NCBI GenBank assembly: GCA_036496605.1
Contig: DASXKV010000058.1
Span: forward strand, 1 to 52,337
DNA: 52,337 bases
Direction: 5' to 3'
Origin: Gemmatimonadaceae bacterium
Lineage (GTDB): Bacteria; Gemmatimonadota; Gemmatimonadetes; Gemmatimonadales; Gemmatimonadaceae
In this document: piece after piece, positions 1 through 52,337 of the stretch
How the letters are laid out: each line of letters opens with the position of its first letter
How positions within the stretch are numbered: position 1 is the first letter of the stretch
Translations under genes and position numbers: made by a program
Notes under the pieces: model-generated
Told to the model about the DNA's origin: nothing
The model's database searches: none
The model's input: only the letters and a program-made list of their open reading frames with translations

Positions 1-236
1 AAAAGGGCGCGTCGAAAAGGGCGCGTCGAAAAGGGCGCGTCGAAAAGGGCGCGTCGAAAAGGGCGCGTCGAAAAGGGCGCGTCGAAAAGACCGTTGACCG
101 ACCGAGCTGTCAGTCTCGAGCCGCCAGCTGTGAGCAGGAAGCTGAGCCCTCATGGCTAGAGGCTAGCAGCTCAGGCAGTTTGTCGCCCTCTTCGACGCGC
201 TCCTCTCGACGCGCCCTTCTCGACGCGCCTCTCTAC
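1..236. repeat. 14-bp tandem repeat array with inverted counterpart
   Basis: Six consecutive copies of the 14-mer AAAAGGGCGCGTCG fill positions 1-84, with a partial seventh. The array begins at the window edge, so it may extend further left. After about 100 bases of unremarkable sequence, positions 187-226 carry three copies of the complementary word TCGACGCGC. The two sides can therefore pair into a long hairpin. No coding signal is visible. It lies downstream of the minus-strand methyltransferase gene, where a terminator or a repeat-derived 3' structure would be expected. Confidence 0.85.
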
Positions 237-268
237 TCTACCCTACACGCTCTACTCCTACGCCAGGC

Positions 269-1258
269 CTAGCCTCTGCGCGCGTACAGTTCTATCCACG
301 GCGCCCAGCGTGGCCGTCGCCCGGCGACGAAGCCTAACGCGCGCTTGACGAGCTTTTCTTCCAGACTCGCCCACGGTCGGGTCCACTCGTCAGCGATCGG
401 CACGAGGACGTCGCCCTCGACGCGCTGGACGGTGAAACCGACGCGCTCGAGCAGTCGCGTCAGGGATCGAATCGTGAAACCATAACGATAGGGGAAGGTC
501 AGCAGGTTGTTGTGAGCGAGCGCGAGTCGCGCCAGGGTACCCGCGAAGCGGCGTGTCATCGTGCCGCGGAGCGACGCATAGAATTCGCCGTTAGGCACGC
601 GCAGCGCGAAGACGCCACCCCGATGCAGGAGGCGCCACGCGGCATGCGCCGTCGCACGCGGATCCGGGAGCTGATCGAAAGTGTTCCAGATCGCGACGGC
701 GTCCAGCTGGCGATCATCGTCGAACGACTCGAGGTCGCCGTCGTGCACCGTGAAACCGAGCGACCGGGCGAAGCAGTTCACCTCGGTGTTGACGTCGAGC
801 CCCTCGAATTGCAGCCCGACATCTCGCGCGGCGCCGAGAAAGGCGCCGACGTAGCTCCCGAGCTCGAGCCCCGCGCCGCGCCGGCCGAGCGCGTTCAGCA
901 ACCGTCGCGCCTGAACTCGATAGGCAGCGCGCTGCGTGTCGTGCAGTCCTCGGAACAGCTCGATCGACGGCGTGGCGTCGGCGTAGATGGACTCGAGCTC
1001 GTACGCGCGCTCGATCGGATTGCGATAGACGAGACCGCAGCGCGCGCACTCGACGAGGCGGAAGGGCGGCCGCTCGGAGAAGGCGACGCGATCCATGAGG
1101 CGCTCGGGCGGCGTCGCGGGCCGAAGCCGCCGACCATGAAAGGCCCACAGCCACTCGACCTCGCGGCGCACGTCGTCCGAGCTTGCTATCTCGCAGCTCT
1201 CACCGCTCCCACAGGCGACGCATTGGGTGATTTCGTAGGCCGGCGACTTGGTCTGCAT
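269..1258 (-). CDS. Class I SAM-dependent methyltransferase with Cys-pair N-terminus
   Basis: The protein is about 329 residues. The N-terminus has two CxxC pairs (CVAC and, about 55 residues on, CARC), which suggests a small zinc site as in C-methyltransferase/Methyltransf_23 proteins that act on sugars or surface glycans. The central Rossmann part has the SAM-binding Gly-rich loop LELGSYVGAF, a following acidic residue in GLDVN, and a motif-IV-like segment AIWNTFDQLPDP. A longer reading begins at a TTG at 1306 inside the CACGGACA repeat; I prefer the ATG at 1258 because the extra 16 residues are translated repeat flank. The substrate cannot be told from sequence. It follows the propeller lipoprotein on the same strand, with a strong hairpin between them. 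Confidence 0.8.
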   Translation of the reverse strand: MQTKSPAYEITQCVACGSGESCEIASSDDVRREVEWLWAFHGRRLRPATPPERLMDRVAFSERPPFRLVECARCGLVYRNPIERAYELESIYADATPSIELFRGLHDTQRAAYRVQARRLLNALGRRGAGLELGSYVGAFLGAARDVGLQFEGLDVNTEVNCFARSLGFTVHDGDLESFDDDRQLDAVAIWNTFDQLPDPRATAHAAWRLLHRGGVFALRVPNGEFYASLRGTMTRRFAGTLARLALAHNNLLTFPYRYGFTIRSLTRLLERVGFTVQRVEGDVLVPIADEWTRPWASLEEKLVKRALGFVAGRRPRWAPWIELYARRG

Positions 1259-1297
1259 GCCTGTCAGGAATGCACGAGCTACGCCGAAAAGCCTCAG

Positions 1298-1360
1298 CAC
1301 GGACAAACACGGACAAACACGGACATGATCGTTGTCCGTGTGCGTCCGTGTTAGTCCGTG
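1298..1360. terminator. 28-bp stem hairpin built from 10-bp tandem repeats
   Basis: The left arm (1298-1325) is three copies of CACGGACA separated by AA. The right arm (1333-1360) is three copies of TGTCCGTG. About 25 of 28 positions pair around a 7-base loop. It sits between two minus-strand genes, 31 bases beyond the stop of the upstream lipoprotein gene and 39 bases before the start of the methyltransferase, so a transcription terminator or a processing or stability structure is plausible. There is no U-tract. Confidence 0.6.
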
Positions 1361-1390
1361 TTAGTCAGCGTTCACGCTTTGGTAGAATGC

Positions 1391-2359
1391 TTACGGGAGT
1401 TTCCAGAACTCCACCTGATTATGATCGAACCTCGGGATCGCGAGGACGAGCCGCTTCGTGTCGACGCCGATGTCGGCCGGAGCGCTGACGCCTGTTACGA
1501 GTTTACTCAACGTCCCGTTCCGTACCACGTTGACCGTCGAATCGCCCCAGCTCGAGACGAGGATGCGACCGTCCTTGAGGATCTCGATGCCGTCGTACTG
1601 GCCGGGGCCGTCGACGATCTTCGTCGGCGACTGGCCCGGCGTCCACGCCTGAACATCCTTGCCGCCGAAGGGAGCGAGCAAAAAGCGATTGCCGCTCGCG
1701 TCCCAGGTAATTCCATTAGGGTTCTCTAACGAGTCGCCCGTGGCGGCTTCCGTCACCTTGTTGTCGGAGAGGGCAATGCGGAAGATGCGATTGACGCCGG
1801 GGTGCGTCATGTTGCCTTTCGCGTCGAAGACGATCCCCGTGTCGGTTACGTAGATCGCGCCGTCCGCGCCGACCGCGACGTCGTTGAGAAAGGTCGCTTT
1901 TTGTGCCTTGAGGCTGATCGTCTTCAGTGGCTTTCCCGTGCGCTTGTCGAAAACCCGTACCACGTCGATGTCCGCGACCCAGAGCTGATCGGCCGTCGTC
2001 GCGATCCCCTTCGGCGCGTCGAGCTTGACGCCATTCTTCCCGCCTTCGGCGAACATGGTGAGCGTCGTCGTGCTCTCGGCCGGGACCCTAACGATGTAGC
2101 CATTGCCGTCGTGCTGCGACGGATTGCCGTTGATGTTGGAGACGAACCACACGTCGAGATCGGCGTCGTAATGCGCGGACTCGGGCGTCTTCATCTGACC
2201 GAGGACGCCGAGCTTCTTGGCGGACGCGGTGTCGGCAGCAGGCGTCGCGGTGGCGCCTGGCGCGTTGGCAGGATGCGAGGTGTCCTGCGGCGTGCTCTTC
2301 TCCGTCTTGCAGGCGGCGCTGAGAAGAAGCGCGCAGGCGGCGACGACGAGTCGTGACAT
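1391..2359 (-). CDS. Lipoprotein with SMP-30/gluconolactonase-like beta-propeller
   Basis: This is a 322-residue exported protein. A lipoprotein signal peptide (hydrophobic stretch ending LSAAC, Cys17) is followed by a low-complexity Thr/Ala/Pro linker to about residue 45. The rest contains repeated propeller strands, for example LDAPKGIA..LWVADI, LNDVAVGADGAIYVTDT and NPNGITWDASGNRFLLAPF, as in SMP-30/NHL-type propellers. An upstream reading to 2482 exists but only by translating the TGGTTGG repeat region, so I start at the ATG before the lipobox. It probably sits in a periplasm-facing membrane leaflet and binds a small ligand or acts as a lactonase; the catalytic metal residues cannot be assigned confidently. 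It is divergent from the 2560 gene. Confidence 0.8.
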   Translation of the reverse strand: MSRLVVAACALLLSAACKTEKSTPQDTSHPANAPGATATPAADTASAKKLGVLGQMKTPESAHYDADLDVWFVSNINGNPSQHDGNGYIVRVPAESTTTLTMFAEGGKNGVKLDAPKGIATTADQLWVADIDVVRVFDKRTGKPLKTISLKAQKATFLNDVAVGADGAIYVTDTGIVFDAKGNMTHPGVNRIFRIALSDNKVTEAATGDSLENPNGITWDASGNRFLLAPFGGKDVQAWTPGQSPTKIVDGPGQYDGIEILKDGRILVSSWGDSTVNVVRNGTLSKLVTGVSAPADIGVDTKRLVLAIPRFDHNQVEFWKLP

Positions 2360-2500
2360 GGAGATGGTGGTGGTTGGTGATTGGTGAATGGTCGTTGGTG
2401 GTGATTGGTCGTTGGTGAGTCCGGTTCGGCAACAGCCGGCAACACCCACCAACAAGCAACCAACAATACCGACCACCAACAACCAGCCACCAACGACACC
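2360..2500. repeat. TTGGT-type repeats with mirrored ACCAA arm
   Basis: Between two divergent genes, the left half (2366-2418) is made of GGTTGGT/GATTGGT words and the right half (2434-2500) of CACCAAC/AACCAAC words. The halves are largely complementary and predict a long imperfect hairpin. The G-rich half also has the spacing of two-tetrad quadruplex sequences. No reading frame here is credible. Because it lies at the 5' ends of both genes, it would sit in or next to their promoters, unlike the copies found at 3' ends elsewhere in the window. Confidence 0.7.
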
Positions 2501-2503
2501 CTC

Positions 2504-2530
2504 TTGCCTTCGGCATTTCTTCGGTATAAT
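2504..2530 (+). promoter_or_regulatory. Sigma-70-type promoter candidate for the 2560 gene
   Basis: A perfect TATAAT -10 hexamer lies at 2525-2530, 29 bases before the ATG. A TTGCCT at 2504-2509 could serve as -35, but the 15-base spacer is short, so only the -10 is convincing. Confidence 0.5.
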
Positions 2531-2559
2531 CTTGGTGCCCGGTAGTTAGTGAGGCATCG

Positions 2560-3153
2560 ATGTCGAGCGGAGCGAAGGCAGGGAAGCTGGGTCGAGACGA
2601 AGGCGATTTCGACCCGGCGTCCTATGCCCCCGTGGCCGAGCGAATCTCGCTCTTTTATGAAGCGTTCCCGCGCGGCCGGATCATCACGGAGCTGATGAGC
2701 CGCACGGAGCGGGACGTGGTGTTTCGGGCTGTGGTCTATCGTCAGGTAGGAGAAGAGCCGGCCGCGACGGGGTGGGCGGCCGAGCGTGAGGGCGACGGCG
2801 ACATCAACACGGTCGCGTGTCTCGAGAACACGGAGACGTCGGCGATCGGGCGCGCGCTCGCGAACCTGGGCTTCACCGCGTCGCGCGAGCGGCCGAGCGC
2901 GGAGGAGATGGCGAAGGCGTCGCGAGCGCGGGTGCAGTTGGGACTGGTGCGCTTGCCTAACGAAGCGCGACCGAGCGCGCTCGTCTACGACCTCTCTGCA
3001 CTGATAACGCGAGCCGAGACATTCGGACTCCGCGCAGCGCGCGCGGAGCGGTGGCGTCGACTCGTGTCGCGTGGTGACGTGCCTGAGGAGACGCTCCTCC
3101 GCTGCGAGCGTCGATTGCGCCTCTGGGTGCTCGCGCGCACCGCTCGTGCCTAG
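2560..3153 (+). CDS. Phage-like protein with ETSAIGRAL signature, possible ssDNA-annealing relative
   Basis: The protein is 197 residues. Residues 20-75 form a compact alpha/beta region (PVAERISLFYEAFPRGRI, then strands around DVVFRAVVYR). The signature ACLENTETSAIGRALANLGF occupies residues 87-106. From memory, an A..N.ETSAIGRAL segment of this kind occurs in many phage and prophage proteins, some placed near ERF/Sak-type single-strand annealing proteins; I cannot verify the family here. The C-terminal 70 residues are Arg-rich and helical. It is the first gene of the cluster leading into the sigma factor, 44 bases upstream. If it is a DNA-recombination protein, that fits a DNA-damage theme shared with the LexA-like gene two places downstream. 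Function unproven. Confidence 0.55.
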   Translation: MSSGAKAGKLGRDEGDFDPASYAPVAERISLFYEAFPRGRIITELMSRTERDVVFRAVVYRQVGEEPAATGWAAEREGDGDINTVACLENTETSAIGRALANLGFTASRERPSAEEMAKASRARVQLGLVRLPNEARPSALVYDLSALITRAETFGLRAARAERWRRLVSRGDVPEETLLRCERRLRLWVLARTARA

Positions 3154-3154
3154 C

Positions 3155-3180
3155 TGTCCCCAGCCGGCACCTCATACGTG
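3155..3180 (+). promoter_or_regulatory. 26-bp element, copy 1, before the sigma gene
   Basis: The element TGTCCCC-N2-CCGGCACCT-N-AT-N2-GTG starts 2 bases after the stop of the preceding gene and ends 18 bases before the sigma-factor ATG. A second copy, 21 of 26 positions identical, occurs at 4546-4571 in the same relation to the next gene. Being repeated in front of the sigma operon and of the following gene, it could be an autoregulated promoter or an operator. It resembles no standard ECF promoter or LexA box that I know. Confidence 0.4.
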
Positions 3181-3197
3181 TGAAGGAGACGCGAGCG

Positions 3198-3878
3198 ATG
3201 CGCGCGCTGACCGACGCGGCGCTGATCGATGCAATGCGCGACGGCTTTCCCGAAGCATGGGCTGAGTTCGACGCGCGCTTTCGGCCGCTGCTCGAGCGCT
3301 ATGCGGCTCGCGTCGGAATTCCCCGGTGGGAGTGGAGCGTGTGCATCACTGAAGTACTGGACGACGAAGCGCTGCGTCTGATCGAACGCACCGGGCAGCT
3401 TCCGCTGCACCTGACGGCGTACCTCGTGCGCGCGGTGCGGAGCCGGTTCCTCGAGTTCAAACGTGCCTCGCTACGACGCGAACGCCGCTATGCGATGGAT
3501 GGTGCGGCGGGTGCGGTGATGTCGGAGCACGCGCGTCGCGCGTCGCGACCGCCCCGTATCGCCGAGGAAAATGGTGATCGCCGGAGCGTCGCCGAGCGCT
3601 TCGGCCATGCGCTCAGCGCGAGCCTAACGACAGAGGAGCAGCACATGCTGGCCTGGGTTGCCGAAGGCGTTCCGCATCGGCTGATCGCCGAGTGGTTAGG
3701 CATCAATCGCGAGGCGGCCAAGAAGCGCATTGCGCGGTTGTGCGGGCGGCTGCGGCGCGCGGCGGCCGAAGCGAGCATGCAGCTGCCGGTGCAGGAGCGG
3801 CGCGAGATCGAGCGGCTGATGCGCCGCGCGAGCGCGCCGCAATTGAGTTCCCATTCGGGAGAGAGCGATGACGGATGA
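3198..3878 (+). CDS. ECF-like RNA polymerase sigma factor
   Basis: The protein is 226 residues. Region sigma-2 spans about 17-98: the helix FDARFRPLLERYAARVGI, the core-binding segment ITEVLDDEALRLIE, and the basic -10 recognition helix LTAYLVRAVRSRFLEFKRAS. Region sigma-4 spans about 140-190: LTTEEQHMLAWVAEGVPHR followed by the helix-turn-helix IAEWLGINREAAKKRIARL. There is no sigma-3, as in ECF factors, and there is a C-terminal tail of some 36 residues. I start at the ATG at 3198, which has AAGGAG nine bases upstream, rather than the GTG at 3180. The 3' end overlaps the next gene by 11 bases, implying translational coupling to the LexA-like protein that I propose as its partner. The repeated 26-bp element directly upstream may be its own target promoter. 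Confidence 0.85.
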   Translation: MRALTDAALIDAMRDGFPEAWAEFDARFRPLLERYAARVGIPRWEWSVCITEVLDDEALRLIERTGQLPLHLTAYLVRAVRSRFLEFKRASLRRERRYAMDGAAGAVMSEHARRASRPPRIAEENGDRRSVAERFGHALSASLTTEEQHMLAWVAEGVPHRLIAEWLGINREAAKKRIARLCGRLRRAAAEASMQLPVQERREIERLMRRASAPQLSSHSGESDDG

Positions 3879-4539
3879 GCGCGATGATGCGACCGACGCG
3901 GAGTTGAGCGTCGCCGAGGCTTTGGGTCAGACGCTGCTGCGTGATCCAGCGCATGTGGCCTGGGACGATGCACGATTTCTGGAGTGGCTGGCGGAGGACG
4001 CGCGCGAGGAGAAGCGCCGTGCCTGGCGTCTGACGCGCGAGGAGCAGCGCGCGCGAGGCGAGGCAATGATGGCGCGCGCCCACGCGCGACGGCTGCGCGT
4101 GGTCCAGGGCGGCACGGCGCCGATGACCAAGCGCGATGGCGCGGAGGGTGGCCGCGTCGTCCCCGTGGTCGAGTTGGGCATCGCCGCCGGCGTCGGACGT
4201 GAGCTGTGGGACGAGCCCACCGACGCCTGGGTGGAGGTGCCTGACGATGTACCGCCGGGCGAGTATGTCGCGCTCCGCGTCGTCGGTGACAGCATGGCGC
4301 CGCTCATGCACACGGGCGACACGGTGCTCGTGCGGCGCGGCGCCGACGTGCGTCGCGATACGGTGATCGTCGCCCGTCATCCGGACGACGGCTACGTGTG
4401 CAAGCGTGTGAGCCGCGTGGGGCGTGAATCGATCGAGCTCGCGTCGCTGGCCCCTGAGCGTCCGCCCATCGTCATTCCGCGCGACGCACGGCTCGTGGTC
4501 GGGACGGTGATGCTCGTCTGGTGCTCGCACCGGCACTGA
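3868..4539 (+). CDS. LexA/UmuD-type S24 autoprotease without HTH, candidate anti-sigma factor
   Basis: The protein is 223 residues. Residues 95-215 form an S24 (LexA/CI/UmuD) peptidase domain: a cleavage-site motif GIAAG with scissile Ala107-Gly108, the nucleophile motif VVGDSMAPLM with Ser142, and the general-base motif YVCKRV with Lys179. The Ala-to-Ser distance is 35 and the Ser-to-Lys distance 37, the same as in E. coli LexA (84, 119, 156). Residues 1-90 are acidic then basic, helix-rich (a run of Glu/Arg at 44-65), and do not look like the winged helix of LexA or the HTH of CI. The gene overlaps the sigma gene by 11 bases. Inference: the N-terminus holds the sigma factor and RecA-stimulated self-cleavage releases it. 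Alternatives are an unusual repressor or a UmuD-like accessory factor. Confidence 0.85.
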   Translation: MTDERDDATDAELSVAEALGQTLLRDPAHVAWDDARFLEWLAEDAREEKRRAWRLTREEQRARGEAMMARAHARRLRVVQGGTAPMTKRDGAEGGRVVPVVELGIAAGVGRELWDEPTDAWVEVPDDVPPGEYVALRVVGDSMAPLMHTGDTVLVRRGADVRRDTVIVARHPDDGYVCKRVSRVGRESIELASLAPERPPIVIPRDARLVVGTVMLVWCSHRH

Positions 4540-4545
4540 TGGCCG

Positions 4546-4571
4546 TGTCCCCGCCCGGCACCTGATGAGTG
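4546..4571 (+). promoter_or_regulatory. 26-bp element, copy 2
   Basis: This is the second copy of the element at 3155-3180 (21 of 26 identical). It begins 7 bases after the stop of the S24 gene and lies 51 bases before the ATG of the next small gene. Its right end runs into the stem-loop at 4564-4605, so it could also belong to a terminator or attenuator. Confidence 0.4.
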
Positions 4572-4605
4572 AGCGGAGCGAGTGCGGTCCGCTCGTCACT
4601 CGATC
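4564..4605 (+). terminator. Stem-loop after the sigma/S24 operon
   Basis: The arm GATGAGTGAGCGGA (4564-4577) pairs with TCCGCT, CACTC and ATC blocks between 4588 and 4605, leaving small bulges and a 10-base loop. There is no U-tract. A strong AGGAGG follows immediately (4606-4611), so the hairpin could instead control translation of the next gene. Confidence 0.35.
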
Positions 4606-4622
4606 AGGAGGTGCATGTGGGG

Positions 4623-4895
4623 ATGCCGCGGGTTATGCGTTCGCTAAATCGTCATTGCTCAGTGCATCGCAGATGGATCGTCACGACGCTCGTCGGCCTT
4701 GGAGCGATCGCTGGCGCCGTTCGAGGCGCACTCTCGACGACCAGCGACTGTCCGCCCATCATGATGCGCTACGAGGCGGCAGACGGTGGCGCGCTGCTCG
4801 TGCGTGTCTGCGGTGTTTTGCCGTTGGCGTCGACCAGTATTGCCGTTCGTTACTCGTTGGAGCTTCGTCTAACCCTAGCTCCTCTCTCTCGGTAG
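4623..4895 (+). CDS. Small membrane-anchored hypothetical protein, probably 3'-truncated
   Basis: The product is 90 residues with no recognisable family. One hydrophobic segment (WIVTTLVGLGAIAGAV, about residues 18-34) could be a signal anchor. An AGGAGG lies 11 bases before the chosen ATG. The last codons run straight into the copied histidine-kinase end that begins near 4890, and the stop (4893-4895) lies inside that copied DNA. The natural C-terminus has therefore probably been lost to the rearrangement that built the island to the right. It may be a target of the sigma factor upstream, because the repeated 26-bp element precedes it. Confidence 0.4.
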   Translation: MPRVMRSLNRHCSVHRRWIVTTLVGLGAIAGAVRGALSTTSDCPPIMMRYEAADGGALLVRVCGVLPLASTSIAVRYSLELRLTLAPLSR

Positions 4896-5018
4896 CCAGA
4901 AACGAAACCGGCTCCCTTTCCCGATGTCGCTCACGACGCTGAGATGACCGCCTAACGCGCGCGCCAAGCGTCGGGACACGCTCAACCCCAACCCCGCGCC
5001 GCCCGCCCGCCGCGCGGC
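4893..5018 (-). pseudogene. 3'-end fragment of a CHASE3 histidine kinase gene (copy 1)
   Basis: Read on the minus strand this encodes RRAAGGAGLGLSVSRRLARA and onward to FWLPR, matching the last 42 residues of the intact kinase at 8667-10103. At the DNA level about 92% of the roughly 128 bases agree. The kinase stop codon is not preserved and the frame runs on for three residues before stopping at 4875. The fragment abuts the truncated RHS gene at about 5018. It is in the same orientation as the intact copy, so the two form direct repeats bounding the 5.0-8.7 kb island. Confidence 0.85.
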
Positions 5019-6320
5019 CGGTTCGATAGTGATCACCTGAACGCGGCGCACGTCGATCTGCGCTCGTACTACGATGGCGCCGATCGGCTCGGGGCCGCGG
5101 ACTCGCGACATGCCGTCGCGGCGAACAACTACACCATCGCGTTCGAGGAATATCGCTACGACGCGTTCGGCCGGCGCGTGGCTGTCCGCGCGCGGCGGAA
5201 ATGCGTTGGCGGTGCCACCGGTTCGGAGCTCTCGCGCGACTGCGGCGTGAGCACGATGCGCCGCATCATCTGGGACGGCGATGCGCTGCTCGGCGAGATC
5301 CAGGTGCCTGGCGCCGACGGTGACAACCTCGAGGCTGACGCGAACACCACCGCGCAGCAATCGCACGACGGCAACACGCTCGACGCGACGCAGTTCTTTG
5401 GCGTCGTGGCGTACACCCACGGGTTGTCACTCGACGATCCGCTGAGCGTGACGCGGCTCAACTACGCCGACGCCCACGTCTTCAGCGGTGGCTACTTCGC
5501 GTACGATGCGACGACGTTCCATCAGTATCAGGCGTTCAGCATTCTGCCGATGTGGGACGATCGCGGCACGTGGGATTCGTACATTTTCAACAACACGACG
5601 ATCACCAGTTTGTGCGAGACCTCGGCGCCGCATTGCGTGGCCGTCCAGGCACCGGCCGGCTGGTCGCCGTTTGCGGGCGTGGCGACGATCGCGCCGTACG
5701 TCTGGCATGGCAGTTTGCTGTTCGATCAGAACGATGCGTCGAAGTTGACCTTCCGGCGCAATCGGTACTATGACCCGATGACGGGTCGGTTCACGCAAGA
5801 AGATCCGATCGGCCTCGCGGGCGGGCTGAATCTGTACGGCTTTGCGGGCGGGGATCCGGTCAACTTCTCGGATCCATTCGGACTGTGCCCGGTCATGCCG
5901 TGCCGCTCACCGGACGATGGCATGAACAACCGACCACTGCCGCCCGGCGTCGACGAGAAGGACGTAACGTGGAATCTCAAAGAAGGGTGGTACGATTTGC
6001 CGGACGGCGCACATGTTAGGCCTCATCCTGAAGATCCAAGCCATTGGGATCACTGGGAGATTTACGAGCCTGGCAAGAAGCAACCGCAAAACTATCCTGA
6101 AAAAAAGAACAAACCGTGGCCCGGCCAAAAGGTGAAGCCGTATGGCGATCAGTCTGGCGTTGACCCGTGGCCGCTGATCAGCCCTTACACTATCAAGTAC
6201 AATCTGAAGGAGATGTGGAAGGAGCTCATTAAGAGCATTCCCTCGACGGCGCCGCAGTCTCTGCCAGGGCCAGCGGGCTTCCCATATCCGCCGCCTCTGC
6301 CTATACCGGGTGTGCCATGA
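5019..6320 (+). pseudogene. RHS-repeat protein, 5'-truncated, with C-terminal toxin-like tip
   Basis: The frame is open from the junction with the kinase fragment and reads RHS/YD-type sequence from the first codons (RSYYDGADRLG, EEYRYDAFGRRV). The RHS core ends with the hallmark YYDPMTGRFTQEDPIGLAGG and YGFAGGDPVNFSDPFG at about 5767-5881. The remaining ~145 residues are the variable tip. It is visibly lower in GC, contains a HWDHW motif and a Lys/Pro-rich stretch, and ends in a Pro-rich tail. HWDHW recalls some polymorphic-toxin tips (type 37 from memory), but I cannot confirm this. No signal peptide or N-terminal repeat region remains, so an intact secreted RHS protein is not encoded here. 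An internal GTG at 5178 is the first start-like codon. The ORF at 6352 is its likely immunity gene. Confidence 0.8.
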
Positions 6321-6351
6321 TCGCTGATTCTCGACAGAAGCCAAACGGTTG

Positions 6352-7125
6352 ATGCTACGGCTCCGTGTTGCCGCAGCACTCCCGTGGGTGGATAGCAGAA
6401 ATAGGATTCGCTCTCCGCTTGAGCAGTTTACGATGCTGGAGGATGAGGCTCGACGCGCATTGATCGCCGAGCCTCGTCCACCCCTCGTCTGGGAGTTTGG
6501 CGTGCTCACCGATTCTTGGGAGAGACCAGAGTCTTCGAAGCCGGTATTGGTTGGTGCCGAAGATGGAAGCGATTCGTCGAGTACCTGTTATGCAGTCGGT
6601 TATGAACTAGCAGGCGAATATCAGGAGGAGCTACGCCCCCTCTGGCTAGCATTCCTGAATTGGATGAGCGAGCGCCACGCCACCGACATCTATTTCTTTG
6701 CCGACCAATTTTGGACCGAAGATCAGGGGTGGTTAGAGTTTGGTGAAGCAGTCCGACGACGCTTGGTTTCTGGCGTAACGGTACCGAGCAAGACAAGCGC
6801 GGGTGTCTATGCGGCGCGAGCGCACCAGGTCTTGTTAGGCGATCTGCTGCACAGATGGTGGCCAACCGGTTTAGGCATGCTGGGGGGAGCATCGATGAAG
6901 AGGGGGAAGGGTAAACGTGAGCTCGAGTCCCTCATGTTGCGTGGTCGTATAACCAGTGTGGATCTAACGAGTCTTGACTGGTGCTTTCAGACAACCGCTA
7001 CATTTGACAACCTCGGCTTCATTGTCCTCAGCAGGAATGAGGACTGGGCGGAATTGCGCGACGCCCTGCTGAGGAGGGGATGGGTTGATGGCCTCCCGGT
7101 CGACGTTGCGCTCGCGCGACTATGA
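6352..7125 (+). CDS. Candidate immunity protein for the RHS tip
   Basis: The product is 257 residues, soluble and acidic, with no signal peptide and no family that I recognise. Its distinctive parts are Trp/Phe-rich (LRPLWLAFLNWMSERHATDI, DIYFFADQFWTEDQGWLEFG), with a C-terminal region NEDWAELRDALLRRGWVDGL. It begins 31 bases after the RHS stop on the same strand, and its GC content and codon use are clearly lower than those of neighbouring genes, as is usual for toxin-tip/immunity cassettes. Weak ribosome-binding sequence precedes the ATG at 6352; a start at 6433 (MLEDEARRAL) is also possible. The immunity role is inferred only from position. The 150 bases that follow (7126-7274) hold nothing I recognise. 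Confidence 0.55.
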   Translation: MLRLRVAAALPWVDSRNRIRSPLEQFTMLEDEARRALIAEPRPPLVWEFGVLTDSWERPESSKPVLVGAEDGSDSSSTCYAVGYELAGEYQEELRPLWLAFLNWMSERHATDIYFFADQFWTEDQGWLEFGEAVRRRLVSGVTVPSKTSAGVYAARAHQVLLGDLLHRWWPTGLGMLGGASMKRGKGKRELESLMLRGRITSVDLTSLDWCFQTTATFDNLGFIVLSRNEDWAELRDALLRRGWVDGLPVDVALARL

Positions 7126-7274
7126 CCGAGCGGAGAGCGAGGACGGCCTACGGCTCAAAACCCCAAGCGCGATTTCAAGCCAGTCGACACGGGCCGTGAG
7201 ATAGTGGAACGCAGAAATACCAGCCCGCTCGAGCACTCTGGCCAGGCTGCTACTCTTGCCGCTGCAGTGCGCTC

Positions 7275-7529
7275 TCAGCTCGCTTTACGCTTCGTGCGCG
7301 GCGGTGGGGTGGCGCGGCGGCGGGTATCAATCATCGCGTCCACGAGCTTGAGCACGGCGCGCTGATCGGCGGGCGGGAGCTCTTCGATGCGCCGGAGGCG
7401 TTTCAGGAGGCGCGCGGTCTTGGGGCTCAGCGTCTCGCGCATCGGTTTTACGCCGAGCAATTCGTCGGTCGAGACTTTGAGCGCGCGGGCGAGATCGACG
7501 AGGAGCGCGCCCGGGGGATATCTCCGTCC
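7275..7529 (-). pseudogene. XRE-family regulator remnant (C-terminal part)
   Basis: The minus-strand frame reads YPPGALLVDLARALKVSTDE, then LLGVKP and LLKRLRRIEELPPADQRAVL, which is the typical end of an XRE/Cro-like regulator: last HTH helix, then a conserved Leu-rich tail. An in-frame TGA at 7530-7532 cuts it from the residues SLHTLHA, which would belong to the HTH. A further upstream piece (FSKLAAGLKRARAR, around 7615-7650) appears in another frame. The gene therefore looks broken by at least one stop and an indel. A restart at the TTG at 7460 would give 61 residues without DNA-binding ability. It was probably the regulator of the divergent hicBA pair. Confidence 0.55.
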
Positions 7530-7570
7530 TCACGCGTGGAGCGTGTGCAAGCTAGTGGCGAGATATCTCC
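7516..7570. promoter_or_regulatory. Two GATATC-centred operator-like repeats
   Basis: GGATATCTCC at 7516-7525 and GAGATATCTCC at 7560-7570 are near-identical, palindromic at the core, and 44 bases apart. They lie between the XRE remnant and hicB, where an operator for a toxin-antitoxin module or for the lost regulator would be expected. Confidence 0.35.
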
Positions 7571-7672
7571 CTCCGCCGAACGGCCGCCTCCAGTAACCGT
7601 GCTCGCGCCCGCTTGAGGCCGGCGGCTAACTTGGAGAACGCCGTCGGCCGAATCACCCTGGAACCGCTGCCC

Positions 7673-7879
7673 ATGACCGAGATCCTGTTTATCGTCGAGG
7701 AAGCCGCCGAAGGCGGGTACACCGCGCGGGCGGTCGGCGCGTCGATCTTCACCGAGGCAGACGACCTGGAGCAGCTGCGGGCGGCGGTCCGCGACGCGGT
7801 GCGCTGTCACTTCGATGAGGCCGATCGGCCGAAGGCGATCCGGCTCCATCTCGTCCACGACGAAGTCATCGCCGCCTAA
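7673..7879 (+). CDS. hicB: HicB-like antitoxin
   Basis: The product is 68 residues with the partial RNase H-like fold of HicB-type antitoxins: EILFIVEEAAEGGYTARAVG, then EADDLEQLRAAVRDAVRCHF. The ATG at 7673 is favoured over an upstream in-frame start at 7613 because the family begins just before the first beta strand. It lacks the C-terminal HTH/RHH part found in longer HicB proteins, so autoregulation may depend on another factor. It is followed 29 bases later by hicA. The order antitoxin-toxin is the reverse of the classical hicAB operon but common for this short HicB class, which is often misannotated as an oxoisovalerate dehydrogenase subunit. Confidence 0.75.
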   Translation: MTEILFIVEEAAEGGYTARAVGASIFTEADDLEQLRAAVRDAVRCHFDEADRPKAIRLHLVHDEVIAA

Positions 7880-7908
7880 CCGTCTCCCTCGAGCTGTCAC
7901 TCGCGCAC

Positions 7909-8157
7909 ATGGCGCGGCTCCCGCGCGATCTCTCTGGCCGCGACCTCGCGGGCGCCTTGCGGCGCTACGGCTACGAGGTCACGCGCGAAACGGGGAGTCA
8001 CCTGCGGCTCACGACCCAGCAGGGCGGCGAGCATCACGTCACGATCCCGGACCACGCGAGTCTCCGCGTCGGCACGCTCGCCGGGATCCTCGCCGACGTC
8101 GCCGCGCATCTCAAGATCGAGCGGCGCGCACTCGTCATGGCCCTCTTCGAGCGCTGA
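7909..8157 (+). CDS. hicA: HicA-type mRNA interferase toxin
   Basis: The product is 82 residues with the small dsRBD-like HicA fold: SGRDLAGALRRYGYEVTRET, then GSHLRLTT with the catalytic His (residue 31), then HHVTIPDHASLRVGTLAGIL. HicA proteins cleave mRNA and are held inactive by HicB, encoded just upstream. The length and motif order are normal, so it appears intact. The module sits within the patchwork island between the two kinase 3'-end copies. The 170 bases after it hold a small hairpin (TCGGTGC/GCACCGA at about 8258-8277) but no gene. Confidence 0.8.
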   Translation: MARLPRDLSGRDLAGALRRYGYEVTRETGSHLRLTTQQGGEHHVTIPDHASLRVGTLAGILADVAAHLKIERRALVMALFER

Positions 8158-8327
8158 ATAGCGTTAGGCTGGCAGCGGCATACGCAAGAACACATGTGGA
8201 GGGCCAAAAGTGCACCTCGGGGCCTCCGACCGAAAACTACGGCGGCAAATCGCCGGCTCGGTGCGGCTAAGCACCGAAGCAAGAGCCAGTTAGCAAACGC
8301 GAATCATAGGGAGGCAGTGGAAGGGAT

Positions 8328-8422
8328 CACTTCACGCAGGAAGACCCGATCGACTGGCGGGCGGGCTGAACGTCTACGGGTTTGCGAACGGTGATCCCGT
8401 CAACTACGACGAGGCCAGTTAG
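8328..8422 (+). pseudogene. Orphan RHS core tip with a 1-base deletion
   Basis: The sequence encodes HFTQEDPI and then, after a one-base frameshift, LAGGLNVYGFANGDPVNYDE followed by a stop at 8420. This aligns with the end of the RHS core at 5789-5881. It is a displaced scrap of a second RHS gene, carrying only the conserved boundary that precedes a variable tip. It lies just before the small ORF at 8425, which would be the tip or immunity partner of the lost protein. Confidence 0.75.
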
Positions 8423-8424
8423 AG

Positions 8425-8664
8425 ATGGAAGACGTGGTACGCGCCCTCGAGGTCGCACTCTTTCAGGGATTTGGGAATGCGGAAGTCCTAGGAGCGTTGC
8501 GGAAATTGATTCGTGACAACTGGGGCCGATACGTCGGTCAAACTTTGATCGTCTCTTTGCTGTTCGGCGAGTCGTGGTGGGTGACCGACGACCACCTTGG
8601 CGGAACGAGTAAGTGGGAGAGCGTCGCGAATTGCCCGGCCCAGCCGGCCGGGTTCGATCTCTGA
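8425..8664 (+). CDS. Small hypothetical protein after the orphan RHS tip
   Basis: The product is 79 residues and matches no family I know. It starts ALEVALFQGFGNAEVLGALR and contains RDNWGRYVGQ and ESWWVTDD. It begins 2 bases after the stop of the orphan RHS scrap and ends 2 bases before the kinase gene's stop codon on the other strand, in lower-GC DNA than its surroundings. It could be an orphan immunity gene or the start of one cut at the repeat boundary. Whether it is expressed is unknown. Confidence 0.35.
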   Translation: MEDVVRALEVALFQGFGNAEVLGALRKLIRDNWGRYVGQTLIVSLLFGESWWVTDDHLGGTSKWESVANCPAQPAGFDL

Positions 8665-8666
8665 GC

Positions 8667-10103
8667 CTAACGCGGCAGCCAGAATCGAAACCGGCTCCCC
8701 TTCCCGATGTCACTCTCGACGCTGAGATCACCGCCTAACGCGCGCGCCAAGCGTCGGGACACGCTCAACCCCAATCCCGCGCCGCCCGCCCGTCGCGTCG
8801 CCGTCTGGTCCACCTGCCAGAACGTCTCGAACACCCGCTCCTGGTGCTCGCGCGCAATCCCGATCCCGGTGTCACGCACCTCGAACACCACCTGCCCGTT
8901 CTCCACGCGCGACGCGAGCGCGATCTCGCCTTCGTCGGTGAACTTGATCGCGTTCGACAACAGATTCACCAGGATCTGACGCACCTTCGCGGCGTCCGAC
9001 GTGAACGTCGCTCGCTCGTTAGGTGTCGACAGCGAGAAGCGCAGGCCCTTCGCCGCGACCACCGGCTCGACGAGCGCGCCCGCCTCACGCGTTACCTGCC
9101 CGACCTCGACCTCACTCTTTCGGATCGTGTCCTGGCCCGGCTGCATCCGGGTGAACGACAGAATCTCGTCAACCAAGTCGACCAGGTGCCGCGCAGAAAG
9201 TTGTACGCGGTCGAGCTGCTCGCGCTGAGTCTCGTTGACAGGACCCGCAATTCCATCGTGTAGCAGCTCGGCATAGCCCACGATCGCGTTGAGTGGCGTG
9301 CGGAGCTCATGAGACATCACCGCAAGGAAGTCGTCCTTCGCCCGGTTCGCGACTTCCGCGGCCTCGCGCGCTTCCTCCTCCTGCGTCGTCGTCTCGCGCA
9401 GCTGCTGCATCGCTTGCTCGAGCTCGACCTGCTGCTCCTCGAGTTGTTGCGTTTGCAGCTCGAGCTGCTCCTGCGTCCGCTGCTGTGCGACGACGTCGGT
9501 GCGGATCGAGCGGTTCGTGATGAACGCGAGCAGGAACGCACCTAAGGTCCCGATCACGATCACGCTGAGCGCGAGATCGCGGAATCGCAGACGGGTTGCG
9601 TCACGCTCGGCCAGACGTCGCCGCTCGATCGCCGAGATGCGAGAGGCCACGGCACGCGCGCTGTCCATCATCGTCTTGCCGACGCCCGTACGGACGCGAT
9701 CGGCGGCTTCCGTCGCGCTGCGCGAGCGCATCGCAGCGGTTTGCTCGAGCTCGACGAGCTTTCTTTCGACGACCGCGTTCAGTGTGTCGACGCGCCGCTG
9801 CTGCTCCGTGTCGCCCGCGACCAGCTCGCGCAATGCGGCGACGTGGGCTTCGGTGGAGGTGCGGCCGTTGTGATATGGCCCGAGGTAAGCGCTGTCGCCG
9901 GTAATGATGTAGCCGTGCTGGCCAGTCTCGGCGTCGACCAGGGACGACAGCGCGCCGTCGAGCTGCCGAATGACCATGTTGGTGTGGTCGACGGCGGAAA
10001 TCGCCGCGCGAAGCCGCAAAACGACGAGAAACGCCGCGACGCCCACGAGCAACGTGAGCACGGCCGATCCCAGTGCAACGGAAATCTTCTGGCGAACGGT
10101 CAT
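8667..10103 (-). CDS. CHASE3 sensor histidine kinase
   Basis: The protein is 478 residues. A transmembrane helix at 9-30, a periplasmic CHASE3 domain to about 172 (DAETGQHGYIITGDSAYLGP), and a second helix at 178-196 are followed by a Gln/Glu-rich coiled coil (205-245). The kinase core has the H-box MSHELRTPLN with His265, the N-box with Asn384, DTGIGI at 411-416 and GAGLGL at 441-446. There is no receiver domain and no partner regulator next to it, so it is an orphan kinase. The stop codon TAG lies within a GCCTAACG word. Its last 125 bases are duplicated at 4893-5018, and foreign-looking DNA adjoins its 3' end. The 172 bases upstream, shared with the divergent VPS10-type gene, hold no clear promoter. 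Confidence 0.9.
   Translation of the reverse strand: MTVRQKISVALGSAVLTLLVGVAAFLVVLRLRAAISAVDHTNMVIRQLDGALSSLVDAETGQHGYIITGDSAYLGPYHNGRTSTEAHVAALRELVAGDTEQQRRVDTLNAVVERKLVELEQTAAMRSRSATEAADRVRTGVGKTMMDSARAVASRISAIERRRLAERDATRLRFRDLALSVIVIGTLGAFLLAFITNRSIRTDVVAQQRTQEQLELQTQQLEEQQVELEQAMQQLRETTTQEEEAREAAEVANRAKDDFLAVMSHELRTPLNAIVGYAELLHDGIAGPVNETQREQLDRVQLSARHLVDLVDEILSFTRMQPGQDTIRKSEVEVGQVTREAGALVEPVVAAKGLRFSLSTPNERATFTSDAAKVRQILVNLLSNAIKFTDEGEIALASRVENGQVVFEVRDTGIGIAREHQERVFETFWQVDQTATRRAGGAGLGLSVSRRLARALGGDLSVESDIGKGSRFRFWLPR
8673..8801. repeat. Direct repeat: kinase 3' end (copy 2, intact gene)
   Basis: This segment matches 4890-5018 at about 92% with no gaps. Both copies are in the same orientation and bracket the RHS/HicBA island of about 3.7 kb. 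The arrangement, with the intact gene on one side and a displaced 3' fragment on the other, is what insertion at a gene's 3' end produces. A leftover kinase paralogue is the alternative. Confidence 0.8.
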
Positions 10104-10275
10104 TCGTTCAGCGTGGACATGGCGGACTCCGTCGTCCGGAGCCGCGTACGGCGCGAGGAAGCTACGCGCGTGGCGCTCCGTGCGCTACGCTCTGCGTCAC
10201 GCCTCTTCCGTCCGCGGGGTCTCGTGAATTACTTCGACACTTCATCCCTCTTTCCGATTTGCTCGGAGGCGTGCC

Positions 10276-13200
10276 GTGACTCGCTCGGTTTCCGCGTTGC
10301 AGCCCATCGCTGTCGCGCTCGTTCTCGCCGCTCTCTCGATTGCCGCGCCGGTTGGCGCACAGCGTCCTCGGCCGCCGACGGGCACGCCGCGCCCGTTCAG
10401 CCCCGTCGGCGGCGCGTTGCTCCCTGTCGATTCCGCCGCGTTTGCGGGACTGCATTGGCGCGAGCTCGGTCCCTTCCGCGGCGGGCGCTCGGTCGCCGTG
10501 GCGGGCAATCCGCAGCGGCCTAACGAGTTCTGGATGGGGACGACGGGCGGCGGTGTCTACAAGTCGATCAACGCCGGCGAATCATGGGCGCCCGTGACGG
10601 ACAAGTACTTCGGCGGCACGATCGGCGCGATCGCCGTTGCACCGTCCGCGCCCGACGTCGTGTACGTCGGTGGTGGCGAGTATCCGATCCGCGGCAACGT
10701 CGCGCACGGCGATGGCGTATGGAAGACGACCGACGGCGGCAAAACATGGACATACGTCGGGCTTCGCGAGACGCGGCAGATCGCCGACATCGTCGTGAAT
10801 CCAACGAATCCCGATCTCGTATACGTCGGCGCACTGGGACACGTGTGGGCGCCTAACGCGGAGCGCGGCGTCTTTCGATCCAAAGATGGGGGCAAGACGT
10901 GGGACAAGATTCTGTTCCGCAACGACTCGACTGGCGTCGTCGATCTCGTGATGGATCCGAACAACGCCAACGTGCTCTACGCGGGATTCTGGCAAGCCGG
11001 ACGTACGCCGTGGCTGCTCTCGTCGGGCGGGAAGGGAAGTGGCTTGTTCAAGACGACCGACGGCGGCGATCACTGGACGGAGATCACGCGCAACCCTGGG
11101 TTGCCGGAAGGCATCTGGGGCAACATCGGCATCACGGTCTCGGGAGCGAGCTCGAATCGCTTGTGGGCAAACATCGAGGCCGACTCGGGTGGTGTGTTCC
11201 GCTCGAGCGACGGCGGCGCGACGTGGACGCGCGTGAACAACGATCGGTCGCTGCGCCAGCGCGCGTGGTACTACACGAAGATTCACGCCGATTCCAAGGA
11301 TACCAATGTCGTCTACGTGAACAACGTCTCCTTTCAGAAGTCGACCGACGGCGGAAAGACGTTCCGCCCTGTCAGTGGCATGAAGCACGGCGATTCGCAC
11401 GATCTCTGGGTCGACCCGAAGGATCCCCGGCGCATGATCGAGTCGGACGATGGCGGCGGCGAGGTCACCGTCGACGGCGGGAAGACATGGACGGACGAGG
11501 ATTACGCAACTGCTCAATTCTACCACGTCATCGCGACGAATCATTTCCCGTATCACCTCTGCGGCGCGCAGCAGGACAACTCGACGCTGTGTGGGCCGAG
11601 TCGGTCGCCGGACGGCGTCGTCGACATCAGCGATTGGAAGGAAGCGGGCGGCGGCGAGTCGGGCTGGATCGCGGCGCGCTCGGACGATCCGGACATCGTT
11701 TACGCGGGAAGCTACGGCAATCTGCTCACGCGGAAGGACATGCGGACGGAGCTCACGCGAAACGTGAATCCGTGGCCGGATAATCCAATGGGCCATCCCG
11801 CGAAGGACTTGAAGTATCGCTTCCAGTGGACATTCCCGATCATCTCGTCCGTGCACGACGCGAACGTCCTTTATGCAGGCTCCAACGTTGTTCACAAATC
11901 CGTGAACGGGGGGCAGAGCTGGACGGTGATCTCGCCCGATCTCACCTACGCCGATCCGATGACGTTAGGCAACTCGGGCGGCCCGATCACGAAGGACCAG
12001 ACGTCGGTCGAGTACTACGCGGTCGTCTTCGTCATCGAGGAATCTCCCATCGATGCGAAGGTACTGTGGACTGGTTCAGATGATGGGAAACTGTACGTCA
12101 CGCGTGACGGCGGCAGCACATGGACCAACGTCACGCCGCCGGACATGAAGAAGTTCACGCGCGTCTCGAGCATCGACGCGTCGAAGTTCGGGGCAGGGAT
12201 AGCCTATGTGGCGGCCAATCGATATCAGTTGGACGACTATCACCCGCTGCTGTGGAAGACGATGGACTTCGGCAAGACCTGGTCGCGCATCGACACGGGC
12301 ATCAACGACGAGGAATTCACGCGTGTCGTGAGGGAAGATCCGAACCGTCGCGGGTTGCTCATGGCGGGCACCGAGCGCGGAGTGTGGTATTCGGGTGACG
12401 ACGGTCTGAACTGGCAGAAGCTTCAGCTCAATCTTCCGATCGTCCCCGTACACGATCTCACCTTCAAGGAAGGGGATCTCATTGTCGCGACGCACGGCCG
12501 CTCGTTCTGGGTGATGGACAATATCTCGTCGCTCGAGCAGTTGTCGAGCGAGGTGCTCGCGAGCGACGCGCATCTGTTCAAGCCGCGCGATCAGTATCGC
12601 GCGAGCTTCGGCGGCGGATTCGGTGGTGGCCGCCGTGGGGCGGGCGGCGCGCAAGCGATCACGCCAGAGAACGCGCCGATACATCCGGTCGGTCAGAACC
12701 CCGCGGGCGGTGAAGTAGTACAGTACTGGCTCAAGAGCCCGAGCCAGGAAGTGCAACTCTCCTTCCTCGACGCACAGGGGAAGCTCATTCGCACCTACAC
12801 GAGCAAGCTCGATTCGCTCGCGTACGCCGACTCGGTTCGTCGGCAGCAGCGGACCAAGTCGCGCATGGACAGTCTGCGCGCGGCGGGGATCGCCGAGGAC
12901 AGCATTCAGAAGCTCGTTAGGGTCGCGACCGATGCGGCCGGCGGGATCGAGCCGGCGAGTGACGACGACGGCTTCCGGGCTCCTCCGACGCCACGGGCAC
13001 CGAACCGTCGCGGCGTGAACACCTTCGCGTGGACCATGCGCTATCCGGACGCGTCGAGCTTCCAGGGGATGATCCTGTGGGCGGCCGGTGTCCAGGGGCC
13101 GCTCGCGCCTCCGGGGACTTACGCCGTCCGCCTAACGGTGAACGGGAAGCCGATCGCAACGGAATCCTTCCGGTTGATCCCCGATCCGCGTTCGAAAGGC

Positions 13201-13704
13201 GTGACGACAGCTGATTACGCCGAGCAATTCGCGCTCCTCACGAAGATTCGCGATCGCTTCTCGGAGACGAACGATGCCGTGAAGACGATCCGCTACGTGA
13301 AGCGAGAGCTCGACGATCGCCGCAAGCGCATCGCTGCCGACCGCCAGGCGAGCTTCGGCACCACGGCGACGGCGTTCGAGCAGGCGCTGTCGCAGGTGGA
13401 GGATTCATTGTATCAGACGAAGAACCGCAGCGGTCAGGATCCGCTCAACTATCCGATCCGCCTGAACAACAAGATCGGGGCATTGATGGGCGTGGTGGGG
13501 AGCGCCGACGGTCGCCCGACGCAGCAGTCGTACGCGGTGTTCACGGAGCTCTCACAGCAGCTCGATCGTCAGCTGGCGATCCTCAAGCAGACGCTGAATT
13601 CGGGTCTGCCGCGAGTGAACTCGATGCTCCGCGATGCGGGCCTGCCGCCGGTGGAGGCGAAGCCGGTGGATGCGCCGCCGGCGAGACAGATCGCGGCGCA
13701 ATAG
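10276..13704 (+). CDS. Secreted BNR/VPS10-type beta-propeller protein
   Basis: The protein is 1142 residues. A signal peptide ends at about residue 29 (PVGAQ). Residues 60-760 form two propeller-like regions with many Asp-boxes, such as SINAGESW, TTDGGKTW, SKDGGKTW, SSDGGATW and SVNGGQSW, as in sialidase BNR repeats and the sortilin VPS10 domain. A Gly-rich insert (GGGFGGGRRGAGGA) near residue 780 leads to a C-terminal region with a beta-sandwich part and a helical end. Such proteins are commonly annotated as glycosyl hydrolases, but no catalytic residues are evident, and binding or scaffolding is as likely. It starts at a GTG with GGAGG seven bases upstream. It stands alone and converges on fabI across a large hairpin. 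Confidence 0.85.
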   Translation: MTRSVSALQPIAVALVLAALSIAAPVGAQRPRPPTGTPRPFSPVGGALLPVDSAAFAGLHWRELGPFRGGRSVAVAGNPQRPNEFWMGTTGGGVYKSINAGESWAPVTDKYFGGTIGAIAVAPSAPDVVYVGGGEYPIRGNVAHGDGVWKTTDGGKTWTYVGLRETRQIADIVVNPTNPDLVYVGALGHVWAPNAERGVFRSKDGGKTWDKILFRNDSTGVVDLVMDPNNANVLYAGFWQAGRTPWLLSSGGKGSGLFKTTDGGDHWTEITRNPGLPEGIWGNIGITVSGASSNRLWANIEADSGGVFRSSDGGATWTRVNNDRSLRQRAWYYTKIHADSKDTNVVYVNNVSFQKSTDGGKTFRPVSGMKHGDSHDLWVDPKDPRRMIESDDGGGEVTVDGGKTWTDEDYATAQFYHVIATNHFPYHLCGAQQDNSTLCGPSRSPDGVVDISDWKEAGGGESGWIAARSDDPDIVYAGSYGNLLTRKDMRTELTRNVNPWPDNPMGHPAKDLKYRFQWTFPIISSVHDANVLYAGSNVVHKSVNGGQSWTVISPDLTYADPMTLGNSGGPITKDQTSVEYYAVVFVIEESPIDAKVLWTGSDDGKLYVTRDGGSTWTNVTPPDMKKFTRVSSIDASKFGAGIAYVAANRYQLDDYHPLLWKTMDFGKTWSRIDTGINDEEFTRVVREDPNRRGLLMAGTERGVWYSGDDGLNWQKLQLNLPIVPVHDLTFKEGDLIVATHGRSFWVMDNISSLEQLSSEVLASDAHLFKPRDQYRASFGGGFGGGRRGAGGAQAITPENAPIHPVGQNPAGGEVVQYWLKSPSQEVQLSFLDAQGKLIRTYTSKLDSLAYADSVRRQQRTKSRMDSLRAAGIAEDSIQKLVRVATDAAGGIEPASDDDGFRAPPTPRAPNRRGVNTFAWTMRYPDASSFQGMILWAAGVQGPLAPPGTYAVRLTVNGKPIATESFRLIPDPRSKGVTTADYAEQFALLTKIRDRFSETNDAVKTIRYVKRELDDRRKRIAADRQASFGTTATAFEQALSQVEDSLYQTKNRSGQDPLNYPIRLNNKIGALMGVVGSADGRPTQQSYAVFTELSQQLDRQLAILKQTLNSGLPRVNSMLRDAGLPPVEAKPVDAPPARQIAAQ

Positions 13705-13822
13705 CGCTGGTGGCTAGTCGTTGGTCGTTGGTCGTTCGGAGATAAGGAATGTCCCGCGAGCGTAGCTCGCGGGACTCCGAATTCACCAACCACCAGTCAC
13801 CAACGACCACCAACCACGACCA
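13705..13822. terminator. Nested bidirectional terminator hairpin between convergent genes
   Basis: A perfect 11-bp stem GTCCCGCGAGC/GCTCGCGGGAC with a 3-base loop (about 13752-13776) is nested inside TCGGAG/CTCCGA. It is flanked on the left by TCGTTGG repeats and on the right by CACCAAC repeats, which can also pair. It fills the gap between two convergent genes, the expected place for a two-way terminator. Confidence 0.7.
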
Positions 13823-14722
13823 TCAATTCCCGAACGGCTCATACCCCATCCCCATCGAGTGATAACCCTTGTCGACGTATACCGTCGTGCCCGTGATCCC
13901 GCCCGCGAGCGGCGAACATAAAAAGGCCGCCGTGTTCCCGACGTCCCTGGGCTCGAGCTGACTCGTTAGGGGTGCCGTTTTCGATACGTACTCGACCATC
14001 CGCTCGATGATCCCGATGGCGCTCGCCGCGCGCGACGCCCACGGTCCAGCCGAGATCGTGTTCACGCGCATCCCGAACTTGCGACCGGCCTCGAACGCGA
14101 GCGTGCGCGTATCGCTCTCGAGCGCTGCCTTCGCCGACGACATGCCGCCGCCGTAGCCCGGGATGACACGTTCGCTCGCCATGTACGTGAGCGACACGGC
14201 CGACGAATGGTCGCGCATGATCGGGCCGAAGCGGGCGATCATAGAAACGAGCGAGTAAGCGCTCACACTCAGCGCCGTGAGATAGCCCGCCCGGCTCGTC
14301 TCGATCAGCGGTTTCTTCACTTCGGGGCCGTTCGCGAGCGAATGCACGAGAATGTCGACCGGCTTGTCACCAAAGTCGTCGGTGAGGCGCTTCACCACGC
14401 CATCGATCGAACAGTCGCCAATGTCTTTGTAACGTTTGTTGTTGCGGACGTCCTCGGGCATGTCATCGTAGCGATCGTACGCCGCATCGAGCGGATAGAT
14501 CTTCTCGAACTGCAGCATCGCGCCAGAGGAGAGCGTGCGCGCTCCGTCCATCTTCCCGCGCTCGATGAGGTTCATGAAAATGTTGAGCGCCGGTGGCCAC
14601 GTCCCGACGCAGACGGTCGCCCCGGCCTCGGCCAGAGCTTTAGCAATCGCGAAACCAAAGCCCTGATCGTCCGCCACGCCGGCGACGAAGGCTCGGCGTC
14701 CCCCCAGATCGATTGGTAGCAT
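13823..14722 (-). CDS. fabI: Enoyl-[acyl-carrier-protein] reductase (NADH), plant/Chlamydia-type
   Basis: The protein is 299 residues and reduces enoyl-ACP in the last step of fatty-acid elongation, as a cytosolic SDR-family enzyme. The N-terminus (DLGGRRAFVAGVADDQGFGF) carries the FabI-type nucleotide loop. A long loop rich in Asp/Tyr (about residues 75-105), absent from E. coli FabI, is typical of the plant and chlamydial form. The catalytic set is Tyr180, Tyr190 and Lys198 in YMASERVIPGYGGGMSSAK, with the 8-residue Tyr-Lys spacing of that subgroup. I start at the ATG at 14722, since the 12 residues added by an ATG at 14758 precede the conserved N-terminus. It stands alone. Confidence 0.93.
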   Translation of the reverse strand: MLPIDLGGRRAFVAGVADDQGFGFAIAKALAEAGATVCVGTWPPALNIFMNLIERGKMDGARTLSSGAMLQFEKIYPLDAAYDRYDDMPEDVRNNKRYKDIGDCSIDGVVKRLTDDFGDKPVDILVHSLANGPEVKKPLIETSRAGYLTALSVSAYSLVSMIARFGPIMRDHSSAVSLTYMASERVIPGYGGGMSSAKAALESDTRTLAFEAGRKFGMRVNTISAGPWASRAASAIGIIERMVEYVSKTAPLTSQLEPRDVGNTAAFLCSPLAGGITGTTVYVDKGYHSMGMGYEPFGN

Positions 14723-14903
14723 GCGCCGGAAGCTAGCCCGATCAGGGCGCGGAATCACGCTTTCATTAGCGCGCTCTCATGTACGTGTCGGGTCGTCTTC
14801 GGATGCCACGACAGTGGTCGCTTCGCTAGAATGGCCGAGGTGTTAGGTGCACGTGGTGTCAATCGAGATGCGAGAGCAGTGCTGGCCGGCTCAATAGGTG
14901 TCG

Positions 14904-15293
14904 ATGATGGCGATGGTCCTCTACGTCGATGACGAAGACGCAATTCGGCGCGCGGTGTCCGCATGGCTCACGCGACGCGGACACACCGTGCATACCGCCG
15001 CGACGCTCACCGACGCGCGCGATCTCCTCGCGTCCCAGGCAATCGATGGGGCGTTCGTCGACGTCTGGCTGGGCGACGAGAGCGGTCTCGAGCTGCAAGA
15101 CTGGGTCGACGAGAACCGACCCGACCTCTCACGGAAGATCGTGTTCGTGACGGGCGACCCTGTCGCGAGCGACACCGCGCAACGCGCGTTGGGAAAGATC
15201 GGGCGACCGGTGCTCGCTAAGCCCTTCGAGTTGCAACAGCTTGATACGTTTGTCGAGCGCTGGATGGCGCCCCCACCCCGGCCACAAGACTGA
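14904..15293 (+). CDS. Single-domain response regulator
   Basis: The product is a receiver domain of about 129 residues with no output domain. It has the acidic pair in LYVDDED, the phospho-acceptor Asp in FVDVWLGDESG, the switch Thr in VFVTGDP and the conserved Lys in LAKPFEL. The Asp loop is longer and more acidic than usual (WLGDES). Several ATG codons (14904, 14907, 14913) are possible starts; AGG at 14893 favours 14904. It is 67 bases upstream of the phospholipase D-like gene and may be co-transcribed with it. No kinase is adjacent, so it probably serves a kinase encoded elsewhere. Confidence 0.85.
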   Translation: MMAMVLYVDDEDAIRRAVSAWLTRRGHTVHTAATLTDARDLLASQAIDGAFVDVWLGDESGLELQDWVDENRPDLSRKIVFVTGDPVASDTAQRALGKIGRPVLAKPFELQQLDTFVERWMAPPPRPQD

Positions 15294-15360
15294 CCGGCGG
15301 TACGCCCTGTGCCCCTTTCCGACACCGGAAACGGAGCCCAGCAATAAATTGCCTGACGCA

Positions 15361-16551
15361 ATGCACTCGCATCGTGCCGTACCCGCACGCCGCGGCGCGG
15401 AGGGTCGCCTGGAGGAGGCGCCAGTCGTGGCGCCGATCGGGCCATCCTTCTCGCGCGGCCTCTGGCGCATCGCGGCGGCCGACGTCTCGAGCGACAACCG
15501 GGTTCGTCTGCTCAGAGATGGCCCGGCGACCTTCGACGCGATGATCGAGCTCATCGATCGGGCACGAACGTCGGTTGCCCTCGAGAGTTACATCTTCCGC
15601 TCCGACGAGGTTGGCCATCGGTTCGGTAACGCCCTCGCGCAGGCCGCAAAACGGGGTGTCGCGGTCCGCCTGCTTCTCGACTACGTCGGCGTTCGCGGGA
15701 CGTCGCGCGCGTTCCTCCGCCAACTCGCCCGCGCCGGTGTCGACGTCAAAACCTTCAATCGGTTTGGCTTCCGGCCCTGGTTCGGTCTGGTGCCGCGAGA
15801 TCACCGCAAGCTGCTCGTCGTCGACGAGACCGTAGGCGTCACGGGCGGCGTTGGTGTCGGCCGCGAGTGGACCACCGGCGTGCTCAAACGCCATCGCTCG
15901 CGCTGGCGAGACACGGCCGTCGTGATCGAGGGTCCGGCAGCGCGGGACATGATTGGCGCCTTCGAGACCATGTGGCGACGCACCGTTGGCCGTGAACGAC
16001 GCGGCTCCCATCGCTTCCTTCGCCGAGCCGCGCGCGGTTCGCATCTCGATCCGTCGACGCATACGCCTGCGCTCGTCGGCATCATCGAAGGAGAGCCGCT
16101 GCGGCTGCGGGTGTCGCGCGCGCTGCAGATCCAGGCGATCTCCGCCGAGCGGTCGATCTGGATTGCGACGGCGTACTTCGCGCCCTCGCCGTCGGAGGTC
16201 GAGGCGCTCAATGGCGCAGCACGCGACGGCGTGGACGTCCGCATTCTTTTGCCCAGTCGGAATGACCATCCGTGGGTGTCACTCCTCGCGCGACGTTATT
16301 ACCGCCGTCTTCTCACCAACGGCGTTCGCCTCTGGGAATGGCAGGGCGAGATGATGCACGCGAAGACGAGCGTCATCGACGGCCGCTGGGTGCGAGTCGG
16401 GTCGACCGACTTCAATCCACTCGGCGTCGCGATCAACTATGAGCTCGATGCCGTGATCGAGGACCCCGCGCTCGGCGAGCAAGCGGAGTCGATGTTCCTC
16501 GCTGATCTGGAGAATTCGAAGGAAGTTGGGCTCAAGGGGGCCCGCGGGTAG
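15361..16551 (+). CDS. Cardiolipin synthase-like phospholipase D family protein
   Basis: The protein is 396 residues with two PLD half-sites: DHRKLLVVD followed by GVTGG in the first, and MHAKTSVIDGRWVRVGSTDF in the second. The order and spacing match ClsB/YbhO-type cardiolipin synthases, which join phosphatidylglycerol units or transfer phosphatidyl groups at the inner membrane. No transmembrane helices precede the first half, as in ClsB. A longer reading from 15241 overlaps the response regulator and adds a non-conserved basic stretch, so I start at 15361. It is followed by a PAP2 phosphatase and a 2H phosphoesterase on the same strand, suggesting a lipid-remodelling operon. Confidence 0.85.
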   Translation: MHSHRAVPARRGAEGRLEEAPVVAPIGPSFSRGLWRIAAADVSSDNRVRLLRDGPATFDAMIELIDRARTSVALESYIFRSDEVGHRFGNALAQAAKRGVAVRLLLDYVGVRGTSRAFLRQLARAGVDVKTFNRFGFRPWFGLVPRDHRKLLVVDETVGVTGGVGVGREWTTGVLKRHRSRWRDTAVVIEGPAARDMIGAFETMWRRTVGRERRGSHRFLRRAARGSHLDPSTHTPALVGIIEGEPLRLRVSRALQIQAISAERSIWIATAYFAPSPSEVEALNGAARDGVDVRILLPSRNDHPWVSLLARRYYRRLLTNGVRLWEWQGEMMHAKTSVIDGRWVRVGSTDFNPLGVAINYELDAVIEDPALGEQAESMFLADLENSKEVGLKGARG

Positions 16552-16611
16552 TTCTCTTGCTCACTCTGTTTGGCGAGCGAAAAGGCATACCCCGTGCTTC
16601 TCGACGCGCTG

Positions 16612-17478
16612 ATGACCTCACGGACCAGACTGACCTTCGCGCTCATTGGCGCGCTCGCACTCGCTGCGCCTACGGTGGGTGCCCAGGCTACTGCGGCGGC
16701 GGCCGAGTCGCACCCTCTCTTCACCTGGGAAGATGCCGCTCTCGCGGGAGGATTCATCGCAGGCACAGTGGCCTTGCGGCCCGTCGACGAATATTTCGCT
16801 CAGCACCTACAGACGAAATTCACCCAGCAGAATCGCTTTTTTCAAACGACCGCGACCACCGTTCGCACCATCGCCGAGCCGGGCGCATTCATCATTGGCG
16901 GAACGCTGTACGTCGTCGGCCGCGCATCGAAGCAACGGAACATCGCCGACCTCGGCTTGCACGGGACCGAAGCCGTGATCGTCGGGGGACTCTTCGCCGG
17001 TGTACTCAAGAATGTTTTCGGCCGCGCGCGGCCGTTTGTGAAGCCGGCAAAGGACAGCGTCCTTTTCGACGCGAACAACTGGCAGATCGGCCGCGGCCTG
17101 CAGGGGGACCAGTATCGGTCGTTTCCGTCCGGCCATGCCGTTGCGGCGTTCGCGGCGGCGGCGGCTGTCGTGAACGAAACGTCACGGTGGTGGCCTGGCT
17201 ATCAGTGGCTGATCGGCCCCGCGATGTATGGAGGTGCAGGCCTGGTGGGTGTTTCACGGATGTACAACAATCGGCATTGGGCGAGCGACGTGATGATGGG
17301 TGCGGCCATCGGCACCTTCGCCGGGAACAAGGTCGTGCGCTACTTTCACCGGACCAATCCCGACAACAAGCTCGACCAGTGGCTACTCGGCACCTCCCTG
17401 CGCCCCGTCGATGGCGGTGGACACGCGTTCTCATGGTTCTTCGTCCCCGCCCCCAAAACTGCCCACGCTCGGCGGTGA
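16612..17478 (+). CDS. Secreted PAP2-family phosphatase
   Basis: The protein is 288 residues with a clear signal peptide (LTFALIGALALAAPTVGAQ). The three PAP2 motifs are present: KNVFGRARPF (KxxxxxxRP), SFPSGHAVAA (PSGH) and SRMYNNRHWASD (SRxxxxxHxxxD). It therefore acts in the periplasm or membrane, removing phosphate from lipid phosphates or undecaprenyl pyrophosphate. The start at the ATG at 16612 places the signal peptide at the N-terminus; upstream TTG/GTG codons give an unhelpful extension, and no good ribosome-binding sequence is seen. Its position after a PLD-type cardiolipin synthase fits phospholipid headgroup metabolism. Confidence 0.88.
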   Translation: MTSRTRLTFALIGALALAAPTVGAQATAAAAESHPLFTWEDAALAGGFIAGTVALRPVDEYFAQHLQTKFTQQNRFFQTTATTVRTIAEPGAFIIGGTLYVVGRASKQRNIADLGLHGTEAVIVGGLFAGVLKNVFGRARPFVKPAKDSVLFDANNWQIGRGLQGDQYRSFPSGHAVAAFAAAAAVVNETSRWWPGYQWLIGPAMYGGAGLVGVSRMYNNRHWASDVMMGAAIGTFAGNKVVRYFHRTNPDNKLDQWLLGTSLRPVDGGGHAFSWFFVPAPKTAHARR

Positions 17479-17500
17479 GCCTTCGCGGACCGGCCGCGAG

Positions 17501-18061
17501 GTGAAGGCGGGCATCGTCGTCATTGCGGAGCTCTCGGGCGCCGTCGCCGACCGCATTCACGAAGTGCAGCAACGTTACGACCCGCGCATGGCGGGCGAGC
17601 TGCCGCCGCATCTCACCCTCATCGGGTCGTCAGGCACCGGACCGATTTCGGTGCGGACGTCGCCGGAGCTATTGCGCGAAGCGCTGCTCCCCGCGACGCA
17701 GGCCGCCTCGCCGATGACGCTCGCGTTCCTGCCGCCAATGCAGTTCATGCAGTCGAACGTCGTCGTCTTGCCGCTCGACCCAAACGGTCCGGTACGCGCG
17801 TTCTACGAATCGATGGCCGAGCGTCTCCGCGCCGCGCGCATCGTGACCGAGCGTGCGAGGTTCACGTTCACGCCGCACTGCACTCTGAGTCTTTATCCCG
17901 AGCTGTCGACGCAGGCCGTTCGCGAACTGCTCGCAATGCGATTCGAAGAGACGATCCTCGTCGACGCGGTTCAGGCATATCGAGCTAGTGGCCCGGTGGG
18001 GACGCAGAAGCTGTTCGAGCTGAAACTTGCGCCGTTCGCAGAATTTCGGAACGAGCCGTAA
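17501..18061 (+). CDS. 2'-5' RNA ligase/2H phosphoesterase family protein
   Basis: The protein is 186 residues with two H-x-T-type motifs (PPHLTLIGS near residue 42 and TPHCTLSLYP near residue 125), the hallmark of the 2H phosphoesterase fold shared by LigT/ThpR, cyclic phosphodiesterases and AKAP-type proteins. I chose the GTG at 17501 (VKAGIVVIAELSG); the in-frame extension upstream is the shadow of the PAP2 gene. It starts 22 bases after the PAP2 stop. The substrate could be a cyclic phosphate on RNA or a small molecule. The protein is intact, but its role is not evident from context. Confidence 0.75.
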   Translation: MKAGIVVIAELSGAVADRIHEVQQRYDPRMAGELPPHLTLIGSSGTGPISVRTSPELLREALLPATQAASPMTLAFLPPMQFMQSNVVVLPLDPNGPVRAFYESMAERLRAARIVTERARFTFTPHCTLSLYPELSTQAVRELLAMRFEETILVDAVQAYRASGPVGTQKLFELKLAPFAEFRNEP

Positions 18062-18472
18062 AGCGTGCGAGCTCGAGGCTCGAGAGGTCAGTGGTGAGAT
18101 CCGGCCTACTCCATGAGGCGTTGCGGGCCTCTCACCCACGACGTCGAGCCCAGCTCCGAGCCAAGAGACGGCAGCGACGAGTTTCGAGATCGAGCTTCAG
18201 ATGCGAGCTGGCTTGCTCGAGCTCAATCTCGCAGCCGCGGAGGCCGCTGAAACGGCTGACACGGCGCTGAAACCGCTGACGGGCCCGTGTGCGGAGATGG
18301 CTCCCCGGCCAGTGATGTTTTGAATGGGTGCGTTCTTCGTTGAGAAAAGTGGCTGTAGAGTCCCTATTGGATTCGCCCGCACTCGCGCCCCGACATCTCC
18401 CCATGCCTCCGACGCCCTGGAGAGCCCAGGGTTCTCGGGACGCGAATGACGCGAATGTAAGCGAAAGCTGCC
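18062..18472. other. 411-bp gene-free stretch with short direct repeats
   Basis: No credible gene lies here. A 20-bp unit beginning CGCTGAAAC and continuing GCTGAC is repeated twice in tandem at 18245-18284. GACGCGAAT is repeated twice near 18438. Words such as CGAGGCTCGAG and GTCGAGC near 18072-18150 are partly complementary. The stretch separates two convergent transcription units (2H gene and TlpA-like gene). Confidence 0.5.
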
Positions 18473-18967
18473 CTACAAGGCTTTCTTGATTGCCTTTTCC
18501 AGATCCTGATCCCCACCCAATCCCGTGTACACGACCTTACCGGACTTGTCGAGGACCACGACAAACGACGTCGCCGGGACGTCGTAGGCACCCGTTGCGT
18601 TGCCGTTGCGATCGAAGAACTGGTCGCCCGGAATCTCGTGCTTCGCGACGTACGCCTTCACGCGATCGGACGACTGATTCACGGACACCGACACGCCGAC
18701 GAATTTCAGCTGCGCGGCGTACTTGGCGTGCATCGCCTTGAGATGCGGCTCGAGCTCGCGGCAGTTGGGACACCACGTCGCCCAGAACTCGATCAGCACG
18801 GGCGATTTGCCGACGTACTGCGAGAGATTGGCCGGCTTGCCGTCGAGCGTCTCGACCGCTGCCGCCGGCCCCTTCGTGCCGAGCTCGATCCCCATATCCT
18901 GCGCACGCGCGGGCACGGCAAGCAGGCTCGTTAGGCCGATCAACCCGATCGCAAATCGAAAAATCAT
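18473..18967 (-). CDS. TlpA/ResA-like periplasmic thioredoxin
   Basis: The protein is 164 residues: a signal peptide to about residue 22 (LLAVPARAQ), then a thioredoxin fold with the redox motif WCPNC (Cys66, Cys69) and the cis-Pro segment YDVPATSFVV. TlpA/ResA proteins reduce periplasmic disulfides, often for cytochrome c maturation or copper-site assembly. The DsbD-like electron carrier lies 41 bases upstream on the same strand and would supply reducing power, so the two form a natural pair. The short gap between them holds a tandem word CTAGCCC. The chosen ATG is the only one before the signal peptide. Confidence 0.9.
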   Translation of the reverse strand: MIFRFAIGLIGLTSLLAVPARAQDMGIELGTKGPAAAVETLDGKPANLSQYVGKSPVLIEFWATWCPNCRELEPHLKAMHAKYAAQLKFVGVSVSVNQSSDRVKAYVAKHEIPGDQFFDRNGNATGAYDVPATSFVVVLDKSGKVVYTGLGGDQDLEKAIKKAL

Positions 18968-19008
18968 GAATAAGCTCCAAGTCCAAATGTCCTAGCCCCT
19001 AGCCCCTC

Positions 19009-19740
19009 TCAGATCCACAGCTGTCCGCCCTTCACCAGATAATATTCCGCCACCGCGAGCATGACGAGCGCGAACACGCGCTTGATCCACAGCATCCACA
19101 CGCCCGCCCGCGGCAATCGCGAGAGCGTGCCCGACGAGAGCCCGACCGCGACGAGCAGCGTACACATCCCCAGCGAGAACACGAACAGATACACAAACCC
19201 TAACGTCGCGCTGTGCGTCGTCGACACCCAGGTCAGCACCGCCGCCATCACCGGCGCCGAGCACGGGGCCGCGACGAGCCCCGACAGTCCGCCCATCATC
19301 AGCGCGCCCGAGTATCTCCCTGCCGTTCCCGTCGTCGAAGCGCGAGCGAGCAGGGCAGACGGCACGCGTACCGGCAGCACATCCAGCATGGCGAGCGCCG
19401 CGAGAATGAGGACGTTCGCCATCAGGAAGTACAACCATGGATTGGTACTCACGGTGCCGAAGAGCGTTCCGGTGAGCCCGGCGAAGAGCCCCAGCGCCGA
19501 ATACACGAGTGCGAGACCCACGACGTACGTGAGCGTGAGCCCGAGCGGTCGCCAGCGGTTGGTGCGCGGCGCGTCGGGCTGAGCCGTTGCCTCCGAACCG
19601 CCCACGATCGCCGCGGTGATCGGGATCATCGGATAGATGCACGGGGTCAAACTCGTGAGCACGCCACCGACGAATACCAGCGGGATCGCCAGTACCGGGT
19701 TGCCGGACAGAGTGTCGCGAAGTGAGGTAAAATCGACCAT
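19009..19740 (-). CDS. CcdA/DsbD-type transmembrane electron transporter
   Basis: The protein is 243 residues with six or more predicted membrane helices. The two redox cysteines occupy the conserved places in helices 1 and 4: LTSLTPCIYPMIP and GLVAAPCSAPVM. The CIYPMIP form is that of the DsbD membrane domain, here without the N- and C-terminal soluble domains of DsbD. It passes electrons from cytosolic thioredoxin to periplasmic acceptors, most simply the TlpA-like protein encoded downstream. I start at the ATG at 19740 rather than 19758 because it is closer to the family start. It is divergent from the His/Met-rich gene at 19850. Confidence 0.88.
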   Translation of the reverse strand: MVDFTSLRDTLSGNPVLAIPLVFVGGVLTSLTPCIYPMIPITAAIVGGSEATAQPDAPRTNRWRPLGLTLTYVVGLALVYSALGLFAGLTGTLFGTVSTNPWLYFLMANVLILAALAMLDVLPVRVPSALLARASTTGTAGRYSGALMMGGLSGLVAAPCSAPVMAAVLTWVSTTHSATLGFVYLFVFSLGMCTLLVAVGLSSGTLSRLPRAGVWMLWIKRVFALVMLAVAEYYLVKGGQLWI

Positions 19741-19804
19741 CGTGATGCGCGTGACCACCGTACGCGCGAGTCGTTAACGATCGGAACGGATTAACAGAGC
19801 ACCA

Positions 19805-19829
19805 GCGGACACGTCATTCTCATGTCCGC
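19805..19829. promoter_or_regulatory. Inverted repeat, operator candidate
   Basis: GCGGACACG and CATGTCCGC form an inverted repeat (8 of 9 pairs) with a 7-base centre. It lies 20 bases before the start of the His/Met-rich gene and in the gap shared with the divergent DsbD-type gene. Confidence 0.4.
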
Positions 19830-19849
19830 GCTCCTTTGAGGGATAAGGT

Positions 19850-20626
19850 ATGTCGCGCTTCTCATCGAGGACATGGCTGACGTCCTCCATCGCAATGCTC
19901 CTCGCAGGGCTTTGGTTCCCGTGCGTGGCCTGTGGTCAAACCCACGACCATAAAGCGCAAACGCAGTCGCAAGACGACCACATGGTCGGCATGGCCGATC
20001 ACGCCATGGGTGACATGGGGATGGACTCGGTCATGAGCCTCCACATGCAGATGACGCCACTCCGTGTGGCGACGCACGAGGATTCGACGCGTGCGCTCGC
20101 CGTCGTCGCCGAGCTGCGGCACGCGATCGCGAAATACAAAGACGTCTCCGTCGCCGAGCGCGATGGTTTCCAGATGTTCCTGCCGAACGTGAAGAACCAG
20201 CGCGTCTACCACTTCACGAACTACCGAAACGCTTTCAAGGAAGCATTCCGCTTCGATCCCGATCAGCCGACGTCACTGCTCTACAAGCGTGGACCCGATG
20301 GTCAGATGATGCTCATCGGCGCGATGTACACGATGCCCAAGCGTGCCGGCCTCGATAAGCTGGACGAGCGCGTGCCACTCAGCATCGCGCAGTGGCACAA
20401 GCACGTGAACTGGTGCCTGCCGAAGCAGGGCGAAACCGCGCGCTGGATGGAGCGGAAGGATGGCCGTCCCGTGTTCGGGCCGGAGAGTCCCATCGCGACT
20501 CAGGCGGCGTGCGACGCCGTCGGCGGCGACTTCCACCCGTCACTCTTCGGTTGGATGATCCACGCGAACGTGTTCGGAGGTGAAGACCTCGGAAAGATCT
20601 TCGGCGAGGAGCACAATCACAGTTGA
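19850..20626 (+). CDS. Secreted His/Met-rich protein of unknown function
   Basis: The protein is 258 residues. A signal peptide (SIAMLLAGLWFPCVACGQ) is followed by a His/Met-rich segment (residues 31-70) containing DHMVGMADHAMGDMGMD and HMQM, resembling copper-binding linkers. The remaining domain has HFTNYRNAF, AQWHKHVNWC, GGDFHPSLFGWMIHAN and ends EEHNHS. I do not recognise the family by name, though similar exported proteins occur in environmental bacteria. GAGGG lies 7 bases before the ATG. It is divergent from a DsbD/TlpA thiol pair, and an inverted repeat lies in the shared gap. A role in metal (perhaps copper) handling is inference from composition only. Confidence 0.7.
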   Translation: MSRFSSRTWLTSSIAMLLAGLWFPCVACGQTHDHKAQTQSQDDHMVGMADHAMGDMGMDSVMSLHMQMTPLRVATHEDSTRALAVVAELRHAIAKYKDVSVAERDGFQMFLPNVKNQRVYHFTNYRNAFKEAFRFDPDQPTSLLYKRGPDGQMMLIGAMYTMPKRAGLDKLDERVPLSIAQWHKHVNWCLPKQGETARWMERKDGRPVFGPESPIATQAACDAVGGDFHPSLFGWMIHANVFGGEDLGKIFGEEHNHS

Positions 20627-20882
20627 GTGGTTGTTGGTGGTTGGTGGTTGGTGGTTGGTTGTTGGTTGTTGGTTGTTGGTTGTTGGTTGTTGGTTGTTGG
20701 TTGTTGGTTGTTGGTTGTTGGTTGTTCGTGAGATCAGAAACCACTAACGACCAACTACTAATCACCACCAACCACCGACCACCAACCACCAACCACTAAT
20801 CACCACCGACCACCAACCACCAACCACTAATCACCACCGACCACCAACCACCAACCACCAACCACCAACCACCAGTCAAACC
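20627..20882. repeat. TTGGTTG minisatellite with mirrored ACCAACC arm
   Basis: The left arm (20632-20725) is an almost unbroken run of GGTTGTT/GGTTGGT units, including about ten copies of TTGTTGG. After a short spacer the right arm (20739-20877) is ACCACCAACC/ACTAATC units, with the word CACCGACCACCAACC occurring repeatedly. The arms predict a very long hairpin with a G-rich RNA strand downstream of the plus-strand gene. The following 137 bases (20883-21019) hold no feature that I can support before the next start codon. Confidence 0.85.
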
Positions 20883-21019
20883 AGACCGAGGATTCGGTTA
20901 GCGCTTCCTGTAATTGTTAGGCGTTGGCGTCGCTAGGGCAAAAGGTCCGATTGTGAGGCTGAGCACGATCCGGCAGTATTGTCGGTCGCATTTCGCTCAC
21001 TCATTCCTGTCGGGTACCG

Positions 21020-21577
21020 ATGTCGACGCCGATATCGTTTCGCCGAGCCTGCTCGATCGCTTTCGCACCGTTGGTGCTGGTCGCCTGCAGCGACACCGTG
21101 TCGCCTGCGCCGGCCCTCGACGTTGCGGTGCGCGTCAGTGAGCAGCTGGGGCCATTCCCGACGACGAATCCGAGCTCGGCACAGGGCCTCCTCTGCGACG
21201 TCACCTTCGAGGCCCAAGGCCTCGGCCGCCTCGCGCACGCGGACTGGCTCGACGCGTCCGTCCTGTTCTACTCGGCGCCAAACCGCAGCGTCCCGTTCGA
21301 CAGTGTCATCGTTTCGGCCAGCGACGTGCGCGGGACCTTTTCGGCCGACACGATTGGCGCGGGCCAGGTCGAGCATACCAGGTGGCTGTTCGACGTTGCG
21401 GCGACCTTCGACATCGCGATGAACTTCCGCTACCAGGTCGTTCCCGGCGGCGACGTCAAGACGGCGACGGCATACTTCACCTGCGGCGACGAGACCACGC
21501 CCACGGTCTCGTCCCGGCGTCCCGCGATCAGCCCAGTGAACGCCTCGTTACGCCGGGTGGTCGTCAACGGCTCCTAG
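21020..21577 (+). CDS. Hypothetical lipoprotein
   Basis: The protein is 185 residues: a signal peptide with lipobox LVAC (Cys23) and then a beta-rich domain of unknown family. It contains two widely spaced Cys ([11 protein letters not shown] and YFTCGD) that could form a disulfide, and an aromatic segment [20 protein letters not shown]. It probably sits on the membrane. No ribosome-binding site stands out. It precedes ettA by 47 bases, but a functional link is not suggested. Confidence 0.65.
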
Positions 21578-21624
21578 CTGCTGGCCGCTTTAAATTCCAC
21601 GGTTCACTCTTCTCGCGAGTTCCC

Positions 21625-23301
21625 GTGGCCGTTCCGTTCATCTATGTCATGAAGGGTCTGCGCAAGGTCGTAGCGCCTTCGCGCATCATCCTCGACGATA
21701 TCTGGCTTTCGTTCTATCCCGACGCGAAGATCGGCGTCCTCGGCGCGAATGGCGCCGGTAAGTCATCGCTGTTGCGCATCATGGCTGGCGTCGACCAGGA
21801 GTTTCAGGGCGAGGCCTGGGCCGCCAAGGGCACGCGCATCGGTTATCTCGCCCAGGAGCCGCAGCTCGATCCGGCAAAGGACGTCCGCGGCAACGTCGAG
21901 GAAGCGGTGCGGACACAACGCGCGCTCCTCGATGAGTTCAACAACATCGCAATGCAGTTCGCCGAACCGATGGACGACAATGCCATGACGAAGCTGCTCG
22001 ATCGTCAGGCGAAGGTGCAGGAGCAGATCGACGCGCACGACCTGTGGAACCTCGACAACAAGATCGAGGTCGCGATGGACGCCTTGAGGCTGCCGCCCGG
22101 TGACGCGGACGTCACCAATCTTTCGGGCGGTGAGAAGCGTCGCGTCGCGCTGTGCCGCGTGCTCCTCGAGGAACCGGACATGCTCCTGCTCGACGAGCCC
22201 ACGAACCATCTCGACGCCGAGAGCGTGGCATGGCTCGAGCGGCACCTCGCGGACTTCAAGGGATGCGTCGTCGCGGTGACGCACGATCGATACTTCCTCG
22301 ACAATGTTGCGGGCTGGATCCTCGAGCTCGATCGTGGACGCGGCATCCCGTACGAGGGCAACTACACCGCTTGGTTGAGCCAGAAAAAAATGCGACTCGC
22401 GCAGGAAGAAAAATCAGAGTCTGCTCGGCAGCGCACGCTCGACCGTGAGTTGGAGTGGGTGCGCATGGCGCCACGCGCTCGTCAGGCAAAGTCCAAGGCG
22501 CGCGTGCAGAAGTTCGAGGAGATGGCGCAGCGCGAGACGGCGGAGAAGGTCATGCAGCACGAGATTGTGATTCCGCCGCCGCCGCGCCTCGGCAACGAGG
22601 TCGTGAACGCGAAGGATCTGCGAAAGGCGTACGGCGACAAGCTGCTGTTCGACGGAGTTTCGTTCTCCTTGCCACGCGGCGGTATCGTAGGAATTATCGG
22701 GCCCAACGGCGCTGGAAAAACGACGCTGTTCCGGATGATCGTAGGGCAAGAGCAGCCCGATGCGGGTGACCTCGACCTTGGCGAGACCGTGCGCGTTGCG
22801 TACGCTGGCCAGCAGCGTGAGCTGGATCCGAACAGGAACGCCTGGGAGGAAATCTCGGGCGGACTCGAGACGATCAAGGTGGGCAATCGCGAGATGAACT
22901 CGCGCGCGTACATCTCGGCGTTCAACTTCCGCGGGCCCGATCAACAGAAGAAGGTTGGGAATCTCTCCGGTGGCGAGCGCAATCGGCTGCATCTTGCGAA
23001 AACGCTCATGTCCGGCGGCAACGTGCTGCTGCTCGACGAGCCGACGAACGATCTCGACGTCGACACGCTGCGGGCACTCGAGGACGCGCTCGACGACTTC
23101 GCGGGCTGCGCGGTGGTGATCTCGCACGACCGGTGGTTCCTGGACCGCCTCGCGACGCACATGCTGGCGTTCGAGGGGAACTCAGAGGTCGTCTGGCACG
23201 AGGGGAACTATCAGTCGTACATCGAGGACCTGAAGCGGCGGAAGGGTCCCGACGCCGATCAACCGCATCGCGTGGCGTATCGGAAGCTCGTTAGGGCATG
23301 A
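21625..23301 (+). CDS. ettA: Energy-dependent translational throttle, ABC-F ATPase
   Basis: The protein is 558 residues, close to the 555 of E. coli EttA. Two soluble ABC domains carry [21 protein letters not shown] and [11 protein letters not shown] in the first, and [21 protein letters not shown] and [11 protein letters not shown] in the second. An Arg/Lys-rich interdomain linker (about 245-300) matches the ribosome P-site tRNA-interaction motif. It binds the ribosomal E site and gates the first elongation steps according to ATP/ADP. The start is a GTG giving [16 protein letters not shown], aligned with the family N-terminus; the longer in-frame reading from 21382 is an extension through the preceding lipoprotein gene. 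Confidence 0.93.
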
Positions 23302-23418
23302 TGGGTAGAGGGTAGAGGGTTGTGGGCAGAGGGTTGCGGGGTAGAGGGTAGAGGGTGGAGGGCGGAGGGTAGAGCGCAGCGCGCGAAGTGCGCCCTACGC
23401 TCCCTCTGCATCCGCGAC
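23302..23418. terminator. GGGTAGA repeats and hairpin between convergent genes
   Basis: Positions 23303-23376 contain more than eight GGG runs spaced by 3-5 bases (GGGTAGAGGGTAGAGGG), an excellent three-tetrad quadruplex candidate on the plus strand. They are followed by GTAGAGCGCA and TGCGCCCTAC (9 of 10 pairs) and by a CTCCCTC that complements the repeats. The element fills the gap between ettA and a convergent gene, so a two-way terminator is likely. Confidence 0.6.
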
Positions 23419-23931
23419 TCAGAAATAAACGAGGGCGCTCACGCGACCCCAGGGCTCGAGACTGGTCTGCGTAGCTCCGAACGGCTGCGTACTACCTGCG
23501 AACGGGCCGAGCAATTCGTGCAAGTGGTCGTACACGATTCCCGTCTCGCCGGACACCCCGAAGCGCTTATCGAGCGCGTAGCGAGCGCCGAAGATTCCGA
23601 CGACGTTCCACTCCTTCGGCGCATCCGACTCCGAGTACCACGCATAACCGCCCCGCAGGCCGAGGTACGGTGTCAACGAGCCTGACGGTTGCACGGGAAA
23701 AAGCGCGCTTCCGCCGAAGCCAAGTCGGGTCTGATGGCCGATGTCTCCGCCGATATGCACGAATGTGAAATCGGGACGCAGGTCCAGCTTGCTGTTGACG
23801 TGCCAGAGGATGGCCAGTGCCGCGGGAATTCCCAGATCGACGGCGACGCGATGGTTCTCCTGAGCGCCGGCGGCCGATGCCGCGATCCCGAGCAATGCCG
23901 ATACGTTCGCCAGTCTCCACATCAGATACAT
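23419..23931 (-). CDS. Small outer-membrane beta-barrel-like protein
   Basis: The protein is 170 residues. A signal peptide (ALLGIAASAAGAQ) is followed by alternating hydrophobic strands (LDLRPDFTFVHIGG, LTPYLGLRGGYAWYSE, RFGVSGETGIVYDHL) and a C-terminal aromatic residue (VSALVYF), the pattern of an eight-stranded barrel. The ATG at 23931, with GGAG eight bases upstream, is chosen over the extended frame to 24117. It lies at the end of the exopolysaccharide gene cluster on the same strand, but 196 gene-free bases separate it from the GT2 gene, so linkage is uncertain. Confidence 0.65.
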   Translation of the reverse strand: MYLMWRLANVSALLGIAASAAGAQENHRVAVDLGIPAALAILWHVNSKLDLRPDFTFVHIGGDIGHQTRLGFGGSALFPVQPSGSLTPYLGLRGGYAWYSESDAPKEWNVVGIFGARYALDKRFGVSGETGIVYDHLHELLGPFAGSTQPFGATQTSLEPWGRVSALVYF

Positions 23932-24127
23932 AGCGAGTCTCCGAGGGAAGGGGGAGCCGTAAATACATAAACGCTCAACGATCGCACAACGAGCGCTTCC
24001 TCGCAAACCGGAAGGGACAAATCGGCCAGCCGATGGGACAGAACTACGGCTGATCTTGCCTAGGCGCTGCCGGACGTTATCGTAGAAAGAAATCGAGCGG
24101 AGCGCGCACAAGCGCACGGCCTGCTCG

Positions 24128-25552
24128 TCACGCCGCTTTGCGCGTCTCGGTATCCGAGCTCCCGAACCCCTCGCGCTGCATCACGCCCCAGCCTCGATCG
24201 CCGCGCGCGAGGTGCCAGAATGCCTTGAGCCGGAAGAACAACGTCAGCTGGCGGTACCCGAACGCCTCGATCACCGCGGTGAACAGCAGTCGCAGGACGT
24301 CGCCAGGTCGCCGGTAGCGGTGGAAGCTCACCTCCTCGAGCAGAATCGCCCACACGCTCAACAACATTCCGTACAGCACCACGACCGAGAGAAAGAGCCA
24401 CAGGAAGTTGAAATCGACGGCGCCGAACACCAGGCCCGCGGCGACGCCCAGATAGCCGAGGGCTTCGATCGCCGGCGACAATGCCTCCCCGAAGAGGAAG
24501 AACGGATACGCGAGGACACCGATCGCTCCATAGCGGAAATTGAAGAGCAGATCGCGATGCACCCACAGCGTTTCCAGCAAGCCACGGTGCCACCGTTCTC
24601 GCTGACGGCCGAGTACTCGCACTGAGGATGGCACCTCCGTCCACGCGACGGGGTCGGGGATGAACGACGTCGTATCCGAGAGGTGATGCTCGCGGAGATA
24701 TCGCTGCAGCCGGACGACGAGGTCCATGTCCTCCGTCACGCTGCCGGTGCGATAGCCTCTGATCGCGAGCAGGTGCGCTCGCTTGAACAGCCCGAATGCA
24801 CCGGAGATGATCAGATTGCCACCAAGTCTGTTCCAACCAAGACGGCCGAACAAAAAGGCGCGGAGATACTCCAGCACTTGTATGGAGGGCAGCAAGCGCT
24901 TGTCGACGCGTGCTTCGACGACACGTCCGTGCGCAATCGTGCACGCGTTGGCGACTCGGATCGTCCCGCCGACCGCCGCGACTGGCTTGCCTAACAAGAA
25001 CGGCCGAGCCAGTCGCAACAATGCGTCTGGTTCGATCAGCGTGTCGGCATCGACGGCAAGCACGTAGGGGAATCGCGCCGCATTGAGTGCTGCATTCAAC
25101 GCGTCGGCCTTGCCGCCATTCTCCTTGTCGATCACGAGCAGCTTCGAGTAGCGGCGCGAGCGGTAATACGCCCGGACCGTCGACGTGGGCACGCTGATCA
25201 TGAACGCCGGCGGTACCTGGTAGAGATCGAACGCCTCGATGAGTCGCTTCATCATCGAATCCGTCGAGCCATCGTTGACGAGCACCACCTCATGATACGG
25301 ATACTGCAATGTCAGGAACGAGGTCATGCTCTCGACAATTGTTCGCTCCTCGTTATGCGCCGGAACGAGAATGCTCAACGGTGGCAGCGCCTCCGTTCCG
25401 AGCACGAGCGTCAGATGCTCGTCCTCGGCGAGATGCCAGTGCGACCAGAGCTCGGGAATGGACAAGAGCAGCAGCAAGGCGTAGAACGAGTTCAACGCCA
25501 ACATGTACGTGAGCGCGAAGCGATCCACCCACTGCAGCAGCGTCGCGATCAT
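24128..25552 (-). CDS. GT2 membrane glycosyltransferase, polysaccharide synthase (PgaC/IcaA-like)
   Basis: The protein is 474 residues. After an N-terminal membrane helix (LALNSFYALLLLLSI), the GT-A domain shows ILVPAHNEE, the Asp in LVNDGSTD, the DxD in LAVDADT, the TED in SVTEDMDL, and the processivity motif RQRERW (Q/RxxRW). At least three C-terminal helices follow. This is the build of processive beta-glycan synthases such as PgaC/IcaA, which polymerise and translocate a chain across the inner membrane. The start overlaps the stop of the HEAT gene (ATGA), so it is translationally coupled. The sugar is unknown. The nearby glycosidase and TPR-barrel genes look like the periplasmic and outer-membrane partners. 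Confidence 0.85.
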   Translation of the reverse strand: MIATLLQWVDRFALTYMLALNSFYALLLLLSIPELWSHWHLAEDEHLTLVLGTEALPPLSILVPAHNEERTIVESMTSFLTLQYPYHEVVLVNDGSTDSMMKRLIEAFDLYQVPPAFMISVPTSTVRAYYRSRRYSKLLVIDKENGGKADALNAALNAARFPYVLAVDADTLIEPDALLRLARPFLLGKPVAAVGGTIRVANACTIAHGRVVEARVDKRLLPSIQVLEYLRAFLFGRLGWNRLGGNLIISGAFGLFKRAHLLAIRGYRTGSVTEDMDLVVRLQRYLREHHLSDTTSFIPDPVAWTEVPSSVRVLGRQRERWHRGLLETLWVHRDLLFNFRYGAIGVLAYPFFLFGEALSPAIEALGYLGVAAGLVFGAVDFNFLWLFLSVVVLYGMLLSVWAILLEEVSFHRYRRPGDVLRLLFTAVIEAFGYRQLTLFFRLKAFWHLARGDRGWGVMQREGFGSSDTETRKAA

Positions 25553-26616
25553 GCTTCGGCCAACTCGACGACGGCGCCATCGGAGAGGCCGCTCACCATC
25601 GCCGCCATATCGGCGGCGAAGCGATCCGGCCGTTCGCGCGCGAGCCGCAGCGCACGACGTCCGACCTCGCCGAGCTGTGCGAGCGAGAGGGCCGACCGGA
25701 AGCGCACCCACCACGACCGATCGGCGAGAGCAAAGCTCAGGTCAGCGATGGCATCGCTGGCGCCAACGGTGCCCAGGCCACGCGCCGCCTGCGCGCGCAC
25801 GCGCCAATCGCTGTCGTGCATCATCTCACGCAGCACGGCTTCGGCGTCGGGGTGCACGTAGCGTCGCATTGCACGCGCTGCCGATATGCGCATCTCGACG
25901 ACCGGATGATTGCTGAATGCGATCAGTGGGGCGAGACAGCGCAAATCGGCGATGTTTTCCGCGAGCGTGATCCAGACTTGCAGCTTCGCCATCGGCGCAA
26001 CGGGAACGAGCCGTTCGAGCAGCGCCGGCACGGTGTGCTTCCAGTTCTCGCGCAGAACGCGGAGCTGGAATACGCGAACGATGGGTGGTCGCGTGTGAAG
26101 CGTATCGAGCACGTGCTCGATGAGCATGGCGTCGCCGACGCGCGTTAGGCAGGTGCTCGCCGCGGCCTGCACGGCGGCGTGCGCATCGCCGAGCAACTGC
26201 CGCAGTAGCGTCCGGTCGCGAACGCTGCCGACGACGGCGAGCAATCGCGCGGCGTCGAGCCGCCGCCACCACCAACGCGAGCCGGCTTGCGCGAGGATAC
26301 GCCGCACCCAGCGATCCTCGCGCAGCGATCGCGCCAACTGAGCCACCTGTTCCGGTGCGGTCTTCGACGCGACGTGCATCGTGAGTTGGTCGAGCGCTTC
26401 GCGCTCCGGAAGCCTTCGCAGGACATTCGCGAGATCGGCTGCCGATCCGATGCCGAGAAGCCATCGCTGGAGCGGTTCGGCAACTCTGTTGGCGGCAGAC
26501 GTCGCGCGCTGTGCGCGAATGCTCTGACGCGCCCGATTCACGAAGAGCAGCAGAAGCAACAGACCGAAGAAGATTCCCTGCACGATCGCGACGACGAGAA
26601 TTACGGAACTTCTCAT
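25549..26616 (-). CDS. Membrane-anchored HEAT-repeat protein
   Basis: The protein is 355 residues. A single N-terminal helix (ILVVAIVQGIFFGLLLLLLF) is followed by a helical array with HEAT-like units, for example RRLDAARLLAVVGSVRDR, DAHAAVQAAASTCLTRVGDA, NHPVVEMRISAARAMRRYVH and DSDWRVRAQAARGLGTVGAS. It probably scaffolds a complex at the inner-membrane face. Its start overlaps the stop of the Hpt-REC gene and its stop overlaps the start of the GT2 synthase, both by ATGA, so the three proteins should be made in fixed ratio. That suggests it bridges the receiver protein and the synthase. Direct function unknown. Confidence 0.75.
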   Translation of the reverse strand: MRSSVILVVAIVQGIFFGLLLLLLFVNRARQSIRAQRATSAANRVAEPLQRWLLGIGSAADLANVLRRLPEREALDQLTMHVASKTAPEQVAQLARSLREDRWVRRILAQAGSRWWWRRLDAARLLAVVGSVRDRTLLRQLLGDAHAAVQAAASTCLTRVGDAMLIEHVLDTLHTRPPIVRVFQLRVLRENWKHTVPALLERLVPVAPMAKLQVWITLAENIADLRCLAPLIAFSNHPVVEMRISAARAMRRYVHPDAEAVLREMMHDSDWRVRAQAARGLGTVGASDAIADLSFALADRSWWVRFRSALSLAQLGEVGRRALRLARERPDRFAADMAAMVSGLSDGAVVELAEA

Positions 26617-27542
26617 GCCGCCCCGGCCCCGCCGCTCCGCCGGCACCGCTCGAGCCAGGAAGGAATCTTTGCCATGAGAATCCGGAGATTCACGGGCTTG
26701 GGCACGTAATCGATGGCGCCTGCCCGGTACGCGCGGAGCTGCTCTGCCTCACCGCTGCGAGCCGTGAGAAAGACGGTCGCGAACACCCCCGGTCGCTCGA
26801 CGCGGAGCCGCTCGTGCAGCGAAAACCCGTCGAGTCCGGGGAGATCGACGTCGAGCAGGATGATCGGGATTCGCGGACCCACCGGCAGCGATAACAACCC
26901 GGTCAGCGCGTCCGGTCCCGTCGCATAGTGCATGAATGTGAATCCGGCCGACTCGAGGGCGTACCGCAGCATCTCGACGAACGTGGCGTCGTCCTCGACG
27001 ATGATGAGATCGGGGCACGCCTCCACTCGCTCGGTGCGCGCCGAGTCGTCTCGCGACGCGGCTGACGATGTCGGGGTCGAGATATCGAGGGGAGGCGCGT
27101 AGGCCGGACCGAGCACACAGGCCTCCAGTGCATTGGCGAATTCCGCCGTCATCGCCGCTCGGCGATCGACGTCGAGCCCGGGATCGGTTACCCAGCGGAT
27201 CGCCGCTTCCTCGAGCTCACCAGCGAGGCGACTTGCCTCGGGAAAGCCGAAGGATCCCGCCGCGCCATGCACGCGATGCAGCTCGCGTCGCAGCGCTTCG
27301 ACGACCTCCGGCGCGCTCGCAATCACCGCGAGTTGAGAGGATAGCCGACGCAGCGCCGCGACGGTGTTCGCAGTCGTGGCGCGATAACGCTCGCGCAGTA
27401 TGCGGAGCGTTTCGGTCGTGTCGGAGCTCGACGGAGAACGACTGTCCAAGGGGCGTTGCCGCCGGTAATGGGTGTTCGTCGCATGAGACCCCGCCCCCAC
27501 TCCACGCAAGGCTCCATCGCCCCGCGACTCACAGCGTCTCAT
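26613..27542 (-). CDS. Hpt-receiver phosphorelay protein
   Basis: The product is up to 309 residues. An Hpt domain (about 45-140) has the phospho-acceptor His89 in LHRVHGAAGSFGF. After a Ser/Thr-rich linker, a receiver domain (about 175-300) has LIIVEDDA, the phospho-acceptor Asp in LLDVDLPGLDG, the Thr in VFLTARS and the Lys in YVPKPVN. The first 35 residues look non-conserved, so the real start may be further in. The combination Hpt plus REC lacks an output domain, so it should relay signal to or from partners: the divergent hybrid kinase at 27959 and the synthase complex encoded downstream. It is divergent from the receiver gene at 27587 across 44 bases. Confidence 0.8.
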   Translation of the reverse strand: MRRCESRGDGALRGVGAGSHATNTHYRRQRPLDSRSPSSSDTTETLRILRERYRATTANTVAALRRLSSQLAVIASAPEVVEALRRELHRVHGAAGSFGFPEASRLAGELEEAAIRWVTDPGLDVDRRAAMTAEFANALEACVLGPAYAPPLDISTPTSSAASRDDSARTERVEACPDLIIVEDDATFVEMLRYALESAGFTFMHYATGPDALTGLLSLPVGPRIPIILLDVDLPGLDGFSLHERLRVERPGVFATVFLTARSGEAEQLRAYRAGAIDYVPKPVNLRILMAKIPSWLERCRRSGGAGAA

Positions 27543-27586
27543 CCCGTCGACAAGACTGATCGGACCACCCGAGCGTCACCGAAGTC

Positions 27587-27952
27587 ATGCGCCTGCTTTG
27601 CGCCGATGACGAAGAGGACATACGCACCATTTTGCAGCTGGCGTTGAGCCTCGACCCCGAGCTGGAGGTCGAGCTCGTCGACTCCGGCGAGGCTGCCCTC
27701 GCGCGCGCTCGCGCGGGCCGCTTCGACGCGATCGTTCTCGATGGCATGATGCCCGGTCTGGACGGCTACGAAACCTGCCGCCGGCTCAAGTCGGACCCAT
27801 CGACCGCCAGCGTTCCAGTGGTATTCCTCACCGCGAAAACCCAGCGGGGCGAAGTTGAGCAAGCGCTCAAGCTCGGCGCCGTGGCTTGCCTCATGAAGCC
27901 GTTCGACCCCATGACGTTGGCCGCCGAGCTCCGCGCGGCGCTGGCGAAGTAG
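27587..27952 (+). CDS. Single-domain response regulator
   Basis: The product is 121 residues, receiver only: the acidic pair in CADDEED, phospho-acceptor Asp52 in IVLDGMMPGLDG, the Thr in VFLTAKT and Lys104 in CLMKPFDP. It lies 6 bases before the hybrid kinase gene and belongs to the same operon. With the kinase's own receiver and the divergent Hpt-REC protein it makes up a His-Asp-His-Asp relay. No output domain is present, so it acts by protein contact or as a phosphate sink. Confidence 0.9.
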   Translation: MRLLCADDEEDIRTILQLALSLDPELEVELVDSGEAALARARAGRFDAIVLDGMMPGLDGYETCRRLKSDPSTASVPVVFLTAKTQRGEVEQALKLGAVACLMKPFDPMTLAAELRAALAK

Positions 27953-27958
27953 GCGCGC

Positions 27959-29458
27959 ATGGCAGATCGACGATCGAGCGACGAGACGCGCCGCGAGCGT
28001 GAAGCGCTCTTCCGGAGCCTCTCCAGCGCCGCAAGCGAGGGGATCACGATCGTCGTCGATGACCGGGTCGCCGAGGCGAACGACGCCTTCGGCAGGCTGT
28101 TCGGCTACCAGGCGAGTGAAGTGCTCGACCGACCACTCCTGGATTTCATCGCGCCGGAACTGCGCGATGCCGTTGTGCGCCAGATGATACTTGCGACCGA
28201 AAAACCGTACGATGCGCGCGGTCGTCGCAAAGATGGCTCGACGTTCGACATCGAGCTCACGATTCATCGCGTCACGTTCCGGGAAGGCGTTGCCTGGGGT
28301 TGTCGTGTGCGAGACATCACCGAGCGCAAGGAAATCGATCGAATCAAGACTGAATTCGTGTCGATCGTCTCACACGAGCTGCGCACGCCACTGACATCGA
28401 TTCGCGGTTCGCTCGGTCTCATGGAGGCCGGAGCGGTTGGTGAACTGCCGCCCAAGGCGCGTGATCTCGCGCGCATCGCGCGCCAGAACGCCGACCGGCT
28501 GATTCGACTCATCAACGACATCCTCGACCTCGACAAAATCGAGGCGGGCAAAGTCCAGTTGCAGATCGCGGCGCTCGATCCCGCCGATATTGTCGAGTCG
28601 ACGATCGCCGAGCTCCGCGGAATGGCGATGCTATACAAGGTGTCGATGACGACCCAGGTCGATTGCCGCGACCGCATTGCCGCGGACCGAGACCGCGTTG
28701 TCCAGGTGCTCACCAACCTGGTGTCGAACGCGCTCAAGTTCTCGCCTGAAGGCGGGGCTGTCGCCGTCTCGCTCGGAACGGGCGTGTCCGGCTTCGTACG
28801 CATCGCCGTGCGCGATCACGGACAGGGCATCGCACCCGAGCAGATCAAGAAACTCTTCACACCGTTCGAGCAGCTCGAGGAGGCCAACACGCGTCGTCGC
28901 GGTGGCACAGGACTCGGGCTCGCGATCTCGCGCTCGCTCGTCGAACAGCAGGGCGGACGCATCGGCGTGGAATCGACGGTTGGGCAGGGAAGTGAGTTCT
29001 GGTTCGAGCTGCCACTCGTGCCCGCGCCGGGCGTGGACGACGTACGCACAGCCGACGAAGGTGCACCGGGCGTGCTCGTCGTCGAGGACGATGACGCCGT
29101 GGCGCGGGTGCTCGGCATCATGATTCGGCGCGACGGTCACAGCGTCACGCGCGCGAGCACGCTCGCCGAGGCTCGTCAGGCACTCGCTGCATCACAAAAG
29201 CCCTCCGTCATTCTGCTCGACATGAAGCTGCCTGACGGAAGCGGGCTCGATCTGCTCGACGAGATCGCCGGAACGCCAGGCCTCGAGCAACTGCCCGTCG
29301 TCGTGCTCTCCGGCGTCGAGCCTTCATTCGATCATCGCACGCGCAACGATCGCGTGGTCGAGTGGCTCATCAAGCCCTTCGCCGAGCGGGAGCTGCTCCG
29401 TGCGCTGCGCGACGCAATCGGCGACGAGCAAAACGCGGCGCGGCGTCGCTCCGCATGA
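27959..29458 (+). CDS. PAS-containing hybrid histidine kinase
   Basis: The protein is 499 residues with no transmembrane helix, so it is a soluble sensor. A PAS domain (about 15-125, GITIVVDDRVAEANDAFGRL) leads into HisKA with SHELRTPL (His139). The ATPase part has the N-box (Asn257), DHGQGI and GGTGLGL, and a C-terminal receiver (370-490) has phospho-acceptor Asp421 in ILLDMKLPDGSG. It is flanked upstream by a receiver-only gene (6-base gap) and overlaps the glycosidase gene downstream (ATGA). The locus therefore ties a phosphorelay to polysaccharide processing. The signal sensed by the PAS domain cannot be inferred. Confidence 0.93.
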   Translation: MADRRSSDETRREREALFRSLSSAASEGITIVVDDRVAEANDAFGRLFGYQASEVLDRPLLDFIAPELRDAVVRQMILATEKPYDARGRRKDGSTFDIELTIHRVTFREGVAWGCRVRDITERKEIDRIKTEFVSIVSHELRTPLTSIRGSLGLMEAGAVGELPPKARDLARIARQNADRLIRLINDILDLDKIEAGKVQLQIAALDPADIVESTIAELRGMAMLYKVSMTTQVDCRDRIAADRDRVVQVLTNLVSNALKFSPEGGAVAVSLGTGVSGFVRIAVRDHGQGIAPEQIKKLFTPFEQLEEANTRRRGGTGLGLAISRSLVEQQGGRIGVESTVGQGSEFWFELPLVPAPGVDDVRTADEGAPGVLVVEDDDAVARVLGIMIRRDGHSVTRASTLAEARQALAASQKPSVILLDMKLPDGSGLDLLDEIAGTPGLEQLPVVVLSGVEPSFDHRTRNDRVVEWLIKPFAERELLRALRDAIGDEQNAARRRSA

Positions 29459-32187
29459 GCGCATGGCTGCGTGCCGTCGTTGGCGCCGCGGCTCTTGTCG
29501 CGCTGCGCCTAACGGCCGCGGCGCAATCGACGGATGCGGCCTGCTCGTCGCCGGCGAACGATGTAGCCCAGATGGCGGATCGCGGCTGGCTCGCGATGCG
29601 AAGCGCACAACTCGACGAGGCCGACGCACAATTTCGCGCAGCGCTCGCGCGCTGCCCGCGGTATCCGAGCGCAATCATCGGTGTCGCGTACGTCGCGATG
29701 CGCCGCGGCAACGACTCCAGTGCGGCCCACATGTTCGAGCGAGCACTCGCCGTGCAGCCGTCGAATTACGACGCGTTGGTCGGACTCGGCATGCTCGCCT
29801 ATCGGCATGGCGACATGTCGGCAAGCTGGAAGCGCTTCGCCGGCGCTCTCGCCGTCGTTCCCGGCGACTCACTGAGTCTCTGGTATCTCGAGCGGATTCC
29901 TCAAGCGCTCGACAGCCTGCGGTTGCCGCCGCCGCCCCGCCCCGCGCACACCATTGTCGTGTCGCGAACCGGCACGCGGATATTCGAGGTGCCCAACGGC
30001 GCTGGCGGCTGGCAGCCAATGTGGGTCAAGGCGATCAACGTCGGCGCGGCGCTTCCGGGAAAACATCCGACCGAGTTCCCTCCCGACGACGGTACCTACG
30101 AAGAATGGATCGAGCTCGCCGCACGCATGAACGCGAACGCGCTGCGCGTATACACGATTCATCCGCCGCACTTCTATCGTGCACTCGCACGGTGGAACGT
30201 TGCCCATCCGGCGAATCCAATCTGGCTCATTCAGGGTGTGTGGACGGAGCTACCTCCCGGCAGGAAGCGGGAGCGATACGACGACGCAGCGTGGAATCAA
30301 GCATTCTTCGGCGAGATGAAGCGCGTGGTCGATCTCGTGCACGGCCGCGCTGTGATTCCACATCGATCGGGACACGCAGCGGGGATTTACGCCGTCGACG
30401 TCTCAAGATGGACATTGGCTTACATCATCGGGCGTGAATGGGAGCCGTACTCGGTTGTTGAATTCGCATCGCGACACCGTTCGCAATCCTCGTATCGCGG
30501 CAGATATCTCACGATCGAGGGAGGCAACGCCGTCGACGTCTGGCTTGCGCGCGTCGCCGATCGGATGATCGGCTACGAGATGGACGCCTATAACGAGCAG
30601 CGCCCGCTCGCGTACGCCAATTGGCCAACGCTCGACCCGCTCGTGCACCCAACGGAGAGCACGCTCGCCGAGGAAGATTCCATCCGGCGCGTGCGACACG
30701 AGATCGTCCCCGAGCAGCCGAAGGAATACGACAACGACGCCATCGGCCTCGACGCGGCGCTCGTTAGGCCGACGTCCGCCTATCCTGCCGGCATCTTCGC
30801 ATCCTTTCACGCGTATCCATACTATCCGGACTTCATCTCCTACGACCGCGTCTATTCCGGCGCCCGCGACGCTGACGGGCCGAGCAACTACTACGGCTAC
30901 CTCCGCGATCTCGTGCGTCACTTTGGCTCCATGCCCGTGATGATCTCGGAATACGGCGTGCCATCGTCACGGGGAATCGCCCACCTCCAGCCACAGGGCT
31001 GGCACCACGGCGGCCACTCGGAAACGGAACAAGCGGAAATAAACGCTCGCCTCACGCGCGACATCTACGCGTCCGGCGCTGCCGGCGCGGGCCTCTTCTC
31101 ACTCATCGACGAATGGTTCAAGAAGAACTGGACCGTGATCGACTTCGAGTATCCCGCCGAACGCAATCGCCTGTGGCTCAACTCGCTCGACGCCGAGCAG
31201 AATTACGGCGTAATCGCCATGCGGCCCGGGCGAAAGGATTCGACCATTGTGATCGACGGACGCGCCGATGACTGGGTGGGACGACCACCGTTGTACAGAG
31301 GCGGCGACGATCCGCAGCTGCTCGCGGCCTTGCGTCTTCGCTCGTTCACCGTCGCGAGCGACGAAGCGTATCTCTATCTACGCGTGGATGCGGGTGCCAT
31401 CGATTGGCAGCACGCTCACTACATCATCGGTATCGATACCCATGGTGCATCGTTAGGTGACAGGGTGCTGCCCATCACCGGCGCACGCTCTCCCGTGGGT
31501 CTCGAGTTCGTGATCGAGCTGAGTGGGGCAGGCCGGAGCCGGCTGCTTGTCGATCACCCGTACAACCTCTATCGCGACGCGACAATCACGGGCAGCAAGC
31601 CCCGGGCGGTTCAGCAGATCTATAACTGGCCGTTCCGCTCAGTCGCGAACAGCGCCGGACGCTACGACACGATCCACGTCGTCACCAACCGGCGACGATT
31701 GGGCCGCGACGGCACCGTGTACCCCTCACTCGCAGTCGATCGGAGTCGTCTCCTCTTTGCGCGACAGCCAGACAACAGTCTCGCCGACTGGTATGCCGAC
31801 AGCCTAACGGGCGTGATCGAGATACGTATTCCCTGGGGGATGCTCAACGTGCTCGATCCGTCGTCGCGGCTCGTCCTTCGTGGAACTAAAAAGGGAGACG
31901 TCGCCGGCGTCGTGACTGACGGCTTCCGCTTCGTGATTCAGAGCTACGACCCCGCGCAGCCCTCGGAGAGCGGCGACCGCTTGCCCCGAGGGAGCTCGCG
32001 CGAGTTTTTCGGCAGACCCTCGACATGGACATGGCCAACGTGGGAGGAACCACGATGGTACGCCGAGGTAAAGCCGCAATTCGAAACGATGCGTCGCGCA
32101 TTTGGCGAGATTCCCAACACGCCGGCGAACCTCGCCGCTTCGCCTAACGCGATCGCCGCTCCGGCTAGAGCCGCACGCGCCCCTTGA
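29455..32187 (+). CDS. Secreted TPR plus clan GH-A glycosidase
   Basis: The protein is 910 residues. A signal peptide (VVGAAALVALRLTAAAQ) precedes TPR repeats (about 40-160; DEADAQFRAALARCPRYPSA, AAHMFERALAVQPSNYDALV). A TIM-barrel-like region (about 180-590) has YIIGREWEPYS and MPVMISEYGVPSS, whose glutamates fit the acid/base and nucleophile of clan GH-A enzymes. The last 300 residues form beta-sandwich-like domains (RADDWVGRPPLYRGGDD). The ATG overlaps the kinase stop. It probably cuts or edits the polymer made by the GT2 synthase, by analogy with PgaB and PslG. The 3' end overlaps the convergent barrel gene by 23 bases. Confidence 0.75.
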   Translation: MSAWLRAVVGAAALVALRLTAAAQSTDAACSSPANDVAQMADRGWLAMRSAQLDEADAQFRAALARCPRYPSAIIGVAYVAMRRGNDSSAAHMFERALAVQPSNYDALVGLGMLAYRHGDMSASWKRFAGALAVVPGDSLSLWYLERIPQALDSLRLPPPPRPAHTIVVSRTGTRIFEVPNGAGGWQPMWVKAINVGAALPGKHPTEFPPDDGTYEEWIELAARMNANALRVYTIHPPHFYRALARWNVAHPANPIWLIQGVWTELPPGRKRERYDDAAWNQAFFGEMKRVVDLVHGRAVIPHRSGHAAGIYAVDVSRWTLAYIIGREWEPYSVVEFASRHRSQSSYRGRYLTIEGGNAVDVWLARVADRMIGYEMDAYNEQRPLAYANWPTLDPLVHPTESTLAEEDSIRRVRHEIVPEQPKEYDNDAIGLDAALVRPTSAYPAGIFASFHAYPYYPDFISYDRVYSGARDADGPSNYYGYLRDLVRHFGSMPVMISEYGVPSSRGIAHLQPQGWHHGGHSETEQAEINARLTRDIYASGAAGAGLFSLIDEWFKKNWTVIDFEYPAERNRLWLNSLDAEQNYGVIAMRPGRKDSTIVIDGRADDWVGRPPLYRGGDDPQLLAALRLRSFTVASDEAYLYLRVDAGAIDWQHAHYIIGIDTHGASLGDRVLPITGARSPVGLEFVIELSGAGRSRLLVDHPYNLYRDATITGSKPRAVQQIYNWPFRSVANSAGRYDTIHVVTNRRRLGRDGTVYPSLAVDRSRLLFARQPDNSLADWYADSLTGVIEIRIPWGMLNVLDPSSRLVLRGTKKGDVAGVVTDGFRFVIQSYDPAQPSESGDRLPRGSSREFFGRPSTWTWPTWEEPRWYAEVKPQFETMRRAFGEIPNTPANLAASPNAIAAPARAARAP

Positions 32188-33718
32188 GCGACAGCGTATA
32201 CGCTCGGTAGTCTGCCGAGCTGATCGTCGTCGGCGACGCGACGTTCGCGAAGCCACCGCTCAGCGACCACTCGAGTCCAGGCGCCGGACGATAAGCAATC
32301 GCCACACTCACACGCTGCGCGAATCGACCCACGTGTGAGTCGTCGAAGGCGACGATCGTCTGATCGCCGAGGCCGAGCTCCGAATCCAAGCCCCAACCGA
32401 GCTCGCCGCCCAGGTGTAAGCGTCCGCTCATTTCCGCCAGCAGATATCGCTTGGGTGCGAAGTATCCGTCGAACGCGGCGTGATCGTACTCAAAGCCGCG
32501 CACGGTCGCGGCGATCGACGCGAACTTCGTCGCCGACCAGCGCAGCGATCCCGATCCCGCAAGCCGACTATTCGGCCCACTTCCGCCGCTCAGATGCGTC
32601 CAACTTGCACCGCCTCCGATCCCCAGTCGCGGCCGGAGCGTCACGTCGGCATCGGCGTCCATGCTCGTCGTCGCGATGCCCGCGAGCATCAGCGACGCGG
32701 TCTCGTCGAACGCGGCACGCGTGACGCTGCCGCCTAGCGAGATGGCAGGCGACAGGTGTCCGCTGAGGCGTGCGCTGAGGAGCGGCAGGAGACGCGTTTC
32801 GTCCGGAGCACCTGGCGCACTCGACGCGTCGAGTCGTACCGCACCCGCCTCACCGCGCAGCGTCCATCGGCCATTCATCGGCGACAGGCTGGATGAGGCA
32901 CGCAGCGCCGCCGACGTCCCGTGCTCCGCGCCGAAGTCGGCGACGCGATAGCTCGCATTGGCGAGCAGCCGCGCACTCCACGGCGATGCCAGGCCGCCTC
33001 CCATGACATACGTCGTCGCGCGATTGTCGTCGCTGTCGTCCGTCGTCGTGATCGTCGGTTCGAAGGAGGCCGACAGGGCGACATCGGCCCACTCGAGCTG
33101 AACGCGCGCGTCGGCGTTATTCGGCGCTTCCGCGACGGCGTGCCGCAATGCCTGACGAGTCTCCTCCGGCCGCCCCGCCCATCGCCACACCTGAGCGAGC
33201 GCGACCCACGCATCGGCGTCTTGCGCATGCGTCGAGAGCCAGCCCTCGTAGCGCGCGATCGCTTGTTGCAGCTTGCCGCTCCACGCAACGGCCTGCGCCC
33301 CGAGCAAGGCCGCATCTCGCTCCCGCGGATTACTGGCGAGGACACCGTCGCATATCGCGATTGCCTCGTCATAGTTGCCGCGCCACGCAAGCGTGCGCGC
33401 GAGGCCAATGCGCCCGTCCTCGTCCGCGGGCATCAGTCGTAAGTAAAGTCGAAACAACGATACCGAATGATCGAGATCGTTGCGCCACCCGAGAAGCGTT
33501 GCCATGCGGAAGACCGCGCGGCCGGCGGTCGAGTCCCGGCGCAACACTGCTTGATAGGCCGAGAACGCGTCATCGTATTTCCGTGCGGCCCACGCCTGAT
33601 CGGCAGAGGCGAGCAGGTCTGCGACGCGCGGTTCACTCTGGCCGCGAGCCGCACCGGGCACGGCCGCGGCGAGCGCGACGGCGCCACAAAGCGCGGTAAT
33701 CCGAAGGAATCGGCGCAT
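32165..33718 (-). CDS. TPR-containing outer-membrane beta-barrel protein (YaiO/PgaA-like)
   Basis: The protein is 517 residues. A signal peptide (GAVALAAAVPGAARGQ) is followed by TPR repeats (about 35-210; KYDDAFSAYQAVLRRDSTAG, GKLQQAIARYEGWLSTHAQD, RPEETRQALRHAVAEAPNNA) and a C-terminal region of amphipathic strands rich in Ser/Gly/aromatics, ending YTLSLKGRVRL. TPR plus barrel is the layout of PgaA/BcsC/AlgK-E-type polysaccharide exporters and of YaiO. Facing the synthase/glycosidase genes, it is the natural outer-membrane exporter of the locus. I use the ATG at 33718 (MRRFLRITALCG) over 33745. It converges on the glycosidase, overlapping by 23 bases. Confidence 0.78.
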   Translation of the reverse strand: MRRFLRITALCGAVALAAAVPGAARGQSEPRVADLLASADQAWAARKYDDAFSAYQAVLRRDSTAGRAVFRMATLLGWRNDLDHSVSLFRLYLRLMPADEDGRIGLARTLAWRGNYDEAIAICDGVLASNPRERDAALLGAQAVAWSGKLQQAIARYEGWLSTHAQDADAWVALAQVWRWAGRPEETRQALRHAVAEAPNNADARVQLEWADVALSASFEPTITTTDDSDDNRATTYVMGGGLASPWSARLLANASYRVADFGAEHGTSAALRASSSLSPMNGRWTLRGEAGAVRLDASSAPGAPDETRLLPLLSARLSGHLSPAISLGGSVTRAAFDETASLMLAGIATTSMDADADVTLRPRLGIGGGASWTHLSGGSGPNSRLAGSGSLRWSATKFASIAATVRGFEYDHAAFDGYFAPKRYLLAEMSGRLHLGGELGWGLDSELGLGDQTIVAFDDSHVGRFAQRVSVAIAYRPAPGLEWSLSGGFANVASPTTISSADYRAYTLSLKGRVRL

Positions 33719-33816
33719 ATCCAGAGAGAGGACGCGCCAGCCCAAGCTCGCTTCACGCTCTTGTATTTCGGTTTTTGTTCGGTAAACTTGGGAGAGGCGC
33801 CGAGGGAGGAGGAGTG

Positions 33817-35109
33817 ATGGGAACGGACCTGGATATCGACTCGAAGATCGCGCTGTTGATGACGCTCGCGGCGACGGACGTCGAAGGAATGCCTGGCCGC
33901 GATCCGAGCATGCCCCTGCCGCCTCGGCTCCGCCACGCGATGGAAGTCGGCGCCCTTCGTCCGCTCAATCTCCGCACCGTGCAATCGAGCGGGCCATTTG
34001 GGCGAAAGACGACGCTGCTCCGCATCCTGATGACCAATGCGTGCAGCTTCAACTGCCACTATTGCCCGATGCGGCGCGATCGCGAGATGCCGCGCACGCT
34101 GCTCAAGCCGGAGGAGCTGGTGCGCATCTTCCTCGCCGCGCGGGCGAAGGGCTGGTGCGAGGGTTTGTTCATCACGACGGGTATTCCGGGGCGTCCGGTG
34201 AAGGTGATGGACGATCTCATCACCGTGCTCGAGCTCCTCCGCGACAAGCACCGCTTCACGGGATACATCCACGTCAAGATCCTGCCCGGCGTCGAATCGG
34301 CGCAGGTCGAGCGCATAACGAGTCTCGCGTCGCGTGTCTCGATCAACCTCGAGGCCGCTTGCGGCGAGAGTCTCACGCGGATCGCTCCGGAGAAAAGCCT
34401 AACGACCACGCTGCAGACGCTCGAGCAGGCGCGTAGCCTCGTTGTCCAGGGCCGCGAGGAGCAATTTGCGGGACGCCCGCGCGACGCCCTCCGGCCGGGT
34501 GGCACGGCCGGGATGACGATGCAGCTCGTCGTCGGCGCCACGCCGGACAGCGACCGCACGATCATCGGCAAGGTCGCCGAGCTCTATGCGGGCGGCGGCA
34601 TCCACCATTCGCAGTTCAGCGCGTTCCGGCCGATACGCAATACACCGATGGAAGAGGTGAAAGCGACGCCCGCCCTGCGCGAGCATCGGTTGTATCAGGC
34701 CGACCACCTAATGCGCGAGTACAAGTTCGGCGTCGAGGAGCTCGCGTTCAACGACAGCGGGAACCTCCCGCTCTCGCTCGATCCGAAGATTGCCTGGGCG
34801 CTCTCGCACCCCGAGCGCTTTCCCGTCGAGATTCGCACCGCCTCTCGTGCGCAGCTGCTTCGCGTGCCTGGGATTGGTCCGACGTCAGCACGGCGTATCG
34901 TCGTCGAGCGCGGCCGAACTGTGATTCGTGACCTGCACGATCTTCGCAAGCTGGGCGTCGTCACCGGACGCGCCGCGGGCTTCCTGAGCCTCGCCGGCCG
35001 TCGCCTGCAGAACACGCTCTGGTCCGAGCAACTGGGCTTCTGGCGCCCCGAAGACGAAGTCGGAGTGCCGCACGTGCTGTACGATGTGAGTCCGGGGACG
35101 TTCAGGTGA
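33817..35109 (+). CDS. Putative DNA modification/repair radical SAM protein with HhH domain
   Basis: The protein is 430 residues. The radical SAM cluster is Cys76, Cys80 and Cys83 in NACSFNCHYC, followed by the TIM-barrel-like core (GLFITTGIPGRPVKVMDD). The C-terminus has a helix-hairpin-helix, LLRVPGIGPTSARRIV, typical of DNA contact. This architecture is that of the family usually encoded next to a uracil-DNA-glycosylase-like partner. Here no such gene follows: the next gene is a convergent TonB receptor. The start is fixed by a strong GGAGGAGG just before the ATG at 33817. A TTGTAT/GTAAAC pair upstream is a weak promoter candidate. Confidence 0.88.
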   Translation: MGTDLDIDSKIALLMTLAATDVEGMPGRDPSMPLPPRLRHAMEVGALRPLNLRTVQSSGPFGRKTTLLRILMTNACSFNCHYCPMRRDREMPRTLLKPEELVRIFLAARAKGWCEGLFITTGIPGRPVKVMDDLITVLELLRDKHRFTGYIHVKILPGVESAQVERITSLASRVSINLEAACGESLTRIAPEKSLTTTLQTLEQARSLVVQGREEQFAGRPRDALRPGGTAGMTMQLVVGATPDSDRTIIGKVAELYAGGGIHHSQFSAFRPIRNTPMEEVKATPALREHRLYQADHLMREYKFGVEELAFNDSGNLPLSLDPKIAWALSHPERFPVEIRTASRAQLLRVPGIGPTSARRIVVERGRTVIRDLHDLRKLGVVTGRAAGFLSLAGRRLQNTLWSEQLGFWRPEDEVGVPHVLYDVSPGTFR

Positions 35110-35263
35110 GGTGGTTAGTGGTTGGTAGTTGGTAGTTGGTAGTTGGTAGTTGGTAGTTGGTAGTTGGTAGTTGGTAGTTGGTAGTTGCTGCTACTTAATG
35201 CGCTTTCCATCACCAACCACCAACCACGAGCCACCAACCACCAGCTACGAGCCACCAGCCACG
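35110..35263. terminator. TAGTTGG minisatellite with mirrored CCAACCA arm between convergent genes
   Basis: The left arm (35113-35187) is about nine copies of the 7-mer TAGTTGG. The right arm (35212-35270) is CACCAACC/ACGAGCC/CCACCAG words, partly complementary. It fills the gap between two convergent stop codons and predicts a long imperfect hairpin that could end transcription from either side. No gene is present. Confidence 0.7.
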
Positions 35264-37975
35264 CTACCAACCGTAAGCAAGCTTAGCGTAGACAAACCGC
35301 CCGTTGATGCCGAAGGGCGATATGCCACTATACGGAAGAATCCCCGAATTCGTGTTCGGAGTGATCGTGGCGTCCGGATACGCATTGAAAATATTGTCCG
35401 AGCCTAACGTGATCGTCGCGTGGGTCACCGGGCCGTAGCTGACGGAAGCGTCGGTTACCCACTTCGGCGACCACGTTTGATCGCCGGCGGGGGTCGTGCC
35501 GAACGACGTGACCTCTCCGAAGCGCTGGTTGCGCAGATCGATGCCGAAGCGGCCGACGCCGAGGTTTGCCGACAGGACGACGTTGTTGCGCGGGTTGCCT
35601 TTCTCGAGACGCGCCTGGTCGACGCGGCTGAAGAGCGCATTCCCCTGGCCCGGAAGGATCGCCGAAGAATCGACGCGCGTGACACGCGTCCAGTTGCCAT
35701 TGTACGCCGCCGTTAGGCGCAGGAGTGCCGTCCGCGTCAATGACCAACCGTAGCTGCCGATCACGTCGAGTCCATTCGTCCGTGAGTCGACGGCGTTGGT
35801 GAAGTACCGCGCGCCCTGAACGTCGGTCACGCCGTGCGCTGAAAGCGTGTCGATGACCGCAGTGCTCGTGAAGTTGTTCGAGAGAGCGATGCGATCCTTC
35901 AGATCGATGCGATAGTAATCGACCGTCAACGAGAGACTGCGCAGCGGCTCGAGCGCGACGCCGGCGCTGTAGTTCATCGATTTTTCCGGCCGCAATGGCT
36001 TCGCGTGCAGGATCTGCGCTACGGGGCTCGAGACCGGGAACGTTCGAATCTCGACGGGAACGGCAGGATTGCCGACGAAGTTGATCGCGGTGTTCGAGAA
36101 GTATTCCTGACCTAACGACGGCGCGCGGAAGCCGGAGCTCACCGCACCGCGGAAGGCGACCCCATGAATCGGCTCGTAGCGCCCCGCGATCTTTCCCGTC
36201 GTCGTACTGCCAAAGTCGCTGTAATGCTCGGCGCGGCCGGCGAGGTCGATGAGGAGCTTTGACGTCAGGTCGCTCGAGAGATCGACATAGCCAGCGACGT
36301 TCGTGCGCGAGTGATTGCCGGCGTCTTGTGGCTGGTATCCAGGATACACCTGCGAGCCAGCAGCCGCCGGCGCGGTGGTCTGTGCGCCCGTCGAGTCAAT
36401 GATGTGCACCGTGCCGATCTCGTACGACTCGAGCTGACCCGCACCAACCTTGTACTGATCGTCGCGGAGCTCGAGGCCCCACGCGGCATGCAGTGGTGCG
36501 AATCCGGGCTTGAAATCGCGGAAGACGTCGAGATTCGTCGTCGACTGGCCGAACGCCAGCTGCCCCGCGTAGAAGCTCGTCGGCGACGCGCTGCCAAGGG
36601 AAACGTTGACGCTGTTGACAATATGCATATCGAATACGTCGCGCCCGTAACCGGTGCTGAGATCATAGTCCCAGCCTAACGCCTGGCCCTTCATGCCGAC
36701 GAAACCGGAGCCGTCCCAGATGACGGGCTGCTCCTCGGGAAGGAAGCCATTCGGATAGATGGCGCGGAAGTTGTTCGCGTCGCGCGGGCGTCTCCAGAAT
36801 CCGAACGCGTCGCCGAAATTGTGTGACAGCCCGCCAAAGGCGTAGAGCTGTATGCCGTTCGCGAGGGTCGTCCCGGCGTTCAGCCATCCAAGATCGTCGT
36901 GCTGATACGAATCGCCGATCTTGAAGTCGACCCCGCCTGGGACCGGGAGATCGGGATTATTCGGCTGTTGGTTTTGGAAATACTGAATACGCGTGTCGGG
37001 CGCGGCGCGATTGGTATAACCGCGATCACGAATTTCGCCGCCGAGAAAGACGTATCCGTTCTGGCCGAAGGTCCATCCGTGGTCGGCGTTCGCGTAGAAG
37101 AGCTTCCCGTCATGCTTGTAAGTCGGCGAGGTGAAGTTCGCGACCTGCGGCTCCTCGGTCGAATACTCGCCTACCTGCCCCGTGATGTCGCCCGGCGCGG
37201 TCGACTTGAGGACGATGTTGATCACACCGGCGATCGCGTCGGACCCGTACTGCGCCGCGGCGCCGTCGCGCAGAATCTCGATGTGATCGATCATCCCCGC
37301 GGGAATCGCATTGAGATCCACTGCCTCGGATCCACGTCCAACGAAACCATTGATGTTGACGACTGCGCTCACGTGGCGCCGCTTGCCATTGACGAGCACG
37401 AGCGCCTGATCGGGCGAGAGGCCGCGCAGCGTTGCTGGCCGAACGTTATCGGTCGCGTCACCGAGCGTCGTGCGGGGCACGTTGAAGGAGGGCGCGAGCG
37501 CCTGAATCATCTGCGACGTCTCGGTCCGCCCCGTCGATCGAACCTCGAGCGACGACAGCACGTCGATCGGAACGGGGGCGTCGATGACCGTGCGCTCCTC
37601 GCCGCGCGTGCCAATGACGGAGACCGCCTCGAGGCTCGTCGCGGCGCGATCGAGCGTGAACGACTTCGTAACTGCGCCTCCCGCACTCACCGTGACCGAA
37701 TCCGAGTGTGGAGTGTAGCCGAGCAGGCGTGCGCGAATTTCGTAGCGGCCCACGGGTGCCGTGAGGCGGTACGAACCGTCGCTGCGGACGATGGCGCCGC
37801 GCGTCGTGCCAGCGAGCGAGATCGCCGCGCCTTGCAGCGGCGCGCCTTGCGTATCGAGGACGCGGCCGGAAATCGTGCCGGAAGATTGCGCCGCGAGTGA
37901 GAGTGGAGAGAGGAGGGAGAGCGCAAGAACCGTGAGTGCAGCGCTCGAGCGGACGGCGAACGACTCCGATGACAT
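35264..37975 (-). CDS. TonB-dependent receptor with carboxypeptidase-like N-terminal domain
   Basis: The protein is 903 residues. A signal peptide (LSLLSPLSLAAQ) precedes a CarboxypepD_reg/CNA-B-like domain (about 33-112; ISGRVLDTQGAPLQGAAISL). A plug domain follows, with ALVLVNGKRRHVSA and IPAGMIDHIEILRDGAAAQY and then GSDAIAGVINIVLK, and then a 22-strand-type barrel ending with an aromatic residue (FVYAKLAYGW). These are outer-membrane gates for TonB-driven uptake. The plug-domain sequence resembles the group often annotated for iron-siderophore or nutrient uptake, but the ligand cannot be told. It forms a tandem with a second receptor upstream. The 171-bp gap between them shows neither a Fur box nor a cobalamin riboswitch. 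Confidence 0.92.
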   Translation of the reverse strand: MSSESFAVRSSAALTVLALSLLSPLSLAAQSSGTISGRVLDTQGAPLQGAAISLAGTTRGAIVRSDGSYRLTAPVGRYEIRARLLGYTPHSDSVTVSAGGAVTKSFTLDRAATSLEAVSVIGTRGEERTVIDAPVPIDVLSSLEVRSTGRTETSQMIQALAPSFNVPRTTLGDATDNVRPATLRGLSPDQALVLVNGKRRHVSAVVNINGFVGRGSEAVDLNAIPAGMIDHIEILRDGAAAQYGSDAIAGVINIVLKSTAPGDITGQVGEYSTEEPQVANFTSPTYKHDGKLFYANADHGWTFGQNGYVFLGGEIRDRGYTNRAAPDTRIQYFQNQQPNNPDLPVPGGVDFKIGDSYQHDDLGWLNAGTTLANGIQLYAFGGLSHNFGDAFGFWRRPRDANNFRAIYPNGFLPEEQPVIWDGSGFVGMKGQALGWDYDLSTGYGRDVFDMHIVNSVNVSLGSASPTSFYAGQLAFGQSTTNLDVFRDFKPGFAPLHAAWGLELRDDQYKVGAGQLESYEIGTVHIIDSTGAQTTAPAAAGSQVYPGYQPQDAGNHSRTNVAGYVDLSSDLTSKLLIDLAGRAEHYSDFGSTTTGKIAGRYEPIHGVAFRGAVSSGFRAPSLGQEYFSNTAINFVGNPAVPVEIRTFPVSSPVAQILHAKPLRPEKSMNYSAGVALEPLRSLSLTVDYYRIDLKDRIALSNNFTSTAVIDTLSAHGVTDVQGARYFTNAVDSRTNGLDVIGSYGWSLTRTALLRLTAAYNGNWTRVTRVDSSAILPGQGNALFSRVDQARLEKGNPRNNVVLSANLGVGRFGIDLRNQRFGEVTSFGTTPAGDQTWSPKWVTDASVSYGPVTHATITLGSDNIFNAYPDATITPNTNSGILPYSGISPFGINGRFVYAKLAYGW

Positions 37976-38146
37976 GAGGCAGCTCCAGCGTTCAACTGAG
38001 GCGAAACACCAACGCGCGTCGCGGAGCAGCAGCGCTCCGTGTCGGGCCGGTCGAACGAATTATGCGAAGGGAGACAAGTGGGGGCGTGAATCCCTACATC
38101 ACTCAACAACTTCTAGAGCGTGAATGCCGTCACGCGCCGCCGTCGG

Positions 38147-40462
38147 TCACCATCGCTCGACCCGCACCCCGATGCGCAGCGTTCTGGGCAGGCCGAACGA
38201 CGCAACTCCGTTCGTCGCCGCAGTGAGGTTCACCTCGTATTGCGCGTTGGTGATGTTCTCGACACTCAGGATACCCGTGATGCCAGGCAGCATCTCACGC
38301 TGCACATTGGCGTCGAGAACCGTAAAGGGATCGAGCCATACACCCTGCAGAGTCGTTGTCGGTCCCTCGTGGCGCCAGATGGCCGTCCAATCACCGAATT
38401 GTCGCGCGCTGTAGGTCGCGCGAATCGTTTGCTTCGGCGACGGCACGCGGTTGATGTGCGGCTTGGGCCCCACCGCCGGAACACCCGACTGCTGACGAGC
38501 GTCGTCGTAATTGACGCTCCCGGTCACGAGAAGCGGCGCGAGTGGCCTAACGGCAACGTACGCCTCGCCGCCCTGGCTTCGCGAACTACTGACGTTGAGA
38601 CGCTGCCGGCACGTGCCGATCGCTGGGCACTGCGGATCCGAGACGTTGGCGATCGTCGTCGGAACGTTGAAATCGCGATAATCCGCGACGTACCACGTTC
38701 CCTTCATCTGTAGAAATTGCGCCGGCTGCCAATCGAGGCCTATCTCACGACCTAACGCTGTCTCGGGGGACAGATTCGGATTCGGGATCGTGGTCGACGT
38801 CGCGCTGATCTGCTTGCGATACAGCTCGGCGAGGTTCGGGGCACGGAATGCTTTGTAGACCGCGGCGTGAAATGAGAGGTTGCTCAGTAATTGATAATGC
38901 GCGCCGAGCCGCGGAGAGAACGCGGACTTGCTCCGGTCGGGGTAGGTCTGACCTCCTGCCGCTGCATCGAAGGAGTGGCCATCGTTGTTGCTCCACTGGT
39001 CGACACGCGCGGCAAGCTCCAGGCGCAGTGGCGTCAGCGGTGACGCGATTGCCTGCGCGAACACACCGCTCAACGCCTGATCGCCGCCGGACAACACGCG
39101 ACGCGTCACCGTACCGCAGTTCGCTCCGGGACATGCGGTGCTGAAGTCCGTCTCGTCATAGTTGCCCTGCATGTGCCGATAGTCGCCGCCGAGGCTGAAC
39201 GACTCGAGATGCAACCACGACGAGCGCGTCCACATCGCCGAGGCGCCCCAGTCGTGGCTCGGAATGCCCGCAACCACACTGCTGTCTTCCGCGATGCGAC
39301 CGCCAGCGCGAATCGTCGTTGCGCGCTGATGTTCCGTCTGCTTTCCATCCCATGCGCGAACGCTCAACAATCCACCGCCATACGTGCCGTAGTCGGCGCC
39401 GAGATTGGCGTCGCCCTGATCGCGCGTCTGATAGCCCAGCGGAGTTCCAATGCTGCGGTTGTCGCCGAACATATGACCGCCGACGAATGCGTTGAACTTC
39501 GCCGACGGCGCGTAGTTCAGTTTTGCGTAGCCATTCCGCTGAATGACGCTCGACGGCACGTCGATCGCTCCGCGCTTCGCGGGATCGATCATGTTGTAAC
39601 CGCCGCCCTCCTGATAGTCGCCGCTCACGCTCGCGGTGACGGCGCCGGCCACCGGCACGCCCGCCGAGAGGTAGCTGTGGCGCATGTCTCGGCTGCCGCC
39701 CTCGATCAGCATGCTCGCCGCGCCAGGCGCGAGCGGGCGGGAAAAGAACGAGATCACACCGCCCATGGCGCCATTTCCATACAGGCTCGACGTGCCGCCT
39801 TCGACGACTTCGACGCGGTCGAGCATGCCCTTCGGCACGCGCCCCCAGTCGATCCACTCGCCCCAAGCGTCATTTATCGGGAAGCCGTCGAAGAGCACGG
39901 CCGTACGACCCTCGTCCACGCCGCGAATCGAGACGATCTGCGCCGTTCCGCCGACGAGACTGCTCGTACGCGGAAGCTCGACGCCGGGAATCTCGCGCAA
40001 CAGATCCTGCGACTCCCGCGCTGGGCTCGTCTCGATCTCCTGCGGCGTGAGCACGTTGACGGTCGTCGCGACCTGGCTCGCCAGAGTCGGCGTTCGCGTC
40101 GCGGTCGTGACGACGCTGGACAGCATCAACGAACCCTGCTCCAGCGTGAAGTTGACTGTCGTCTGCTGATTGGCGATGACGTTGACCGCCTGCCGCGCAG
40201 GCTTATAGCCGAGCGCCGTGACGACGATCTCGTAGCCGCCGGCCGGGATCCCGCGCAGCGTGTAAGCACCGCGATTGTCAGCGACTGCAACGCGCGGCGG
40301 CACCTCTATCGATACACGAGCGCCAATTACCGGGGACGTCGCGCTGCTGATCGTTCCGCTTACGCTGCCGCTCTGGCCCTGCGCGGCGCTCGAAGTCGTG
40401 ACAAGTCCAAAGAGGAAAACTGACGCCGCTTTTGGAACGCGGCGGGAGGGACCGACGAGCAT
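38147..40462 (-). CDS. TonB-dependent receptor
   Basis: The protein is 771 residues. A signal peptide (AASVFLFGLVTTSSAAQG) precedes a carboxypeptidase-like domain (about 35-110; GTISSATSPVIGARVSIE). The plug contains ESQDLLREIPGVEL, RTAVLFDGFPINDAWGEW and VEVVEGGTSSLYGNGAMGGV, and the barrel ends in LPRTLRIGVRVERW. The plug style is of the BtuB/vitamin-type receptors, but there is no B12-type regulatory element upstream. I begin at the ATG at 40462 because the extension to 40501 uses TTG and adds no signal-like residues. It is transcribed toward the 903-residue receptor and may be co-transcribed with it. Confidence 0.9.
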   Translation of the reverse strand: MLVGPSRRVPKAASVFLFGLVTTSSAAQGQSGSVSGTISSATSPVIGARVSIEVPPRVAVADNRGAYTLRGIPAGGYEIVVTALGYKPARQAVNVIANQQTTVNFTLEQGSLMLSSVVTTATRTPTLASQVATTVNVLTPQEIETSPARESQDLLREIPGVELPRTSSLVGGTAQIVSIRGVDEGRTAVLFDGFPINDAWGEWIDWGRVPKGMLDRVEVVEGGTSSLYGNGAMGGVISFFSRPLAPGAASMLIEGGSRDMRHSYLSAGVPVAGAVTASVSGDYQEGGGYNMIDPAKRGAIDVPSSVIQRNGYAKLNYAPSAKFNAFVGGHMFGDNRSIGTPLGYQTRDQGDANLGADYGTYGGGLLSVRAWDGKQTEHQRATTIRAGGRIAEDSSVVAGIPSHDWGASAMWTRSSWLHLESFSLGGDYRHMQGNYDETDFSTACPGANCGTVTRRVLSGGDQALSGVFAQAIASPLTPLRLELAARVDQWSNNDGHSFDAAAGGQTYPDRSKSAFSPRLGAHYQLLSNLSFHAAVYKAFRAPNLAELYRKQISATSTTIPNPNLSPETALGREIGLDWQPAQFLQMKGTWYVADYRDFNVPTTIANVSDPQCPAIGTCRQRLNVSSSRSQGGEAYVAVRPLAPLLVTGSVNYDDARQQSGVPAVGPKPHINRVPSPKQTIRATYSARQFGDWTAIWRHEGPTTTLQGVWLDPFTVLDANVQREMLPGITGILSVENITNAQYEVNLTAATNGVASFGLPRTLRIGVRVERW

Positions 40463-40555
40463 AAGCGCTGGGATGAGAGATTCGTTGGAGGATCCGCTCA
40501 AAACCTACGCGACGGCCATGCCTCTCGCTGCGCTGACCGCAGTTGGGACCCCGGC

Positions 40556-40927
40556 TCAGGCTCGGGCGATCGCCCTCGAGCTCGGCTCGTACCGCTGCGT
40601 CGCAAAGCCGACGATCAAGCCGACGATGCTGCCGGGTAACATGATCTGCCAGTAGTAGTTATGGTGGAGCGCGTTGCTGTTCATGATTGCGATCGGGAGC
40701 GCCAGTGCCGCACCGACCACCAATCCGAAAAGAATGCCCAACGGGAGTGAGCTCACCTTCTTCGCGAACCAGCCGATGAGGACGCCGGCTAAGAGTCCCT
40801 TGAACGTCGAGCCAATCACGATTCCGACGATCTGAGCCGACACTTCCGGCGACGACACGAGTGCCGATAGTCCGTCGAAGATTCCAAGGACGCCGCCGAC
40901 GACGAGGCCAAATACGGGCTTGTTCAT
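40556..40927 (-). CDS. Small Gly-rich multi-helix membrane protein
   Basis: The protein is 123 residues with four predicted membrane helices rich in small residues: FGLVVGGVLGIFDGLSALVS, IVGIVIGSTFKGLLAGVLIG, LGILFGLVVGAALALPIAIM and IMLPGSIVGLIVGFA. The two halves look like duplicated hairpins with GxxxG packing. GGAG precedes the ATG by six bases. I do not recognise a named family. It lies between the receptors and the sigma/kinase pair, on the same strand as both. Confidence 0.7.
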   Translation of the reverse strand: MNKPVFGLVVGGVLGIFDGLSALVSSPEVSAQIVGIVIGSTFKGLLAGVLIGWFAKKVSSLPLGILFGLVVGAALALPIAIMNSNALHHNYYWQIMLPGSIVGLIVGFATQRYEPSSRAIARA

Positions 40928-40979
40928 GATCGCTCCAGGTAGGGTTCATCGTCCTCTACAGCGATCCGACAGCACTTCT

Positions 40980-41951
40980 TTAAAATCGGGCGAAAACCAG
41001 GAGTGCGACGCGAACGACGAGATACGCAAGCACGAGCAGTATCGCCGTCCGATGACGCGCTCCGACGCGTCGGATTCGCTCGAGCAGTCCCTCGCGGTGC
41101 GCTGCCACTGGTAGGGCATCCAGATAATTCGCGATGTCCGCGGCCAGCGCCGACACCGATTGATAGCGCGCCGCTGGGTCGGTCGCCCGCGCTCGATCGC
41201 AAATCGCATGAAGGGCAGCCGGCACGTCCCGCCATGTAGGGCTCTGATCGCCGCCGGGATGATGGCGTGTGAGGACGAAGCAGAGAATTCCACCGAGTCC
41301 AAAGACGTCGACGCGCTCGTCCGACGCGCCGTGAAGCTGTTCGGGCGCCATGTAGCCCGGCGTCCCAGCGGCCGTGGCGTTCGCGCTGTCGGACGGATTC
41401 GGCGACAGCGCCGTCATATTGCGAGCTTTCGCCACTCCCCAGTCGAGCACGAGCACCTCGCCGAACGCGCCGAGCATCACGTTTTGCGGCTTGAGGTCGC
41501 GATGAATCACGCCGGCGGAATGTGCAAACGCCACCGCATCGCACACCTGAAGGAATGCGCGGAGGAGCTCCGAAAGCGGACGGTTCCCTCGTGCGTAGTC
41601 GTCGAAGCGCTCGCCACGAACGCGCTTCATTACATAGAACAGGCGGCCATCCAGCAGGGTCCCGACGTCGTGCACTGGCACGATCCCCGGATGCTCGAGC
41701 GAGGCGAGAATCCGTGCCTCACGAATGATCCGCGCGCACTCTTCCTCGCTTGGAACTGGCGTCCGTAGAACCTTGAGGGCAACGTCGCGGTCGAGCTCAC
41801 GATCGTGGGCGAGATAGACAGCGCCCATCCCGCCCTCGCCAATGCGATCTCCGATCGCATAACGAGCAGGCGAGGCGGCCTCGGGCGCTTCGACGAGCGA
41901 GCGCAGGTGGCCGATCGCCGATTCAGAGAGCCGCGCCCGTCCGCTCGTCAT
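40980..41951 (-). CDS. Membrane-anchored Ser/Thr protein kinase (PknB-type)
   Basis: The protein is 323 residues. The kinase core has the Gly loop IGEGGMGAVY (38-47), Lys60 in VALKVL, Glu in REARILASLEHP, the catalytic loop HRDLKPQN (150-157, Asp152) and a DFG position that reads DWG (Asp170). This Trp substitution occurs in some bacterial kinases. APE is present in GYMAPEQ. One helix near the C-terminus (TAILLVLAYLVVRVALLVF) anchors it, with no extracellular sensor domain behind it. The start overlaps the stop of the sigma gene by ATGA, so kinase and sigma factor are coupled. Phosphorylation of the sigma factor or its control is the likely link. Confidence 0.9.
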   Translation of the reverse strand: MTSGRARLSESAIGHLRSLVEAPEAASPARYAIGDRIGEGGMGAVYLAHDRELDRDVALKVLRTPVPSEEECARIIREARILASLEHPGIVPVHDVGTLLDGRLFYVMKRVRGERFDDYARGNRPLSELLRAFLQVCDAVAFAHSAGVIHRDLKPQNVMLGAFGEVLVLDWGVAKARNMTALSPNPSDSANATAAGTPGYMAPEQLHGASDERVDVFGLGGILCFVLTRHHPGGDQSPTWRDVPAALHAICDRARATDPAARYQSVSALAADIANYLDALPVAAHREGLLERIRRVGARHRTAILLVLAYLVVRVALLVFARF

Positions 41952-42667
41952 AGCGGCGTCCCAAGCAACGCACTCGCTTCTTCGCGGAACTCGTCGTCAC
42001 TGCCGGAGAGGTCGTGCAGTGTCTCGAGAACGGCCGCGCGAAAATCGCGACGCGTTGCCGCGAGCCAGTTCGTCACCTGCGTCGGTGGTATTCCGAACTC
42101 GCTCGCAAGCGCCGCGTACGTCGGTCGCTCGTCGGTCGACAGGTTCATGTCATAGCGCTCGAACAACGCGAGATGAACGTGTTTACCTTCGGCCTCGTAG
42201 CGGTCCCGCAATCCCGCAATCGCGGTGACGAGTACGCTCCTCACCCATTCGCGATGGAATACGGCGTCGGGATCGGCCGGGTCATTTCCCTCACCCGTTA
42301 GGCGCGTTTCGACGTCGGCGAGATCGATCGAGACAAATGACGCCGCACCGCCTCGCTTCAGGCGTCCGTCGGCCTGGAGGGCATTGATCACATACGAATC
42401 GACACATCGCCGAACGAAGGTGCGAAAGCGCGCGCGCTCCGGCTCGTAGCGGGCGAACAGATCTCGACGCAGCACTTCCACGAAGAATCCCTGCGTGAGA
42501 TCCTCGGCGTCAGCAGGTTCCTGATGGTGCGTCAGCCGCACGTGCGCATAGATAGGAGCCCAGTACACCGCCGCGAGCGCGTCCTGTGCGCGAGCACGCG
42601 TATCCGCATCATGACTGCGGGCACGGCGAACGAGCGAGAGGTGCGTCGCGGGAAAGGAGGAAGACAC
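41948..42667 (-). CDS. ECF-type sigma factor paired with a Ser/Thr kinase
   Basis: The protein is 239 residues from the GTG at 42667 (a TTG at 42703 would add 12). Sigma-2-like sequence lies at about 10-105: VYWAPIYAHVRLTHHQEPAD, AEDLTQGFFVEVLRRD and FRTFVRRCVDSYVINALQAD. Sigma-4-like HTH sequence follows, PTYAALASEFGIPPTQVTNW, with a helical C-terminal tail. The genetic coupling of such ECF factors to PknB-type kinases is a known theme in Planctomycetes and related groups. No anti-sigma gene is adjacent. The divergent NRAMP-type transporter gene starts 79 bases away and is a possible target. Confidence 0.8.
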   Translation of the reverse strand: MSSSFPATHLSLVRRARSHDADTRARAQDALAAVYWAPIYAHVRLTHHQEPADAEDLTQGFFVEVLRRDLFARYEPERARFRTFVRRCVDSYVINALQADGRLKRGGAASFVSIDLADVETRLTGEGNDPADPDAVFHREWVRSVLVTAIAGLRDRYEAEGKHVHLALFERYDMNLSTDERPTYAALASEFGIPPTQVTNWLAATRRDFRAAVLETLHDLSGSDDEFREEASALLGTPL

Positions 42668-42745
42668 ACGACGAGAGTACGACTCCGCGGCAGGCGAAGT
42701 CAACGGAGAGTGCCTTGGCCCAGCCTGTGCCCTGCATCGCGTCCA

Positions 42746-44128
42746 ATGGAGAATTCGATCAACCCCTCGTCGTCTCCGTCCGAGACCGCGGCTGAGGAGC
42801 TACGTGCCGGCGAGGCGACTCGCGGCGATCGGCGTGAAACGCCGCGACCGTATCGCCCGCGCAAGAAGACTCCACGCGAGCGGATGGTCTCGAGAGTGCG
42901 CGAGCTCGGTCCAGGATTGATCACCGGTGCCGCGGACGATGACCCGTCAGGCATCGCCACGTACTCGCAAGCGGGTGCGGCGTTCGGCTATGGCCTGCTG
43001 TGGACGGCCCTCATCAGTCTGCCATTGATGTCGGCGATCCAGCTGATGTGCGCGCGGATCGGCATCGTCGCGCGGAGCGGGCTGGCGGCGGTGCTGCGCG
43101 AACATTATCCGCGTTGGACGCTTTGGCTCGCATGCCTTTTACTCGTCGTTGGCAACACGATCAACATCGCCGCCGATCTCGGAGGTATGGCGGCGGCGGC
43201 GAAGCTCCTCACGGGCATCCCGGCCATCTGGTTCGTGCCCGCGTTCACGGCGTTGATTCTCGCACTGCTCGTTTTCGCGTCGTACGAGAAGATGACGCGA
43301 GTGCTGAAGTGGCTCACACTCGCGCTGTTCAGCTATGTGTTCGCCGCGCTGTTGTCGGGCGCCGACTGGTTGGCCGTGCTACGGGGCACGTTCCTGCCCC
43401 ACATCGGTTTCTCGCGCAACTATCTCCTGACCTTCGTGGCGATCATGGGCACGACGATCTCGCCCTATCTCTTTTTCTGGCAGGCGGCGCAGAACGCGGA
43501 GCAGGACGCTCACATCATGCGCCGCATCGTTGGGCGTCCGCGGCGTGCCGTGCAGCGCGAGCTGCGCGCCGCCGCGCGGGACGTCAACGTCGGCATGCTG
43601 TTCTCGAATCTGATCATGTACTTCATCATTCTCACGGCTGGAGCCACTCTGCATCCCGCAGGCATTACGAACGTGCAGACCGCCGAGCAGGCCGCCACCG
43701 CGCTCCAGCCGCTGGCGGGGAGCGCCGCAACCCTGCTCTTCACACTCGGGCTAGTCGGGACGGGCATCCTCGGCGTTCCGGTGCTCGCCGGGTCTGCCGC
43801 GTACGCGATCGCCGAGGCGGCGGCGTGGCGCGCGGGAATGGATGAGAAAGTTCACAACGCGCGTCAGTTCTATGGAGTCATCGCGGTCGCGATGGGGGCG
43901 GGGATGCTACTCAACTTCTTCCACGCAAACGCGATCAAGCTTCTCATCGGATCGGCGGTGATCAACGGCCTCCTCGCGCCGCCGCTGATCGCGATCGTGC
44001 TGGTCGTGTGCAACAACGAGAAGGTGATGGGCACGCACAAGAACGGGCGGACGCTGAATATTCTTGGCGGCCTGGGCGTGCTGATGATGACGGCGGCTGC
44101 GGTGGGACTGCTTCTCTCCTGGTTCTAG
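42746..44128 (+). CDS. NRAMP-family divalent metal transporter, atypical metal site
   Basis: The protein is 460 residues: a 50-residue polar N-terminus and then about eleven membrane helices. The helix-1 unwound motif, normally DPGN, reads DPSG (66-69, ADDDPSGIATYSQAGA). The helix-6 motif, normally MPH, reads TTISPYLFFWQAAQ. Both positions coordinate the metal in NRAMP proteins. Loss of the helix-6 Met is typical of NRAMP-related Mg or Al transporters and of an uncharacterised bacterial subgroup. The ATG at 42746 is chosen because the longer frame crosses the divergent sigma gene. It converges on the LytTR gene with only 8 bases between stops. Confidence 0.85.
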   Translation: MENSINPSSSPSETAAEELRAGEATRGDRRETPRPYRPRKKTPRERMVSRVRELGPGLITGAADDDPSGIATYSQAGAAFGYGLLWTALISLPLMSAIQLMCARIGIVARSGLAAVLREHYPRWTLWLACLLLVVGNTINIAADLGGMAAAAKLLTGIPAIWFVPAFTALILALLVFASYEKMTRVLKWLTLALFSYVFAALLSGADWLAVLRGTFLPHIGFSRNYLLTFVAIMGTTISPYLFFWQAAQNAEQDAHIMRRIVGRPRRAVQRELRAAARDVNVGMLFSNLIMYFIILTAGATLHPAGITNVQTAEQAATALQPLAGSAATLLFTLGLVGTGILGVPVLAGSAAYAIAEAAAWRAGMDEKVHNARQFYGVIAVAMGAGMLLNFFHANAIKLLIGSAVINGLLAPPLIAIVLVVCNNEKVMGTHKNGRTLNILGGLGVLMMTAAAVGLLLSWF

Positions 44129-44136
44129 CGATCGAG

Positions 44137-44943
44137 TCAAGGCATCACGCCCAACCTTTTCTCGAGCTCTTCACGGCGAGATCTCGAGACCGGCAGCCGC
44201 AAGCCGCTCTTCAACTGCACCTCGTAGTCCCCGCCCGCACCCCGCAGCAAGGTATCCACCAACTGCAGCCTAACGATAGCCGAGCGATGGATGCGCACGA
44301 AGTGCCGCGGATCGAGCCGATCTTCCAACGTGTGCATCGTTTCGCGGATGAGATGCGTTTTGTCGCCGGTGTGGAGCTCCGCGTATGGACCGTCGGCGGT
44401 GATGTAATCGATCTGTTCTACGGGAACGACGCGCACCTTGCCTCGCATCTCGACGGCGATGCGCTCGAGATAGCCCGCTGAATCCGGCGCCATGCGCGAC
44501 GCCGCTGCGTCATGCGAGCCCTGTTGCAGCACCGCGAGCAGCTGTTCGCGAAGCTTTCCCATCTCGCGCAGCTCGATCAACTGCCGGGCACGACGGAACG
44601 CCTGCTCGAACCGCTCGTCGTCGAAAGGCTTTACCAGGTAATCGAGCGCGGCGAGCTCGAAGGCGCGAAGCGCGTACTGATCGAATGCGGTAACGAAGAT
44701 CGTTGCGGGCATCTTCTCGGCGCCGATCTCGCGCACGACGTCGAGTCCGGTTTTGCCGGGCATCTGCACATCGAGAAAGACGAGGTCCGGTGTCTTGCTG
44801 CGAATTGCCTCCACCGCGGTCGAACCGTTGTCCGCGGTGCCGATGACGTCGACACCGGGCTCGTGCGCGAGCAGATCGGTAATGCGCTCGCGTGCCAGGA
44901 GCTCGTCGTCGACGACGAGTACGCGAATTGGCGCGTTAGGCAC
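44137..44943 (-). CDS. LytTR-family response regulator
   Basis: The protein is 268 residues. The receiver (1-122) has VLVVDDE, phospho-acceptor Asp58 in VFLDVQMPGKTG, Thr in FVTAFDQ and Lys in YLVKPFDD. After a linker, the LytTR DNA-binding domain (about 165-266) shows VVPVEQIDYITADGPYAELH, RETMHTLEDRLDPRHFVRIH and RSAIVRL. It starts with a GTG inside a CGTTAGGC word, 8 bases after the stop of the kinase gene, so the two form an operon. Its likely target is the direct repeat at 46219-46249 in front of the divergent efflux operon. Confidence 0.93.
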   Translation of the reverse strand: MPNAPIRVLVVDDELLARERITDLLAHEPGVDVIGTADNGSTAVEAIRSKTPDLVFLDVQMPGKTGLDVVREIGAEKMPATIFVTAFDQYALRAFELAALDYLVKPFDDERFEQAFRRARQLIELREMGKLREQLLAVLQQGSHDAAASRMAPDSAGYLERIAVEMRGKVRVVPVEQIDYITADGPYAELHTGDKTHLIRETMHTLEDRLDPRHFVRIHRSAIVRLQLVDTLLRGAGGDYEVQLKSGLRLPVSRSRREELEKRLGVMP

Positions 44944-44951
44944 GGTGTGCG

Positions 44952-46166
44952 TTAGGCAATCGAAACCACGGCCGACGTCAGCAGATCGGCGCGCGTATGA
45001 AATGGCAAACGAATCTCGGCGATCGTCACTGGGCCCTCGGTTCGATCTTCTGCGCGCAGGTCGAAGCTCTGGTCGTCGCCATACAGATGTGACAGGCGCG
45101 CGCGCGTGTTGCGTACGCCGACGCCAGTGCCGGATAGACTAGCCGTTCCTACCTCCCCAAGTGGCGCGTTGTTCTCGACGCACAGCACGAGCTGGCTTCC
45201 GTCGATGCGACCGCGGAGCACGATACGCCCGATCCCTTCGATTCTGGCAACACCATGCTTGACCGCGTTTTCCACGACGGGCTGAAGAACGAGATTGGGA
45301 ACGAGCGCGTCCATCGCGCGCTCCTGAACGTCGGTAGTGACCTGGAGACGCCCCTGGAATCGCACTTCCATGATTTCCAAATATCGGCGGAGAAGCTCGA
45401 GCTCCTGTCGAAGCGGTACTTCCTGGTCGCCAGGGCCCTCGATCGTGTGACGCAACAGCTCGCTCAAGCGCGAGATCATGCGCCGAACGCCCCGCGGGTC
45501 GCGCTCGACGAGCGACGAAATCGCGTGCAGCGTGTTGAAGAGGAAGTGCGGATCGAGCTGCATGCGGAGCGCGTCGAGGCGCGCCTCGGCGAGCTGAGCG
45601 CGCAGTTGTGCAGCCACGCGAAGCGACTCCTCGCGCTGCCGTCGGTAGCGCAGCGAATATGCCCGAGCGAGCCCGGCCGCGAGAACGCCAAGATAGATAA
45701 TGAAGTCGTTGAGGTACCACGGGCGAAGCCACAGGTATCCTGGAGGACCGCCACCACGACCTCGGCGCGGCGGGAATGGCATCAATGCGCTCCGCACCTC
45801 ATCCCCGATCATGCCTAACGCGACGGCGATCGCGAACCCGACTGCGATGAGGATGAGCGCTCCGACGACACGATGCCGATGGTCGGCGAGGAACCGTGCG
45901 CTCAGCCAGAACACGAGCGGCGTGAGGAGCGCCCACGAATACGCTGACAGAAACGCAAGCGCGATGGGTGCCGATGCATTCGTGAACTGAAAACCGAGTT
46001 GCCGCGGATCGAGCAGGCGGTTCGCAAAGGTCAGCGCCGCCATGAAGGTCCAGAACGCCACGATCAGCACCAGTTCCCGCCGGCTCAGCCGGAAGGGCGG
46101 ACTGGACAGGTCAGCGGCCCCTGCCTTCGTACTCGTTTCGAGTTCGCTAATCGTGCTCACGGTCAC
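44952..46166 (-). CDS. LytS/YehU-type sensor histidine kinase
   Basis: The protein is 404 residues. About five membrane helices (ELVLIVAFWTFMAALTF, LAFLSAYSWALLTPLVFWLS, VVGALILIAVGFAIAVALG, DFIIYLGVLAAGLARA) are followed by a His_kinase domain with LDPHFLFNTLHAISSL, which carries the phospho-accepting His. An ATPase domain with PNLVLQPVVENAVKHG and GTGVGVRNTRARL follows. The start is the GTG at 46166, preceded by GGAG at seven bases. Longer frames to 46280 would run over the direct repeats that look regulatory. It is the sensor of the LytTR regulator downstream and is divergent from the MacA-like operon. Confidence 0.9.
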   Translation of the reverse strand: MTVSTISELETSTKAGAADLSSPPFRLSRRELVLIVAFWTFMAALTFANRLLDPRQLGFQFTNASAPIALAFLSAYSWALLTPLVFWLSARFLADHRHRVVGALILIAVGFAIAVALGMIGDEVRSALMPFPPRRGRGGGPPGYLWLRPWYLNDFIIYLGVLAAGLARAYSLRYRRQREESLRVAAQLRAQLAEARLDALRMQLDPHFLFNTLHAISSLVERDPRGVRRMISRLSELLRHTIEGPGDQEVPLRQELELLRRYLEIMEVRFQGRLQVTTDVQERAMDALVPNLVLQPVVENAVKHGVARIEGIGRIVLRGRIDGSQLVLCVENNAPLGEVGTASLSGTGVGVRNTRARLSHLYGDDQSFDLRAEDRTEGPVTIAEIRLPFHTRADLLTSAVVSIA

Positions 46167-46218
46167 CCGGCATCTCCGACGTGTGGAAGCATACGCGAGG
46201 CCGCCGTCTGACGCCAAA

Positions 46219-46249
46219 CCATTCATGACGCCGGAATGCCATTCATGAC
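46219..46249. promoter_or_regulatory. Direct repeat, candidate LytTR binding site
   Basis: The 11-mer CCATTCATGAC occurs twice, at 46219-46229 and 46239-46249, with a 20-base period (two helical turns). LytTR-type regulators bind paired direct repeats of about 9 bp on one DNA face. The repeat lies 51-81 bases upstream of a TATAAT that serves the efflux operon, and just upstream of the kinase start on the other strand. Confidence 0.55.
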
Positions 46250-46299
46250 ATCGGCGTGCAAGTCGTTGCAAACCGGGCATTTACGTCATCGAAAAGCAT

Positions 46300-46305
46300 T
46301 ATAAT
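46300..46305 (+). promoter_or_regulatory. -10 element for the efflux operon
   Basis: There is a perfect TATAAT 85 bases before the chosen macA-like start. No good -35 is found at 16-18 bases (nearest are TTACGT and ATTTAC at 13-15), which suits a promoter needing an activator such as the LytTR regulator. Confidence 0.5.
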
Positions 46306-46389
46306 CATCCTCGACGCGATAGGTCCTCGAGTGAGGGCCAGCGTGCATGACCGAGCGGCTGAGGCCGCAGAACCGAGAGGATGAGCTAT

Positions 46390-47742
46390 ATGAAGAAATC
46401 GAGAATCGCAGCGGCAGCAGCCGTCGTCGTGCTCGCTGCCAGTAGCGTGGCGATGTACCGCCGGGCCGATGCGGGTCAAGTCTCGCCCTACCGGTTCGCG
46501 GCGGTTACACGAGGCAACCTGCAGGCGACCGTCTCCGCGACCGGTGCGCTCAGCGCCGTGACGACGGTGCAGGTCGGTACGCAGGTCAGCGGCCAGATCT
46601 CGGCGCTCTACGCCGATTTCAATCAGAAGGTAAAGAAGGGTCAGTTGCTGGCCCGCATCGATCCGACGCTGCAGCAGCAAGCGGTGCAGGACGCGCAAGC
46701 CGGCGTTGAGAAAGCGCAGTCACAATACACGACGGCCGAGCAGGAATACGGGCGTGAGAAAACTCTCTACGACTCGAAGGTCATTACCGCGACCGAGTTC
46801 GGAACGGCGCAGTCCAACTACGACGTTGGAAAGGCCGATCTGAAATCGGCGCAAATCGCGCTCGATAAGGCGAAGCAGAACCTCGCGTACACGAACATCT
46901 ACGCGCCGATCGACGGCGTGATCGTGGCGCGCACGGTCGACGTCGGTCAGACGGTGGCGGCGAGCCTCTCGGCTCCCGAGCTGTTCCTGATCGCCAACAA
47001 CCTGTCGCAGATGCAGATCCTCGCGAACGTCGACGAGAGTGACATCGGTCAGATCGCAGTTGGTCAGCCGGTGACGTTCACGGTGCAGGCGTATCCGAAC
47101 CGGAGTTTCACGGGCACGGTGCAGCAGGTGCGGTTGCAGTCGACGACGCAGGACAACGTCGTGAACTACACGACGGTGATCTCCTGCTCGAACAGCGACG
47201 GCAAGCTGCTGCCAGGCATGACGGCGACGGTGCAGTTCCTGACGGGCTCGGCGACGAACGCCTTGCTCGTGCCGAACGCGGCGCTGCGTTTCCGCGCGAC
47301 GCCGGAGATGATGGCAGAGGCGGGCATCAAGACGAGAAGCGCGACCTCCGGTAAGGGCGCGACCGCCAGCGGCGCAACTGCCAGCGGCGCGACTGCAAGC
47401 AGCCCGGCTAGCACCAGCGCGACGACGAACGGTGCAGCAGCGGCGAACGGTGGTCAGAGGTTCGGCGCCAACGGTGCTCGGAGTGGCAGCGGCACGCGGC
47501 CGAGTGGCGGGATGCTGTGGTATCTCGACAAGACCGGCAAGCTCGCGGTTGCACGTGTGAAGACCGGTCTCACCGACGGTCAAACGACGGAGATCATTCC
47601 GCGCGACAGCACGGCGACGATTCAGCCAGGACTGCAAGTGATCACCGCTACGACCGCGGCGACGACGACCAGCTCGAGCACGAGCTCGGCGAATCCGCTC
47701 CAGCCGCAAGGCGGCGGCCGCCGCGGGCCAGGAGGGTTCTAA
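46390..47742 (+). CDS. MacA-like periplasmic adaptor (HlyD/RND-MFP family)
   Basis: The protein is 450 residues. An N-terminal membrane anchor (IAAAAAVVVLAASSVAMY) leads to the barrel-sandwich half-motifs (VGTQVSGQISALYADFNQKV and YAPIDGVIVARTVDVGQTVA), an alpha-hairpin (about 85-140) and a beta-barrel domain. Unusually, residues 320-360 form an Ala/Ser/Thr/Gly-rich insert containing three copies of ATASG, encoded by 15-bp tandem repeats near 47360-47400, and the C-terminus is also Thr/Ser- and Gly-rich. The ATG at 46390 has GAGG nine bases before it; the ATG at 46381 abuts the same GAGG. It is the first gene of an adaptor-ATPase-permease-TolC operon. Confidence 0.9.
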   Translation: MKKSRIAAAAAVVVLAASSVAMYRRADAGQVSPYRFAAVTRGNLQATVSATGALSAVTTVQVGTQVSGQISALYADFNQKVKKGQLLARIDPTLQQQAVQDAQAGVEKAQSQYTTAEQEYGREKTLYDSKVITATEFGTAQSNYDVGKADLKSAQIALDKAKQNLAYTNIYAPIDGVIVARTVDVGQTVAASLSAPELFLIANNLSQMQILANVDESDIGQIAVGQPVTFTVQAYPNRSFTGTVQQVRLQSTTQDNVVNYTTVISCSNSDGKLLPGMTATVQFLTGSATNALLVPNAALRFRATPEMMAEAGIKTRSATSGKGATASGATASGATASSPASTSATTNGAAAANGGQRFGANGARSGSGTRPSGGMLWYLDKTGKLAVARVKTGLTDGQTTEIIPRDSTATIQPGLQVITATTAATTTSSSTSSANPLQPQGGGRRGPGGF

Positions 47743-47743
47743 C

Positions 47744-48544
47744 ATGTCTAGCGAGATCAACACCGACACGCCGGTCATCGACATCCAAGGCGTGCAGAAG
47801 ATCTACAAAACGGGATCGAACGAGGTCGCCGCGCTCAAGGGCATCGACCTCACCGTTAGGCAGGGCGAGCTCGTGGCGATCATGGGCTCGTCCGGCTCGG
47901 GAAAGTCGACGCTGATGAATATCCTCGGGTGCCTCGACGTCCCAACCCAGGGCGTGTATGCCCTCGACGGAATTCGAGTGGAGGGACTCAGCAAGAATCA
48001 GCTCGCCGATATCCGGAATCAAAAGCTCGGCTTTGTCTTTCAGGGCTTCAACCTGCTCGCGCGGACGACGGCGATCGACAACGTCGAGCTGCCGCTGCTC
48101 TACGATCGCACGGGCAAGAAAGTGAACACGAAAGAGATGGCGAAGCACGCGCTCGAGCGTGTCGGCCTTGGCGACCGCCTCGAGCACCAGCCGAGCGAGT
48201 TGTCCGGTGGTCAGCAGCAGCGCGTCGCAATCGCGCGAGCGCTCGTCACCGAGCCGCGGTTACTGCTCGCCGACGAGCCGACGGGAAATCTCGACAGCCG
48301 TACATCGGTTGAAGTGATGGCGTTGTTCCAGGAACTGAACGCGCAGGGGATCACGATTCTCATCGTGACGCACGAGCCCGACGTCGCGCAGTACGCGACA
48401 CGGATCGTGGAAGTTCGTGACGGACGCATTCGTCGCGATCATCCCGTCGAGCTGCGGCGCAACGCCGCGGCTGACCTGCGCAACCTCGACGCCGACGTCG
48501 TCATCGACGTGCAGGCGGAGCGCGCGGAGGAGGAGGCAGCATGA
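47744..48544 (+). CDS. MacB/LolD-type ABC transporter ATPase
   Basis: The protein is 266 residues with Walker A GSSGSGKS, Q-loop FVFQGFNLL, signature LSGGQQQRVAIA, Walker B LLLADEPTGNLD and switch His in VTHEP. The family powers lipoprotein release (LolD) or mechanotransmission-type export (MacB). Here it is separate from the permease, unlike E. coli MacB where both are fused. A 25-residue acidic tail follows the usual end. AGGAGG lies within the adaptor's last codons, and the gene overlaps the permease by ATGA. Confidence 0.92.
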   Translation: MSSEINTDTPVIDIQGVQKIYKTGSNEVAALKGIDLTVRQGELVAIMGSSGSGKSTLMNILGCLDVPTQGVYALDGIRVEGLSKNQLADIRNQKLGFVFQGFNLLARTTAIDNVELPLLYDRTGKKVNTKEMAKHALERVGLGDRLEHQPSELSGGQQQRVAIARALVTEPRLLLADEPTGNLDSRTSVEVMALFQELNAQGITILIVTHEPDVAQYATRIVEVRDGRIRRDHPVELRRNAAADLRNLDADVVIDVQAERAEEEAA

Positions 48545-49758
48545 AACAGCAAACGCTATTCAAGCTGGCATCGCAGAGCATCCTCAAGAACAAGATGCGG
48601 ACGCTCCTGACGATGCTTGGCATCGTGATCGGTGTCGGAGCCGTGATCGTGATGGTCGCGATCGGGAACGGCGCCCAAGCCCGAATTCAGGATCAGATCA
48701 AGAGCTTAGGAACAAATGTGATCATGATCATGCCGGGCTCGACGCAGCAGGGCGGCGCGAGCCAGGGCGCGGGCACGTTCAACCGCCTAACGGTCGCCGA
48801 CGCCGAAAAGGTCAAGAAGGACGCGACGCTGTTGTCGGCGGTCTCGCCGGTAATTCAGACGCGCACGCAGGCAATTGCCGGGGGCGCCAACTGGCGCACG
48901 CAGATCAATGGCGTGTCAACGGACTATCTGACGATCCGTGACTGGGGCGTCGGCAGCGGTACGCTCTTCAGCGACAACGACGTGAAGTCGATGCGCAAGG
49001 TAGCCGTGCTTGGCGCGACGGTCGCGCAGAATCTGTTCCCCGGGACTGATCCGGTCGGCGCGCAGATTCAGCTCGGCCACGTGCCGTTCCAGGTGATCGG
49101 CGTGCTCTCGACAAAGGGCCAGAACGCTGCCGGCAACGACCAGGACGACGTCGTCCTCATTCCGTATACGACGGCGCAGGCTCGGTTGAGCGGCTTCGTT
49201 AGGCTCGGCCAGATCCTGGGGAGCACGGCCTCGCCAAACGATATCTCGGCGGCTCAGGACGAAATTCGCGGCATCATGCGCGAGTCGCACAAGCTGGGCG
49301 ATTACGCGGACGACGACTTCACGATTCGCAACCAGAATGAGCTCGCCGACGCCGCGTCGTCGACGACGAAAGTCATGACGTACCTGTTGGCGGCGATCGC
49401 ATCCGTGTCGCTGGTGGTCGGTGGTATCGGCATCATGAACATCATGCTCGTTTCGGTGACGGAGCGTACGCGAGAGATCGGCATTCGTATGGCGATCGGC
49501 GCGCGGGGCTCGGACGTTCTCACCCAGTTCCTGGTCGAGAGCATCGTCATGAGCGTCGCCGGCGGCATCATCGGGCTGCTCGTTGGCTTCGGTGGCGCGG
49601 CGCTGCTCGGACACCTCACGGGTTGGAGCACGTCGACGCCGCCCGTTGCGGTCGCGATCGCGGTCGGCTTCTCGGCGGCGGTCGGCATGTTCTTCGGTTA
49701 TTACCCGGCTCGTAAGGCAGCGGCATTGAATCCGATTCAGGCCTTACGCTACGAATAA
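48541..49758 (+). CDS. MacB-like ABC permease (FtsX family)
   Basis: The protein is 405 residues with the MacB/FtsX layout: a first helix near the N-terminus (MRTLLTMLGIVIGVGAVIVM), a large periplasmic MacB_PCD domain (about 45-245) and three C-terminal helices (YLLAAIASVSLVVGGIGIMN, ESIVMSVAGGIIGLLVGFGG, AVAIAVGFSAAVGMFFGYYP). The coupling segment TERTREIGIRMAIGAR is canonical. With the ATPase and adaptor it forms a tripartite pump that pushes substrates through the TolC-like channel encoded next. The substrate could be an antibiotic, a peptide or a lipid-like molecule. Confidence 0.93.
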   Translation: MKQQTLFKLASQSILKNKMRTLLTMLGIVIGVGAVIVMVAIGNGAQARIQDQIKSLGTNVIMIMPGSTQQGGASQGAGTFNRLTVADAEKVKKDATLLSAVSPVIQTRTQAIAGGANWRTQINGVSTDYLTIRDWGVGSGTLFSDNDVKSMRKVAVLGATVAQNLFPGTDPVGAQIQLGHVPFQVIGVLSTKGQNAAGNDQDDVVLIPYTTAQARLSGFVRLGQILGSTASPNDISAAQDEIRGIMRESHKLGDYADDDFTIRNQNELADAASSTTKVMTYLLAAIASVSLVVGGIGIMNIMLVSVTERTREIGIRMAIGARGSDVLTQFLVESIVMSVAGGIIGLLVGFGGAALLGHLTGWSTSTPPVAVAIAVGFSAAVGMFFGYYPARKAAALNPIQALRYE

Positions 49759-49771
49759 AGGGAGATTTGCA

Positions 49772-51157
49772 ATGCTATCATCTCATTCTCGCATTCGAAC
49801 GGTGCTGGGTGCCGTCGTCGGTATCGTCGCGCTGGGCGCGACGACCCTCGGCGCGCAGCAGCCGGCACCCGGTGCGCCGCCGCCGACGGTCGTGACCTTC
49901 GATCAAGCGCTCAAGCTGGCGCTCACCCAGAACGTCGGCATCAAACAGGCACAGAACGCGGCCGCGCTGAACAGCACGAACGTCACCCAGCAGAAGCTCG
50001 CGTTCCTGCCGAGCCTCAGCGTCAGCGCGAATACGGGCCAGACGTACGGCAATGCCTTCAACACGACCGACGGAACGCTCGCGAGCACCACGACGAACAC
50101 GCTCAACGCGGGAATTTCGTCGAGCGTGACGCTCTTCGACGGCATGAAGAACGTCGCGAATCTCAAGAGCGCACAGCTCGGAGAGAGCGCAGGCGAGCAG
50201 GACCTCACGCGCGCCAAGCAGACGGCGGTCTTCACCGTTGCGTCGAACTATCTCGCGCTCGTGACGCAGCAGCAGCAACTCGACGTCCAGCAGCAGAATC
50301 TCACGGCACAGGAGGCACTCGAGAATCAGATCAGTCAGTTCGTGAAAGCAGGCTCACGGCCGATCTCCGATCTGTATCAGCAGCAGGCGATCGTAGCGAG
50401 TGCGCGCGCAGCCGTTGTGTCCGCGCAGAATGCCGTGGAGTTGGCGAAGGTGGACGCGATCCAGACGCTGCAGCTCGACCCTCGCGGCAACTACGATTTC
50501 CAGGCGCCTTCGCTTCCGGATACCGCGGCAACGAATGTGAACTTCAATCTCGATTCGCTTCTCGATCGCGCGTTCGCGCAACGGCCGGATCTCGCGGCCG
50601 ATGCCTCACGAGTCAATGCGGCGCAGCAGGAGATCAAGGCGGCAAACGCCAGCAAGTATCCCACGATCTCGCTCACGGGCGGCTACAACAGCGGCGTGAC
50701 GAGCGCGAACGACGCCGCCTTTCTCGATCAGCTGAATCAGCGGCGAGGAGGTTCCATTGGCATTGGCATCTCGATCCCGCTCTTCGATCGTGGCGCCACA
50801 CAAGCCGCCACCGAGCGGGCGCAGATCTCGGCCGACAACGCGAATCTTGCTCTCGCCACCCAGCGGCAGCAGGTCGCGCTCGAGGTGAGGCGAGCATATC
50901 TGGATTATGACGCGGCGCGTCAGCAACTGGCCGCGGCCGATGCCCAACAGAAGGCAGCGACCCTCGCTGTGGCAACCACGCAGCAGCGGTACCAGGTGGG
51001 CGCGGCGACCCTCGTCGAGGTGACGCAGGCGCGCGCAACCCAGGTGCAGGCGCAGAGTGCGCTCATCACCGCGCGCAACAACCTGGTGTTCCAGCAGTCG
51101 TTGATGTCGTACTACACGGGAGAATTGAATCCGGCGAATGCCGTCATCGGCGGCTGA
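49772..51157 (+). CDS. TolC-family outer-membrane efflux channel
   Basis: The protein is 461 residues. A signal peptide (VVGIVALGATTLGAQ) precedes two OEP repeats of coiled-coil helices and strands: VVTFDQALKLALTQNVGIKQ in the first half, and the RPDLAADASRVNAAQQEIKA and YPTISLTGGYNSG segments in the second. Gln-rich coils (TQQQQLDVQQQNLTAQEALE) are typical of the tunnel helices. It starts 14 bases after the permease stop with GGGAG upstream and completes the pump operon. A hairpin follows at 51186-51234. Confidence 0.93.
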   Translation: MLSSHSRIRTVLGAVVGIVALGATTLGAQQPAPGAPPPTVVTFDQALKLALTQNVGIKQAQNAAALNSTNVTQQKLAFLPSLSVSANTGQTYGNAFNTTDGTLASTTTNTLNAGISSSVTLFDGMKNVANLKSAQLGESAGEQDLTRAKQTAVFTVASNYLALVTQQQQLDVQQQNLTAQEALENQISQFVKAGSRPISDLYQQQAIVASARAAVVSAQNAVELAKVDAIQTLQLDPRGNYDFQAPSLPDTAATNVNFNLDSLLDRAFAQRPDLAADASRVNAAQQEIKAANASKYPTISLTGGYNSGVTSANDAAFLDQLNQRRGGSIGIGISIPLFDRGATQAATERAQISADNANLALATQRQQVALEVRRAYLDYDAARQQLAAADAQQKAATLAVATTQQRYQVGAATLVEVTQARATQVQAQSALITARNNLVFQQSLMSYYTGELNPANAVIGG

Positions 51158-51185
51158 ACACGCACGCAGGAGACAAGTGACACGG

Positions 51186-51234
51186 TGGCGAGTGGCGAGT
51201 GCCAAAGGTGGCGCCCGTTACTCGCCACTCGCCA
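51186..51234 (+). terminator. Hairpin of mirrored GGCGAGT repeats after the efflux operon
   Basis: TGGCGAGTGGCGAGT on the left pairs with ACTCGCCACTCGCCA on the right (15 perfect pairs), enclosing about 19 bases. It begins 29 bases after the tolC-like stop. There is no U-tract, but it is strong enough to act as a 3' boundary. It has the same tandem-and-mirrored design as the other intergenic hairpins in the window. Confidence 0.65.
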
Positions 51235-51357
51235 TTCCCATGGCTCGATTCTTTCTTACTCGGCCCTGCGCGCCGTTTCGCCAGGCGCGGACATTCAGCG
51301 TGCCGTTCCGGTCTCGATGGGACCGGCGCGGTACCTTGCCGTGCAAACCAGGTGACG

Positions 51358-51765
51358 ATGATGGGACACGCGCCCACAGTGCTGCTCGTGGAAGACAACG
51401 ACGACAATCTTCGGATTTACTCCACCATTCTCGGGTACGCGGGCTACCACGTCCTCGAGGCAACTGATGGGGAGGCGGGTCTTGCCACTGCGCGCAGCGG
51501 GCAGCCGGATCTGATCCTGATGGATGTATCAATTCCCAAGATCGACGGCTGGGAAGTTACGCGGATACTCAAGGCCGATCCGGCTACGTCGTCGATTCCG
51601 ATTGTCGCACTCACGGCGCACGCCCTGGCAAGCGATCGGGAGCGTGCCAACGAGATCGGCTTCGACGGATACATCTCGAAGCCGGCCGAGCCTCGCTTGG
51701 TTCTAGCCGAAGTGGAGCGCCGGCTGGGCAAAGCCTCGGCGCCCCAGGGACTGCGAGCGCCCTGA
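51358..51765 (+). CDS. Single-domain response regulator (DivK/PleD-receiver-like)
   Basis: The product is 135 residues, receiver only: VLLVEDNDDN, the phospho-acceptor Asp in LILMDVSIPKIDGW, Thr in IVALTAHAL and Lys in YISKPAEP. The NxxL/N pattern at the start and ALTAHA are typical of DivK-like regulators. An ATG pair (51358, 51361) follows CCAGGTGACG; the extended frame to 51199 reads through the hairpin and is discarded. No kinase is adjacent. It stands between the efflux operon and the pilin gene. Confidence 0.88.
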   Translation: MMGHAPTVLLVEDNDDNLRIYSTILGYAGYHVLEATDGEAGLATARSGQPDLILMDVSIPKIDGWEVTRILKADPATSSIPIVALTAHALASDRERANEIGFDGYISKPAEPRLVLAEVERRLGKASAPQGLRAP

Positions 51766-51818
51766 TCGCTGACGGAGCGCCGCATTGCGTTATGCATCTC
51801 GTCATGCAGATCGCGCGG

Positions 51819-51824
51819 TATAAT
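51819..51824 (+). promoter_or_regulatory. TATAAT upstream of the pilin gene
   Basis: A perfect -10 hexamer in an otherwise GC-rich stretch, followed by 60 AT-rich bases. No -35 at a suitable distance. It could start a long pilin leader. Confidence 0.3.
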
Positions 51825-51892
51825 CGTCCGATGGGGTATCAGTCAATTTTCTTAAGTCATTAGGTATCATGGTGTTAAATCCATCGGTACCG

Positions 51893-51911
51893 TCAGGCCC
51901 ATGCGTTGCTT
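51893..51911 (+). promoter_or_regulatory. Sigma-54-type promoter candidate for the pilin gene
   Basis: TCAGGCCC followed by TTGCTT places GG (51896-51897) and GC (51908-51909) ten bases apart, the -24/-12 spacing of sigma-54 promoters (consensus TGGCAC-N5-TTGCW). It predicts a transcript start near 51921, 70 bases before the pilin ATG. Major pilin genes are often sigma-54 dependent. Confidence 0.45.
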
Positions 51912-51990
51912 TTGTGGGGTGCGTTACACGCTCGTCCCTTCTCGGAGTGAGCGTGCTCGAACGAAACTCCACTTCCCCCAGGGTAACTCC

Positions 51991-52337
51991 ATGACCAACC
52001 TGCTTCGTGCTCGCAAGGGCTTTACGCTCATCGAGCTCCTGATCGTGGTCGTGATCATCGGCATCTTGGCCGCGATTGCGATTCCGAAGTTCGCGAACAC
52101 CAAGAACAAGGCGTACGTCACGGCGATGAAGTCGGACCTGCGCAACCTCGTGACGGCTGAGGAAGCGTTCTTCTCCGATTCGACGTATTACACGACCGCG
52201 ACGACGCTCGTTGCGCGTAACGGGTTCAAGAACTCGTCTGGTGTCGGCGTCCCAGGCGTGACCCCCGGGCCGGGCTACTGGTCGGCGACGGTTACGCACA
52301 GTCAGCTTTCTGGTTCGACCTGCGGTATCGGCGTGAA
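51991..52337 (+). CDS. Type IV pilin-like major subunit (partial at window end)
   Basis: At least 115 residues are visible, and the frame is still open at the window edge. A short basic leader MTNLLRARKG precedes the prepilin peptidase site G|FTLIEL with Glu5 of the mature protein, and the hydrophobic helix FTLIELLIVVVIIGILAAIA, a textbook class III signal of PilA/PulG type. The globular part begins KSDLRNLVTAEEAFFSDSTY and contains a single Cys so far (GSTCGIG). The short leader and a head of this kind suit a PilA-type pilin more than a minor pseudopilin. A sigma-54-like promoter lies upstream. Confidence 0.9.
   Translation, partial: MTNLLRARKGFTLIELLIVVVIIGILAAIAIPKFANTKNKAYVTAMKSDLRNLVTAEEAFFSDSTYYTTATTLVARNGFKNSSGVGVPGVTPGPGYWSATVTHSQLSGSTCGIGV

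Follow-up and report, generated by a model that had tools for sequence, protein, structure and literature searches.

The locus described here, from the 6.0-Mb genome of a soil bacterium (phylum Gemmatimonadota), probably encodes a synthase-dependent exopolysaccharide system that includes its own phosphorelay, one that has lost its c-di-GMP output and whose terminal receiver (REC) would act on a HEAT-repeat protein and its partner synthase; we put the probability of this reading at about 55%. Seven genes for synthesis, export, and signaling span positions 24128 to 33745 of the window, the whole 52,337-nucleotide stretch (contig C58) that was analyzed. In the well-studied synthase-dependent polysaccharide systems, c-di-GMP is the activating signal. 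More tentatively, the synthase may be gated directly by the phosphorylated receiver via a HEAT adaptor, after the diguanylate cyclase within the regulator was excised from its middle; if so, one operon family shows a diffusible second messenger being replaced stepwise by direct phosphoprotein control. A literature search returned no paper on a HEAT-GT2-phosphorelay system, which is weak evidence of novelty.

Gene content and layout

Gene content was established with Pfam and NCBIfam, structure models, and direct reading of the sequence, and agrees with that given in a preliminary description of this DNA (Table 1). The genes form two divergent units, Hpt-REC, HEAT, and GT2 on the minus strand and the single-domain receiver, the hybrid kinase, and the TPR-glycosidase on the plus strand, with called start codons ∼45 bp apart, while the barrel gene is convergent with the glycosidase gene and overlaps it by 23 bp. 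Direct reading confirmed ATGA overlaps at the Hpt-REC/HEAT, HEAT/GT2, and kinase/glycosidase joints and a gap of 6 bp between the lone receiver and the kinase. The tight coupling claimed previously therefore holds for genes on the same strand, but two divergent units and a convergent barrel gene do not make one operon. The start of the system had also been placed at 23419. The open reading frame at 23419 to 23931 begins ∼200 bp past GT2, and none of the related loci contains an equivalent, so we set the start at 24128 and ruled this frame out as a member, its homologue being absent from all syntenic loci. It matches no family and would encode a small protein with a signal-peptide-like start. 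Directly outside the other end, at 33775 to 35109, lies a radical SAM protein near TIGR03916 (302 bits against a curated cut-off of 343.5), a family named after a link with a uracil-DNA glycosylase family. No sigma-70-like promoters were found at the locus, which says little in Gemmatimonadota.

Table 1. Features of the locus, in window coordinates
Feature	Position	Strand	Length (aa)	Key residues	Basis
GT2 processive glycosyltransferase	24128..25552	-	474		Pfam PF13641, 7.6e-22
HEAT-repeat protein, one N-terminal TM helix	25549..26616	-	355		Pfam HEAT_2, 1.5e-27
Hpt-REC protein	26613..27542	-	309	Hpt His89, REC Asp231	Pfam Hpt, Response_reg
Single-domain receiver (lone REC)	27587..27952	+	121	Asp52	Pfam PF00072, 1.3e-26
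PAS-HisKA-HATPase-REC hybrid kinase	27959..29458	+	499	His139, Asp421	Pfam
TPR-glycosidase, clan GH-A	29455..32187	+	910		A2 alignment; fold matches GH157, GH2
TPR + outer-membrane beta-barrel	32165..33745	-	up to 526		Model, PDB matches

The synthase has hydrophobic segments at both its N- and C-terminal ends and carries DAD168, TED273, and QRERW317, the D,D,D/ED and Q(Q/R)xRW motifs of processive membrane GT2 enzymes. Its top NCBIfam match is PgaC_IcaA, at 117 bits against a cut-off of 422, and it reaches 38.6 bits with CelA, where the cut-off is 699. The HEAT protein, aligned with its homologues in the A1 alignment, carries its transmembrane helix at residues 5 to 23, a point absent from the preliminary description, and may serve as the partner of the synthase and as the place where the receiver docks. 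Pfam detected no c-di-GMP domain in either protein (MshEN on the GT2 included), and among all the locus proteins neither of the recognized c-di-GMP receptor domains PilZ and MshEN nor a PgaB-type polysaccharide deacetylase domain; PilZ was found nowhere in the window genome.

The glycosidase consists of a signal peptide, TPRs, a GH-A TIM barrel, and a beta-rich C-terminal domain. In the A2 alignment, Glu330 (GREWEP) and Glu499 (ISEYG; ISEVG in L037) are invariant in 16 homologues, as are D552 and E553. The two glutamates are in line with the places that the acid/base and the nucleophile take in clan GH-A and are putative catalytic residues. With this signal peptide, fold, and pair of residues, the protein is predicted to be active as a periplasmic polymer-modifying enzyme. 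By sequence, only its TPRs found matches in the PDB; by fold, the model matches GH157 (Z 29, 3.0 Å over 310 residues) and GH2 (Z 26). We rejected assigning a sugar specificity from this fold since GH157 (with a laminari-oligosaccharides ligand), GH2, and GH5 (mannosidase) all fit, and the polymer cannot be named for the same reason. The barrel protein has a signal peptide and a TPR superhelix followed by 16 strands (mean pLDDT of the model, 90), and its top solved structures are Escherichia coli BcsC (9b8a, E 1e-15), PelB, and PgaA (4y25); the model thus identifies a TPR-bearing 16-stranded outer-membrane barrel that we predict to be the polysaccharide exporter. In one related locus (L158:2855-7426, minus strand), the glycosidase and the export barrel share a single stop-free frame, possibly a fusion, which fits joint action of the two.

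For the phosphorelay, all of the phospho-accepting residues (Table 1) are intact and the Lys/Thr partner residues of the receivers are also in place, so the complete His-Asp-His-Asp chain described earlier stands at the level of its residues, with phosphotransfer itself predicted. No transmembrane segment was found in the hybrid kinase. A second set, comprising a receiver, a stand-alone Hpt, and a histidine kinase (G000:C16, ∼24232-26605), is the second-best match to the locus kinase and lone receiver and, judging by this similarity, is a paralogous phosphorelay.

Conservation of the linkage in relatives

A search with a HEAT profile found 87 of 395 genomes of the phylum at E 1e-20, the weakest being probably other HEAT proteins. 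The relatives named here are Gemmatimonadetes/Gemmatimonadota MAGs, several with short contigs. From them, 67 loci were picked by HEAT similarity, and the counts that follow cover HEAT-bearing loci only. HEAT is followed directly by GT2 in 65 of the 67 and preceded directly, on the same strand, by a REC-bearing regulator in 59, almost always at a distance of no more than a few dozen bases. Of the other loci, several sit on short contigs or represent a diverged HEAT-GT2 pair in a different setting (L036, L189). That pair forms a diverged subfamily without a regulator, next to an amidase, a GHMP kinase, and a transaldolase. A histidine kinase occurs within 7 kb of HEAT in 18 loci, the glycosidase near it in 16, and the barrel in 18, counts often limited by contig ends. 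In class-level relatives L152 and L157, the whole set runs in one direction, as HK-REC-REC, REC, a REC-GGDEF-REC regulator, HEAT, GT2, glycosidase, and barrel.

Kinases being common, we checked orthology by searching the window genome with the relatives' proteins. The window kinase came out on top with the L152 kinase (292 versus 214 bits) and with the L034 kinase (265 versus 161 bits); the window lone receiver was likewise top with its L152 counterpart, by a small margin of 8 bits (95.5 versus 87.6). The linkage of synthase and phosphorelay is thus real across the phylum, and the synteny check, which the preliminary description had named as a possible refutation, upheld it: these loci are a phylum-wide family in which a complete phosphorelay is coupled to a synthase. 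Gene content, residues, and synteny together support the earlier claim of an exopolysaccharide locus with its own phosphorelay.

Beyond the phylum, a HEAT scan returned mostly unrelated HEAT proteins, and HEAT-GT2 or REC-HEAT pairs were seen only in Elusimicrobiota (L062, L064) and in L051 and L065, records titled Acidobacteria and possibly mislabeled. In L062 and L064, HEAT-GT2 is accompanied by a TPR/outer-membrane-like protein, with a signaling cluster nearby (PAS-HK-REC, REC, REC-GGDEF, REC-HK, and an OmpR-type regulator). The HEAT-GT2 core may therefore reach past Gemmatimonadota into Elusimicrobiota.

The OmpR-type regulator in the L062 cluster bears on where the signal ends. As the preliminary description had stated, there is no transcriptional output domain, all three signaling proteins being free of DNA-binding domains by Pfam, and this leaves room for a DNA-binding response regulator in trans, on which the phosphorelay would end to control transcription, with co-location being a regulatory convenience. 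We consider this improbable, since in Gemmatimonadota loci HEAT, and no DNA-binding protein, is encoded in tight coupling with the receiver protein, and the output in relatives is a GGDEF domain, which acts post-translationally.

Probable loss of the cyclase domain, and the retained terminal receiver

The regulator upstream of HEAT exists in several states. In L152, L157, and L158 it contains three receivers, an Hpt, and a GGDEF, in a class-level relative in the order REC-Hpt-REC-GGDEF-REC with GGEEF intact, and in L160 two receivers, an Hpt, and a GGDEF; all four keep RWGGEEF. In lineages with an intact GGEEF, this architecture makes a dedicated diguanylate cyclase the probable target of the phosphorelay. 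L042, L043, and others have GPNEF, GGADF, or GGPDF in place of this motif, making catalysis doubtful. In L031, L033 to L035, and 12 more, Pfam or a family GGDEF model finds nothing between two receivers. Over its full length, the 165-residue insert at this place can nevertheless be aligned with the degenerate GGDEF sequences (probability 97.4, E 1.2e-11) as well as the intact ones (probability 93.7, E 2e-7), and on these alignments we identify it as a decayed GGDEF. The window, its sister genome, and a distinct order-level clade retain just the Hpt and the C-terminal receiver. The window Hpt-REC is 55 to 58% identical to the Hpt and C-terminal receiver of L031 and L033 as opposed to 25 to 30% to their middle receiver, which suggests that it is the remnant of an Hpt-REC-GGDEF-REC regulator.

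In a HEAT+GT2 tree, from which the long-branched rows of a quick GT2-only tree were left out, the window pair groups with L031 and L033, with their decayed GGDEF, at 95/89, and window and sister lie apart from the second Hpt-REC clade; the two Hpt-REC groups require two changes throughout the bootstrap range. The operon-borne GGDEF is decayed or gone in the window's whole half of the tree. This tree is unrooted; loss is favored over gain because a decayed remnant implies a former GGDEF. Given that orthologous regulators in relatives carry the cyclase domain, the lack of a c-di-GMP module in the window looks like a derived state. Lineages with an intact, mutated, decayed, and deleted cyclase coexist, making a testable series for a swap from messenger to protein control.

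Even though the operon has no cyclase domain here, 11 GGDEF domains remain in the window genome, and c-di-GMP from these other cyclases could still control the synthase, with GT2-HEAT binding it in the absence of a recognized motif and Hpt-REC modulating this or acting elsewhere. Such input in trans is possible since pga has no recognized c-di-GMP-binding motif and yet its GT2 and small membrane partner, PgaC-PgaD, bind c-di-GMP (PMC8461298), and a GGEEF cyclase domain sits inside the operon of relatives. We regard this as unlikely, if the most serious of the alternatives, given that the genome has no PilZ, GT2 and HEAT have no c-di-GMP domain, and the operon GGDEF is absent from the window and decayed or gone across its half of the tree.

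The C-terminal receiver, in contrast to the GGDEF, is retained in all architectures (58 sequences), with the second acidic residue, the Lys, and the Pro in 58/58. Its phospho-Asp is present in 46/58, and no Hpt-REC or Hpt-REC-decayedGGDEF-REC row is without it; most of the losses belong to the degenerate-GGDEF clade or to forms with a single REC, and phosphorylation would therefore be dispensable in the lineages of these 12. Because this receiver occurs in every architecture and its gene is coupled to the HEAT gene, we infer that REC-HEAT is the best candidate pair for a working contact. Direct control from protein to synthase, as proposed in the preliminary description, is plausible since the receiver adjoining HEAT stays when GGDEF is lost. 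Domains have decayed or been deleted repeatedly in this family, and some lineages have a single receiver or no regulator, which could instead mean that the phosphorelay itself is decaying, Hpt-REC being a relic or a phosphate sink and the synthase constitutive. This seems very improbable for a window in which the phospho-accepting residues are all intact and a sister genome that keeps Hpt-REC at 78% and the lone receiver at 91% identity.

We therefore favor signaling through the terminal receiver. The soluble PAS kinase would autophosphorylate at His139 and pass the phosphate to Asp421 of its own receiver, then to Hpt His89, and from there to Asp52 of the lone receiver and/or Asp231 of the Hpt-adjacent receiver. 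In relatives with an intact GGEEF, the terminal protein probably activates its built-in cyclase, providing the synthase with c-di-GMP on the spot. In the lineage of the window, this REC-GGDEF middle part would have decayed and then been deleted, and because of this deletion the signal most likely stops at the terminal receiver, which could contact the membrane-anchored HEAT protein and thereby switch the GT2 synthase. The periplasmic TPR-glycosidase would process or hold the polymer, whose existence the parts of the system suggest, and the TPR-barrel would be its exit.

Comparison with known systems

Like bcs, the locus combines a GT2, a TPR-barrel exporter (BcsC being the top structural match), and a periplasmic glycosidase. 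BcsA carries a C-terminal PilZ and has BcsB as a partner, whereas neither PilZ nor BcsB was found in the locus and its GT2 falls below the CelA cut-off. The order of phosphorelay domains, His-Asp-His-Asp, is that of hybrid-kinase/Hpt/REC phosphorelays of the ArcB, BarA, and TorS type, but here the terminal receiver and the Hpt form one protein, the relay genes are coupled with that of a synthase, and the locus has no DNA-binding output.

The likeness to pgaABCD (poly-N-acetylglucosamine) extends to the top NCBIfam match of the GT2 (PgaC/IcaA), the TPR and 16-strand exporter, a periplasmic carbohydrate-active enzyme, a small membrane partner of the synthase, and the lack of PilZ in both. The locus differs in its GT2, which scores far below the PgaC cut-off, in having no deacetylase among its proteins, in a HEAT protein instead of PgaD, in another type of glycosidase, and in the built-in phosphorelay. 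Of the contrast with pga, bcs, and pel drawn earlier, the missing deacetylase thus stands, but the missing PilZ does not separate the locus from pga, which is itself PilZ-free (PMC8461298).

The closest known synthase with a dedicated cyclase is NfrB with DgcJ: NfrB binds c-di-GMP via MshEN, and E. coli NfrA/NfrB is served by the cyclase DgcJ (PMC8669469). In both systems, a GT2 exopolysaccharide synthase goes with a particular diguanylate cyclase and cyclase genes are linked in relatives, here L152 and L157. Unlike NfrB, the locus has no MshEN, and its cyclase is fused into the phosphorelay protein of relatives and is missing in the window.
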